47,089 nucleotides of DNA from Bacteroidota bacterium. GTDB lineage: Bacteria; Bacteroidota; Bacteroidia; Chitinophagales; LD1. Below the pieces are notes generated by a model. That model was not told where the DNA came from. It did not search any database and saw only the letters and a list, made by a program, of their open reading frames with translations. Location of the stretch: positions 1 through 47,089 of the forward strand of contig JAPLES010000024.1 in assembly GCA_026391075.1 (NCBI GenBank), given 5' to 3'. Below are positions 1-47,089 of this stretch, in pieces. The position numbers were made by a program, and so were the translations under genes. Positions within the stretch are counted from its first letter, which is position 1. Each line of letters opens with the position of its first letter.

Positions 1-166
1 AGTAAAAGCAATAAGCTTCAAAATCAGGCAACTGAATTTTACAGAATATCTTCAGATGTTCTTTTTAAGGCCTGCTTAAACAAAGCGGTATTCATCTATA
101 TTTGATGATGAACCGAAGTTCTTAGACGAACTGACGTTAGCAGAAATGCCCTCTCAAAATTTCTGA
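1..166 (+). pseudogene. Possible 3' tail of a broken, unidentified gene
   Basis: Frame 1 is open from the window edge to a stop at 103-105. Frame 2 is open from just after the stop at 77-79 to the stop at 164-166 and reads a plausible acidic tail (FDDEPKFLDELTLAEMPSQNF). Joining the two frames near position 100 would give one protein end of about 55 residues, which suggests a frameshifted gene tail entering from the left. I do not recognise the family, and short open stretches arise by chance, so this is a weak call. Confidence 0.25.
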
Positions 167-426
167 CAAGGTTGTGTAGGGTAGTCGCTTAAAGACAAAA
201 TACGTAAGTTACTTGTTGTAATTTTACAAATTTTCTGTTTGGGAAATTACAAATAGAAATTGGGGTTAATCATTTTGTGAATTTCAATAAAAAGAGTTGT
301 AACATTTTGATAAAATAAGTCTAGTCTTTTGCCACTTTGGAATTACCTGTTTTGTAAACTTTTTATCAATTGAAAATCTTCAAAATAGTTCGATAAGTCG
401 GCCTTCAAGGGTACAATGGCAGGAGA

Positions 427-458
427 GGGTTTCAGCTAAAATGTTGAAACCCTTTTTT
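427..458 (+). terminator. Rho-independent terminator-like hairpin, orphan
   Basis: An 8-bp perfect stem (gggtttca 427-434 with tgaaaccc 445-452) with a 10-nt loop is followed directly by six T residues. This is a good + strand terminator shape. No intact + strand gene ends just before it, so it may be left over from a lost gene. Confidence 0.55.
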
Positions 459-578
459 GTTGCGTAATTAGAATAGGTACAAGTTTAATATTAGGCGCTA
501 TCATTAAAACTTTGGCATTAACAAATCAGTTAGTACAAAAAAACGGAAATTGAGTAGTGAGTATCCTGCATAAACATT

Positions 579-620
579 CACAAACTTCGTTTGACTTATA
601 AAAAGCAAATGAAGTTTGTG
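579..620. repeat. 14-bp inverted repeat (stem-loop) in degenerate DNA
   Basis: cacaaacttcgttt (579-592) pairs with aaatgaagtttgtg (607-620) at 13 of 14 positions across a 14-nt loop. There is no T-tract beside it, so it is not a typical terminator. Its function is unknown; it could be a remnant of a small inverted-repeat element. Confidence 0.5.
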
Positions 621-725
621 CCGAACACAATGGATACTAGTGAAAAATAGTTTTGAAAACCCAAAAAATAAATTGAACTATTGATTGGCAGTTTCTCTAT
701 CAACATGTGCAATAGCAAAGCCATC

Positions 726-935
726 CTATGATTCTTCCGAATATTGATGTTCTGCATGTTTAGTAATACGGATGAGCTGACAATTCGTAGTTGTGCCAAA
801 GGGCAATACAATTAAACCGCCAATCTTCAACTGCTTTTGTAATTCCCGCGGTAATTCGGCAACGCAAACGGTGACAATAATTTTATCGAATGGTGCTTCT
901 TCGGCCAAACCCATATAACCATCTTTTCGGTAACA
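726..935 (-). pseudogene. pcm: Fragment of protein-L-isoaspartate O-methyltransferase gene
   Basis: The minus strand encodes about 70 residues that read YRKDGYMGLAEEAPFDKII, then VTVCVAELPRELQKQLKIGG and a LIVLPFG segment. This is the middle of the PCMT family (the GDGxxGxPEEAPFDxIIVTAA and LKxGGxLVxPVG region), which methylates isoaspartyl residues to repair aged proteins. The N-terminal part with the SAM-binding GxGxG loop and the family's C-terminus are both missing, and the frame ends after YSEES. The remnant lies directly next to a decayed TonB-receptor fragment on the same strand. The family match is confident. Non-functionality is inferred from the fragment being about one third of normal length. 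Confidence 0.75.
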
Positions 936-953
936 GGAAACCCTCCTATTGGG

Positions 954-1203
954 TCCTGCAAAGGCGTTTTACCCTCGGTATCATAAACCGGTGAGAAAAT
1001 AAGAGCTTAATGAACTTGTGAAAGATAGAAATTCTGCACATCGAGATAAAACTCAAAACTCCACTTTTCAAATACCACTTTTTTTACCTCAAATATCAGT
1101 CGAGTAAAACCATTTCACTCTCGAAGAGTTGATGTTGTTATAATCTAAAATGCTTGTACGTTTAGTTATAGGTAAGGCCTACTTTGTTAACCAGCGAACC
1201 GGA
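954..1203 (-). pseudogene. Decayed partial copy of the TonB-dependent receptor gene
   Basis: Positions 954-1150 align base by base, with scattered substitutions and small indels, to 7418-7616, the 3' part of the intact TonB receptor gene. A further piece, 1170-1202, matches 8091-8123, so about 470 bp between the two blocks has been lost. Translated on the minus strand the copy starts as the receptor (DYNNINSSRVKWF) and then hits a stop and frame changes, so it cannot encode protein. The relation is seen directly in the DNA. It is either an old duplication or the remnant of a second, similar receptor. Confidence 0.85.
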
Positions 1204-1308
1204 CAAAAGTTGCCAATATTTGTAAATTAAAGATAGCGTCACACAACATTTATACATAAAGGTTGTTTAAATGGCCGATTAGCATTTGCTCTGATAAAAA
1301 AAACATTT

Positions 1309-2169
1309 ATGAAAAACACAAAATCAATCTTACTGGGCATTTTTATTCTGATAGCCACATTTGCTTCAGCACAAACTCTTGAAGACGCCATCTATTTGAA
1401 AAACGGAAGCATCTATCGCGGAACCATTATCGAACAGGTGCCGGGAGAAAATTACAAAATACAAGTAGCCGGAGGCACTGTGTTTTTTGTTACAGTGGCC
1501 GAGGTTCAGAAAATAACTAAAGAAGCCATTAAGCCGGAAAATTCGGGCTACCGTAGATGGGGTAATGATGAGATGGCCTACAAGTGGCCCGGCCACATGC
1601 GCGATACATCCACCACACCCGCCTATTTGAAAAAACGCAGGTTTTTCCACACGATTGAATTTCGTCCGGGTCTGAATAATATAGGTTTGCGTTTGGTGCG
1701 CGGTTACAAATTCAACCAGTTTGCCTCAGTAGGTCTGGGTATAGGTTTCGATGGTGTGTATATGGGTAATGGTGTATCTTTCGGTAAGGATGTATACAAC
1801 AACAAAAACATCAATAACGGCTTATATATTCCCCTCTATCTTCAACTTTCGGGCGATATACTTAAGAAAAGAGTTACCCCCTATTATTTTGTAGAAGCCG
1901 GGTATGCTTTTCATCCTCAAAACCCTTTCGTGGCAAAAAATGCAACGGATAAAAGTTGGGGTGGTCCTGTTGGCACTGCCGGAATGGGAGTGAAGTTTAA
2001 CAGTAAAGGCCGCGTAAGCATGGCAGTAAATCTAAACGCCACCTACAGGTCCGACTTTTCGCGCTCAACTGTCAGCTATACAGATATATACGGCAATACC
2101 GTATCCAATACTACCAACAACTTTAAAGGAAAAGTATTCGGCTCTCTTGGTCTGGTAATCGGGTTCTAA
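1309..2169 (+). CDS. Outer-membrane beta-barrel-like protein with signal peptide
   Basis: The 286-residue product begins with a signal peptide (about residues 1-21, ending ASA/QT). Residues 22-75 form a short domain, DAIYLKNGSIYRGTIIEQVP followed by a KI-rich strand and VQKITKE, that is common at the mature N-terminus of Bacteroidota envelope proteins. The remainder alternates aromatic and glycine-rich strands (GLGIGFDGVYMG, GTAGMGVKF) and ends in GLVIGF, a terminal aromatic typical of outer-membrane barrels. No specific function can be assigned. The ATG at 1309 follows an A-rich leader, usual for this phylum. A lone TTGTTTAA half-site lies at 1263-1270. Confidence 0.7.
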   Translation: MKNTKSILLGIFILIATFASAQTLEDAIYLKNGSIYRGTIIEQVPGENYKIQVAGGTVFFVTVAEVQKITKEAIKPENSGYRRWGNDEMAYKWPGHMRDTSTTPAYLKKRRFFHTIEFRPGLNNIGLRLVRGYKFNQFASVGLGIGFDGVYMGNGVSFGKDVYNNKNINNGLYIPLYLQLSGDILKKRVTPYYFVEAGYAFHPQNPFVAKNATDKSWGGPVGTAGMGVKFNSKGRVSMAVNLNATYRSDFSRSTVSYTDIYGNTVSNTTNNFKGKVFGSLGLVIGF

Positions 2170-2296
2170 CCAGCGCCTGTAGTTGACGCTGTTACATACT
2201 TGAAAATAAGTTAAAACTTACCGGGCGCAGAAACTCTTTTGAACTTTTCGGAGCAATTGATGTTTTAAAAACATTCTAAACTAAAAAACTAAAAAA

Positions 2297-2800
2297 ATGA
2301 AAAAGACATTTTTAGCATTCGCAATTTGTATTTCTACGCTTACCACTTTTGCTCAAACCAACGATGTGGTAGATATCGCCATTAGTTCAAAAGATCACAC
2401 AACTTTAGTTGCTGCTGTAAAGGCAGCTGATTTAGTAGCAACCCTAAAAAGTAAAGGACCATTTACAGTATTCGCACCTACAAACGCGGCTTTCGGAAAT
2501 CTACCTAAAGGAACTTTAGAGACCTTGCTAAAACCAGAATCGAAAGCAACCCTTGCCGGCATTCTCACTTATCATGTAATTGCAGGAAATCTAGATGCTA
2601 AGGCTGTAGTTGCAGCAATCGAAAAAGGGAAAGGAAAAGCAGTATTAACCACCGTAAATGGTGCAAAATTGACTGCCTCCCTTGACGGTAAAAATGTGAT
2701 TCTTACCGATGTTAAAGGTGGAAAGTCAAAAGTAACAGCTACTGATCTTAAAGGAAGTAATGGAGTTGTGCATGTAATTGACGCTGTCTTGTTGCCATAA
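2297..2800 (+). CDS. Secreted fasciclin (FAS1) domain protein
   Basis: The 167-residue product has a clear signal peptide (residues 1-19, cut after FAQ) followed by a single FAS1 domain filling the rest. The hallmarks are FTVFAPTNAAF in the first half, the H-box-like TYHVIAGNL, and the terminal NGVVHVIDAVLLP. Single-domain FAS1 proteins are extracytoplasmic and linked to adhesion or matrix association; the ligand here is unknown. A 15-nt palindrome (ATGTTTT-A-AAAACAT, 2260-2274) lies 22 nt before the ATG and may be regulatory. A strong terminator follows, so the gene is probably monocistronic. Confidence 0.9.
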   Translation: MKKTFLAFAICISTLTTFAQTNDVVDIAISSKDHTTLVAAVKAADLVATLKSKGPFTVFAPTNAAFGNLPKGTLETLLKPESKATLAGILTYHVIAGNLDAKAVVAAIEKGKGKAVLTTVNGAKLTASLDGKNVILTDVKGGKSKVTATDLKGSNGVVHVIDAVLLP

Positions 2801-2819
2801 GTAATGGCTGCTCAATTCT

Positions 2820-2854
2820 AAAAAAAGGACTCCGCGAAACGGGGTCTTTTTTTT
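2820..2854. terminator. Rho-independent terminator after the FAS1 gene
   Basis: A run of seven A, GGACtCCG, loop cgaaa, CGGgGTC and a run of T form a stem of about 15 bp including A-T pairs. It ends 20 nt after the FAS1 stop and has T-tracts in both directions, so it could work on either strand. Confidence 0.85.
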
Positions 2855-2966
2855 GGGTAATCTAACCGGCACACCCTTCATGAGGAAAGTATCTATGGAA
2901 GAACCCACAACTAAATCAGGTTCTGTTTGTTAATACCTTTTTTAGAGCTAACACAAAACATAATGT

Positions 2967-3665
2967 ATGGCAACTTATTTAATCATTGGCGCTTCTTCGG
3001 GTATTGGGCTGCGGCTTACCACACTACTGGCAGCACAGGGGCATCAGGTGTATGCAACCTATTGCAAAAACAAAATTGATTCAGCCGATAGTTTAATTCA
3101 ATATCATTACCTGAATGTGTTGGACGAAACAATAACCCTGGATAATTTACCGGATTCTATTCACGGTGTTGTTTACTGTCCCGGTTCTATAAATCTTAAA
3201 CCTTTTAGACGAATCTCGGCAGCTGAATTTGTAAATGATTATAACCTTCAGGTAATTGGGGCAGTTAAAATTATTCAAGCAGTTTTACCTAAATTAAAGA
3301 ATGCCGATTTTTCATCCATTCTTTTGTTTTCTACTGTAGCAGTTCAAAGTGGCTTGCCTTTTCATTCACAAGTTTCCGCATCTAAAGGTGCTATCGAAGG
3401 GCTAACTAAAGCCTTAGCTGCAGAGTTTGCACCTAAAATAATAGTGAACTTTATTGCCCCCTCACTGACAGATACACCACTGGCTGCTTCATTATTAAAT
3501 AGCGAGCAGAAAAAGGAAGCAAACGCACAGCGACATCCGCTAAAAAGAATAGGAACAACAGATGACATTGCTAACCTGGCAGAATTTTTACTTTCTTCTA
3601 AAGCAAGTTGGATAACCGGGCAAATTATGCACGTTGACGGAGGAATTTCTACACTAAAAATATAA
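2967..3665 (+). CDS. SDR-family oxidoreductase lacking the catalytic Tyr
   Basis: This is a 232-residue short-chain dehydrogenase/reductase. The nucleotide-binding glycine motif GASSGIG is at residues 8-14, an active-site-type Ser is at 122 (LLFSTVAVQSG), and Lys140 of the YxxxK motif is present. The Tyr expected at 136 is Val (SQVSASKG), so classical SDR chemistry is doubtful or differs. The C-terminus (SWITGQIMHVDGG) is standard for FabG-like proteins. The SRPBCC gene starts 8 nt downstream, so the two are cotranscribed. SDR and SRPBCC proteins are frequent neighbours of folE and photolyase genes in light-responsive clusters, which fits this locus. The substrate is unknown. Confidence 0.85.
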   Translation: MATYLIIGASSGIGLRLTTLLAAQGHQVYATYCKNKIDSADSLIQYHYLNVLDETITLDNLPDSIHGVVYCPGSINLKPFRRISAAEFVNDYNLQVIGAVKIIQAVLPKLKNADFSSILLFSTVAVQSGLPFHSQVSASKGAIEGLTKALAAEFAPKIIVNFIAPSLTDTPLAASLLNSEQKKEANAQRHPLKRIGTTDDIANLAEFLLSSKASWITGQIMHVDGGISTLKI

Positions 3666-3673
3666 AACAGATT

Positions 3674-4144
3674 ATGGCATTCTACCAGCTAAATACAACA
3701 CAGAAATTACCTGCTTCCATCCATCAGGTATGGGATTTTATTTCCTCTCCCATTAATTTAAAGGAAATAACTCCTGAGCATATGGGCTTTAGGGTAACCG
3801 GCAACACAGGACTTGAAAAAATGTATCCCGGAATGATTATTAGCTATAAGGTGAGCCCTTTGTTCGGTATTAAACTGGATTGGATGACCGAAATTACACA
3901 GGTAAAAGAGCTGGAATACTTTGTTGACGAACAAAGAATTGGCCCATATACCATGTGGCATCATCAACATAAAATTGAGCCAATAGAAGGTGGTGTATTA
4001 ATGACCGACATTGTTACCTACCAACCGCCATTGGGTTTCCTCGGAGCAATTGCCAATTCGCTTATCATTAAAAAGCAGCTGAAAGAAATATTCGACTACC
4101 GAACAGTTGCGTTAGAAAAGCGATTCGGAAAATATGCCGGATAA
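3674..4144 (+). CDS. SRPBCC (START-like) ligand-binding protein
   Basis: The 156-residue cytosolic protein has no signal peptide. It has the SRPBCC opening (LPASIHQVWDFISSPINLKE) and the ITPEHMGF, PGMIISYKV and VTYQPPLGFLG segments of the subgroup often labelled 'cell division inhibitor-like' in photolyase clusters. That label is by homology only, and no enzymatic function is established. It follows the SDR gene after 8 nt and precedes folE, which has its own promoter region. It probably binds a hydrophobic small molecule, perhaps the SDR substrate (inference). Confidence 0.85.
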   Translation: MAFYQLNTTQKLPASIHQVWDFISSPINLKEITPEHMGFRVTGNTGLEKMYPGMIISYKVSPLFGIKLDWMTEITQVKELEYFVDEQRIGPYTMWHHQHKIEPIEGGVLMTDIVTYQPPLGFLGAIANSLIIKKQLKEIFDYRTVALEKRFGKYAG

Positions 4145-4167
4145 AAATTCGAATCGCTTGCCTGTAA

Positions 4168-4190
4168 GCGTACGGCGTACACCTTTTTTT
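4168..4190 (+). terminator. Weak terminator candidate between SRPBCC gene and folE
   Basis: A short GTAC-GGC-GTAC hairpin, extendable by one outer G-C pair over a mismatch, is followed by CC and seven T residues (4184-4190). The stem is short, so this is tentative. It would separate the SDR-SRPBCC pair from the separately regulated folE. Confidence 0.3.
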
Positions 4191-4225
4191 CAATAGCGCC
4201 CCTGCTTCAATCCTGAGTTTCCGAA

Positions 4226-4257
4226 CTTTTGCACGGATTCTTTGTTTAACTATAAAT
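4226..4257 (+). promoter_or_regulatory. Candidate folE promoter (TTG-N19-TATAAATG)
   Basis: A TTG at about 4229-4231 lies 19 nt before TATAAATG at about 4251-4258. This matches the spacing of Bacteroidota promoters, although the -7 element (consensus TAnnTTTG) is only partly matched. The palindromic operator 4242-4273 covers the -7 element, which would suit repression. Confidence 0.4.
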
Positions 4258-4273
4258 GCTATAACTTAAACAA
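4242..4273. promoter_or_regulatory. Operator TTGTTTAA-N16-TTAAACAA upstream of folE
   Basis: TTGTTTAA (4242-4249) and its exact reverse complement TTAAACAA (4266-4273) are separated by 16 nt. The arms extend to a perfect 10 bp (CTTTGTTTAA / TTAAACAAAG). The site ends 6 nt before the folE ATG. The same arms with the same spacing recur at 10271, 10335, 12203 and 16651. I infer a shared regulator, most likely the MerR/B12 protein at 12325-13200. Confidence 0.7.
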
Positions 4274-4279
4274 AGTAAA

Positions 4280-4951
4280 ATGATAAAGCAAACGATGGAA
4301 ATAGAAATGGATGAAGCAGGGGATAATCACCTGATGACAGGTATAGAAACACCTTTGAGAGAAGACGCTTTTGAAATGGATGACCAGCTTAAAATTGAGT
4401 TGATTGAAGAGAAGTTTTTCGAAATCATGAACATTCTTGGTCTTGATATGGAAGATGACAGTTTGAAAGGAACCCCGCATAGAGTGGCAAAAATGTATGT
4501 AAAGGAAATATTCAGCGGGCTCAATCCAGCAAACAAACCAAAGATTGCATTATTCGAGAACAAGTATAAATACAAGGAAATGTTGGTAGAGAAGGACATT
4601 ACCTTCTATAGTAATTGCGAACATCACTTTGTACCTATAATTGGAAAAGCCCATGTAGCTTATATCAGCAATGGCTCTGTAATTGGTCTTTCTAAAATTA
4701 ACCGGCTGGTTAACTATTATGCCAAGCGCCCTCAAGTGCAGGAGCGACTTACCATTCAAATTGCCAATGGTATAAAAGAGGCTTTAGGCACTGAGGATGT
4801 AGCGGTAATTATTGACGCCCATCATCTGTGCGTTTCTTCACGTGGTATTCAGGATGTAAACTCATCAACGGTTACCTCTAGTTACAGTGGCAAATTTTTA
4901 AACGAACAAACACGAAACGAATTTTTAACCTATACCGGATTCTCCAAATAA
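4280..4951 (+). CDS. folE: GTP cyclohydrolase I
   Basis: The 223-residue enzyme converts GTP to 7,8-dihydroneopterin triphosphate, the first step to tetrahydrofolate and other pterins. The zinc ligands are visible: Cys113 and His116 in SNCEHHF and Cys184 in HHLCVSSRG. The family segments GTPHRVAKMY, GLSKINRLV and YAKRPQVQERLT are intact. The roughly 40-residue acidic N-terminal extension before the catalytic core is usual. The position inside an SDR-SRPBCC-photolyase cluster suggests a role beyond general folate supply, possibly pterin for a photolyase antenna or other light-linked use (inference). It has its own promoter region with a palindromic operator. Confidence 0.95.
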   Translation: MIKQTMEIEMDEAGDNHLMTGIETPLREDAFEMDDQLKIELIEEKFFEIMNILGLDMEDDSLKGTPHRVAKMYVKEIFSGLNPANKPKIALFENKYKYKEMLVEKDITFYSNCEHHFVPIIGKAHVAYISNGSVIGLSKINRLVNYYAKRPQVQERLTIQIANGIKEALGTEDVAVIIDAHHLCVSSRGIQDVNSSTVTSSYSGKFLNEQTRNEFLTYTGFSK

Positions 4952-4979
4952 TATTCATTCAATTAAAATTCAAAAAAAG

Positions 4980-5159
4980 ATGCTCAAAAAATTCAAAGCT
5001 TCAGAACTAATTATCTTCCTGTTAGTCATCGTACTCATTTTCGTTTCTGAGTATGACTATATGATACTCAACAACCCGATGCGCGCTATTTTCATTGGTT
5101 TATGGCCTCCAACTATTTTATCACTTCTTATCTATTTAAACATTAAAAGAAACCAATAA
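4980..5159 (+). CDS. Small two-span membrane protein (59 aa)
   Basis: The ATG at 4980 opens a 59-residue frame ending at 5159, 28 nt after folE. It has a Lys-rich start (MLKKFK), a hydrophobic helix at residues 10-23 (LIIFLLVIVLIFVS), a short loop with YDYMILNNPMR, a second hydrophobic helix at 36-53 and the basic tail KRNQ. The composition and two-helix layout support a real inner-membrane microprotein. It is not a family I can name. It lies between folE and another small membrane protein with 5-nt spacing, so these genes are probably cotranscribed. Confidence 0.65.
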   Translation: MLKKFKASELIIFLLVIVLIFVSEYDYMILNNPMRAIFIGLWPPTILSLLIYLNIKRNQ

Positions 5160-5164
5160 ACGCT

Positions 5165-5347
5165 ATGGAAAATCTACATATTATCCTGTTGTCTTCAATA
5201 ATCACTATACTCTTTTTGGTGTTTATTATAGCTACCTTTCGCGAAATGGAAGAAATGAATAATAAACCATTTACCGGAGGAAAAGAGGGCGGTCCAAGAG
5301 CTGAACTTCTTGAGTTAATTGGTAAAATGATTGACGAAAAACTTTAA
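5165..5347 (+). CDS. Small single-span membrane protein (60 aa)
   Basis: The 60-residue product starts 5 nt after the preceding microprotein stop. Residues 5-24 (HIILLSSIITILFLVFIIAT) form one membrane helix. The cytosolic tail is charged, with REMEEMNNKPF, a Gly-rich GGKEGGPRAE segment and an amphipathic C-terminus (LLELIGKMIDEKL). I do not recognise the family. Tight spacing with folE and the other microprotein suggests one transcript and perhaps a joint membrane complex (inference). Confidence 0.65.
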   Translation: MENLHIILLSSIITILFLVFIIATFREMEEMNNKPFTGGKEGGPRAELLELIGKMIDEKL

Positions 5348-5384
5348 CCAAAAAGTTAGATAAACATTTGCGACTTACATAAAA

Positions 5385-5845
5385 ATGGAAAAACTAGTTA
5401 TAGGAAGTACACTTCCCTCATTTGAATTAAAAGACCAGCATGGCAAATTGTTCTCCGTTAAATCGGTATTGGGTAAAAAAATATGGTGATCTATTTTTAT
5501 CCCAAAGATGATAGCCTCGGATGTACGAAGCAAGCCTGTTCGTTTAGAGACCAATTTGCAGTGCTTACCGATGCGGATGCAATGATTATTGGAATTAGCG
5601 CACAGTCAGTTAAAAGCCACCTGGAATTTGCTGAAAAGCATAGGCTCAATTATACTTTGCTGAGCGATGAGGATAATAAGGTGCGCAAATTATAGGGTGT
5701 GTCGGCAGATTTGTTTGGTTTGATTCCAGGCAGAGTTACATACGTGATTAACAAGAAGGGGAAAGTAGTTTACCTGTTTAATTCACAAACACAGGCCGAG
5801 AAACATGTTGATGAAGCTTTGCGTATTCTTAAAGAAATGAAATGA
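5385..5845 (+). pseudogene. bcp: Broken peroxiredoxin (BCP/PrxQ type), frameshift plus stop
   Basis: The sequence starts as a thioredoxin-dependent peroxiredoxin (MEKLVIGSTLPSFELKDQHG) and then shifts frame at the A-run near 5476-5485. One extra A would restore GKKNMVIYFYPKDD. The second part keeps the peroxidatic Cys region (DDSLGCTKQACSFRD) but meets an in-frame TAG at 5693-5695, where the family normally has an aromatic residue (VRKL-x-GVSADLFGLIPG). The last part (VTYVINKKGKVVYLFNSQ) runs to the natural end at 5843-5845. Two independent lesions make a functional product unlikely. The homopolymer shift alone could have been a sequencing error, but the stop could not be explained that way. 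Confidence 0.85.
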
Positions 5846-5908
5846 ATATACAGTTTGTAGGTGAACAAAGAAAAGGGATTTAATTAAACTAAAAATCAAT
5901 CCTCAGAT

Positions 5909-7222
5909 TTGAATAAGATAAAACCCGTTTCAGTATTTTGGTTTCGCAGAGATTTACGCTTGCATGACAATCATGGATTTTATCAAGCATTAAAAAGCGC
6001 TGATGCTGTTTTACCTGTTTTTATTTTCGATAAAAATGTTTTGAATAAACTAGCCGACAAAAAGGATAAAAGGGTTTCATTCATTCATCAAACTTTAAAC
6101 GCATTAAATATTGAATTGCAAAAATTCGGTTCATCATTATTGGTATTATATGGCGAACCACTTAATGCTTTTAAAACCATTTGTGAATCATTCCTTGTAA
6201 AAAATGTTTTTACAAATCAGGATTATGAACCGTATGCTATTGAAAGAGATAGGCGAATTTTAGATTGGTTGAAATCAAAAGACATTTCATTTCTTCCTTT
6301 TAAAGACCAGGTAATTTTTGAGAAACAAGAAATACTAAAACTTGACAAATCACCTTATACAATCTTCACCCCGTATTCTAAAATTTGGAAAAGAAAAATA
6401 GCAGAAGAAAAAATAGAAAAATATTCGTCTCAGAAATTACTATCCAAGTTATTTAAAACAGAACCCTTTCATTTTCCTTCACTAACTGAAATCGGATTTG
6501 ATATAGCGGATATTCAAATTCCACCTGTTGAAATAGAAAAAAATATAATTAAGAACTATCATCTTACCAGAAATCTCCCTGCTGTAAATGGAACAAGCAA
6601 GTTGAGTATTCACCTGCGTTTTGGAACAGTCAGTATCAGAGAACTTGCAGCAATTGCTATTAAATTAAACGAACAATGGTTGAATGAAATAATATGGAGA
6701 GAGTTTTTTATGATGATACTTTTTCATTTTCCACATGTGGTAAATAAAAGTTTCAAAAGAAAATATGAAAATATTGAGTGGAGAAATGACGAAGCTGAAT
6801 TTAAAAAATGGTGTGATGGAGAAACAGGTTATCCGATAGTTGATGCAGGAATGAGAGAACTTAATGAAACAGGTTTTATGCACAACCGTGTTCGCATGAT
6901 TGTGGCAAGCTTTCTTACCAAGCATTTATTAATAGACTGGCGATGGGGTGAAGCATATTTTGCGGAAAAGCTTTTGGATTATGAACTTTCGTCCAACAAT
7001 GGAAACTGGCAATGGGCAGCGGGTTGTGGATGTGATGCGGCACCATATTTCAGGATTTTTAATCCGACAGAGCAAACTAAAAGATTTGACCAAGAAATGG
7101 TTTATACTAAAAAATGGATAAACAATTTCACACCTAATTATTTGCCACCAATTGTTGAACATTCATTTGCAAGGAGAAGGGCATTAGAAGTTTTCAAAAA
7201 GGCATTACATGAAAATTTCTGA
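5909..7222 (+). CDS. phrB: Cryptochrome/deoxyribodipyrimidine photolyase
   Basis: The 437-residue flavoprotein probably repairs UV pyrimidine dimers with light. The N-terminal photolyase domain (VSVFWFRRDLRLHDN) is followed by the FAD-binding core: GTSKLSIHLRFG (228-239), HNRVRMIVASF, DWRWGE and NNGNWQWAAG (363-372). Residues matching E. coli W359 and W382 of the electron-transfer chain are present (W344, W367), but the surface W306 is Phe323 (ETGFMHNR). The only usable start is TTG 5909; the frame is closed upstream at 5885 and there is no early in-frame ATG. A peroxiredoxin pseudogene precedes it and an epimerase stub follows. The class (CPD or other) is not certain. Confidence 0.92.
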   Translation: MNKIKPVSVFWFRRDLRLHDNHGFYQALKSADAVLPVFIFDKNVLNKLADKKDKRVSFIHQTLNALNIELQKFGSSLLVLYGEPLNAFKTICESFLVKNVFTNQDYEPYAIERDRRILDWLKSKDISFLPFKDQVIFEKQEILKLDKSPYTIFTPYSKIWKRKIAEEKIEKYSSQKLLSKLFKTEPFHFPSLTEIGFDIADIQIPPVEIEKNIIKNYHLTRNLPAVNGTSKLSIHLRFGTVSIRELAAIAIKLNEQWLNEIIWREFFMMILFHFPHVVNKSFKRKYENIEWRNDEAEFKKWCDGETGYPIVDAGMRELNETGFMHNRVRMIVASFLTKHLLIDWRWGEAYFAEKLLDYELSSNNGNWQWAAGCGCDAAPYFRIFNPTEQTKRFDQEMVYTKKWINNFTPNYLPPIVEHSFARRRALEVFKKALHENF

Positions 7223-7225
7223 GGT

Positions 7226-7285
7226 ATGAAAAATATATTAATTACCAGAGGCAGTAGTTTTGTGGGAATGAATCTAACAGCATAA
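7226..7285 (+). pseudogene. Stub of an NAD-dependent epimerase gene (19 codons)
   Basis: The frame MKNILITRGSSFVGMNLTA starts 3 nt after the photolyase stop and ends at a TAA at 7283-7285. It matches the very start of extended SDR/epimerase proteins (MKNILITGGSGFxGxxL). The glycine motif is damaged (TRGSS) and the rest is gone. It looks like a truncated downstream member of the photolyase operon, removed when the TonB receptor gene came to lie beside it (inference). Confidence 0.6.
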
Positions 7286-7326
7286 CCTAAGCGTTTTGTA
7301 TACAGAAAATCTATTAAAAAGAATTC

Positions 7327-9726
7327 TTAGTAGGTAATTACCACTCCTAAAGTGGGTAGCGGCAATGCACGACTGCTTCCTAAATACTTGTATTGAAATC
7401 GCGAAGCATCGTTAGTATCCTGCAAAGGCGTTTTACCATCGGTATCATAAACCGGTGAGAAAATAGGAACTTGAGGGACTTGTGAAAGATAGAAATTCTG
7501 CACATCCAGGTACAATTCAAAACTCCATTTTTTCAAATACCACTTTTTAGTAACTCGAATATCAGCTGAGTGAAACCATTTCACTCTCGCGGAGTTGATG
7601 TTGTTATAATCTAAAATTCCCGGGTTCGATGGATTATACCTTGTATAGAGAGTTGATGCTGCAATATCATAAGGAGTATAAGGTGAACCTCCCTGTATGC
7701 GGTAGCGCAAGCCAATTTCCCAATTGCGTTTAAATTTTTTACCACCGGTTAAGGAAATTATATGTCGTGTATCCCAACTGCTCGACACAAAATTATCATT
7801 GGCATCTTTAAACTGACTCCAGAATAAAGTGTAACTCACAATGCCGTAAAAACCTTTATAAAGTTTTTGCTCAAACAAAAACTCCATACCGTAACTTCTT
7901 CCTTCGCTGGTAGATTTTGCGGGACCATTGCCAACTACACCAAATCCTCCGCCCTGGTTGGCCACCGAAATATTATTGTCGAGCATAAAGGGAACATTAT
8001 AGTAACGTTTATAAAAACCTTCCACCGAAATACGGCTATTGATGGGAGTAGTATATTCTATACCCAACACAGCATGCACATTGCGCATGTAGGTAAGTCG
8101 CTCTTTATTAACCAAAGAACCGGTAGAATCTTCGTAACCAAGAATGGTATAGGAGGGGAGTTGATGATAGTACCCGGCATTCATGTTAATACGAATGTTC
8201 TCTGGCATTTTTATCGATACGGATAAACGCGGAGAAGCCTGCCTCCAGAGTTCCGCCATTTTTTTGTTGTAATTATTTCCATCAAAGCGAATACCGAAAC
8301 CAAGGATAACTAGGTCGTCAAACAGGGTGGAACTCACATTCGCAAACGCCCCGTATTTGTGCATGTTGAACTTTGAATCAAAATCAACTTTCACTAATTG
8401 CTGCTGGGTAAACTGCGCATCTAAAAAAGAAGAACGGTTGGTATAACGGGCAAATTCATAATTAACGCCTGCGTTGTATTTTAATATCCCTTTTCTGCCA
8501 CTGTATTCAATACGCAATTTATTTTCAGCTTCTGTAGAACCGTATTCAGTAATTTTCTCTTTGCTTTTATCATTATCCTGCCACTTGTTGAATTTATTCA
8601 CGAGCATATTTCGGCTTAAAAACACCTGCAAATAACTATTCTCAAAATAGTGTGTGTATTTACCACCTAGCATGTAAGTCAATTGCGTTTGCTCGGGTAA
8701 AAGATTCAGTAAATATTGTTGGCTCTCATCCGGATTTTTGATTTTGGTATTCAGCACATTTACATCATAGGCGCCAAGGAAAAGAAAAACTAATTCATCT
8801 TTTGGAGTAATCTTCCATTTCACTTTTGCCTGTGCATCTGTATATGTTGGAAGGAATGGAAGCTTGAGTGCTTTAAACAACAATTGGAGATAAGAGTAGC
8901 GAACACTAGCTAACATGGTAGCCGTTTTCTTTTTATTCAATGGCGACTCTATAGAAACCGCAAAGTCGGAAGAGCCAATAGTAAAGGTTCCGCCAAAGCG
9001 GTCATCGCGACCATCGCGCAAACGAATATCCATTACTGAACTCAAAGCATTGCCGCGATTGGATGGGAATGCACTGGAATAAAAATTTACTTCCCTTATA
9101 AAATCTACGTTAATCAAACCATTGGGCCCACCGGTACTTCCTTGTGTTGCAAAGTGATTGATATTCGGAATCTCGATTCCGTCAATATAAAATTTGTTTT
9201 CGGCAGGACTTCCTCCTCTTATATATAGATCGTTTCTGAATCCACCGGAAAATCCAACACCCGGAAGCGATTGAACAACTTTTGAAATATCGCGGTTTCC
9301 TCCTGGGGAACGTTGTATTTCATTGATACCAATGGTACGAACGCTGACAGGGCTTTCTTCATTTTTTACAAACGGATTTGCTTTTATCTCTACCTCTTTC
9401 AGGTCGGTTGCTGCCGGAGATAATTCGGTAACGATTACCGCAGGTTTACCCTTGGTAATCTCAATTTCAAAAACTGATTTGGGCTGGTAACCCAGACAGG
9501 AAATTTTTATATTATATGTACCCGGGGGTATATCTTTAACTTCAGTTTCTCCCTTTTCATCAGTTACACCTCCACTAGTGGTTCCTTCTATTTGTATGTT
9601 GGCGAGTTCAATTGGTTTATTACTTCCGCTCTCCGAAATTTTAACCTCAAGAACTCCTTGTGCATAGGTTGAAACAAGAAAGGCAATGTGAAATAAAATA
9701 GAAACTACAATTATTCGCGTCTTCAT
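7327..9726 (-). CDS. TonB-dependent outer-membrane receptor
   Basis: The 799-residue product has a signal peptide (residues 1-22), a carboxypeptidase-regulatory-like domain (about 23-110, with IEGTTSGGVTDEKGE and CLGYQPKS), a plug domain (about 120-235: SVRTIGINEIQRSPGG, VVQSLPGVG, YIRGGSPAENKFYIDGIEIP) and a 22-strand-type barrel ending in TLGVVITY. It imports an unknown substrate using TonB energy. It starts 5 nt after the ECF sigma stop, so both are cotranscribed from the promoter near 10300. No FecR-type anti-sigma gene lies between them. A decayed copy of its 3' part is present at 954-1203. Confidence 0.93.
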   Translation of the reverse strand: MKTRIIVVSILFHIAFLVSTYAQGVLEVKISESGSNKPIELANIQIEGTTSGGVTDEKGETEVKDIPPGTYNIKISCLGYQPKSVFEIEITKGKPAVIVTELSPAATDLKEVEIKANPFVKNEESPVSVRTIGINEIQRSPGGNRDISKVVQSLPGVGFSGGFRNDLYIRGGSPAENKFYIDGIEIPNINHFATQGSTGGPNGLINVDFIREVNFYSSAFPSNRGNALSSVMDIRLRDGRDDRFGGTFTIGSSDFAVSIESPLNKKKTATMLASVRYSYLQLLFKALKLPFLPTYTDAQAKVKWKITPKDELVFLFLGAYDVNVLNTKIKNPDESQQYLLNLLPEQTQLTYMLGGKYTHYFENSYLQVFLSRNMLVNKFNKWQDNDKSKEKITEYGSTEAENKLRIEYSGRKGILKYNAGVNYEFARYTNRSSFLDAQFTQQQLVKVDFDSKFNMHKYGAFANVSSTLFDDLVILGFGIRFDGNNYNKKMAELWRQASPRLSVSIKMPENIRINMNAGYYHQLPSYTILGYEDSTGSLVNKERLTYMRNVHAVLGIEYTTPINSRISVEGFYKRYYNVPFMLDNNISVANQGGGFGVVGNGPAKSTSEGRSYGMEFLFEQKLYKGFYGIVSYTLFWSQFKDANDNFVSSSWDTRHIISLTGGKKFKRNWEIGLRYRIQGGSPYTPYDIAASTLYTRYNPSNPGILDYNNINSARVKWFHSADIRVTKKWYLKKWSFELYLDVQNFYLSQVPQVPIFSPVYDTDGKTPLQDTNDASRFQYKYLGSSRALPLPTLGVVITY

Positions 9727-9731
9727 TTTTC

Positions 9732-10259
9732 TTAATTATATGTTGAATTTAAAACTCCCCTTTCTTTCAATTTTGATTGTAATTCTTTGCGTGCGAAAAA
9801 AATTCTGCTTTTAACGGTACCAAGCGGCAAATCTAATTCTTCAGCTATCTCCTGATAACTAAAGCCGTTGAAATACATCATAAATGGTTCCGTGAAATCT
9901 GAACTTACTTTTCTCATGGCTTTGCTGATATCCTCGGCAATAAACGAACGCTCCGAATCATTCTTTTCAATTTTCTTGGTGCTGTTCAGTAAATATTGAT
10001 TCTCGGAAGTGTCAGTTACGATATTGCTCTTCTTCTGCCTGCGATAATTATTGATGAATACATTACGCATGATGGTAAAGAGCCACGCTTTAATATTCGT
10101 GCCTTCAAGGAATTTCTCGCTGTTCAAAAGGGCACGGTAAAAAGTATCCTGAATTAAATCCTCTGTTGCCTCACGGCTTTTGGTAAGGTTAAATGCAAAA
10201 GGGCGAAGGATGGATTCGTATTGCTGAATCTCTGGTCCGAAGTTGATTGAAGTGCTCAT
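9732..10259 (-). CDS. ECF-type RNA polymerase sigma factor
   Basis: This is a 175-residue sigma-70 family protein. Region 2 (about residues 15-76) has FAFNLTKSREATEDLIQDTF and TNIKAWLFTIMRNVFINNYR. Region 4 (about 115-165) has the helix-turn-helix GFSYQEIAEELDLPLGTVKS. It is of the kind often found near MerR and carotenoid genes in Bacteroidota (family knowledge). It is the first gene of a two-gene operon with the TonB receptor. Its upstream region has a well-formed Bacteroidota promoter flanked and overlapped by two copies of the TTGTTTAA-N16-TTAAACAA operator, so it appears tightly controlled. No anti-sigma gene is visible nearby. Confidence 0.93.
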   Translation of the reverse strand: MSTSINFGPEIQQYESILRPFAFNLTKSREATEDLIQDTFYRALLNSEKFLEGTNIKAWLFTIMRNVFINNYRRQKKSNIVTDTSENQYLLNSTKKIEKNDSERSFIAEDISKAMRKVSSDFTEPFMMYFNGFSYQEIAEELDLPLGTVKSRIFFARKELQSKLKERGVLNSTYN

Positions 10260-10270
10260 GATTTTGTTTT

Positions 10271-10302
10271 TTGTTTAAGTTATTAATTAAATAATTACAC
10301 AA
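10271..10302. promoter_or_regulatory. Operator site 2 of the sigma factor gene
   Basis: TTGTTTAA (10271-10278), 16 nt, then TTACACAA (10295-10302), with 7 of 8 bases matching the ideal arm. It overlaps the edge of the -7 element at 10300-10307 and covers the likely transcription start and leader, a position fit for repression. Confidence 0.55.
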
Positions 10303-10329
10303 ACATAAAGTCAAAATCAAATAATCCAA
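10300..10329 (-). promoter_or_regulatory. Bacteroidota-type promoter of the sigma factor/TonB receptor operon
   Basis: On the minus strand TTG (10329-10327) is followed by 19 nt and TATGTTTG (10307-10300), an exact match to the -7 consensus TAnnTTTG with the expected spacing. The sigma gene ATG is about 40 nt downstream. Operator copies lie on both sides. Confidence 0.75.
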
Positions 10330-10371
10330 TTTTATTGTTTAATTATTTTGTTAAATAATTAAACAATAAAA
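10330..10371. promoter_or_regulatory. Operator site 1: 19-bp perfect palindrome upstream of the sigma factor gene
   Basis: Arms 10330-10348 and 10353-10371 are perfect reverse complements (19 bp) around a 4-nt centre. Inside lie TTGTTTAA (10335-10342) and TTAAACAA (10359-10366), again 16 nt apart. The palindrome abuts the -33 TTG, so a bound protein could touch RNA polymerase. It is A/T-only apart from single G/C positions and has no T-run geometry, so a terminator role is less likely. Confidence 0.75.
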
Positions 10372-10407
10372 ACGCATCGAATTTATCATCACGTCTACCA
10401 AATGGAA

Positions 10408-10437
10408 TAAAAAAAGCCGCCCCTTGCGGATGCGGCT
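10408..10437 (-). terminator. Terminator of the large DUF4397 gene
   Basis: On the minus strand agccgc (10437-10432) and gcggct (10420-10415) form a GC-rich stem around a 11-nt loop containing further C/G, followed by a run of T (10415-10408 complement). It lies 25 nt beyond the stop of the DUF4397 gene. Confidence 0.85.
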
Positions 10438-10461
10438 CTCTTAAACCCACGAAAAAAAGGG

Positions 10462-12195
10462 TTATTTAACCAAAGAGAATTTGCTGTTGAATGTGTTACC
10501 CGAAGTAATGATACGAGCCAGATACATTCCATTGCTCAAGTCATTTAAGTCAGCAGTAAGATTTTGTTTTCCTACTACCGAAGTTCCATTAAGCAATTCT
10601 TTAACAATTCTTCCACCCATATCAGTAATCTGAACAGATACATTTTCTGCATCTTTCAAATCGAAATTAATAGATAAGGTTCCATTGCTTGGATTTGGAA
10701 ACATCCTCCATGAAATATCATTTCCGAAATCATTGATAGAGGTAGGTGTATAAGTAGGAAGTTCGATAAAAGGCCCTCCTTCTGCCAGAGCCACATATAA
10801 ACCAAAGCCAGCTCCGTTGTTATTAGCCGATGGAGTTAAAAAGCCCGAAGCCAAAACTACCGCGCTTTTACCCGCAAGAGTTGTTACATCAGCGGTATAA
10901 CTTACTATTGTAGTAGTTCCTGCCGCATTCTGAACAGCCAATGTATAGCTTCCTGCCGGCACAGATAAATAAGCAGTTTGGTCAGTATATTTTGCATTGT
11001 CTACTAAGGTTATCGCATCGTTAGCTTTCACATCCACAGTAGGAGCATCAGTTGCTCCGTGAATAGCGAAGAAATCAAAATTGGTACTCGTAGTCGCCTG
11101 CTTTCTGGCAGATGTTTTAACTAACACCTGGAATGCAGTGCTTACCGCATCCGGATTAGAAGCAAAACCTGTTCCTATAACACCAGATGCTGTCAGTATA
11201 TAATTTGAATCAGCCATAAGTGTATAATTGTTTTGCCAAACTGCATCTGCTGCAGAAGTAGAGTTCTTTGGAGCTATAGCAACGTTATTTGATACTCCGG
11301 CAATAAGATTAATAAAAGGAGTAGCGGTTCTGAAAGGGAAGTTGTCAATAGCAATAATTCCATTTAGATAAACATCCACTGAATCAGCAATTGGGTCAGC
11401 GCAATTGTGCAATACCTGAACCGAAGCAGTTTGCTGAGCAGGCAGTTGAATTACAGTTCCGTTAGCTAATGCTGCAAACAATCCGAAAGCAGGACCGTTA
11501 TTATTAGCCGATGGAGTTAAAAAGCCGGAAGCAAATACGATTGCTGCTCCGCCTGTAAGAGTAGTAAGGTCTGCTACATAACTTGCTACAACTGTTGAAG
11601 TTCCTGCTGCTGCAATATCAATAGGATACCAGGTTGGATCAACCGATAAGTAACCGCTTGCATCACCATACTTAGCATTAGGCACAAGAGTAGCGCCACC
11701 TGTAAGATTTACATCTACACCCGGTGCATCTGTTGCTCCGTGAAATACTGCAAAGTCAACTTTAGCACCATTTGTTGCCGCAGTTCTTGTGTTTGCAATT
11801 GCTTTTAATTCGAAACCTATTGAACGAGAATCAGGGTTGGCTGCGAAACCCGATCCTACAACACCTGAGGCAATAACGGTGTAATTTGTATTTGCCGCTA
11901 AAGGACCTAATACCTGAGAGTAAATTGCAGGATCCGAAGCCGAAGCTCCTGGAGCCTTGATGTAAGCGGTAATAGCTACACCATCAGGTACCGTTAAAAA
12001 TCCGGTAGCCGTACGAAAAGCAAATGATGAAGAAATAAGTGTTTGCCCTGAACCAAAATCAGCATATACTGAAACTGCAGCAGCCGCAGGATCAGCACAA
12101 TTGTGAATTAGTTGAACATAAGAGGCCGCATGTGCGGAAACACCTGCCATCAGGGCTATGACCAGTGCTTTGATTTTTGTGAAATTGTTTTTCAT
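10462..12195 (-). CDS. T9SS-exported protein with two DUF4397 domains
   Basis: The 577-residue product has a signal peptide (about 1-23, cut after AHA). Two DUF4397 units follow (about 24-250 and 255-490), each with an H(N/G)xxDxxxVDV-type element such as VQLIHNCADPAAAAVSVYAD and HGATDAPTVDV, and a repeated ASGFLTPSANNNG segment. A type A T9SS sorting domain closes the protein (about 495-577: FPNPSNGTLSINFDL, NGMYLARI, KFSLVK). The protein is therefore predicted to be on the cell surface or released. The function of DUF4397 is not established. A perfect operator copy lies 8 nt upstream of its ATG, and a terminator follows. Confidence 0.92.
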   Translation of the reverse strand: MKNNFTKIKALVIALMAGVSAHAASYVQLIHNCADPAAAAVSVYADFGSGQTLISSSFAFRTATGFLTVPDGVAITAYIKAPGASASDPAIYSQVLGPLAANTNYTVIASGVVGSGFAANPDSRSIGFELKAIANTRTAATNGAKVDFAVFHGATDAPGVDVNLTGGATLVPNAKYGDASGYLSVDPTWYPIDIAAAGTSTVVASYVADLTTLTGGAAIVFASGFLTPSANNNGPAFGLFAALANGTVIQLPAQQTASVQVLHNCADPIADSVDVYLNGIIAIDNFPFRTATPFINLIAGVSNNVAIAPKNSTSAADAVWQNNYTLMADSNYILTASGVIGTGFASNPDAVSTAFQVLVKTSARKQATTSTNFDFFAIHGATDAPTVDVKANDAITLVDNAKYTDQTAYLSVPAGSYTLAVQNAAGTTTIVSYTADVTTLAGKSAVVLASGFLTPSANNNGAGFGLYVALAEGGPFIELPTYTPTSINDFGNDISWRMFPNPSNGTLSINFDLKDAENVSVQITDMGGRIVKELLNGTSVVGKQNLTADLNDLSNGMYLARIITSGNTFNSKFSLVK

Positions 12196-12202
12196 GACTT
12201 TT

Positions 12203-12234
12203 TTGTTTAAGTTATTTAATTAATATTTAAACAA
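12203..12234. promoter_or_regulatory. Operator TTGTTTAA-N16-TTAAACAA upstream of the large DUF4397 gene
   Basis: TTGTTTAA (12203-12210) and TTAAACAA (12227-12234) are exact reverse complements 16 nt apart, directly in the leader of the minus-strand DUF4397 gene. Arms and spacing are identical to the folE and sigma-factor sites. Confidence 0.7.
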
Positions 12235-12324
12235 TGCCGTTTTGAAAAAGTTCAGGAAAACTGAAAATAAATTTCAATTGATTGAATTTCTCCTATGAAA
12301 GGAGCCAAAAAATAATTGGATATT

Positions 12325-13200
12325 TTATTTGATAACCGCAAAAAGTTCTTCTGCGGAATTGACAGAGATACAATTTGCCGGAAGAATTGTTTCAATTTGC
12401 TGAAGTTGTGTACCGCCAACAATTATTTTTGTCTTCGGGTTAGCAGAGGATAGTTTTTTGAGGTATGATTGAACCGAGATTTTTTCCAAGGGAACTGTAA
12501 GATAAGTTACCAGATAATCAGGCTTAGTAATATCTATTGCCTTAATTAATTCTTCAAACGGTATGAAAGCTCCGAAGTAAACAACCTGATGGTTTTGTTT
12601 ACGCAAAAGATAATCGGTGAAAAGCAGCAATAACTCATGGGTTTCGCCTTCCGGCAAAAAAAGAATAAACTTCTTTGACTTCTCCGAAACCTCTACAAAC
12701 TGGTTATCAATAGCTACCTTAAGTTTTCTTCGAATAAGATGGCTGATAAAATGTTCCTGAGCTACGTTTACTGCACCGGTTGTCCAAAGGACACCCGTCC
12801 TGACCATAAAAGGAAAGATTAATTTTACGAAGGTTCCTTCAAAGCCTAACTTCATGATAGCTGAGGAAAGTGTTTTTTCAAACCTGTGCTCATCAAAATC
12901 AATCATAGATTGTATCAATGAATCTAAAAAGTTGTCCGGCTCGCTCGTTGAATTATGAATGCTCATTACAGCATCCTTGAGTTCACCCTCACTTAATTCA
13001 GCAATCTTAGAAATCTTCATTCCGTTGCGGTTAAGTGTTCCTATGTTTAACAGAAGTCGCAACTGCTCATCTGTATAATAACGAATTTTAGTGTCGGTTC
13101 TCTTGGGCTTTAAAAAATCATATCGTTGCTCCCAAATACGCAATGTGTGCGCTTTAACACCTGACAATGTCTCAACCTCTTTTATAGAATACTGTCCCAT
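12325..13200 (-). CDS. MerR-family regulator with B12-binding domain (LitR/CarH-like)
   Basis: The 291-residue protein starts with a MerR winged helix (residues 3-55: YSIKEVETLSGVKAHTLRIW, IRYYTDEQL). It continues with a helical domain carrying the CarH signature W-x9-E-H (W139, E149, H150 in LWTTGAVNVAQEH) and a cobalamin-binding Rossmann domain (about 177-291) with His188 in GETHEL, at the place of the Co-ligand His of DxHxxG. Two residues differ from DxHxxG: the first Asp is Glu186 and the Gly is Leu191. Known relatives bind adenosylcobalamin, repress in the dark and release DNA in light. It lies next to a CrtI-like gene, and TTAAAC half-sites lie in its own upstream region. Confidence 0.92.
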   Translation of the reverse strand: MGQYSIKEVETLSGVKAHTLRIWEQRYDFLKPKRTDTKIRYYTDEQLRLLLNIGTLNRNGMKISKIAELSEGELKDAVMSIHNSTSEPDNFLDSLIQSMIDFDEHRFEKTLSSAIMKLGFEGTFVKLIFPFMVRTGVLWTTGAVNVAQEHFISHLIRRKLKVAIDNQFVEVSEKSKKFILFLPEGETHELLLLFTDYLLRKQNHQVVYFGAFIPFEELIKAIDITKPDYLVTYLTVPLEKISVQSYLKKLSSANPKTKIIVGGTQLQQIETILPANCISVNSAEELFAVIK

Positions 13201-13226
13201 ATTTTGTCAAAATTATTTTAAAATCT

Positions 13227-13258
13227 CTTAAACGTAAGAAATAGTGATGGTTAAACAA
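13227..13258. promoter_or_regulatory. Direct TTAAAC half-sites upstream of the MerR gene
   Basis: CTTAAACG (13227-13234) and TTAAACAA (13251-13258) sit 16 nt apart in the same orientation, rather than inverted as at the other sites. They lie 27-58 nt before the minus-strand start of the regulator. They could be an autoregulatory site; CarH-type proteins are known to use direct repeats. A further half-site, AATTAAACAG (13309-13318), lies nearer the divergent CrtI-like gene. Confidence 0.4.
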
Positions 13259-13386
13259 GGAATGGGCTAATAAGTTTAGATACTTCTTACAACAGGCGCG
13301 GGGGAAATAATTAAACAGCAATTAAATTTTACCACGGAAAACACGAGATAAAATGAGAGATATAAGTTATTTGCAGCCCTTAAGGA

Positions 13387-15120
13387 ATGAGCAAAATAAA
13401 TATAAAGCCCTATTACGATATAGTGGTAATAGGTGCAGGCATGGGAGGATTAACTGCTGCAGCTACACTCAGCAGAGCCGGTTATTCAGTAGTAGTGCTG
13501 GATGCCGCCAACCAGGCGGGAGGATATTTAGCTGGGTTTCACCGCAACCGATTCCGTTTTGATACGGCTGTGCATTGGCTCAACCAGTGCAACCCGGGTG
13601 GAATAATAAATACCGTTTTTGAAACTATTGGAACAGATTATCCTAAGGTGACTCAGCAAAAACGTATTAAGCGATTTGCCGGTGACCACCACGATTATTT
13701 ACTTACGGATAATCCCGATGAATTGAAACACCAATTGCAGGTAGATTATCCGCTCGAGAAAGAAGGCATCGAGAAATTTTTTAAGCACGCGAAAGAGTTA
13801 GGTAAAACCATGAACACATGGGGCAATAACGTCCGTGCTGCTGAAACTTACCGTATTAGCGAAAAACTGCAATACATAGTTCAAACCTTCCGTTTTGTTT
13901 TGCCTTTTCTAAAGCACATTCGCTTTACCGGAGAAGAAGGATTAAAGAAAGGGTTGAACCGATATTTTAAAGATAAAAAACTGCAAAGTATTTTTTGCAC
14001 CGAGCCTGATTTGCTTTCGTGTCTGGTGCCTATTGGCTGGGCATATTTTAAAGATTTTCAAAACCCTCCAAAAGGTGGCGGCCAGGCTTTCCCGGAATGG
14101 CTTCAACATGTGGTAGAGTTTTTCGGCAATTCTATTTTTTTCCATTGCAGAGTTACTAAAATATTGCTGGATAATACAACTGCTAAAGGTGTGGAGGTTG
14201 ACCACCGCGGCACCAAATACAAAGTAAATAGCCGCTACGTAATTGCTGCCTGCGATGTAGAAACATTGTATGAAAAAATGCTGCCTGCCGAATTGGTTCC
14301 GCAACATTTTAAAGACAGGTTACGAAACGCCTCGTTGTACGGTTCCTCCTTTACAATTAATGTGGCTTTAGATTGTGATCCCACCACTTTAGGTTTTGGC
14401 GAAGAAGCTATTCATATAACCAAACAAACTATTACCCGTAAAGAGCAAACTGCCGCTAATCCTGAGACCACCGAAATAATTATTCTGGCCCCTTCTTGTA
14501 GAGACCAAACTATGGCTCCTGCCGGGCAAGGTAGCATTACCATTTTTATGCCGGCAGAAATGCACCAGCACGAATTTTGGAAGACAGAACTGAATACCGA
14601 TGGCGAACACATTCGAGGAGAAGCTTACCATAATTTAAAAACAGAAATTGCCGAAGCACTGCTAAAGCGTGTGGAAGAAAAGGTGGCTCCGGGTTTGCGT
14701 TCGCATATTTTGTTTTACGAAGTAGCCACTCCGTTTACTCATCAACGTTACACCGGTAACAAAAATGGAACTATGATGGGCGCTAGACCGGGCAAAGAGA
14801 ACATGAAAGCAAAAGTGGCACATTATCGCACCCCTGTAAACAACTTAATTTTAAGCGGGCATTGGGCAGAGTTGGGTGGTGGCGTTCCCATTGCAGTTAA
14901 GTCCGGTTTCAATGCAGCTTTGCTGGTTTTTAAAGATGAGCGACCGGAAGTTCTGGAGGCATACTCGCAATACATTAACCAAGATATAACTGCAGCTGAA
15001 TTTCGTGAGCTTGACATCTTTAAATCCTACAGTAATAATTGGATACAGCGACCAACACCGGCACAATTATTAGCTGCGCGCAGAAGCGAGAAGATTAATG
15101 CGTTTGACCGGATGGATTGA
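13387..15120 (+). CDS. CrtI/RetSat-like FAD-dependent oxidoreductase
   Basis: The 577-residue flavoprotein begins with the dinucleotide-binding motif YDIVVIGAGMGGLTAAATLS (residues 9-28) and the CrtI-type GGYLAG. The RFDTAVHW segment resembles carotenoid isomerase and retinol saturase (D(T/S)GxHW). The C-terminus has the family's second FAD segment (NNLILSGHWAELGGGVPIAV). About 60 residues beyond the usual end form an extra tail. It probably acts on a polyene or another lipid, but the substrate is unknown. No phytoene synthase gene is in the window, so carotenoid synthesis cannot be claimed. It is divergent from the MerR regulator with half-sites between, a usual pairing for light-induced pigment genes, and converges with the SOUL gene (3-nt gap). 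Confidence 0.85.
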   Translation: MSKINIKPYYDIVVIGAGMGGLTAAATLSRAGYSVVVLDAANQAGGYLAGFHRNRFRFDTAVHWLNQCNPGGIINTVFETIGTDYPKVTQQKRIKRFAGDHHDYLLTDNPDELKHQLQVDYPLEKEGIEKFFKHAKELGKTMNTWGNNVRAAETYRISEKLQYIVQTFRFVLPFLKHIRFTGEEGLKKGLNRYFKDKKLQSIFCTEPDLLSCLVPIGWAYFKDFQNPPKGGGQAFPEWLQHVVEFFGNSIFFHCRVTKILLDNTTAKGVEVDHRGTKYKVNSRYVIAACDVETLYEKMLPAELVPQHFKDRLRNASLYGSSFTINVALDCDPTTLGFGEEAIHITKQTITRKEQTAANPETTEIIILAPSCRDQTMAPAGQGSITIFMPAEMHQHEFWKTELNTDGEHIRGEAYHNLKTEIAEALLKRVEEKVAPGLRSHILFYEVATPFTHQRYTGNKNGTMMGARPGKENMKAKVAHYRTPVNNLILSGHWAELGGGVPIAVKSGFNAALLVFKDERPEVLEAYSQYINQDITAAEFRELDIFKSYSNNWIQRPTPAQLLAARRSEKINAFDRMD

Positions 15121-15123
15121 GAT

Positions 15124-15747
15124 TTATAATTTCTTATTCTTCATTTTCATTGCAGAATCCTTGCTGATTCCAACCAGAATCTCATTTCTGCGGAACAGGA
15201 AATCCCAAGGTGCATTATAACCCAGGTAACGAAAATTGTTATTGTGTTCTATCCCTTCCTGTTTCAGCAAATCTTTCAGCGCATCCTGTTTCATTTTAAT
15301 TTTATCATCAGAAGCATATCCACCAAAACGTATCACCGCTACATATTCTTCCTCAGTTTTGTGAAGGTCAATAGAAGAGCCCGAAGGTGTCGGGAGATTA
15401 TTCAGGTTATATCCTTGAGGCATTACAAAGCTCATTGTTGAGGTATCCTTTTCAAAGGTCATGTGCACCGGAGCTGTCATTGCTATTTTTTCATTGCTGT
15501 CATTGCTGCCGAAAATGTAACCTGCCAGCACACGGAAATTTTTACCGGAACTGCCGCGGAACGTAGTATCTCTATTCTTCACGGTTGCCATAATTGCCTC
15601 CGGATAATATCTTACCTCAAGATTACCGAGGGTAGCGATTTCTTTATAAGGTTGCTGCGGAGTTTTTGCCATTAGCTTATGAATAGTTATTGATGAAATG
15701 ATAAGAAGTGTTACTATAACTAAAGATAAATATACCGTACGTTTCAT
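15124..15747 (-). CDS. SOUL-family haem-binding protein
   Basis: The 207-residue product has an N-terminal membrane anchor or signal (residues 5-25) and then a SOUL/HBP domain: YKEIATLGNLEVRYYPEAIM, RVLAGYIFGSN, KIAMTAPVHM, VIRFGGYAS and YNAPWDFLFRRNEI. The family binds haem or other tetrapyrroles loosely. The anchor suggests a periplasmic location. It is convergent with the CrtI-like gene and its start faces the DUF4397 lipoprotein terminator. A tetrapyrrole carrier beside a B12-dependent regulator is suggestive but not proof of a link. Confidence 0.9.
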   Translation of the reverse strand: MKRTVYLSLVIVTLLIISSITIHKLMAKTPQQPYKEIATLGNLEVRYYPEAIMATVKNRDTTFRGSSGKNFRVLAGYIFGSNDSNEKIAMTAPVHMTFEKDTSTMSFVMPQGYNLNNLPTPSGSSIDLHKTEEEYVAVIRFGGYASDDKIKMKQDALKDLLKQEGIEHNNNFRYLGYNAPWDFLFRRNEILVGISKDSAMKMKNKKL

Positions 15748-15855
15748 TAGATACTAAACAGATTCTTAGTCAAAATGTTCGCGTGAGTTATAATTTTAGG
15801 AAGATTAAGAAATTAGGTAGCAGAGAAATTAAAATAACACGAAGTTCATCAAACT

Positions 15856-15885
15856 AAAAAAGCCCATGCTTTATGCATGGGCTTT
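15856..15885 (-). terminator. Terminator of the DUF4397 lipoprotein gene
   Basis: AAAGCCCATGC (15859-15869) and GCATGGGCTTT (15875-15885) form a perfect 11-bp stem with a 5-nt loop. On the minus strand it is followed by T residues (A-run 15856-15861), 18 nt past the stop. Confidence 0.9.
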
Positions 15886-15903
15886 AACTTAGTGTTATCA
15901 AGG

Positions 15904-16593
15904 TTATTTATTCACTATTATTTCTGCACCCAGTGCCTGCGCACCTGTTCCTCCAAGGAAACCTTTAGCAAACACTGTGTAAATTTTACCTGCTTCTAAA
16001 GTGATAGCCGGCAATACAAGGGCTACTGTAGAAGTTCCTGCTACACGCACATCCAAATTGTAAGTACCTGCATCCAGCGGTGTAAAAGCTGTGTACTCCT
16101 TAAACGCTTTGTTTCCGAATACCACTGCTCCGCTGCTTGCTACTGTTATATCAACAGCAGGAGCATTTGGCGACAAGTGAATAAAGCGAACGTGCGCTTT
16201 TCCTGCGGCTGGGGCAGTAAGGTCATCTGTAATAACAACTGCTGAAATTTTAGATACTGAATCTACTGCAAATATAGAGTAGTTCATGTCCTTTGTAAGC
16301 GCAAGGTTTGCCTCTATTACAGTAGTTGAAGTGCCTGTTACGTTTACTTTAATGTTGCGGGTGCCTGATGTTACCTTTAAATATCCTGTATTATTAGGAT
16401 AAGTAAGAGCAGCTGAGTTCTGTTTGCTGTTATCTACCAGAAGGTCAACTCCGGGTGCATCGGGCGAGGTGTGGGTTACTAATACGTTTGCGTAAGATTG
16501 TTCAATAATGGTTTCATCTTTCTTGCAGGAAGAAACCAGTACAATTGCAGCTAAAAAAAGTGCTGAGGCGAAAATTTGAATTTTGTTTTTCAT
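15904..16593 (-). CDS. DUF4397 lipoprotein
   Basis: The 229-residue product has a lipoprotein signal (LVSSC, acylated Cys23, followed by KKDE) and two DUF4397-type repeats (VLVTHTSPDAPGVDLLVD and VRFIHLSPNAPAVDITV, each followed by a LxxGTYNLDVRVAGT-like strand). It is anchored to a membrane, perhaps surface-exposed. It is the second member of this family in the window; the other uses T9SS export. Both have the same operator near the start, so they are probably coregulated. The function is unknown. Confidence 0.9.
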   Translation of the reverse strand: MKNKIQIFASALFLAAIVLVSSCKKDETIIEQSYANVLVTHTSPDAPGVDLLVDNSKQNSAALTYPNNTGYLKVTSGTRNIKVNVTGTSTTVIEANLALTKDMNYSIFAVDSVSKISAVVITDDLTAPAAGKAHVRFIHLSPNAPAVDITVASSGAVVFGNKAFKEYTAFTPLDAGTYNLDVRVAGTSTVALVLPAITLEAGKIYTVFAKGFLGGTGAQALGAEIIVNK

Positions 16594-16650
16594 GACGTTT
16601 AATTTTTGTTTTTAGTTAATTAATAGAAGTAAAACATCAGAATCTTTATT

Positions 16651-16682
16651 TTGTTTAATTATTTAACAAATAAAATAAACAA
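16651..16682. promoter_or_regulatory. Operator upstream of the DUF4397 lipoprotein gene
   Basis: TTGTTTAA (16651-16658), 16 nt, ATAAACAA (16675-16682), with 7 of 8 bases matching the ideal right arm. A second, tighter near-palindrome, TTGTTtAATTATTtAACAA (16651-16669), overlaps it and is nearly identical to the core of the sigma-factor site. It lies about 60-90 nt upstream of the ATG. Confidence 0.55.
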
Positions 16683-16836
16683 AAATTAATTTCCCTATGA
16701 AAATGAGTTTTAAAAAAAACGAAAATTTGTGAAAATTGATCTGAGCGTTGAATGAGTTGCGTGCATGCAGAGCAGACAAGCTGACAAAATAAATCTACTC
16801 GTAAGCACTCACATTTTTTGAACTATTTAATTTCAA

Positions 16837-17346
16837 TTGTATTCAGAGCAAGAAAAGCGAACATTAAGTGAATTGGCCACGTTTACACCCGTGTTTAGAA
16901 CGCACGAAGGATTAAAACCTGAAAGCAATATTCAGATTTACTCAAATGATTCCATCATGCATTTCTTTTCAAGATTTGGGAAAATACATTTTGCATTAAA
17001 AGATTATTTCAAAGAACTCAATCATGAAGCGACTGAAAACGGAGTTCCCATCGTAAGAGCTTTGCTGCTTGAATTTCCAGATGATACAATGACCTACACT
17101 ATTAAAGATGAATTTTTATTAGGAGAGGATTTGCTGGTTGCTCCAGTTATTATAAAGGGAGCTAAGTCTCGTGAAGTTTATTTTCCTATTGGTGAATGGG
17201 TAAATGTTTGGACAAATGAAACTATACAAGGAAACAGAACAAAATCAGTACATTCAGAAATTGGTTTCCCACCTGTATTCATCAAAAAGAACGGGAAATG
17301 GGATGATCGATTAATGTCGATTTTTGCGAAGTTCTGTTCACTTTAA
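16837..17346 (+). pseudogene. C-terminal fragment of a GH31 family glycosidase
   Basis: The 169 codons match only the end of the GH31 catalytic barrel and the following beta domain: FTPVFRTHEGLKPE, FARF-like FFSRFGKIHFALKDYFKELN, GVPIVRALLLEFPDD, FLLGEDLLVAPVI, VYFPIGEWVNVWT and GFPPVFIKK. Intact GH31 enzymes are some 600-800 residues and have their catalytic acids upstream of this part, so this remnant cannot be active. The TTG at 16837 is just the left edge of the open frame; the upstream 240 bp encode no recognisable GH31 sequence. Confidence 0.88.
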
Positions 17347-17385
17347 GCTTGCAAATTCATAAGAATAGCGGAGCACTTTTGCCTC

Positions 17386-18273
17386 TTAACTTTTCAGCAA
17401 CCCGTTGATAGCTTTATGAATTTTGTTTTTCAATTCCTTTGAAACCGGAACTAAAGGCAAACGAACGTGGCTTTCGCAAACGCCAAGAATTTCGAGTGCG
17501 CATTTTACACCCGCAGGGTTTCCTTCAGCAAAAAGCATATCGGTAATATGGTTGAGTTTGTAATGAAGCTTTCTGGCTTCGGGCATATCGTTAGCCAAAC
17601 TCTTGCGCACCATTTCGGTAAATATTTTTGGAAACGCCTGACCTGCTACACTAATCACTCCGTCAAAACCATAAGCAATTAAACCAAGCGTGATATTGTC
17701 GTCCCCCGAAATAACCAGAAAGTTTTTCGGCTTGCCTTTTACAATTTGCATGCACTGGTTAAAATCGCCCGATGCTTCTTTAATGCCGATAATGTTTTTC
17801 AACTCTGCTAAACGCAAAGTGGTTTCTGCTTTCATGTTCGAAGCAGTTCTGCCCGGCACATTATAAAGTATAATGGGCTTTGGCGAAGCCGCAGCTACCG
17901 CTTTGTAATGCTGATAAATTCCTTCCTGCGTTGGTTTATTATACGATGGCGAAACTGAAAGCACGGCATCTACTCCCTTCAAATTTGCCGTTTGCAACTC
18001 ACTGATAATTTCAGCGGTATTGTTTCCTCCAAAACCTGCTACCACAAGCACACGACCTTTGTTTTGCTCCACCGTGTAACGAAGCACTTCTGCTTTTTCT
18101 TCTTTACTCAGTGTTACACTTTCGCCTGTGGTGCCCAGCGAAACCAGATATTCCACACCACCGTCAATGCAATGGTCAATCAGTTTACCTAAACCTTTGT
18201 AATCAATTTTTCCTTTTTTTGTAAATGGAGTAACCAGTGCCACTCCAGTTCCGCGTAGCTTAGTTTGAATCAT
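17386..18273 (-). CDS. dapA: 4-hydroxy-tetrahydrodipicolinate synthase
   Basis: The 295-residue enzyme condenses pyruvate with aspartate semialdehyde in lysine and diaminopimelate synthesis. It has GTTGES (47-52), Tyr137 in LYNVPGR and the Schiff-base Lys165 in GIKEASGD. The length is normal. Its start overlaps the end of the DUF6913-like gene by 14 nt, so the two are translationally coupled and belong to an accA-DUF6913-dapA run on the minus strand. Confidence 0.96.
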   Translation of the reverse strand: MIQTKLRGTGVALVTPFTKKGKIDYKGLGKLIDHCIDGGVEYLVSLGTTGESVTLSKEEKAEVLRYTVEQNKGRVLVVAGFGGNNTAEIISELQTANLKGVDAVLSVSPSYNKPTQEGIYQHYKAVAAASPKPIILYNVPGRTASNMKAETTLRLAELKNIIGIKEASGDFNQCMQIVKGKPKNFLVISGDDNITLGLIAYGFDGVISVAGQAFPKIFTEMVRKSLANDMPEARKLHYKLNHITDMLFAEGNPAGVKCALEILGVCESHVRLPLVPVSKELKNKIHKAINGLLKS

Positions 18274-18802
18274 ATTTTATTTCGTTTAAAAAATGGGTTG
18301 TTTGATTTAAGAAGTATTGCAAATCGTTTTTGCCGCCAGTGTTAATCATCATTTCGTAGTAGTCGGTTTTGTTTTCATCGAAATGCCCTATGCGCCATTT
18401 GGCAGAAGAAGTGCGCGCTACATATTCCAACGGAAAATTTTGTTCAAGAAAACACGCAAGGAACAAATCGAAATTCTTTGCCGCAAATTTTTCTACGCGA
18501 TCATCGGCAGGTGTTAAATTCCAATTGATGTTTTTGGTGTTGAACACTTCAATATCGGCTTTGTGGTCAATTTTTTTGTCGTTGATAAAAGCTAGAATCT
18601 CCACTGTCTTTCCTTCGTTGCGCAAATGCTCGGCAAACTTGGTAATGATTATATCGTTATCTGGATTAGTGCTGTCGTAAACAATGCCTATGGTTTTAGC
18701 ATCGCGCAAATTAGTAAGGTGGCGTTTGGTATTTGTTCCTCTTAGTTTACCCTCAATATTTTTTTGGTAGAAATAATTCCGTATGTCGTCCCACAATTTC
18801 AT
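18260..18802 (-). CDS. DUF6913-like cytosolic protein
   Basis: The 180-residue protein resembles the Bacteroidota family DUF6913: a basic N-terminus (YFYQKNIEGKLRGTNTKRHL), then a Rossmann-like core starting KTIGIVYDSTNPDN and a middle WNLTPADDRVEKFAAKNFDLFLACF. There is no signal peptide. The function is unknown. It starts 6 nt after the accA stop and overlaps dapA by 14 nt, a stable coupling that suggests a role linked to cell-envelope or lipid precursor metabolism at most (inference). Confidence 0.75.
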   Translation of the reverse strand: MKLWDDIRNYFYQKNIEGKLRGTNTKRHLTNLRDAKTIGIVYDSTNPDNDIIITKFAEHLRNEGKTVEILAFINDKKIDHKADIEVFNTKNINWNLTPADDRVEKFAAKNFDLFLACFLEQNFPLEYVARTSSAKWRIGHFDENKTDYYEMMINTGGKNDLQYFLNQTTHFLNEIKYDSN

Positions 18803-18808
18803 CGCGTG

Positions 18809-19771
18809 TTATTTATCATCAATGGTTTCATACACGCCAATGGCAGAATATTTTTGAATGCGTTGTTCAATTCTTTCTTCGGCAGTTTTCGAAGTCAACT
18901 CGCTTATGTTTTTTAGAATCACCCGCTTCAATGTTTTCGCCATCTCTTCGGGTTTGGCGTGAGCACCACCCAATGGTTCTTTTATAATACCGTCAATGAT
19001 TCCGAACTTCAATAAATCCTGCGGAGTAGGTTTCAATGCTTCAGCCGCTTTTTCTTTATGCTCCCAACTGCGCCACAAAATAGATGAGCACGACTCAGGC
19101 GAAATAACCGAAAACCAGGTGTTCTCCAGCATCAATAATCTATCGCCTACTCCAATTCCCAAGGCACCACCCGATGCACCTTCACCTATAACGATACAGA
19201 GCACTGGCACTTTCAATGCCGCCATCTGCATCAGGTTGCGTGCAATAGCTTCACCTTGTCCGCGTGCCTCGGCTTCTTCACCCGGATATGCACCCGGTGT
19301 ATCAATCAACGTAATAATCGGCTTGTTGAATTTTTCCGCCAGCTTCATCAATCGCAACGCCTTGCGATAACCTTCGGGGTTGGGCATTCCAAAATTGCGA
19401 TACTGCCGCGCTTTAGTATTGCTTCCTTTTTGATGACCAATAAACATGTATGTTTTGCCGTCAATATCACCCAAGCCTCCAACAATAGCTTTGTCGTCTT
19501 TAAAATTTCTATCGCCAAAAAGCTCAATGAAAATGTTGCAGATGTACTCAAAATAAAAAAGAGAATAAGGTCTATCGGGATGACGACTAGCCTGAATTCG
19601 TTGCCAGGTGGTAAGGTTCGAATAAATTTCTTTTTGCTTATCGCGAATCTGATATTCAATTTTAGAAACTTCCTGCTCTAAAACAGTAGGGCTTGTATGC
19701 TCGGCTGTTTTTACGCGCTCCAACTCGGCAAAAAGTACTTCCAAAGGTTTTTCGAAATCAAGAAAATTCAT
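18809..19771 (-). CDS. accA: Acetyl-CoA carboxylase carboxyltransferase subunit alpha
   Basis: The 320-residue protein transfers the carboxyl group from biotin to acetyl-CoA, making malonyl-CoA with AccD. It has the N-terminal [64 protein letters not shown] and [15 protein letters not shown] chose the ATG at 19771. The frame continues upstream to 19837, but those extra codons ([11 protein letters not shown]) are translated from an intergenic repeat element. It is the first gene of a three-gene run with the DUF6913-like gene and dapA. Confidence 0.95.
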
Positions 19772-19812
19772 GGAGCGAATAAACAAAATTATTGGTGGTG
19801 TGGGATGCACTC

Positions 19813-19875
19813 TGTCATGCTGAACTTGTCGAAGCATCTTCTCTTACAAAACCTTTCGACAGGCTCAGGGTGACA
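19813..19875. repeat. Intergenic inverted-repeat element, copy 1
   Basis: TGTCATGCTGAACTTGTCGA (from 19813) and the reverse complement of the segment ending GGGTGACA (19853-19875) match at about 17 of 21 positions, with a loop of about 18 nt. A related element lies at 40751-40810. This REP-like unit sits between two minus-strand genes and could act as a weak terminator or mRNA stabiliser. Confidence 0.8.
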
Positions 19876-19883
19876 ACACTCTG

Positions 19884-20357
19884 CTACTTCTTATAACTAT
19901 ACTTCACTGTTCGTGCCCAATTACCCACATGAATCAAAATACTCTTCTCTACCGCAGCGGTGTCTCTACGCATTTGAAGTGAAGAAATATTAAAGGTGAG
20001 ATGAAACGGATGTCGCTCTTTGCATTGTGTGTCGAGCAGTTGAAAAAGTTTTACGTTGGTTTGTGGCGGTAACGATTTCATCATGGCTCCATTCCACATT
20101 AGCGTAAAATTATCGGCATCGCAAGCCAGAATTTTTTTCGTCAACAAATGCAAAGTGTCTTTTGAAAGATAAACTGTATCGAGCGGAACTAACTCAGTAG
20201 TTGAATTATAAAGTTCTTTATCCCTCACTAATTTCCGAAATGAATTATCGGTAATAGTATCTTCCACGGGAGTAGAAGCTGCACCGTTTTGTTTTTGTGT
20301 GGTACACGAACCAATGAGCAAAAAAACCGGGAACGCGGAAAGAAATATTTTTTTCAT
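19884..20357 (-). CDS. Small predicted lipoprotein, unknown function
   Basis: The 157-residue product has a lipoprotein signal (LIGSC, Cys18, then TTQKQNG). The mature part has no family I recognise; it contains DTVYLSKDTLHLLTKK and a compact domain with CDADNFTLMWNGAMM and HPFHLTFNISSLQMRRDT, possibly a small beta domain. It starts 4 nt after the serine protease gene and is probably cotranscribed with it, so it may help in that protease's export or function (inference). Confidence 0.7.
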   Translation of the reverse strand: MKKIFLSAFPVFLLIGSCTTQKQNGAASTPVEDTITDNSFRKLVRDKELYNSTTELVPLDTVYLSKDTLHLLTKKILACDADNFTLMWNGAMMKSLPPQTNVKLFQLLDTQCKERHPFHLTFNISSLQMRRDTAAVEKSILIHVGNWARTVKYSYKK

Positions 20358-20361
20358 GTCT

Positions 20362-22668
20362 TTATTTCAAAATTAGTTTTTGCTCGGCTTTGCCCAAACT
20401 GCTTTGCGTTTCTAAAATATAAACGCCTTTGCTTGCTGCACTTAAATCGATGCTGAAATTCTGTTCGCTTGTTTTCTTTTCAAAAACAATTCTGCCTAAC
20501 GCATCAAACACACGAACACTTTTTTCCTGTGCTTCATCAAATCGCAAACTAAACACTCCGTTCGAAGGATTCGGAATTACATTCACTTTTAAAGTTTTTG
20601 ATTCTTCAATTGAAGTTGCGATTACACAAAAATTATGTGCTTCCTGCGTTCCGAAATTTGGTGAAGTTAAAGTAGCATAAGTGGTTCCATTTCCCGACAA
20701 AGTAAAACTTCCAACCGTTCCTGAACTTATTCCATCGCCATAAGAATCATAAATGGTAAACGTGTAACAGCCTGTTGCTAGACAAGCCGTTTCAACAATG
20801 GCTTGTCCGCCATTAACGTCAGTATAAGTTCCTCCTTCAGCTACTATTTGAGTATTGGCATTCGTAATTTCCCAATGCGTTTCTGAACCATAATCATCGG
20901 TATGCAAATTCAAAATTACACTGGCACTTGGTGGAAATATTTGGATCGAGGTAGTTTGAATATCGTTAGCTGTATTACCATCTGTTTGATTATTCGGCAA
21001 AGTAGTTTCGAAGATAAATGTGTGTGAGCCTATACCTAACACAATAGCCGGTAGTGTAATGGTAGTTGTGTTTCCCGAAAGCAGTGTGCCTGTAAAATGG
21101 TATTGAAATACATTGCCATCAATGGTGTAATTGATAATAATGGTGGTAATAGTATTAGCACCAAAATTGCGAATCACAATTTTAGGCGTATCACTAACAG
21201 TTGTGGCCACATTGCAAATATTTTCGGTAGGTGCAGTAATGCTTAAAACACCTGCATCATTTTGCACAACCGTTCCGCAAGGCGCATTTGCCCCTCCAAT
21301 AGAATCTGCAGCAGTGTTATCCGGGTCTAACCAAATTTTTAATTGACGATTAGCTGCTGTGCCCATCGAAGTCCAGTCGTAAAATACTCTACCATATTGG
21401 TCTTTATTATTGGGGGTTGCACAATAAGAATCTCCACCGGTAAGCGTGCCAATAATTTGCTGATGATTATTAAAAAGCGGTGAACCAGAAGAGCCCGGTT
21501 CAGTAACACCATGTCCGTTGGCCGTAGCAGCCCATTTCACATCCCAATGGGTATTATTCACACTTCCCCCCCATGATGTTGTGGTAAGCGGGGTTGTGTA
21601 CGTAGATATTTTTTTGATGTCACCATCCGGATGATGAATGCTAACGCCCGATGGTGAAGGTGTAGTCAAATGATTCCAACCACTGAAATACGCATTGTAG
21701 CTCACCGGCACATTTGAATTGAATCGAAGCAATAAAAAATCGGGACCTGTATCACCACCGTTATCGTTACTATCAGCAATTTTTGTGCAACCGTTTACAA
21801 TTTTATTTGTTGGTCCGGTTGTGCCATTGCAAGTAGCGGCTTGATAATTAAAATAGAAAACCCATTGAGTATATTGATTGGCAGTTGTTCCTTCGCTGCA
21901 ATGTTGTGCCGAAAGAAAATATGGTGTGCAATCAGCTCTTACATTATTAATCAGTGCGCCACTGCAAAAACCATTGCCGGAAGCACTCACCACCAAAATA
22001 CGCGCAGCACTGCGCACCTGGTCAGCCCAATTTGCGGCTTCGCTGCATACTACATTTACTTCACAAGCACCCGCTGCAGTAGAGCTATTTGCACTTCGTG
22101 TAAGCGGTGTAATCCATCGGTAAGCGTGACCAATTTGATTAATGCTGATAATGCCTTTTCCTTTCACTTCACTTGGTTCATTGTATTCAACTATACAGGT
22201 TTCGCCATGAATAATTCCTGAGCAGAACGCGCGAACCTCTGTTGAGTTATCGTGCGTAAATGCGCCTAGCACTTCTTGTTTGCCCGGCATGTAAACATGC
22301 AGTGTTGCACCTTGAGGCAAATAAAATCTGTCGAAAAGTGGAACGAGTGCCAGTGCATTTGCCGAAGTAATTTTCACTCGCCAAACTCTGCTGCCATCGG
22401 GCAAATCGTTCCAAACACCAGAATTATGAAGCGTGATATTTGTATTGATGTTTCGCGAAAACAAAGCGAGGTGACCGTTCTTTGCATCGTTCTTATCTAA
22501 CTGTTCTGCTTCGGCTAAAGAGAAAACAGGAAGAATAATTTCTTGTGGTTTTGAAAACAAAGAGGAAGAATACATAGTTGTTTTAGGCAGAATAGTTTCG
22601 TCAAACTGAGCTACAACAGCAGTGTAAATGAACAAACAGAAAACACCAAGAGCAATAATCTTTTTCAT
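20362..22668 (-). CDS. T9SS-exported trypsin-like serine protease
   Basis: The 768-residue secreted protein has a signal peptide (1-20), a pro-region (about 21-200) and a trypsin-fold domain related to lysyl endopeptidases (about 201-465). The apparent triad is His256 (SAQHC), Asp310 (TGPDFLLLRF) and Ser394 (GSSGSPLF), with several paired Cys. A CARDB-like domain (about 470-580), a jelly-roll-like domain with YDSYGDGIS and a type A T9SS sorting domain (about 690-768: VIPNPSNGVFSLRF, KGVYILET, KLILK) follow. It probably digests external protein at the cell surface. A candidate minus-strand -7 element, TAGTTTTG (22738-22731), lies upstream. Confidence 0.92.
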   Translation of the reverse strand: MKKIIALGVFCLFIYTAVVAQFDETILPKTTMYSSSLFSKPQEIILPVFSLAEAEQLDKNDAKNGHLALFSRNINTNITLHNSGVWNDLPDGSRVWRVKITSANALALVPLFDRFYLPQGATLHVYMPGKQEVLGAFTHDNSTEVRAFCSGIIHGETCIVEYNEPSEVKGKGIISINQIGHAYRWITPLTRSANSSTAAGACEVNVVCSEAANWADQVRSAARILVVSASGNGFCSGALINNVRADCTPYFLSAQHCSEGTTANQYTQWVFYFNYQAATCNGTTGPTNKIVNGCTKIADSNDNGGDTGPDFLLLRFNSNVPVSYNAYFSGWNHLTTPSPSGVSIHHPDGDIKKISTYTTPLTTTSWGGSVNNTHWDVKWAATANGHGVTEPGSSGSPLFNNHQQIIGTLTGGDSYCATPNNKDQYGRVFYDWTSMGTAANRQLKIWLDPDNTAADSIGGANAPCGTVVQNDAGVLSITAPTENICNVATTVSDTPKIVIRNFGANTITTIIINYTIDGNVFQYHFTGTLLSGNTTTITLPAIVLGIGSHTFIFETTLPNNQTDGNTANDIQTTSIQIFPPSASVILNLHTDDYGSETHWEITNANTQIVAEGGTYTDVNGGQAIVETACLATGCYTFTIYDSYGDGISSGTVGSFTLSGNGTTYATLTSPNFGTQEAHNFCVIATSIEESKTLKVNVIPNPSNGVFSLRFDEAQEKSVRVFDALGRIVFEKKTSEQNFSIDLSAASKGVYILETQSSLGKAEQKLILK

Positions 22669-22795
22669 TTAAAGGGAATTGATTTTGAAGGAACGTGAAA
22701 ATAGTTTTTTTTGATACCGACTAAGTTTTGCAAAACTACGAATGAAATTTTGTGAAGTATGCTTCGTTGTATTGTAGTAATCGCCCCTTAATCAG

Positions 22796-25390
22796 ATGAG
22801 CACCGAAAATAATTTAACAGACAAACCTATCATTAGCCATAAAAGAAGATGGAGGAAATTTGTGTTCATCACATTCTCTGTTCTTGTTGTTATAACTACA
22901 CTTTTAGTAGTAACGGCTTTTGTTTTAGAAGCAAAAATTAAAGCCGGGCTTATTGCAGAAATAAATGCGCGCGTTACTGTTCCCGTAAAAGTGGAAGGGG
23001 GCATTTCACTTTCTTTATTCAAACATTTTCCTTACGGCTCGGTTACTTTTTCGAGAGTGACTATTGACGATAAATTCGATAGAAAGAATAAAAAACTAGT
23101 GCGGGTGGAGGAGATTTCACTGCTCTGTAATATCTATTCTTTGTTCAGTGATAAGATTGAGTTTTCGAAAATTGTATTGCGCAATGGCGAGTTGAATTTG
23201 TATAAAGATGAATCGGGCAAAATGAATTTCGATATTCTGAAACCAACGAAAAACGACTCGAAACAAAAACTCACTCTACAAATAAAGAAAGCGCAGATTA
23301 AAGAGGTGAAATTTGTTTACAGCGACAAGTCGCAAGGCACTGTGGTTGATTTAAAAGTGAACGAAGTTGTCATGAGCGGCAATTTCGATGAGGAGGATTT
23401 TGAATTGACCGCTAAAAGCCAAATCAGTGTAAACAGAATTGAAGCCAACGGAGAAAAGTTTTTGAGTAACAGAAATATTTCAGCCGAAACAATTTTGAAC
23501 GTTGACAAAGCCAAGAATAAATACAGCTTCAAAAACGGGAAGATTTCTATTGATGAATCGGATTTCAGCATCAATGGTTTTTTTGCGCTTCTGAAAAACG
23601 AAACTCAACTCAATTTTAATTTGAAGAATGAGGGCAACGATATGCAGCAGTTGTTTTCGCTCTTTCCCGAAAAGTATAAAGCAAGTTTTACCGAAGCAAC
23701 AGGAAGTGGTGAATATGCTATTGCTGTAAGTGTAAAAGGAATTTTAAGCAAGTCGATTTTCCCTTCTATAAAAGTTTCGGCTGATTTAAAAAACAGCGAG
23801 ATAAAACTGAGCCGATACAATAAGTTATTGCAAAAGGTAAATGCAAAAGCAAGTTATGAATTAGATACAAAGGGCAACGATAGAATCATCATCAGCAATT
23901 TCGATTGCACCTTGAATAACGAACCATTTAATTTTAAACTCTCGTTAGAAAATCTTTCCAATCCTGTTTTCAATTTTTCGGCCAATGGGGTTTTGCATTT
24001 GAACGAACTCAGCACTTTCATTCCCGATTCTGTGATTCAGGATATTGACGGCACTATAACGTTTTCTAATTTTCATTTGCAAGGCAAGAAGGATGATTTC
24101 AACGATGTAGAAAATTCAACTCTGCTCGGCTCAGGTGAATTTAAAATGGAAGGCGTAGAGTTTCGCCAAAACGATATTACCTATGGAAACATCAATGGCT
24201 TGTTGAAATACGAAAACAGAATTATTGAGGCGCATGATTTCACACTCAACTTTATGAGCACCGATTTTAATTTTTCCGGAAACATTGAAAATCTTTTTGC
24301 TTTTGCTTACAACCTTGCGGTGAAACGCAAAGCAAATGATGTGGTGCTGGGTATAAATGGTAAAGTAAAAATGCAAACCTTTAATCTGAGTGCAATGCTC
24401 GATGCGTTTGGTAAAAAGAATCGTCCGCAGGCAGCAATGCGCGAAAAAATAAATCCGCGCGAAATCTTCAATATGAAAGGGAACTTAGAAGTAGAAGTAG
24501 GTAAATTTATTTTTCGTGAAATGCAGTTTGATGAAGTGAAAACAAATTTGCAGGTAGCTCGGGGAATTGTTCAAATCAATCACCTGCGCGCTAACGCAAT
24601 GGCTGGTGAATTGAAAACCACAGGGCAGATTGCATTTACAACAGACAACACACTTTCCATGAAAATAGATTTAGTGGCGGTGGACTTAAACATTCCTGAA
24701 ATTTTCAGTGAGTGCGAAAACTTTGGACAAGGAACGTTAACCGATAAACATTTGAAAGGAAAAGTAAGCACTTCAATTTCTTTGAATGCCGATTGGAGAA
24801 ACTACAAAGACCTTGACATGAAAACTTTGTCGGCCGTAATTGATTTTAGAATTACCAATGGCGAGTTGAATAAGTTTGAACCGTTACGCGCGGCTTCAAA
24901 ATTTGTGCGGGTGGAAGAATTGGAAAATATTCGTTTTGCCGATTTAGAGAACACAATAAAAATTGCAAATGGACGTATAGATGTTCCCGAATTTGAAATA
25001 AAAACTTCGGCACTCAATCTTATGTTTTTCGGTTTTCATAATTTTGATAATACAGTGGACTATCATTTGAAAATTAATTTACACAAACTACTGGCGCAAA
25101 AATTTAGACGTAACACCGGCAACGAACAATTTATAGAGGAAGACCCGTATGAAGGAGTGAACCTCTACCTCACCTTAACCGGACCAATCAATAATTTGAA
25201 TATTAAATTTGACAAGGCGGGAATCAGAAAAAAAATTCAAACCGATTTCAGAAATGAACGCCAAGTGCTGAAAGATTTACTGAACAATTCGCGAAAGAAA
25301 ATTGATGAGAACGAACAAAAGCGCGAAGAAAAATATTTTGATGTGAAAGAAGAGCCGCAGTTTATGGACTTTGATACAATACTGAAGTAG
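22796..25390 (+). CDS. AsmA-like inner-membrane protein
   Basis: The 864-residue protein has one N-terminal membrane helix (about residues 22-46), then a long beta-rich region typical of AsmA/TamB-like proteins: VEGGISLSLFKHFPYGSVTF at the start, NIYSLFSDKIEFSKIVLRNG, and the C-terminal AsmA region around TDKHLKGKVSTSISL and KTSALNLMFFGFHNFDNTVD. Relatives form lipid-conducting grooves between the inner and outer membranes. The tail is charged and helical (NNSRKKIDENEQKREEK). It is divergent from the protease gene, and the following kinase gene is separate. Confidence 0.88.
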   Translation: MSTENNLTDKPIISHKRRWRKFVFITFSVLVVITTLLVVTAFVLEAKIKAGLIAEINARVTVPVKVEGGISLSLFKHFPYGSVTFSRVTIDDKFDRKNKKLVRVEEISLLCNIYSLFSDKIEFSKIVLRNGELNLYKDESGKMNFDILKPTKNDSKQKLTLQIKKAQIKEVKFVYSDKSQGTVVDLKVNEVVMSGNFDEEDFELTAKSQISVNRIEANGEKFLSNRNISAETILNVDKAKNKYSFKNGKISIDESDFSINGFFALLKNETQLNFNLKNEGNDMQQLFSLFPEKYKASFTEATGSGEYAIAVSVKGILSKSIFPSIKVSADLKNSEIKLSRYNKLLQKVNAKASYELDTKGNDRIIISNFDCTLNNEPFNFKLSLENLSNPVFNFSANGVLHLNELSTFIPDSVIQDIDGTITFSNFHLQGKKDDFNDVENSTLLGSGEFKMEGVEFRQNDITYGNINGLLKYENRIIEAHDFTLNFMSTDFNFSGNIENLFAFAYNLAVKRKANDVVLGINGKVKMQTFNLSAMLDAFGKKNRPQAAMREKINPREIFNMKGNLEVEVGKFIFREMQFDEVKTNLQVARGIVQINHLRANAMAGELKTTGQIAFTTDNTLSMKIDLVAVDLNIPEIFSECENFGQGTLTDKHLKGKVSTSISLNADWRNYKDLDMKTLSAVIDFRITNGELNKFEPLRAASKFVRVEELENIRFADLENTIKIANGRIDVPEFEIKTSALNLMFFGFHNFDNTVDYHLKINLHKLLAQKFRRNTGNEQFIEEDPYEGVNLYLTLTGPINNLNIKFDKAGIRKKIQTDFRNERQVLKDLLNNSRKKIDENEQKREEKYFDVKEEPQFMDFDTILK

Positions 25391-25508
25391 AAAGTAACTA
25401 GTAGCTAGTATTGAGACAGCAGCCTTTAGTCGTATTAGGTGTTTCTGTTTTTGTATTTTGTGTTTGGTATTTCATTTACTCATTTCCAAATTCCCGAATT
25501 AGTATTTC

Positions 25509-27017
25509 ATGGACGTTTACTCGCGCAAATCAAATCTTAAACTCATTCTGCTGTTGTGCGGTGTTTTAATCGGGCTGAGTACGCTTGTTTATACAAATCA
25601 CTTGGCCAATAAAATTGCTGATGAAGAAAAATACAAAGCGCGTTTGTGGGCTGAGGCTATTGCGCGCAAAGCGCGTTTGGTTCGCTACACCAAAGAACTC
25701 TTCACAAAACTGGCTGCCGATGAACGAAGAAAAGTGAATGTGTATGCGCAGTCCACCAAGTTTGTTTTGAAAGTTGAGGATAATGAAATGCTCACCTTCT
25801 TTAATGAAATTGTCACTTCTAATAACGATATCCCTGCCATTCTTGTAGATGAGAAAGGAAACATTTTGGGCGCGCGAAATATTGAAATTCCCGCAGTGAA
25901 AACATTTTTTGAGTTGCCGCAAAAAACTATTGCCGAATTTTCGAGTTACCCGCCAATCTTGGTTGACTATAAAATCAACAAGAATTTTATTTATTACAAA
26001 GACTCCAACCTTTTCACCAAACTGAAACAAACACTAAGCGATTTGGTGGAGACATTTATTTCGGAAGTAGTGGTAAACACCGCTTCGGCTCCGGTAATTC
26101 TTACCGATGAAAAAATGAACGTGATTGACTACGGCAATATTGATTCAATTGAAATGAATGACAATGCGGCAGTGCGCAAAATGATCAATAAAATGCAAGC
26201 TGCGCATGAACCCATTATGGCCGATTTGGGCGAAGGTGTTTACCGCTATATTTATTATGACGATTCGCAAACGCTTAAACAACTGCGTATTTTTCCTTTT
26301 GTACAGCTTGGCATTTTTGCCGTGTTTTTACTCATCTCTTATTTTGCTTTTAGCAATGCGCGCAGAGCCGAACAGAATTTAGTTTGGGTGGGTATGGCAA
26401 AAGAAACTGCCCATCAACTCGGCACTCCTATTTCATCGCTCAGCGGTTGGGTGGAACTCCTGCGCGACATTGATGGAATGAAAGGAAATGAAAAACTGCT
26501 CGATGAATTTGACCTGGATATTCAACGACTAACATTAGTGGCAGACCGTTTTTCTAAAATAGGGTCAGTGCCGCAACTCACTGCACAAAGTGTGCGCGAA
26601 ACACTTGACCGCAACGTGGATTACATGCGTAAGCGCGCCAGTGAAAAAGCACAGTTCAGCATTTTTTGTGAAGATGATTTGTGCATCAATATCAACAATC
26701 AACTTTTTGATTGGGTGCTCGAAAATTTATTGAAGAATGCGCTCGATGCTATGAATGGCACCGGAGAAATTGATTTGGAAGTAAGCAGCGATTCAACCAG
26801 CGTTCATATTGACATAACGGATACCGGGAAAGGAATTCCGAAAAATAAATTCGAAACAATTTTTGAACCGGGCTATTCCACCAAACGAAGAGGATGGGGT
26901 TTGGGATTATCACTCACAAAAAGAATTGTTGAAGAATATCACAATGGAAAAATTATGGTACGCAGTTCTGAAATTGGCAAAGGAACAACCTTTAGAATTT
27001 CGCTGCCAAAAGCGTGA
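25509..27017 (+). CDS. Membrane sensor histidine kinase
   Basis: The 502-residue protein has a first membrane helix at about 11-29, a periplasmic sensor region of about 230 residues, and a second helix at about 263-281. The HisKA region follows with phospho-acceptor His302 (GMAKETAHQLGTPISSL), then a HATPase domain with NLLKNALDAM, DITDTGKGIP and GWGLGLSLTKRIV. The H-box reads HQLGTP instead of HELRTP, a variant usual in this phylum. No response regulator gene is adjacent, so the partner is unknown. The GH125 gene starts 20 nt downstream and may be cotranscribed. Confidence 0.93.
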   Translation: MDVYSRKSNLKLILLLCGVLIGLSTLVYTNHLANKIADEEKYKARLWAEAIARKARLVRYTKELFTKLAADERRKVNVYAQSTKFVLKVEDNEMLTFFNEIVTSNNDIPAILVDEKGNILGARNIEIPAVKTFFELPQKTIAEFSSYPPILVDYKINKNFIYYKDSNLFTKLKQTLSDLVETFISEVVVNTASAPVILTDEKMNVIDYGNIDSIEMNDNAAVRKMINKMQAAHEPIMADLGEGVYRYIYYDDSQTLKQLRIFPFVQLGIFAVFLLISYFAFSNARRAEQNLVWVGMAKETAHQLGTPISSLSGWVELLRDIDGMKGNEKLLDEFDLDIQRLTLVADRFSKIGSVPQLTAQSVRETLDRNVDYMRKRASEKAQFSIFCEDDLCININNQLFDWVLENLLKNALDAMNGTGEIDLEVSSDSTSVHIDITDTGKGIPKNKFETIFEPGYSTKRRGWGLGLSLTKRIVEEYHNGKIMVRSSEIGKGTTFRISLPKA

Positions 27018-27037
27018 AATAAAAACAGCAAACTCAT

Positions 27038-28453
27038 TTGCAAATGACACGCAAAGAATTTAACCGACTTAGTACATTGGTCGCAGCCTCTCTCCTATTT
27101 CCGTCTTTTGTACAAGCATCTGTTGCTATTTCAAAACGCCCCTCTCCTGCTAAACGAAAATTTGTAAGCAAAGCGGTGGATGAATTGATTGAAGAAATAA
27201 AATTGAACATCAGTGATAAGGAGTTGTCGCGGCTTTTCGAAAACTGTTTTCCGAATACTCTCGACACCACTGTTTTTTTTGAACTCAAGAACGGAGTGCC
27301 CGATACTTATGTGATTACCGGAGATATAGATGCTATGTGGCAGCGCGATTCCTCGGCACAGGTAAATCCTTATTTGCCTCTTTGCGCAAAAGATAAAGAG
27401 TTGTCGTTAATGGTCGAAGGCCTTATTCGCAGACAAACGCGCAACATTTTGCTCGACCCTTACGCCAATGCATTTTACAAAGATGAAAGCAAAAAAAGTC
27501 AGTGGAAAAATGATAAAACCGAAATGAAACCCGGTGTGCACGAGCGTAAATGGGAACTTGATTCGCTTTGTTATTGCATACGGCTGGCACATCGTTATTG
27601 GAAAATTACAGGGAATATTTCTGTGTTTGACCAAACATGGTTAAACGCTATGAAACTTGTGGTGGCTACCATGAAAGCACAACAGCGCAAAAACGATAAA
27701 GGCCCTTATCATTTTCAACGCGTGGGTAACAGTCACGATACTTTACCCAATAGTGGCTATGGAAGTGAAGTGAAATTCACGGGCATGATTTGTTCGAGTT
27801 TTAGAAACAGCGATGACGCCACTGAATATCTTTATAATATTCCTGAAAATCTTTTTGCAATTACTGCATTGAGTCAACTGGCAGAAATAGTTCAATCCAT
27901 TTTTCCTGAAGAAACTTTGGCGCAAGAATGTTTGCAATTAGCAAACGAAGTAGAAAACGCAGTTATAGAAAATGGCATAGCACAACAGAAAGACTTTGGA
28001 AAAATTTATGCATACGAATGTGATGGAAAGGGCAACTATCTGTTTATGGAAGATGCGGGAATACCGGGCTTAATCACAATTCCTTATTTAGGTTACGGAA
28101 ACGTGAACGATGAAATTTATCAGCGCACACGTAGTTTTGCATTGAGCAAAGCCAATCCCTATTTTTTTCAATCCGAAAAATACGAAGGCACCGGCAGTCC
28201 GCATTTAGATTGGAAAGGAAATATGATTTGGCATTTGGGAATAATTTCACGCGCTATTACTTCAGTAAATGACGAGGAAATAAAATATTGTTTGCAATTG
28301 CTAAAAAACACACAAGCAGGTACCGGCTTTATGCACGAAGGCTTCCGAAAAAATAATCCAAACGATTTTACCCGTTCGTGGTTTGCTTGGGCAAACAGCT
28401 ATTTTGGTGAATTGATTTTGAAAATTTACGAGGAGAAAAAATATTTACTCTAA
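27038..28453 (+). CDS. GH125 family alpha-mannosidase
   Basis: The 471-residue protein belongs to the metal-independent exo-alpha-1,6-mannosidases of family GH125. It has TGDIDAMWQRDSSAQVNPYL (the DxxAMWxRD signature), VGNSHDTLPNSGYGS, YECDGKGNYLFMEDAGIPGL and GTGSPHLDWKGNMIWHLGI. The N-terminal segment MTRKEFNRLSTLVAASLLF with VQA at about 28 looks like an export signal, so the enzyme probably works in the periplasm on alpha-mannose glycans. It lies just after a histidine kinase gene. No other glycan-use genes are adjacent. Confidence 0.93.
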   Translation: MQMTRKEFNRLSTLVAASLLFPSFVQASVAISKRPSPAKRKFVSKAVDELIEEIKLNISDKELSRLFENCFPNTLDTTVFFELKNGVPDTYVITGDIDAMWQRDSSAQVNPYLPLCAKDKELSLMVEGLIRRQTRNILLDPYANAFYKDESKKSQWKNDKTEMKPGVHERKWELDSLCYCIRLAHRYWKITGNISVFDQTWLNAMKLVVATMKAQQRKNDKGPYHFQRVGNSHDTLPNSGYGSEVKFTGMICSSFRNSDDATEYLYNIPENLFAITALSQLAEIVQSIFPEETLAQECLQLANEVENAVIENGIAQQKDFGKIYAYECDGKGNYLFMEDAGIPGLITIPYLGYGNVNDEIYQRTRSFALSKANPYFFQSEKYEGTGSPHLDWKGNMIWHLGIISRAITSVNDEEIKYCLQLLKNTQAGTGFMHEGFRKNNPNDFTRSWFAWANSYFGELILKIYEEKKYLL

Positions 28454-28557
28454 ACCGATCCATTTTTTCAGGCTTACAAAATAGAGTCGAAATTTTTTAT
28501 GCAATATCGCAACCGCTTTTAATTAATAAGGAGTTAAACAGAGCATAGCGGCAGAAA

Positions 28558-30360
28558 ATGAATACCACTTCTGAAAAGGAAAATACGTTTGGAATTATTG
28601 CACCTGAAGTACCCAACACAAAATATTTTTTAACCACTGAGCAATTCAACAAAGGCGTAGGCACGCATTTTATTAAACATGCCAATCGCACTTTAGAAAA
28701 AGGTCAGAAGTTTATGGTGGGGCTTTCGCATGGGCAATCACCGGCCGGTGTGTATCAATATATTTTTGAGCATTACAGCGAACTCAAAAATCGGCAGAAT
28801 ATACTTTACACTTTTGTCAATTCACCTAGTTTGCGACAGCGCAGTCTTGAAGGAGTTATGGATGCGCGTGAATTTGTAAAAAAACTTTTTCGCAATCGTT
28901 TAATTACCCGCGAACAAATTATTGGCTATAGTTTCAGTCACGAAAGTATGGAAGCCTACGTGGCAGAATTCAATCAATCGGTTTCTACTTATTTGAAAGA
29001 ACATAACAAAGAAGGTTTTGATTATGTGTTTCTTTCCTGCAATCCGCGAGGTATGGTGGCCGCCATTGAACGCAAGTCAACAGCTTTTGATTCTACCGAA
29101 ATTGTTGTGGTGGTTGACAGCAACAAACAGAAAAAAATTACAGGTACTCCGTATTTTTTGATGCGTTCTAAACGCATTGCCTTTCTGGCCACCAAAGCCG
29201 ATAAGAGACGACCACTAGCGTGGCTTTTTGCCATTGATGCAAAACCCGACCAAAGCCCCGGCTTTTTGCGATACATACCTAATGTGCAAAAACGCATGAC
29301 CGTTTTCATTGATGACAAAGCGTTAACCTGGCCGCAAGTAGAAGTAAAACGAGAAACGCCTTATGGCATCAGCACTATCCGTGTTGACACTGCAAATACA
29401 TATAAAGAAAACGCGAAAGAAAAGTTACCAGTCGTAATTCTCATTCACGGATTCCTAGGTTTAAACTCATACGATGGATTACTGTCCATTATTCCTTCGC
29501 ACTTATACATAGCAGCTGCTATGCATTACGGCTCTATACCAAACGATCTTCCGCCTTCCGAATACTCTCACCATATTGCCAGTAATATTGATGCCGTGGT
29601 TGATTACTTCGGTTCGAAGGGTCACTCGGTTTACATTTACGACCACTCAATGGGCAACATCTATTTTATGATGATTGACCGTGAGTTGAATAAATATCCA
29701 GCGGTAAAAAAATATTTGCGAGGTCGCATTGGTGCTAATCCATTCTTTGGAGAAGAAGCCAAACATGCCACCATTGGGTTTTTAGATAATGTAATTCTGC
29801 CTTCGCTAAAACACATCAAAGGATTTGCGGCTAAAACTATGTTGGTTACGCTGCGAAGAGTTATTCCCTTGGATTCAAAGAACGGAGTGCGCAAACGTGG
29901 CATTCAACTTTCAGACTGGCTCATTAGTAAAGAAAGCAACATGCGCGAACGCATTTGGGCGGCTGCTAAAGAACGTATCCTTTACCTGATGACGAATATG
30001 GATTCGTTGCCGCATCTCAATCGCATTCCTATTGAGCGCGCGTTAAATCGTTTACCTGCAAAAGTGTTTGCTATTCAAACACATTCTGCCCTCGAGCAAA
30101 GTATCCCTTTTGACAAACAAAAAGGATTGGTGAATGTTCCAAACAAAAATATTCCTGTGCTTATTCTCAAAAGCGAGCGCGATGGTGTAGCACGTTTTGT
30201 ACCCCGCATTTATGAAGGCAAAAACATTGAAGTAATGGATGTAACCAATCACAACGAATACGATCTCTTTCGCGAACATCTCTTTCACATGGCGCATCCA
30301 CACCGCGCTACTCGCATTATTGATGAGTTTATAAGGAAAACAGAAGAAGAGAATAAGTGA
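28558..30360 (+). CDS. Fusion of a degenerate NagB/6PGL-like domain with an alpha/beta hydrolase
   Basis: The N-terminal half (about 20-240) of this 600-residue protein resembles the glucosamine-6-phosphate deaminase/6-phosphogluconolactonase fold. GLSHGQSPAGVYQYI (55-69) stands for GLATGSTPxxxY and DYVFLSCNPRGMVAAI for LxLGxGxDGHxAS. The usual catalytic Asp and His positions are changed, so the domain may only bind. The second half (about 265-595) is an alpha/beta hydrolase with an HGFLG oxyanion loop (297-301), a nucleophile elbow DHSMGN (Ser364) and a late His region (NHNEYDLFREH). No signal peptide is seen. I cannot name a substrate. A lactonase-like or acyl-ester activity is possible. 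Confidence 0.75.
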   Translation: MNTTSEKENTFGIIAPEVPNTKYFLTTEQFNKGVGTHFIKHANRTLEKGQKFMVGLSHGQSPAGVYQYIFEHYSELKNRQNILYTFVNSPSLRQRSLEGVMDAREFVKKLFRNRLITREQIIGYSFSHESMEAYVAEFNQSVSTYLKEHNKEGFDYVFLSCNPRGMVAAIERKSTAFDSTEIVVVVDSNKQKKITGTPYFLMRSKRIAFLATKADKRRPLAWLFAIDAKPDQSPGFLRYIPNVQKRMTVFIDDKALTWPQVEVKRETPYGISTIRVDTANTYKENAKEKLPVVILIHGFLGLNSYDGLLSIIPSHLYIAAAMHYGSIPNDLPPSEYSHHIASNIDAVVDYFGSKGHSVYIYDHSMGNIYFMMIDRELNKYPAVKKYLRGRIGANPFFGEEAKHATIGFLDNVILPSLKHIKGFAAKTMLVTLRRVIPLDSKNGVRKRGIQLSDWLISKESNMRERIWAAAKERILYLMTNMDSLPHLNRIPIERALNRLPAKVFAIQTHSALEQSIPFDKQKGLVNVPNKNIPVLILKSERDGVARFVPRIYEGKNIEVMDVTNHNEYDLFREHLFHMAHPHRATRIIDEFIRKTEEENK

Positions 30361-30418
30361 TTTAGCTGCTTGAAGTGCGCTTCAGTTTTTTATGTTTGCA
30401 CTCCAAAAAATTTAAGTC

Positions 30419-31300
30419 ATGAAATATTTTATCCGTCCTTTAGTTATCTTAATTCTTCCTTTTGCTCTCGCTTCATGTGTTACACAAAAGAAATATTCTG
30501 CGTTGCAAGGCGACCTGCAAAAAGCCAATGAACTGTTGCATGCCTGCAATGAGCAAAAAGACCTTTGCAAATCTGATTTGAAAGTTTGTCAGGCAAACCT
30601 CAATGGCAAACAGGAACAATACAACATGTTGAATGAACAACTCACCGATTGCAAATCGCAACGCGACAAACAATTGACACAAGTGGGTGATTTAACTGTG
30701 CTTTCAAAAAGCGCGAATGATAACATCAATCAAACTCTTGCGCAATTAGAAAGCAAAGACAAATACATTCAAATGTTGCTGGCTGCAAAAACAAAAGCCG
30801 ATTCTATCAACCTTGCTTTGGCTATCAATTTGAAAGGCGTATTGAAAGATGGTTTGGATGATAAAGACGTAGAAATTAAAGTTGACAAAACTGTGGTGTT
30901 CATTAACTTGAGCGACAAAATGCTTTATCAGGTAGGGAGCTATACGCTTACCTCAAAAGCTAAACAGGTTTTAGGTAAAATAGCTGCTATTGTAGAAACC
31001 CGTCCTGAAGTGGAAGTAATGGTGGAAGGTTATACCGACAATAAATCTATAAGCAATAATTGCATTGCCGATAACTGGGACTTAAGTGTAAAACGCGCAA
31101 CCAGTGTAGTGCGTGTGTTGCAAAACGATTATAAGATTGACCCTAACAAATTGATTGCTGCCGGTCGCGGACAATACAACGCACTTGCAAGTAACGATGA
31201 TGCCGAAGGACGCGCCACGAATCGGAGAACTCGAATCATCATTATGCCTAAGCTAAATCAGTTCTACGATTTGCTCGACCCTTCAAAGGCGGCAAAATAA
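30419..31300 (+). CDS. OmpA-family lipoprotein
   Basis: The 293-residue product has a lipoprotein signal (LASC, Cys20, then VTQKKYSAL), a coiled-coil middle (about 25-140, with regular Cys/Gln-rich heptads such as CNEQKDLCKSDLKVCQ) and an OmpA peptidoglycan-binding domain (about 160-285): VEGYTDNKSI, NWDLSVKRATSVVRVL, GRGQYNALASND and ATNRRTRIIIM. It should link the outer membrane to the cell wall. It stands alone, with its own upstream region. Confidence 0.93.
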   Translation: MKYFIRPLVILILPFALASCVTQKKYSALQGDLQKANELLHACNEQKDLCKSDLKVCQANLNGKQEQYNMLNEQLTDCKSQRDKQLTQVGDLTVLSKSANDNINQTLAQLESKDKYIQMLLAAKTKADSINLALAINLKGVLKDGLDDKDVEIKVDKTVVFINLSDKMLYQVGSYTLTSKAKQVLGKIAAIVETRPEVEVMVEGYTDNKSISNNCIADNWDLSVKRATSVVRVLQNDYKIDPNKLIAAGRGQYNALASNDDAEGRATNRRTRIIIMPKLNQFYDLLDPSKAAK

Positions 31301-31391
31301 TTTTAAACAAAATTCCACATCACTTGTCCGCTTTATGTTCTTGAAGCCGTAGTGCATGTTTTACTTGTTCCCAAATTTTTGAAACAGAACC

Positions 31392-32357
31392 ATGAGCATA
31401 TCTTTTAAAGAAATCGGCACTAAAATAGAACTGCATTATTTTTTTTCTGACGAATCGCATAGCATGAACGCGCTCGTTCGCAATAAATGCGAACACAACT
31501 TGCTGGGTATTTTAAAAGAAATATCAACGGTAATCAACGCGCGTCTTAAAGTAGAAACCGAAGCATATACCGAAGGAGGATTGAAAGAACGCTTTGTGTT
31601 GTTAAGCAACAGCGAGTTCCTTTGCAGCTTTGCTGCAAGTGTTTTTCATTATGTGCTACCACTTGAAGTGGATATTGAAAAAACGGTGAGTGAAGAAAAT
31701 AAAGAAGACACTAAACAACGCATAGAGAAACTGCGCAAAGAGTTGAAAGAATATGAGCGCGATAATGATTTGAAAGTAGATACAGAAAATGTAGAAACGC
31801 TTTTCCGCAATAACTTAAAAATTATCAAACTCAAATCAAATTTCTATCGTCAGTTGAGCAGTTGCGAGAAGGTGACAAAGTTTGCTGTGCAGCGCGTAAA
31901 TACCGAGGGTGAATACAGCGGCAAGGCAAACACTATCAACCGCAAAAGGTTTGATACCTACATGCTCATAGCGGATACTTTAAAACCCGAAACGGACGAA
32001 GCAGCAGTGATTGAAATTATTTCTCCGGTACTAAAAACAGGCAGCTATAAGTGGAAAGGCATTTATGTGCAAACCGGAAAAATCATCAACTTCTACATGA
32101 AGGATGAAGCATTTAAAAACGAAGTTATCAGCCAGAGCATTCCTTTTAAAAACGGCACCCGCATAGAATGCACACTCGAAAGCACGCGCAAGATGAACGA
32201 GTTCGGAACAGAAGTAGTAACTGGTTATTCTGTAATAGTAGTTACAAAAAAACTAGATGATGAAGCAGTGATGGAAATGCCGAAGGTGCGAACCACACCT
32301 AAAAAGAAAGAAGCAGAACTCAAGCAACTTGATTTGTTTGGAACTTTGTTCCAATAA
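31392..32357 (+). CDS. Unknown protein with C-terminal QLDLF clamp-binding-like motif
   Basis: The 321-residue cytosolic protein has no family I can name. The N-terminal domain (1-100) contains SDESHSMNALVRNKCEHN and ETEAYTEGG. A strongly charged coiled coil follows (about 100-140: KQRIEKLRKELKEYERD), then a mixed beta domain (about 165-290). The basic tail TPKKKEAELKQLDLFGTLF carries QLDLF at 312-316, an exact match to the bacterial sliding-clamp (DnaN) binding consensus QL(S/D)LF near the C-terminus, its usual place. The motif suggests DNA replication or repair, or a defence role, but it may be coincidence. Confidence 0.65.
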   Translation: MSISFKEIGTKIELHYFFSDESHSMNALVRNKCEHNLLGILKEISTVINARLKVETEAYTEGGLKERFVLLSNSEFLCSFAASVFHYVLPLEVDIEKTVSEENKEDTKQRIEKLRKELKEYERDNDLKVDTENVETLFRNNLKIIKLKSNFYRQLSSCEKVTKFAVQRVNTEGEYSGKANTINRKRFDTYMLIADTLKPETDEAAVIEIISPVLKTGSYKWKGIYVQTGKIINFYMKDEAFKNEVISQSIPFKNGTRIECTLESTRKMNEFGTEVVTGYSVIVVTKKLDDEAVMEMPKVRTTPKKKEAELKQLDLFGTLFQ

Positions 32358-32417
32358 TTTCTAATCGTGCGCGGTCACTTATCCCTTTTAAATTTATTCT
32401 AATTACTTTTTACTTTC

Positions 32418-32663
32418 ATGGCAATAAAACCAAATGCCATGTGTAAAAACACTTTCCTTACCGCATTATTGCTGTTCGTTAATAGTGAAATACTATTTGC
32501 CAGAACCGGTTCTTCCAGTGATGATTTCCTAATAGTGATTGTGCCATTTACTATGCTTGCTATTGCCTTGGTTGCTTATGAAGTAAAGGCAAAATTAAAA
32601 TCAAGAAAAGAAGCTGCTGCAAATTCAAACACCGAAGAAAATTCTTCGGTAGGAGAACAGTAG
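32418..32663 (+). CDS. Small membrane protein, unknown
   Basis: The 81-residue product has a hydrophobic N-terminus (about 12-27, possibly a signal ending LFA), a second helix (about 37-55: FLIVIVPFTMLAIALVAYEV) and a hydrophilic tail (KAKLKSRKEAAANSNTEENS). An alternative ATG at 32439 would fit a signal peptide better (MCKNTFLTALLLF). I recognise no family. It precedes the lipid operon by 52 nt. Confidence 0.55.
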   Translation: MAIKPNAMCKNTFLTALLLFVNSEILFARTGSSSDDFLIVIVPFTMLAIALVAYEVKAKLKSRKEAAANSNTEENSSVGEQ

Positions 32664-32715
32664 CACAACCAACACTGCGTAATTTATTTTGATTTGCATT
32701 TGCTCATAAACCCAC

Positions 32716-33390
32716 ATGCGAAGACTCATCAGTTTTTTTGTTCTCTTATTTTTAAAATGTCTGTCGGCTGTATTCTACAAATTCAAAGTGGGTTGGCCTG
32801 TTGAACAAATTCGATGGAACGAAGTGCGCCTAATCATTTTTCTAAGCCACACTTCGCTTTTCGAACCTATCTTTCTGGGCTTTTTACCCACCAGTTTTTT
32901 GTGGAGGCTTTCCGGTCATTTAGCTGCGCCCGGTGCCGATAAAACCATGAACCGTCCAATTGTGGGAACATTATATAAGTTGATGAGCCCCGGCATTACT
33001 TCTATAAGCAGAAAGCGCGATGATACCTGGGAACATTTTATGGATACCATTACAAATGACTCCATCATAATGATTGCACCAGAAGGTAGAATGAAACGAA
33101 AAAACAGTTTAGATCTGGAAGGAAATAAAATGACGGTACGAGGTGGTGTGGCCGATATTCTTTCGCACTTAGATAAAGGACAAGTAGCAATTGCCTATAG
33201 TGGCGGATTGCATCATGTGCAAATACCGGGTGAAGGATTGCCTAAGCTTTTTAAAACGTTGAAAATAAATATTGACGCACCTGAAATTAGCGACTACAAG
33301 AAATTTTTTAGTGGCGTTATTGGAAGTGCGGAATGGAAAAAACAAGTGCTTGAAGATTTACAACATCGTTTAGAAACAAAAATTCCATAA
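32716..33390 (+). CDS. PlsC-like 1-acyl-glycerol-3-phosphate acyltransferase
   Basis: The 224-residue protein has an N-terminal hydrophobic segment (about 4-22) and the acyltransferase motifs HTSLFE (His45 to Glu50) and APEGRMKR. The first motif has Glu where most family members have Asp (HX4D), a variant that may alter activity. Family members acylate lysophosphatidate or related lipids at the membrane. It opens a probable operon with an HACD-type dehydratase and an acyl-CoA ligase, which supports a lipid-building role. Confidence 0.8.
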   Translation: MRRLISFFVLLFLKCLSAVFYKFKVGWPVEQIRWNEVRLIIFLSHTSLFEPIFLGFLPTSFLWRLSGHLAAPGADKTMNRPIVGTLYKLMSPGITSISRKRDDTWEHFMDTITNDSIIMIAPEGRMKRKNSLDLEGNKMTVRGGVADILSHLDKGQVAIAYSGGLHHVQIPGEGLPKLFKTLKINIDAPEISDYKKFFSGVIGSAEWKKQVLEDLQHRLETKIP

Positions 33391-33437
33391 ATTTTTTGAC
33401 AGAAGATTATATTGTTACTCCACTAAATCATTCAACT

Positions 33438-34037
33438 ATGAACACCTCCGTAAAGTTTTATTTAGCCGCTTACAATTTTATAGCTTTTGTTTTTTGGGCA
33501 CTTTATCTGGCGTTCTATTTTACGAGTGGCTTTCAAATGAACAGCATCAATCTATTCTTGCTAAATATGGCACAAGGAATGGCGGTATTAGAAATTCTGC
33601 ACGTAATTATAAAATGGGTGAAGTCACCTGTGGTTTCTACTAGCGTGCAAGTGTTTTCACGCATTTTAATTTTGGTGCTCATCAATGTTTTTATTCAAAA
33701 TTATTCAACACTTTTTGTTTTTACCAAAGGAGTAAAAATTGTTTCCATTGCCTGGGGTGTTACAGAACTAGTTCGCTACTCCCTTTATTTTCTTTCGCTC
33801 TTCGGTAAACAACCCGCTGCATTGTTGTGGATGCGTTATTCCTTTTTCATTGTCCTTTATCCGCTTGGTGTAACCGGAGAGTGGTTTATTTTGGTTACGC
33901 CAACTGTTACTAACGGAATTGCATTTACTGCTTACAACATATTTTTAGCGGCCAGTGTTTTTTCTTATGGTTATTATTTTCCGATACTTTACAAATACAT
34001 GTGGGCACAGCGCAAATCAAAAATTAATAATTTTTAG
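33438..34037 (+). CDS. HACD/PHS1-like 3-hydroxyacyl-CoA dehydratase (PTPLA family)
   Basis: The 199-residue multi-span membrane protein matches the PTPLA/HACD family, the 3-hydroxyacyl-CoA dehydratases of very-long-chain fatty acid elongation in eukaryotes. Family segments are LAAYNFIAFVFWALYL (9-24), MAVLEILHVIIKWVKSP (48-64), QVFSRILIL (71-79), WGVTELVRYSLYFLSL (106-121) and RYSFFIVLYPLGVTGEW (133-149). Tyr141 and Glu148 have the seven-residue spacing of the catalytic Tyr149 and Glu156 of yeast Phs1. I chose the ATG at 33438; the frame is open from a TTG at 33396, but family members begin close to this ATG. The ligase gene starts 2 nt downstream. Confidence 0.88.
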   Translation: MNTSVKFYLAAYNFIAFVFWALYLAFYFTSGFQMNSINLFLLNMAQGMAVLEILHVIIKWVKSPVVSTSVQVFSRILILVLINVFIQNYSTLFVFTKGVKIVSIAWGVTELVRYSLYFLSLFGKQPAALLWMRYSFFIVLYPLGVTGEWFILVTPTVTNGIAFTAYNIFLAASVFSYGYYFPILYKYMWAQRKSKINNF

Positions 34038-34039
34038 TT

Positions 34040-35695
34040 ATGGAAAATTTAAAAACTCCGTTAGAGATGCTCTACCATTGGGAGCAAACAACGCCCGATA
34101 AAATTTTCATGCTGCAACCTTTTGAAGGAGCGTGGAAAAAATTTACCTGGAAAGAAGCCGCGTTGGAAATAAGAAAAATGGCTGCGGTTTTACAATCGTT
34201 TAACCTTCCGCCAAAATCAAGGATTGGTTTAGTGTCAAAAAATTGCGCGCATTGGATGATGGCAGATTTAGCAATTATGATGGCGGGTTATGAATCCATT
34301 CCTGTTTACCCGAATGTAAATGCCGAAACGCTGAATTATGTTTTACAACACAGCGATGCAAAACTTTTACTGGTAGGAAAATTGGATGATTGGAATTTTA
34401 TGAAAGCCGGTGTGCCTGATGGCGTGCAGTGTATTAGTTTTCCGTGGTATGGCGCAAAACAAAACGGTTTTCAGTATTGGGAAGAACTAGTGAAAGACAC
34501 GAAACCACTTCAAGGATTTCCAAATAATAATTTGGATGATGTAATGACCATTATCTACACATCGGGCACTACAGGCAAACCGAAAGGTGTGGTGCACTCG
34601 TATCGTAATTTTGCGTGGGCTACCACCATGGGAAAAACTTTTGTGGGTTTAAAAGATGGAGAGGAAAGATTGCTTTCGTATCTACCACTTTCTCACATTG
34701 CAGAGCGAATGCTGATTGAGATGGCAGGCGTTTATACCAATAGCGAAATATGGTTTGCAGAGAGTTTAGATTTGTTTGCAAAAAATTTAGCCGAAGCTCA
34801 GCCCACAATTTTCCTGGGCGTACCGCGCATTTGGACAAAATTTCAAATGGGTGTTTTAGGTAAACTTTCGCAGCGCAAATTGAATGTGTTGCTTTCTATT
34901 CCCATCGTAAAAAATATTATTCGCAATAAAATTAAAACCGGTTTAGGCTTAAGTAAATGCCGCCATGCAGTCACCGGCTCGGCTCCTATTTCAACATCGC
35001 TCATTAATTGGTGGGCAAAGTTGGGAGTAGAAATTGAAGAAGTTTATTCCATGACAGAGAATTGCGCCATCTCACATTTCAATCGTAAACCAGATTTTAA
35101 ATTAGGTACCGTAGGCAAACCAATGCCAGGTGTAGAAATGAAATTTAGCGATAGTGCCGAAATTTTAATTCAGGTTCCTTGCAATATGCAAGGCTATTAT
35201 CGCGAACCCGGATTGACTGCGGCTGCATTGAAAGATGGTTGGCTGCACACGGGCGACAGAGGTGCTTTAGATGCAGATGGATTTTTAAAAATTACGGGAC
35301 GAGTAAAAGAAATTTTCAAGACCGATAAAGGGAAATACATTTCGCCAGCTCCTATTGAAATGAAAATTTTAAAAAATCAATTAGTAGAACAAATTTGTGT
35401 GGTGGGTTCCTCTTTGCCGCAACCCATTGGTTTAATTGTGCTTTCGCTTGACGCAAAAGCAAACGACAAAAATTATTTACAAGAAAGTTTATCCAAAACA
35501 TTGCATGAAATAAATCTGGAATTAGAAAAGCACGAGCGCATTCAAAAGTTGATAGTGATGAAAGAAGAATGGACGATTGAAAACGGATTGCTCACTCCAA
35601 CCATGAAAATAAAACGCAATCCTATTGAAGATAAATATCAATTGCATTATGAAAGTTGGTATAACCAAAAGGAGGATATAGTTTTTGAATCGTAA
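34040..35695 (+). CDS. Long-chain fatty acid--CoA ligase (AMP-binding)
   Basis: The 551-residue adenylate-forming enzyme activates a fatty acid to its CoA thioester. It has the P-loop-like TSGTTGKPKG (174-183), YSMTENCA, WLHTGDRG with ITGRVKEIFKTDKGKYISP, and a C-terminal Lys-containing TPTMKIKRN. This corresponds to the long-chain acyl-CoA synthetase type. It begins 2 nt after the HACD gene and follows the acyltransferase, so the operon could activate, dehydrate or elongate, and transfer acyl chains (inference). Confidence 0.92.
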   Translation: MENLKTPLEMLYHWEQTTPDKIFMLQPFEGAWKKFTWKEAALEIRKMAAVLQSFNLPPKSRIGLVSKNCAHWMMADLAIMMAGYESIPVYPNVNAETLNYVLQHSDAKLLLVGKLDDWNFMKAGVPDGVQCISFPWYGAKQNGFQYWEELVKDTKPLQGFPNNNLDDVMTIIYTSGTTGKPKGVVHSYRNFAWATTMGKTFVGLKDGEERLLSYLPLSHIAERMLIEMAGVYTNSEIWFAESLDLFAKNLAEAQPTIFLGVPRIWTKFQMGVLGKLSQRKLNVLLSIPIVKNIIRNKIKTGLGLSKCRHAVTGSAPISTSLINWWAKLGVEIEEVYSMTENCAISHFNRKPDFKLGTVGKPMPGVEMKFSDSAEILIQVPCNMQGYYREPGLTAAALKDGWLHTGDRGALDADGFLKITGRVKEIFKTDKGKYISPAPIEMKILKNQLVEQICVVGSSLPQPIGLIVLSLDAKANDKNYLQESLSKTLHEINLELEKHERIQKLIVMKEEWTIENGLLTPTMKIKRNPIEDKYQLHYESWYNQKEDIVFES

Positions 35696-35717
35696 AACAT
35701 TTTATAAAATTTCGTTC

Positions 35718-36140
35718 ATGCAAAAATTATTTTTTATCGTTTTGGTGTTTTCACAAATCTGTTTGGTGTCGTGCAACAATCAAGGTTCTAAAACTTCGAG
35801 TGAAGAACAACCAATTGTCTTTCGTTTTGAACTAGATAGCAGCGGAGCTATTTCATCGCAGAAAATTAAAAAGCAGTTGGCCGATTTAGCCCTAAAAATT
35901 AGTGCCAATGCTGATAGAGTGGTGATGCATAGTTTTACCGAAAAAATGAATACAGAACAGGAGAGTGTAGATACCGCATATGCTTTGGCTGCTGCTGCAA
36001 AAGAAATTATGTTTCACTCGGCTACTGAAAGAATTTATTACAGCGTAGGGATTGACGCCTTAGGATTTAAAAACCCGATTGATGCAGCGCATCCTAATTC
36101 GCGGGTAAACCGAAGAATTGAAATTGAGTATTTAAAATAG
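35718..36140 (+). CDS. Small lipoprotein with a divergent OmpA-like end
   Basis: The 140-residue product has a lipoprotein signal (LVSC, Cys19, then NNQG). The mature part resembles a shortened OmpA domain: paired helices (KKQLADLALKISANADRVV, AYALAAAAKEIMF) and the terminal SRVNRRIEIEYLK, matching the NRRVEI end of OmpA domains. Some core residues are missing, so peptidoglycan binding is uncertain. The frame extends upstream to a TTG at 35685 that overlaps the ligase gene, but the ATG at 35718 gives a proper signal peptide. It is the last gene of the lipid operon. Confidence 0.7.
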   Translation: MQKLFFIVLVFSQICLVSCNNQGSKTSSEEQPIVFRFELDSSGAISSQKIKKQLADLALKISANADRVVMHSFTEKMNTEQESVDTAYALAAAAKEIMFHSATERIYYSVGIDALGFKNPIDAAHPNSRVNRRIEIEYLK

Positions 36141-36159
36141 CGGTAAGGTCAATCATTCG

Positions 36160-36930
36160 TCAAAACCGAAGATGCTTCACCGTCATTCCTTCATTGATCA
36201 ATTGCTTCAACGAATCAATTCCAATTTTTAAATGTTGTTCAACAAAACCACTAGTCACTTTCAAATCGCTCTTCTCTGTTTTTACGCCTTGCGGCACCAT
36301 AGGTTGGTCAGAAACTAAAAGTAAAGCACCTACAGGAATTTCATTTTTAAACGCTGTTATGAAGATGGTAGCCGTTTCCATATCAATTGCCATCACGCGT
36401 ATTTCGCGCAAATACTCTTTAAACTTATCGTCCCACTCCCACACTCTGCGGTTAGTAGTGTAAACAGTTCCGGTCCAGTAATCTTGCCCTGAATCGCGAA
36501 TGGTTGTAGAGATAGCTTTTTGCAAAGCAAAAGATGGAAGCGCTGGAACTTCAGCAGGAAAATAATCGGCCGAAGTTCCTTCGCCACGCACTGCAGCTAT
36601 GGGTAAAATAAAATCGCCTATTTCATTTTTCTTTTTCAAGCCACCGCATTTACCTAAAAACAAAGCCGCCTTTGGTTCAATTGCCGAAAGCAAATCCATC
36701 ATAGTAGCTGCATTGGGACTTCCCATGCCAAAACTGATAATCGTAATGCCATCAGCAGAGGCGTTCATCATTGGTCGGTCGAGTCCAACTATAGGTACGT
36801 TGTGTTGCTGGGCAAACATGTGCACGTAGTTATCGAAATTGGTAAGCAGAATATAATTATCAAAGTCTTTCAATTCGCGACCGGTGTATCGTGGCAACCA
36901 GTTTTTTACAATTTCTTCTTTTGTTTTCAT
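36160..36930 (-). CDS. amn: AMP nucleosidase
   Basis: The 256-residue enzyme of the phosphorylase superfamily cleaves AMP to adenine and ribose 5-phosphate. It has IISFGMGSPNAATMMDLL, KAALFLGKCGGLKKK, GDFILPIAAVRGEG and VMAIDMETATIF. It is the short bacterial form without the N-terminal domain of the E. coli enzyme. It lies convergently next to the lipid operon and is probably monocistronic. Confidence 0.9.
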   Translation of the reverse strand: MKTKEEIVKNWLPRYTGRELKDFDNYILLTNFDNYVHMFAQQHNVPIVGLDRPMMNASADGITIISFGMGSPNAATMMDLLSAIEPKAALFLGKCGGLKKKNEIGDFILPIAAVRGEGTSADYFPAEVPALPSFALQKAISTTIRDSGQDYWTGTVYTTNRRVWEWDDKFKEYLREIRVMAIDMETATIFITAFKNEIPVGALLLVSDQPMVPQGVKTEKSDLKVTSGFVEQHLKIGIDSLKQLINEGMTVKHLRF

Positions 36931-37043
36931 AAAGTAGATGTTAGATTTAATGTTTCATCCCGCATGTTTCATCGGGAGACATTCGCTCTTAGACAAATGC
37001 AAAATACATTTTAATGATTTTATTTTCGGACTAAGATAAAAAC

Positions 37044-37496
37044 ATGACCGAAGTAATCTTTAGCAATTATAATTTCAGAACCGAAGAGCGCAGCGGCAAC
37101 CGTTTTATTTTTGATGTGGTGCGAAAAAAAATGGTAGCACTCACTCCCGAGGAATGGGTGCGCCAACATATTCTTCACTACTTAATTACCGATAAAAAAA
37201 TTCCGAAAGGCTTGATTGCTGTAGAGCGCGGAATTGAACTGAACGGTTTGCAAAAACGTTTTGATGTAGTGGTGTTCAACAATCAAGGCAAACCTAAAAT
37301 GCTGATTGAATGCAAAGCACCTGAGGAAAAATTAAACGCTAAAGTGTTTGAACAAATCGCACGCTACAATCTTTCGCTGCATGTAGATTACCTATGGGTA
37401 ACTAATGGAGAAAATAATTTCTGTTCAAAACTTAAAAACGGCATTGAGTTGTTGAAAGAAGTGCCGGGATGTGATGATTTAATTAAGGCAGATTAA
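37044..37496 (+). CDS. Stand-alone HsdR-N-type nuclease-fold protein
   Basis: The 150-residue cytosolic protein matches the type I restriction enzyme R subunit N-terminal domain family (HSDR_N_2). It keeps the PD-(D/E)xK core: Asp in RFDVVVFNNQGKP and ECKAP. It has no helicase part and no hsdM/hsdS neighbours, so it is not a restriction system here. Such stand-alone copies are common and conserved in this phylum, with unknown function. The 3' end overlaps the convergent DUF5808-like gene by 14 nt. Confidence 0.85.
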   Translation: MTEVIFSNYNFRTEERSGNRFIFDVVRKKMVALTPEEWVRQHILHYLITDKKIPKGLIAVERGIELNGLQKRFDVVVFNNQGKPKMLIECKAPEEKLNAKVFEQIARYNLSLHVDYLWVTNGENNFCSKLKNGIELLKEVPGCDDLIKAD

Positions 37497-37695
37497 CTCT
37501 CGCATTTCCGCTGTAAATAGCATAAACCAATAAGGCTACGATACCCAGCGTAATCACCCACGAAACTTTACTGGCAAAATTCAATGTCCATCCAAACACA
37601 GGAATTTTTTTGGGAACAAGAATGCGCGGGTCGCTTTCATCGTAATAGAAGAGTCCGTATTTCCAGGGATTGGGTGTGTTTTGATTTTCAGCCAT
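37483..37695 (-). CDS. DUF5808-like small membrane protein
   Basis: The 70-residue product has FYYDESDPRILVPKK and VFGWTLNFASK, the hallmarks of DUF5808, followed by one membrane helix (about 47-65). This small domain describes a membrane-bound protein of unknown function. It is convergent with the HsdR-N gene, overlapping its 3' end. Confidence 0.75.
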   Translation of the reverse strand: MAENQNTPNPWKYGLFYYDESDPRILVPKKIPVFGWTLNFASKVSWVITLGIVALLVYAIYSGNARVNLP

Positions 37696-37728
37696 GGGTT
37701 TTATTATTTGTAGTAAAGATGAAATCTT

Positions 37729-38142
37729 TTATAAAAAATCTCTCGTTCGCAATTTTCTGCCCGCCTTTTTATCAGAAAGTAATTTCTTCTTTTCTCTGAT
37801 GGCTCGTTTTACTGCTTTTGGAACATGAGTAGGAATTCGCTTCTTCTCCTTCTCCATCGCCTTCGCAAGCATTTCGTAAAACTTCTTGATTACATGTTGC
37901 TTATTGGAAGATTGCGAGCGATGCTGACTGCTGCAAATAGTAAATATGCTTTCATCACTCACACGATTTTTCCATCGGTGGATAAACTTCTCTTTCTCCT
38001 CCTGGCTTAGCAAAGATGAGCCCGCCACATCAAACAACAATTCAACGCGCGTTTCTGTTTTGTTTACATGCTGTCCGCCCGCGCCACTGCTTCGCGAAGT
38101 GCGAAAGGTAAACTCCGATTCAAAATTTCTTCTCTTTTCCAT
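37729..38142 (-). CDS. arfB: Alternative ribosome-rescue peptidyl-tRNA hydrolase
   Basis: The 137-residue protein has the GGQ motif (residues 22-24 in SSGAGGQHVNKTETRVEL) and a basic C-terminal tail (KRAIREKKKLLSDKKAGRKL). It releases nascent chains from ribosomes stalled without a stop codon. Lack of the codon-recognition domains separates it from release factors RF1 and RF2. The ATG at 38142 is preferred over an upstream TTG at 38154. Confidence 0.92.
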   Translation of the reverse strand: MEKRRNFESEFTFRTSRSSGAGGQHVNKTETRVELLFDVAGSSLLSQEEKEKFIHRWKNRVSDESIFTICSSQHRSQSSNKQHVIKKFYEMLAKAMEKEKKRIPTHVPKAVKRAIREKKKLLSDKKAGRKLRTRDFL

Positions 38143-38209
38143 GATAAAAATCAAACTTCTTTTAAGTGCAAATGTTTTAGTTCACATTTACGCGCGCAAT
38201 TTACACAAG

Positions 38210-39301
38210 ATGAAAAGAACCAAAGTTTATTTTTTAGCTATTCTCTTTTTGTTCACCATTTATTTAGTGAGCTGCAATTTTTTAAAAACGAAAGTGTCAC
38301 TGGATATATCCGCTAAACCTTTTGAGAAACTTTCGGAGTATCATTTCTTTGTGGGAACAATGAATGAGTTGAAGGCAAACACACGTGTTCTTCCTTATGA
38401 TTTAATTACTCCGCTCTTTAGCGATTACGCTTTTAAAGCACGTTTCGTTTACATGCCTGAAGGCAAAAGTGTGGACTATGACACCACACAAGTTTTGCAA
38501 TTGCCCATAGGTTCATGTCTCATCAAAAATTTTTATTACCCCAAGGATTTCAGAAACCCGACAGGTAAAAAAAGAATTATGGAAACGCGTTTGCTCGTTC
38601 ACCGCGAAAAAGCATGGGAAGCACTCGACTACATTTGGAATGATGAACAAACCGAAGCAACACTTGAAAATGCAGGCGACATCAAAAAAGTTTCGTGGAC
38701 GCATTACGATGGTTCAAAAAGAGAAATCGATTACATCATTCCGAACAAAAACCAATGTAAGGGTTGCCATTGGAACAATGGTGTTGCTATTGTTCCTATT
38801 GGTCCGAAAGTGCGCAACCTCAATCGCGATTTTGAATATGCAGAAGGAAAAGAAAATCAATTAGTGCGTTGGACTAAAGAAGGCTATTTAAAAAATGCGC
38901 CCTCGCCAAATGATGCCCCGCGTATTGCTGATTGGAGAGATTCGGTTCATTATTCGGTGAATGAACGTTCGCGTGCTTACTTGGAAATGAACTGCGGACA
39001 TTGCCATAATCCAAACGGACCTGCTTACACTTCGGGTTTGTATTTGAATTTAGAAAACAGCAATCTCGAAAATCTTGGTTTCTGCAAAACACCAGTTGCT
39101 GCGGGTAAAGCTACAGGCAATTTGTTTTACGACATTGTTCCTTCGGAGCCTGAAAAATCTATATTGTTATTTCGTATGGTTAGCGATGACCCAGGTATTC
39201 GTATGCCCGAAGTTGGTCGTTCGCAATTGCATAAAGAAGGCGTTGATTTGATTGAGCAGTGGATTAGAGAAATGAAACCAAACGCGTGCAACAAATTGTA
39301 A
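38210..39301 (+). CDS. Di-haem cytochrome-like lipoprotein (TIGR03806-like)
   Basis: The 363-residue product has a lipoprotein signal (LVSC, Cys22) and two CxxCH haem-c motifs, CKGCH (183-187) and CGHCH (262-266). The segments LPYDLITPLFSDYAFKARFV, YPIGSCL-like LPIGSCLIKNFYYP and RMPEVGRSQLHKEGVDLIEQ match the TIGR03806/SO_0930-like family, so it is a periplasmic or surface electron-transfer or haem protein of unknown role. The open frame extends back to 37946 through the opposite arfB region, but the ATG at 38210 gives the signal peptide. Confidence 0.85.
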   Translation: MKRTKVYFLAILFLFTIYLVSCNFLKTKVSLDISAKPFEKLSEYHFFVGTMNELKANTRVLPYDLITPLFSDYAFKARFVYMPEGKSVDYDTTQVLQLPIGSCLIKNFYYPKDFRNPTGKKRIMETRLLVHREKAWEALDYIWNDEQTEATLENAGDIKKVSWTHYDGSKREIDYIIPNKNQCKGCHWNNGVAIVPIGPKVRNLNRDFEYAEGKENQLVRWTKEGYLKNAPSPNDAPRIADWRDSVHYSVNERSRAYLEMNCGHCHNPNGPAYTSGLYLNLENSNLENLGFCKTPVAAGKATGNLFYDIVPSEPEKSILLFRMVSDDPGIRMPEVGRSQLHKEGVDLIEQWIREMKPNACNKL

Positions 39302-39349
39302 GAAGCAAAACCACTTCTTCTTTTATCTTCGTGCTCTATTTTTTTAACC

Positions 39350-40744
39350 ATGCACAAACGACAGAAATACCGCGACCTTATTACGCAAACTTTTGATTTT
39401 CCTCAGCGCGATTTTAAGGAAGAAAAAAATTTACTTTACTGGAACGACCTTCCGCTCATGGACATTATTGCTCAATACGGAACTCCGTTGCGCCTGACTT
39501 ATCTTCCAAAGATTACACAGCAGATTCAAAAAGCAAGACGACTGTTTAATGCATCTATTGCGAACAACGATTACCGTGGCGATTATCATTACTGCTATTG
39601 CACCAAGAGTTCGCATTTTTCTTTTGTGGTGGAAGAAGCTTTGAAGAACAAAGTAAATCTCGAAACTTCTTCTGCATTCGATTTTGAAATTTTGAAAAGA
39701 TTAGAAGAGAAAAAGAAAATCAAGAAGGAAGCATACATTATTTGCAACGGGTTTAAACCGCAAAATTACATTGATAAAATTCTGGAGGCATACGCCAACG
39801 GTTACAAAAACATTATTCCCGTTTTAGATAATCTTGATGAATTAGAGAGATATGGCACTCCGAGTGAACCAATGAACATTGGCATTCGCATAGCGGCTGA
39901 GGAAGAACCTAAGTATGAGTTTTATACTTCTCGTTTGGGTGTTCGTTACAATGATATTGTTCCTTTCTATCAACAAAAAATTCAGGACAATCCGAATTTT
40001 AAATTGAAAATGCTTCACTTTTTTATTGATACCGGAATAAAAGACGTGAACTATTACTGGACAGAGTTTCACAAAGCATTGGGCGTGTATTGCGATTTGA
40101 AAAAGATTTGCCCCGAGCTGAACACCATCAACCTTGGCGGAGGAATGCCTATTAAACATTCACTTGCTGCCGACTTTGATTACGAGTACATGATAAACGA
40201 AATTGTTTCGCAGATTAAAATAACCTGCAATAATGAAGGTGTTGATGAGCCCGATATTTTCACTGAGTTCGGAAGTTACACCGTTGGCGAAAGTGGCTGC
40301 GTTATCTTCGGTGTGCTCGGTGTAAAAAACCAGAACGACCGCGAAACATGGTACATGCTCGATGGCTCATTGATGAATAACCTGCCCGATATATGGGGTT
40401 TGTCGCAACGTTTCATAATGCTGCCTATTAACAAATGGGATGATGATTACAAGCACGTGAACTTAGGCGGCATTACCTGCGATGTAGGCGATTACTACAA
40501 TAGCGATGCACACATCAATCAGGTTTATCTTCCTAAAATTAAACAGGGAGAAAAACTTTTCATCGGCTTCTTCAACACGGGTGCATATCAAGATACTTTG
40601 AGTGGTTATGGCGGAATAAAACATTGTTTGCTTCCATCGCCACCGCATATTTTAATTGACGAAAAGAAAAGAGGAGAATTTACTTACAAGGTGTTTGCCG
40701 AGGAACAAACTTCGGATAGCATGATGAAGATTCTCGGGTATTAA
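39350..40744 (+). CDS. speA: Arginine decarboxylase (alanine-racemase-fold type)
   Basis: The 464-residue PLP enzyme has the PLP-lysine segment YCYCTKSSHF, LETSSAFDFEIL, LNTINLGGGMP, FTEFGSYTVGESG, and a second active-site segment GAYQDTLSGYGGIKHCLLP. It matches the Bacteroidota group annotated as biosynthetic arginine decarboxylase, shorter than the E. coli enzyme. It would convert arginine to agmatine for polyamines. The specificity within the ornithine/DAP/arginine decarboxylase superfamily is inferred. A repeat element follows the stop. Confidence 0.8.
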   Translation: MHKRQKYRDLITQTFDFPQRDFKEEKNLLYWNDLPLMDIIAQYGTPLRLTYLPKITQQIQKARRLFNASIANNDYRGDYHYCYCTKSSHFSFVVEEALKNKVNLETSSAFDFEILKRLEEKKKIKKEAYIICNGFKPQNYIDKILEAYANGYKNIIPVLDNLDELERYGTPSEPMNIGIRIAAEEEPKYEFYTSRLGVRYNDIVPFYQQKIQDNPNFKLKMLHFFIDTGIKDVNYYWTEFHKALGVYCDLKKICPELNTINLGGGMPIKHSLAADFDYEYMINEIVSQIKITCNNEGVDEPDIFTEFGSYTVGESGCVIFGVLGVKNQNDRETWYMLDGSLMNNLPDIWGLSQRFIMLPINKWDDDYKHVNLGGITCDVGDYYNSDAHINQVYLPKIKQGEKLFIGFFNTGAYQDTLSGYGGIKHCLLPSPPHILIDEKKRGEFTYKVFAEEQTSDSMMKILGY

Positions 40745-40750
40745 AAAAAA

Positions 40751-40810
40751 TGTCATGGTGAGCCTGTCGAACCATTTTCCTCTTTGACCCTTCGACAAGA
40801 TTAGGATGCA
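40751..40810. repeat. Intergenic inverted-repeat element, copy 2
   Basis: TGTCATGGTGAGCCTGTCGA (from 40751) and TTCGACAAGATTAGGATGCA (ending 40810) are imperfect inverted arms related to the element at 19813-19875. The right arm overlaps the end of engB and supplies its stop codon (TAA in the TCCTAATC segment on the minus strand). It lies between convergent genes. Confidence 0.75.
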
Positions 40811-41445
40811 TTTTCTTTCTCTTCTTCCAACTGCGATTTTTTTTGCTTGTAATAAGAGCGCGCTTCTTTTTCTATAAATTCTAACACGGCTTCTTTGCCG
40901 TGTTTTTTTTCTGCCGAGGTAACAAAAGTCACAGGCAGCTCATCCCATTCTTTCAGCAATTCATTTTTAAACGTCTGAATATTTTGCAGGGTATCCTTCC
41001 CTCCTGCTTTATCGGCTTTGGTAAAAATGACAACGAGCGGCACGTGATTTTTTCCCATCCAACCGATGAACTCCAAATCAACTTTTTGAGGAGGTATGCG
41101 CGCATCAATCAATTGAAACACATACATCAGTTGTTCGCGATGCAGAATGTAATTGCGAATCATGTTATCCCATTTGTTTCGCATTTCTATGGAAACACGC
41201 GCGAAACTATAACCCGGTAAATCCACAAACTGAAGTGTTTCATTAATATCGAAGAAGTTAAGCGTTTGCGTTTTGCCCGGTGTGTTCGACACCTTCGAAA
41301 GTTTCTTTCTTCCGCACAAATAATTGATGAGCGAACTCTTGCCCACGTTCGATCTGCCTATGAATGCAAACTCAGGCACTTCGCCCTTGGGGCATTTGGC
41401 CACATCTATATAACTCGCTTTATACTCGGCTGATTTAATTTGCAT
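40801..41445 (-). CDS. engB: Ribosome biogenesis GTP-binding protein
   Basis: The 214-residue GTPase (YihA/YsxC) helps large-subunit assembly. It has the G1 motif GRSNVGKSS (30-38), TPGKTQ, FVDLPGYSFA, TKADKAGG and a terminal VTSAEKKHG G5 segment. The last residues and the stop codon are encoded by the repeat element, so the tail (KKSQLEEEKENAS) may have been reshaped by it. It is divergent from ubiE. Confidence 0.95.
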   Translation of the reverse strand: MQIKSAEYKASYIDVAKCPKGEVPEFAFIGRSNVGKSSLINYLCGRKKLSKVSNTPGKTQTLNFFDINETLQFVDLPGYSFARVSIEMRNKWDNMIRNYILHREQLMYVFQLIDARIPPQKVDLEFIGWMGKNHVPLVVIFTKADKAGGKDTLQNIQTFKNELLKEWDELPVTFVTSAEKKHGKEAVLEFIEKEARSYYKQKKSQLEEEKENAS

Positions 41446-41505
41446 GGCGCAATAGTAGTGAATAGAAAGTGCAGTTCGATTAAGCGATTACATTTGCGCG
41501 CTTTT

Positions 41506-42231
41506 ATGAGCAACGCAGTTACTCCATACAACGATACACGCAGCAAGAAAGCGCAGGTGGAAGAAATGTTTGACAACATTGCTCACCGTTACGATTTTCT
41601 GAATCATCTTTTAACGCTGGGCATTGATATTAGCTGGCGCAAAAAGGCGGTGAAGTTTATTGGTAGCATTCAACCAAAAAGGATTTTAGATGTAGCCAGT
41701 GGCACGGGTGATTTTGCTTTTGAAGCATTGACGCTTAACCCTGATAAAGTTGTTGGTTTTGATTTGAGCGAAGGCATGATGAATTACGGAAGACAAAAAG
41801 CGAAAGACCTCAAAGTTGAACATATAGTTGAGTTTGTAAAAGGCGATTCGGAGAAAATGCCTTTTGCAGATAATTCGTTTGATGCTATCACCGTTGGTTT
41901 TGGCGTTCGTAATTTCGAAAACTTAGAAGCAGGTTTAAAAGAAATGTATAGAGTTTCGCGCAGCGGAGGAAAAATTGCCATTTTAGAAGCGAGCATGCCG
42001 CACAACACAATAATTCGTGCGCTTCACGGTTTATACTTCGGTAAAATTGTTCCGCTGATTGGAAGATTGTTTTCGAAAGATGCCAGGGCGTATAATTATT
42101 TGCCTGAAAGCGTTCGCGCTTTTCCCGAAGGTTTGGAGTTCGTGAGAATTTTAGAGAACATTGGCTTTCGAAATATAGAATGGCAGCCGCTTACGTTTGG
42201 GGTTTGTGCCTTTTATAAAATGGAGAAATAA
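41506..42231 (+). CDS. ubiE: Demethylmenaquinone methyltransferase
   Basis: The 241-residue SAM-dependent methylase catalyses the last step of menaquinone synthesis. It has MFDNIAHRYDFLNHLLTLG, the SAM motif DVASGTGD (62-69), GFGVRNFENLE and a terminal FGVCAFYK. The open frame starts 66 nt earlier, but MSNAVTPYNDTR from the ATG at 41506 fits family N-termini. A TACATTTG (41489-41496) matches the -7 consensus just upstream, though no good -33 is visible. The adjacent porT gene is a conserved partner in this phylum. Confidence 0.95.
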   Translation: MSNAVTPYNDTRSKKAQVEEMFDNIAHRYDFLNHLLTLGIDISWRKKAVKFIGSIQPKRILDVASGTGDFAFEALTLNPDKVVGFDLSEGMMNYGRQKAKDLKVEHIVEFVKGDSEKMPFADNSFDAITVGFGVRNFENLEAGLKEMYRVSRSGGKIAILEASMPHNTIIRALHGLYFGKIVPLIGRLFSKDARAYNYLPESVRAFPEGLEFVRILENIGFRNIEWQPLTFGVCAFYKMEK

Positions 42232-42240
42232 CAAAAAGGC

Positions 42241-42258
42241 AATAGTGAATAGTAAATA
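42241..42258. repeat. Short heptamer-type tandem repeat between ubiE and porT
   Basis: The segment, read on the minus strand, is ATTTACT-ATTCACT-ATT. The same two heptamers recur at the window end (47070-47089). Confidence 0.5.
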
Positions 42259-42262
42259 GGCA

Positions 42263-42943
42263 ATGAAGAAAATACAAAGTACAATCCTTTTTCTGGTTTT
42301 TGTTTTCACCGCAAATGCGCAATTCAATGTGCATGAGTTGGGCAAGAAGGATGTGTATTTTGGTATTGCTCTTGGCGTAAACATGGCGGACTTTAAAGTT
42401 TATCACACCGTGCGTGTTCCGCAAAATGATTCTATCCGTTCAGTGATTCCAAAGTTAGGGCCTGGATTTAATTTGGGTATTATTTGCAACTATCAGTTTC
42501 ATAAATATTTCGATTTGCGTTTTATCCCCACGCTTTCTTTCTCCGATAAAAATATTTTGTATGAAGACCTTGACCACAACCTAGTGAAGAAAAGTATCTC
42601 GTCTATCTATCTCGATTTCCCTTTGTTGATTCGTTTCAAATCGGAGCCGATTAAAGATTTTCGGGTGTATGTAATTGCAGGTGCGCGTTACGATTTCGAT
42701 TTGGCTTCGAATGTAAAAGCGCGCAAAGCCGATGATATTATCAAACTAAACAAACACGATATAGCCGCTGAATACGGTTTCGGGTTTATGATTTACTTCC
42801 CTTATTTCATTTTGAGTCCTGAGATTAAAATGAGCCACGGGCTTATTAATGTGCATTCGCCCACACCCGGGTTAATTAATTCGCGCACCATCGAGCGCAT
42901 GTATTCGCGCACGTTCACCTTTACACTGAACCTCGAAGGTTAA
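42263..42943 (+). CDS. porT: PorT family outer-membrane protein of the T9SS
   Basis: The 226-residue product has a signal peptide (1-19, cut after ANA) and an eight-strand-type barrel with DVYFGIALGVNMADFKV at the start, FNLGIICNYQFHKYFDLRF, and YLDFPLLIRFKSEP. It ends in TFTLNLEG. PorT is needed for type IX secretion, which agrees with the T9SS sorting domains on proteins at 10462 and 20362. The phosphopantetheinyl transferase gene starts on its last stop base, a tight coupling. Confidence 0.9.
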   Translation: MKKIQSTILFLVFVFTANAQFNVHELGKKDVYFGIALGVNMADFKVYHTVRVPQNDSIRSVIPKLGPGFNLGIICNYQFHKYFDLRFIPTLSFSDKNILYEDLDHNLVKKSISSIYLDFPLLIRFKSEPIKDFRVYVIAGARYDFDLASNVKARKADDIIKLNKHDIAAEYGFGFMIYFPYFILSPEIKMSHGLINVHSPTPGLINSRTIERMYSRTFTFTLNLEG

Positions 42944-43554
42944 TGTCTCTCTTTAAAAAAATAAGTTCCACCGATTTTGAAATTGCTCTTTGGCGAATTG
43001 AAGAAGAACTCTCGTTCTTTGAACAAAAATTTCATGCGCAACCCGATATTAAAAATGAGAACAAACGTCTGCAATGGTATGCTTCGCGTTATCTCGTCAA
43101 CGAAATGCTTGGCGGCAATTCAACCATTGAAAAGGATGTGAACGGAAAACCTGTGCTTAAAAATTCTGATGCCCGAGTTTCTATTTCGCACACGCAGCAG
43201 TTTGCCGCTGTTATGTTCAGCCGAAACAAAGCTGTGGGTATTGATTTGGAAAACATTAATCCAAAGGTGGAGCGCATAGCGCATAAGTTTTTGCGCGAAG
43301 ATGAAATCAATGCTATTGATGAAGAGGAGAAGATTGGCAAACTTATTTTGTATTGGAGCGCCAAGGAAGCTTTGTATAAACTGCACGGCAAAGGCGAAAT
43401 AGAGTTTACCACGCAACTACTTATTGAACCTTTTGAGTTAAAACCAAACGGTGAACTGAAAGCCGAAATTGCAGGCATTGAACAGCCGCTTAAAAACCTA
43501 AAACTTAGCTACGAGTTTTTTGAAGGACATGTGCTTACGTATGTAGCGGCATAA
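42943..43554 (+). CDS. 4'-phosphopantetheinyl transferase family protein
   Basis: The 203-residue enzyme activates carrier proteins by adding phosphopantetheine from CoA. It has the motifs RVSISHTQQFAAV, VGIDLENINPKVERIAHKF and WSAKEALYKLHGKG. It is the Sfp/HetI type, probably acting on fatty-acid carrier protein or a secondary-metabolite carrier. Its ATG overlaps the porT stop by one base. Confidence 0.9.
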   Translation: MSLFKKISSTDFEIALWRIEEELSFFEQKFHAQPDIKNENKRLQWYASRYLVNEMLGGNSTIEKDVNGKPVLKNSDARVSISHTQQFAAVMFSRNKAVGIDLENINPKVERIAHKFLREDEINAIDEEEKIGKLILYWSAKEALYKLHGKGEIEFTTQLLIEPFELKPNGELKAEIAGIEQPLKNLKLSYEFFEGHVLTYVAA

Positions 43555-43627
43555 ACCCCTAAACCATATTGTCCTTTTCTGCGTATAATATATGATTGAA
43601 AAAGCTGTAAAGCCTTCAAAAACAATT

Positions 43628-44890
43628 ATGGAGAACAAAGCATCAGAAAACATACCTTCTTATATCCGGAATTTGCCTCCGCGCCCCGTTGATGACATGG
43701 AACGAATCAATGCTTTGCTGCAGTTTGCCATTTTAGATACAACTCCCGAAAAGGAGTATGATGAAATTACCCTCCTTGCTTCTGAAATTTGTCAAGCGCC
43801 TATTTCATCAATAGGTTTTATAGACCAAAATCGTCAGGTGCTAAAATCGAACCGCGGCTTAACCGATGTGAGCCCTCGCGAAGACACATTTTGTAATCAT
43901 GCCATTAGTAAACCGCAAGAAATACTAGTTGTTCCTGATTCGCGGCAGGATCCCCGTTTTTTAGATCATCCAGCTGTACTCAACGAACCGAACGTAATTT
44001 TTTATGTCGGTGTTCCCCTGGTTACTACCGATGGATATGCAATAGGAACAATTTGTGTGGTAGATAACAAACCGCGCGAACTCACTCAAAGACAACTTGA
44101 TTTATTAAAGGCACTTGCCAATCAGGTAATGAAACTGCTCGACCTTCGAAAAAATAATATGGAGCTCGCAAGCATAGGGAAACAATTGCAGGAACGCGCT
44201 ATGGAATTACAGGATGCCAATAAGGAATTGGAATCGTTCAACTATACCGTGTCGCACGACCTGCAGTCACCTCTGCGCTCCATCAACGGGTTTTCAAAAT
44301 TTTTGTTGAAGAGTTACGGACATCAGTTAGATAACGAAGGCAAAGAGTTTCTGCAACATATCAGTGGAAGCGCCATTCGCATGAACGATCTTATTCAGGA
44401 CCTTCTTAAATTTTCACGCCTCGGTAAAATTCCGCTTGCTAAAGTCGAAGTAGATATGAACGAACTGGCGACCGAAGTTATAAATGAAGTGCGCAAGGAG
44501 AAAGGAAATGTAAAAGCCGAAGTAAAAATGCAACCGCTTAAAGTAGCTGACTGCGACCGCGCTTTAGTAAAACAGGTTTGGGTAAATTTGGTGAGCAATG
44601 CGTTTAAGTATTCAGCCAAAAAAGAAAATCCTATTGTGGAAATAGGAATGACCGAAATAAATAACCAACCCGTTTATTATGTAAAAGATAATGGTGCTGG
44701 TTTCGATATGGAAGCATGTGCCGAAAAACTTTTTGGTATCTTTCAACGCATGCACACGGCTGATGATTTTGAAGGAACCGGTGTGGGCTTATCTACCGTT
44801 CAGCGAATTGTAAACCGCCATGGCGGGAAAATATGGGCGGAAGCCAAAGTGAATGAAGGGGCTACGTTTTATTTTACGATGGCTACGTAA
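43628..44890 (+). CDS. GAF-domain cytosolic histidine kinase
   Basis: The 420-residue protein has no membrane helix. It has an N-terminal GAF domain (about 20-180, with GFIDQNRQVLKSNRGL, REDTFCNHAISKP and YVGVPLVTTDGYAIGTICV), a short coiled coil and a HisKA segment with the phospho-acceptor His (YTVSHDLQSPLRSINGFS). The HATPase domain follows (NLVSNAFKYS, YYVKDNGAGFDM, FEGTGVGLSTVQRIV), of the phytochrome-kinase-like type. The GAF domain lacks an obvious bilin-binding Cys, so light sensing is not shown. I chose the ATG at 43628 over a TTG/ATG at 43592. No adjacent response regulator is seen. Confidence 0.9.
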   Translation: MENKASENIPSYIRNLPPRPVDDMERINALLQFAILDTTPEKEYDEITLLASEICQAPISSIGFIDQNRQVLKSNRGLTDVSPREDTFCNHAISKPQEILVVPDSRQDPRFLDHPAVLNEPNVIFYVGVPLVTTDGYAIGTICVVDNKPRELTQRQLDLLKALANQVMKLLDLRKNNMELASIGKQLQERAMELQDANKELESFNYTVSHDLQSPLRSINGFSKFLLKSYGHQLDNEGKEFLQHISGSAIRMNDLIQDLLKFSRLGKIPLAKVEVDMNELATEVINEVRKEKGNVKAEVKMQPLKVADCDRALVKQVWVNLVSNAFKYSAKKENPIVEIGMTEINNQPVYYVKDNGAGFDMEACAEKLFGIFQRMHTADDFEGTGVGLSTVQRIVNRHGGKIWAEAKVNEGATFYFTMAT

Positions 44891-44995
44891 ACGAATGACT
44901 GTTCAGTTTTTATCAGTGGTTAATGGGTGGCGGCTCTTCCTTTTGTTTTATCCCGCCTTACGTGGGAAGGAGGTTAGCAGGTTTCGAAGTTGCAT

Positions 44996-46951
44996 TCACG
45001 TAGTTGGCCTGTAAATCACATTGCCCACGGTTTTAGCAAATTCTTTTTTCTGCTCTATAAAAAGCTTGTGCAGCTTCATCAGTTTTATCAGTTCGGTTTC
45101 ATCTGTTACTTCTTTCAGTTTGGCTTCAATCTTTTTGAGCTCGGCAATGTTCTTAAACTGCTTAAAGCGTATGCAGGCACTCTGAATATCTTTCACAAAC
45201 ATCAGTTTCTTATCGGGCAAAACAATTTTGTATTTCTGCCACCAGTTATCGCTCAAAGAATAAGGCTGGGTTAAAAGTTCAATGGCAATGGAAGTTACTT
45301 TCTCATCTTCGTTAGCGGTGTAGAATTTTTCCTCATGCACGTTGCCGCTCAAAAACTCGCGCTTCACCAAATCAAACATCATGCGGTAGCGGTCGGTTTC
45401 CATTTCGAGCCCGTCTAAGTCGTTGAGCACATAAGCCGCAACAGTTTCAGCATCTTCTTCTTCACCGGTTTTCCAGCTTCCGAACTCAATCAAAATGCGG
45501 ATGATGTCTTTTTCGAGAATATGAAGATTGGAACTTGCCTGATTAAACTGCTCCTGATGAAACGAATCGGGCAGTTGGTCTTGCTTGCTGTCTTTAGGTT
45601 GAACTACTTCTCTGTTCTCGGCAGTCTTTTGGTCGTTCGCTTTTTTTCTACGCAGCTTGTTCACCTCGGTTATCAGAATCTGCTCCTGAATTTCGAAAAG
45701 CTGGCTGCACTCCTTCACATAAACCGAGCGGTGAATATTGTCGGGAATCTTTGCAATGGATTCCACAATGTCGCGAATCAGTTCCGACTTTTTAATCGGG
45801 TCGTGTTTGGCTTCGGCAGCAAACAACGATGCTTTGAAAAGAATAACATCCTTTCGGTTCCGCTGAATGAATTGCAAGAAAGCTTCCGAGCCCACCTTCT
45901 TCACATACGAATCGGGGTCTTCGGCATCGGGCAAAACAACCACGCGCACATTCATGCCTTCTTCCAGAATCAAATCGGTTCCGCGAAGCGCAGCTTTTAT
46001 ACCCGCAGCATCGCCATCATACAGCATAGTGATGTTTGGCGTAATCCGTTTTATCAAACGAATCTGGTCAACGGTAAGCGAAGTGCCCGAACTCGAAACC
46101 GAGTTTTCCATACCCGCCTGATGCAGGGAAATAACATCAGTGTATCCTTCTACTAAAAGGCATTCATCTTTTTTCCTGATTTCATTTTTTGCGAAGTAAC
46201 CTCCATAAAGAATTTTGCTCTTGAGGTAAACTTCGCTCTCGGGTGTGTTGACATACTTAGGCGCTTTCTCATCCTTAATCATGATGCGCCCGCCAAAGCC
46301 CACCACCTTACCCGTCATGTTATGAATAGGAAACATTACGCGGTTGCGGAAAAAATCAACCGTGCTGTTTTCCTTAGGCGAAGTGAGTCCCGCTTTCTTG
46401 AGCACTTCCAACTGAAAGCCTTCTTTTAAAGCGTGCTTCGTAAACACATCGTAACCTTCGGGCGCAAATCCCAATTGAAATTTTTCAATCGTATGATTCA
46501 GAAATCCGCGCTCTTTAAAATACGCCAAACCAATTTTGCCGTTTTCGTTTTGCAGCATGTAGTCGGTAAAAAACTTTTGCGCGGCTGCATTGGCAATATG
46601 AATACTCTCAACTAAGTTGTGCTTCTCTTGCTCTTTCTGTTTGTCTTCATCAGTTTGCTCGTCCTCTTCAATTTCAATATTGTATTTCTTAGCCAGATAC
46701 TTCAATGCATCGGGGTAACTCAATTGCTGGTAGTCTATCAAAAACTGAATAGGTCCGCCTGCCTTACCGCAACCAAAACATTTGTAAATGTTGCGGGCAG
46801 GGTTTACATTAAACGATGGTGTTTTTTCATTGTGAAACGGACAAAGCCCCAGCAAGTTTGCTCCGCGCTTTTTAAGCATAACAAATTCACCTACCACGTC
46901 TTCTACACGCGCTTCGTCATTTATCTTTTGTATGGTGCTCTTTGAAATCAT
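44996..46951 (-). CDS. dnaG: DNA primase
   Basis: The 651-residue protein makes RNA primers for replication. The N-terminal zinc finger (Cys37, His40, Cys58, Cys61 in LCPFHNEKTPSF and YKCFGCG) is followed by the RNA polymerase core with the TOPRIM segments LLVEGYTDVISLHQ and LYDGDAAG. The C-terminal part is a DnaB-interacting domain. The length is normal. The upstream region contains a tandem heptamer. Confidence 0.96.
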   Translation of the reverse strand: MISKSTIQKINDEARVEDVVGEFVMLKKRGANLLGLCPFHNEKTPSFNVNPARNIYKCFGCGKAGGPIQFLIDYQQLSYPDALKYLAKKYNIEIEEDEQTDEDKQKEQEKHNLVESIHIANAAAQKFFTDYMLQNENGKIGLAYFKERGFLNHTIEKFQLGFAPEGYDVFTKHALKEGFQLEVLKKAGLTSPKENSTVDFFRNRVMFPIHNMTGKVVGFGGRIMIKDEKAPKYVNTPESEVYLKSKILYGGYFAKNEIRKKDECLLVEGYTDVISLHQAGMENSVSSSGTSLTVDQIRLIKRITPNITMLYDGDAAGIKAALRGTDLILEEGMNVRVVVLPDAEDPDSYVKKVGSEAFLQFIQRNRKDVILFKASLFAAEAKHDPIKKSELIRDIVESIAKIPDNIHRSVYVKECSQLFEIQEQILITEVNKLRRKKANDQKTAENREVVQPKDSKQDQLPDSFHQEQFNQASSNLHILEKDIIRILIEFGSWKTGEEEDAETVAAYVLNDLDGLEMETDRYRMMFDLVKREFLSGNVHEEKFYTANEDEKVTSIAIELLTQPYSLSDNWWQKYKIVLPDKKLMFVKDIQSACIRFKQFKNIAELKKIEAKLKEVTDETELIKLMKLHKLFIEQKKEFAKTVGNVIYRPTT

Positions 46952-46962
46952 CTTGGGGTGGC

Positions 46963-46987
46963 AAGTTTAAAGTTTAAAGTTTAAAGT
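46963..46987. repeat. Tandem heptamer AAGTTTA x3 upstream of dnaG
   Basis: AAGTTTA occurs three times plus AAGT, starting 12 nt before the dnaG ATG on the opposite strand. The copy number may vary by slippage, so it could tune dnaG expression. Confidence 0.8.
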
Positions 46988-47069
46988 ATGGAGATTCTCT
47001 TGCTGAAGCCTTTACATTTTTTTGCATTCGCCCCAACCCCAATGAAAACGAGGGTTTCAACCACCCACC

Positions 47070-47089
47070 ATTCACTATTTACTATTCAC
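47070..47089. repeat. Heptamer repeat at the window end
   Basis: ATTCACT-ATTTACT-ATTCAC runs off the window edge. The same two heptamers, inverted, occur at 42241-42258. The gap from 46988 to here holds no gene I can see. Confidence 0.55.

Follow-up and report, generated by a model that had tools for sequence, protein, structure and literature searches.

A predicted HACD/PTPLA-family 3-hydroxyacyl-CoA dehydratase genetically linked to an acyl-CoA ligase in a Bacteroidota bacterium

The question raised by this locus is what a dehydratase of the HACD/PTPLA family, which in eukaryotes acts in the fatty-acid elongation cycle (passages of PMC10864336), does in the genome of an uncultured bacterium. 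The gene is found in a window of 47,089 nucleotides, the whole stretch of DNA analysed here, and its surroundings are shown in Table 1. A sequence-only reading had placed the protein in the PHS1/HACD family, described its gene as locked between an acyltransferase and an acyl-CoA ligase, and suggested CoA-based elongation or remodelling of fatty acids. In the literature passages covered, HACD enzymes are parts of the eukaryotic elongation cycle, and our searches returned no paper on a bacterial HACD/PTPLA protein, although one may still exist.

Table 1. Features of the HACD locus, with positions in the window.
Feature	Position	Strand	Basis
PlsC-like acyltransferase (weak family match)	32716..33390	+	PF01553 20.4 bits, below cut-off 23
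HACD/PTPLA-family 3-hydroxyacyl-CoA dehydratase (predicted), ATG to stop, 199 aa	33438..34037	+	PF04387, HPO-8, AlphaFold2 model
Tyr141 codon TAT, predicted catalytic residue (= Phs1 Tyr149)	33858..33860	+	invariant in 35/35 rows
Glu148 codon GAG, predicted catalytic residue (= Phs1 Glu156)	33879..33881	+	invariant in 35/35 rows
Acyl-CoA ligase, 551 aa, AMP-binding + AMP-binding_C_3	34040..35695	+	PF00501 E 3e-66, PF23562 E 2.1e-11
Small putative lipoprotein, 140 aa, possibly the last gene of the operon	35718..36140	+	follows the ligase in L002 too

The family assignment was borne out. The window protein matched PF04387 at E 5.9e-35 with 120.7 bits (cut-off 27) over profile positions 1-161 of 162, the only Pfam family matched, and in phmmer it matched HPO-8 of C. 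elegans (PDB 22of chain B) at E 5.4e-21. A profile built from 21 bacterial rows matched the same HPO-8 chain at E 4.5e-42. By sequence, this is an intact-looking, full-length member of the HACD/PTPLA family. The catalytic spacing previously read from the yeast enzyme was also placed correctly by alignment, as Tyr141 and Glu148 align with YPxGVxGE of HPO-8 and lie 7 residues apart, the same spacing as in the essential Tyr149/Glu156 pair of yeast Phs1 (passages of PMC5008698) and the corresponding Tyr176/Glu183 of HACD2 (passages of PMC11904967). The pair was unvarying in all 35 aligned rows (HPO-8 and 34 bacterial sequences, including one fragment), some of which are down to about 29% identical to the window protein.

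Six helices are predicted in the AlphaFold2 model of the protein (pLDDT 83.1, pTM 0.80), and a six-helix barrel is reported as the predicted fold of HACD1-4 in passages of PMC11919693. Foldseek with this model gave no match at E <= 0.001, while VIA-align paired it with two six-helix barrels, TMEM120A (Z 12.7, rmsd 4.0 over 190 aligned positions) and ELOVL7 (Z 11.1, rmsd 4.5 over 179), in a Z range that helical bundles can reach by chance; the rows of both comparisons were without 22of, and the structure library ends in April 2026. TMEM120A binds CoA (passages of PMC8376247) and HACD2 has a reported dehydratase-independent role (passages of PMC11904967), both of which would suit an HACD-like membrane protein without dehydratase activity, acting as a scaffold or in another acyl-CoA function of the barrel. 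The constancy of Tyr141 and Glu148 over such diverged rows argues against that role, and we consider it very unlikely.

On the downstream side, the 2-nt gap from the HACD stop to the ligase ORF (34037 to 34040) is as first described, and the adjacency of the two genes was seen in 6 genomes and kept across four flanks. A ligase orthologue (at least 72% identity) was found in 10 of the 18 genomes of the genus, all 10 HACD-bearing, and was absent from 5 HACD-bearing genomes of the genus; the association of ligase with HACD presence within the genus was not significant (hypergeometric P ~0.07). The small gene after the ligase gave no Pfam match and a weak N-terminal match to NF050142, below cut-off. 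Promoter-like sites (12 versus 11.4 in shuffles) and terminator-like sites (5 versus 3.8) showed no excess. HACD keeps its active-site pair and its gene is linked to one for an acyl-CoA ligase, which makes a part in CoA-linked fatty-acid chemistry likely.

The description of a gene locked between two partners overstates its tie to the acyltransferase. The PlsC-like ORF, ending 47 nt before the HACD ATG, carries HTSLFE, that is HX4E; acyltransferases of PlsC type have an HX4D motif with Asp at the last position. In a PDB search its protein matched nothing but gyrase A, and that weakly (E no better than 0.014). Of 34 HACD genomes, just 2 have it next to HACD, that of the window and its nearest relative (G015, locus L002), some of the loci being cut by contig ends; G001 has a 75% homologue some 5.6 kb away from its HACD fragment. 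With ligase and PlsC-like genes adjoining HACD and serving as its partners, HACD could be a synthetic hydratase that makes (3R)-3-hydroxyacyl-CoA from enoyl-CoA for hydroxy-fatty-acid lipids or polyhydroxyalkanoate, and 3-hydroxy fatty acids are characteristic of Gram-negative membranes and have been studied in soil Bacteroidetes (passages of PMC10025309). We hold this to be distinctly unlikely, and the rarity of the acyltransferase beside HACD speaks against it. So does the usual donor for hydroxy-fatty-acid lipids, which is hydroxyacyl-ACP from FAS II.

Of the suggested CoA-based elongation or remodelling, the CoA-linked chemistry found support whereas eukaryotic-type elongation did not, no ELO, plant-KCS or TECR partner being recognised (with no control working in the ELO search). 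ELO was matched in 0 of 99 relatives, which without that control is no proof of absence. One match to the FAE1/KCS family was found in the own genome (36.3 bits, cut-off 27), yet this protein is of KASIII type (PF08541, PF08545); matches to the family are patchy in the genus, 8 HACD-bearing genomes having none. Elongation with HACD as the third step would then need a condensing enzyme and an enoyl reductase missed by the models, for example a KASIII-like and an SRD5A-like protein. This is the very role that eukaryotic HACD has (PMC10864336, as above), and the own genome does hold a KASIII-ACP-KASIII row. The Steroid_dh family, of the TECR superfamily, was strong (E 1e-40 or better) in 24 of 26 HACD genomes versus 22 of 73 without HACD, but it is common to HACD-less kin and the excess may be kinship alone, and in two HACD genomes, G055 and G083, it was not strong. 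The strong Steroid_dh protein of the own genome is SRD5A-like, with steroid 5-alpha-reductase 7c83 at E 2.4e-55 versus enoyl-CoA reductase ART-1 at E 2.6e-10, and its gene adjoins a 3Beta_HSD-like gene; a second, weaker match (31.1 bits, cut-off 22.6) has no PDB relative. No ELO/KCS/TECR-type gene was found among the HACD neighbours read. The search for chain-elongating partners, put forward earlier as a check, gave elongation no support, and we regard it as unlikely; a role in fatty-acid remodelling is possible.

HACD is an addition to FabA/FabZ and not a substitute, because the genome keeps a FabA/FabZ domain, in a 470-aa frame, and HACD as a FabZ replacement was thereby ruled out. The same genome encodes a 709-aa FadB-type beta-oxidation enzyme with ECH_1, 3HCDH_N and 3HCDH domains. 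MaoC was found in none of the 18 genomes of the genus (controls matched) and in 2 of 30 in all; being rare in HACD-less relatives too, it showed no clean replacement pattern, and complementarity of MaoC and HACD did not emerge.

A constant HACD operon was likewise rejected, since the neighbours in family f1, which includes the own genus, and in other families include Por_Secre_tail, MFS, TPR and EGF-like proteins (19 neighbour proteins scanned). In families f11 and f18 the HACD locus carries FadE-, FabG4- and/or MarR-type genes in 9 of 10 genomes. In 8 of the 10 loci HACD is followed by a FabG4-type gene, in one case after an intervening ORF. The remaining two are G515, which is cut at that side, and G055, the tenth genome, which is cut upstream of HACD and has other genes downstream, its FabG4 sitting on another contig. 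The FabG of L126 scored above the curated cut-off of NF006110 and found HMwFabG/FabG4 structures, 6uut and 3v1t among them, with E-values of 4e-91 to 5e-87. In L124 the successive ORFs for FadE, HACD and FabG4 share 4 and 8 nt (longest ORFs taken), with a thiolase side by side with them. Two genomes of one genus, G509 and G046, have FadE, a pair of small genes, MarR and FabG4 in identical order, one with HACD and one without, and the MarR-FabG4 locus is also kept in relatives that have no HACD. In families f1, f14 and f21 none of the 24 HACD genomes had a FadE, FabG4 or MarR neighbour in the stretch read, the window's sole match of these types being a generic SDR 30 kb from HACD. Full-length FabG4 (NF006110) was found in 0 of 30 f1 genomes at E 1e-70, including 0 of 18 of the own genus, no more than 14 candidates being scored in each genome, and a FabG4-HtdX-type module, a high-molecular-weight FabG by a dehydratase gene, was not found in the own genus. 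In sister genus g4, 5 of 6 HACD genes come after a metallo-beta-lactamase-fold gene, a context that an oxidation or salvage role leaves unexplained.

The thiolase locus could also be read backwards, as a thiolase-driven reverse beta-oxidation in which FadA-, FabG4-, HACD- and FadE-type enzymes lengthen acyl-CoA. The adjacency of all four genes in L124 fits this, as does the reductive activity of FabG4 with NADH, reported as four times the reverse in passages of PMC6008564. The FadE neighbour, on the other hand, best fits the acyl-CoA dehydrogenase model NF058590 (585.6 bits, slightly below cut-off 600), and the window's genus is without full-length FabG4, while regulation by MarR is not diagnostic; lengthening by this route appears improbable. 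That FabG4 could work in the synthetic direction nevertheless counts against an oxidation role.

The FadE-, FabG4-, thiolase- and MarR-type neighbours elsewhere in the order point to oxidation or salvage. Our tentative reading, held with a little less than even confidence, is that HACD is a catalytically competent membrane (3R)-3-hydroxyacyl-CoA dehydratase/hydratase in CoA-linked fatty-acid oxidation or salvage, not in ELO-type elongation, with the ligase as its partner in the window. The activity, stereochemistry, substrate and direction that we infer would be an interconversion of (3R)-3-hydroxyacyl-CoA and trans-2-enoyl-CoA, reversible and hence also that of an (R)-specific enoyl-CoA hydratase. 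In f11 and f18 HACD would act with a high-molecular-weight FabG as 3-ketoacyl/3-hydroxyacyl-CoA oxidoreductase, often with an acyl-CoA dehydrogenase and a MarR-type regulator and once with a thiolase. (3R)-3-Hydroxy fatty acids are common in Bacteroidota lipids, and in the window the ligase may activate the free acids to CoA, HACD may dehydrate the resulting (3R)-3-hydroxyacyl-CoA, and the product may enter beta-oxidation or be re-acylated, for which the neighbouring PlsC-like protein is a possible enzyme. For the window this oxidation context is borrowed from loci in other families, because the HACD genomes of f1, f14 and f21 are without FadE, FabG4 and MarR neighbours in the stretch read.

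HACD was found in 34 of 396 genomes of the order and in 1 of 394 genomes of a phylum sample, that one being the own genome. The HACD tree largely tracks families, which suggests from sequence comparison that HACD has probably long been resident in one order of Bacteroidota. The phylogeny proposed earlier as a check gave this family-following pattern and no sign of recent transfer from eukaryotes; it holds a single eukaryotic row on a long branch, which can neither date nor polarise an old transfer. No HACD relative was confirmed in an alignment-based scan of viral contigs and none was matched in PLSDB by tblastn, and viral origin and plasmid carriage were dropped. A broader reading, which we find doubtful, is that HACD is an old bacterial family and not a eukaryotic invention, that in Bacteroidota it dehydrates (3R)-hydroxyacyl-CoA within a FadE/FabG4/thiolase cycle linked to the membrane, as a non-homologous stand-in for HtdX, and that the eukaryotic elongase dehydratase was perhaps recruited from such a module. 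A bacterial branch that keeps the active-site pair amid other genes would widen the role of the family, provide a small bacterial model of a membrane enzyme that in humans is linked to disease, and open the origin of the eukaryotic elongase dehydratase to testing. HACD is also a candidate for the handling of (3R)-3-hydroxy fatty acids in these Bacteroidota, in a genus where no MaoC-family gene was found.

Among known systems, FabZ/FabA of bacterial FAS II have 3-hydroxyacyl-thioester dehydration in common with HACD, for which it is predicted, whereas the family differs. HtdX of mycobacteria is of MaoC type; with it HACD shares the predicted reaction and, in f11 and f18, the place next to a FabG4-family reductase, whereas the window protein matches PF04387 alone among Pfam families and is a membrane protein by prediction. 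In mycobacteria HtdX adjoins FabG4, and the two are proposed for successive CoA-linked steps (passages of PMC6008564); in f11 and f18 HACD would fill the HtdX step. The eukaryotic HACD/Phs1/PAS2 enzymes, very-long-chain (3R)-3-hydroxyacyl-CoA dehydratases, differ in gene context, as the window protein is bacterial and adjoined by an acyl-CoA ligase, other bacterial loci carry FadE/FabG4/MarR-type genes (f11 and f18) or a metallo-beta-lactamase-fold gene (g4), and no ELO, plant-KCS or TECR partner was recognised, ELO having been searched without a working control. With these enzymes the window protein shares PF04387 above cut-off, the Tyr/Glu spacing of 7 and the six model helices.

The HACD gene gave the only PF04387 match in its own genome (3.6 Mb, 91 contigs, 98% complete). 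Up to E 1 its sole PDB relative was HPO-8 of C. elegans, named as a very-long-chain (3R)-3-hydroxyacyl-CoA dehydratase (E 5.4e-21; E 4.5e-42 in the profile search), and this together with the full-length PF04387 match bears out the HACD/PTPLA identity proposed in the sequence-only reading. The ORF coordinates in the table likewise bear out the 2-nt gap between the HACD stop and the ligase start, and a weak PlsC-like ORF ends 47 nt upstream of the HACD start.

Coordinates of the HACD locus and of other genes discussed in the text
Feature	Location	Strand	Description
HACD ORF	window 33438-34037	+	199 aa; PF04387 over whole length, E 5.9e-35
PlsC-like ORF	window 32716-33390		
Acyl-CoA ligase	window 34040-35695		
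600-aa ORF	window 28558-30360		N-terminal PF01182 domain
NF053583-like ORF	window 31392-32357		match below cut-off
Metallo-beta-lactamase-fold gene, sister genus	L008 9144-10004; also L037, L038, L039, L041, L043		L008 and L041 are one contig
Split FadB-like ORF	L157 7416-9281 and 9263-9544 (G000:C77)	-	two overlapping frames
Steroid 5-alpha-reductase homologue	L088 7999-9777 (G000:C14)		
KASIII-type gene row	L105 1351-3363 (G000:C27)		

The active site was compared in an alignment of 35 rows: HPO-8 and 34 bacterial sequences, of which one is fragmentary. All 35 rows keep Tyr141 and Glu148, and likewise Glu110, Arg113, Tyr114, Arg133, Tyr134 and others. Substitution of Tyr149 and Glu156 abolished the activity of yeast Phs1, as a passage of PMC5008698 reports, and the pair in HACD2 is given in part of PMC11904967 as Tyr176 and Glu183. 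The spacing is 7 in all three proteins, so the claim of a Tyr/Glu pair at the catalytic distance of the yeast enzyme held. The AlphaFold2 model, built on 8 sequences (pLDDT 83.1), had six long helices, and its best structural alignments were to TMEM120A (Z 12.7), ELOVL7 (Z 11.1) and ceramide synthase (Z 8.3), all in the chance range for helical bundles. These three are reported, in a section of PMC11919693, to have a six-TM barrel in common with predicted HACD models. Since such Z values can be reached by chance and a Foldseek search with the model gave no significant match, the predicted likeness to this barrel is support, not proof.

PF04387 was found above cut-off in 26 of 99 relatives: 15/18 in the genus of the window (own genome included), 6/7 in the sister genus, 0/5 in two further genera and 5/69 in other families. 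A sample of the order gave 34/396 genomes (21 in the own family f1, 6 in f11, 4 in f18, 2 in f21 and 1 in f14), and an even sample of the phylum gave 1/394, the own genome. On the 34-row tree all seven groups together required the minimum possible number of changes (6/6). Family f18 forms a coherent group, as does f1 taken whole; f14 is nested in f11, the two f21 rows are separated from each other, and the genus of the window does not form a single clade relative to its sister genus. Judged from these sequences, old residence with many losses would fit the tree better than recent import, the single eukaryotic row lying on a long branch that cannot give the direction of any ancient transfer.

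HACD neighbourhoods were taken from all 34 genomes, some cut by contig ends. The position between a PlsC-like acyltransferase and the ligase, as first described, was present in the own genome and G015, and PlsC adjoined HACD nowhere else among the 34. HACD and ligase without PlsC were also found in G006, G009, G011 and G012, 12 nt or less apart or overlapping, but 135 nt apart in G006. These six genomes represent four flanks, which have HACD and ligase in common and beyond that just a pair of partial matches, at 31% and 48%, between ORFs that are not adjacent; with so little else in common, the pair stayed together amid changing surroundings. A ligase orthologue with at least 72% identity was found in 10/18 genomes of the own genus, every one HACD-bearing, and five HACD genomes of the genus had none; ligases of lower similarity are common in genomes without HACD. 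In the sister genus a 286-aa metallo-beta-lactamase-fold gene (Pfam run on two copies; 75-100% identical to the copy in L008) lies directly upstream of HACD in 5/6 genomes; in four of these the two genes overlap by 4 nt, and in G023 the overlap is larger when the longest ORF is taken. As a guess, a thioesterase would fit here.

Two other genes of the window were noted. The NF053583-like protein (LAPAL motif putative phage structural protein) is 87-93% identical in three relatives, and in G017 it also lies some 3 kb away from the ligase. The 600-aa ORF has a 6-phosphogluconolactonase/glucosamine-isomerase-like domain; its long C-terminal remainder matches no Pfam family and appears alpha/beta hydrolase-like by eye.

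Searches of the own genome found no FabG4 at E 1e-70, no MaoC, and no ELO in a search without positive control. The FabA/FabZ domain lies within a 470-aa frame, presumably an LpxC-FabZ fusion. The eight 3HCDH_N matches include frames of 726 and 640 aa. The longer is a 709-aa enzyme of FadB type carrying ECH_1, 3HCDH_N and 3HCDH domains; an apparent frameshift, either genuine or an assembly error, divides the shorter, FadB-like one, of which G017 (L158) has an intact-looking 709-aa homologue. The strong Steroid_dh-family protein is SRD5A-like; this steroid 5-alpha-reductase homologue of L088, directly downstream of a 3Beta_HSD/epimerase-like gene, has strong homologues (E 1e-40 or better) in 46/99 relatives. 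In L105, and also in L103, a KASIII-type gene, a 74-aa acyl-carrier-protein-like ORF and a second KASIII-like ORF stand in a row. L096, L098, L099 and L104 have a type III polyketide-synthase-like gene, then methyltransferase-like and FAD-dependent oxidoreductase-like genes (labels by eye); a divergent membrane-protein gene is also present at these loci, in several relatives.

For the window HACD we infer substrate, direction and activity, and in the simplest role the ligase would make (3R)-3-hydroxyacyl-CoA from free hydroxy acids, which HACD would convert to enoyl-CoA for beta-oxidation or re-use. The initial observation of a HACD dehydratase in a bacterial lipid operon was confirmed, and its interpretation as CoA-based elongation or remodelling partly supported.

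In f11 and f18, 9/10 HACD genes were in a locus with FadE-type acyl-CoA dehydrogenase (6; best model FadE), high-molecular-weight FabG (8, one with an ORF between) and/or MarR regulator genes (6). In the tenth genome, G055, a contig ends upstream of HACD, other genes lie downstream and FabG4 is on a different contig. In G499 the successive ORFs for FadE, HACD and FabG4 share 4 and 8 nt, with a divergent FadI-like thiolase; FadE and thiolase would complete a CoA-linked cycle with HACD and FabG4. None of the 24 HACD genomes of f1, f14 and f21 had such neighbours in the stretch examined. Full-length FabG4 was found in 10/99 relatives, of which 3 carry HACD, and in 0/30 genomes of f1; an eleventh match, in G065, is a 249-aa frame outside this count. 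MarR and FabG4 are adjacent in four HACD-less f18 genomes. In both G509 and G046, of one genus, FadE is followed by two small genes, MarR and FabG4, with HACD in one genome and not in the other; identities along this series are 88, 75, 75, 79 and 66%, the FabG4 value covering 210 residues since the copy in G509 is incomplete. Since HACD-less genomes keep the same unit, HACD is an optional gene of the FabG4 reductase unit.

HtdX, the dehydratase beside mycobacterial FabG4, is a MaoC-type protein. In mycobacteria, according to a passage of PMC6008564, FabG4 acts as a 3-ketoacyl-CoA reductase and its companion HtdX catalyses the following step from 3-hydroxyacyl-CoA to enoyl-CoA. The bacterial HACD belongs to a known enzyme family, here with gene neighbours that are new for it, and beside FabG4 in the f11 and f18 Bacteroidota it would fit the HtdX step as a protein of another family.
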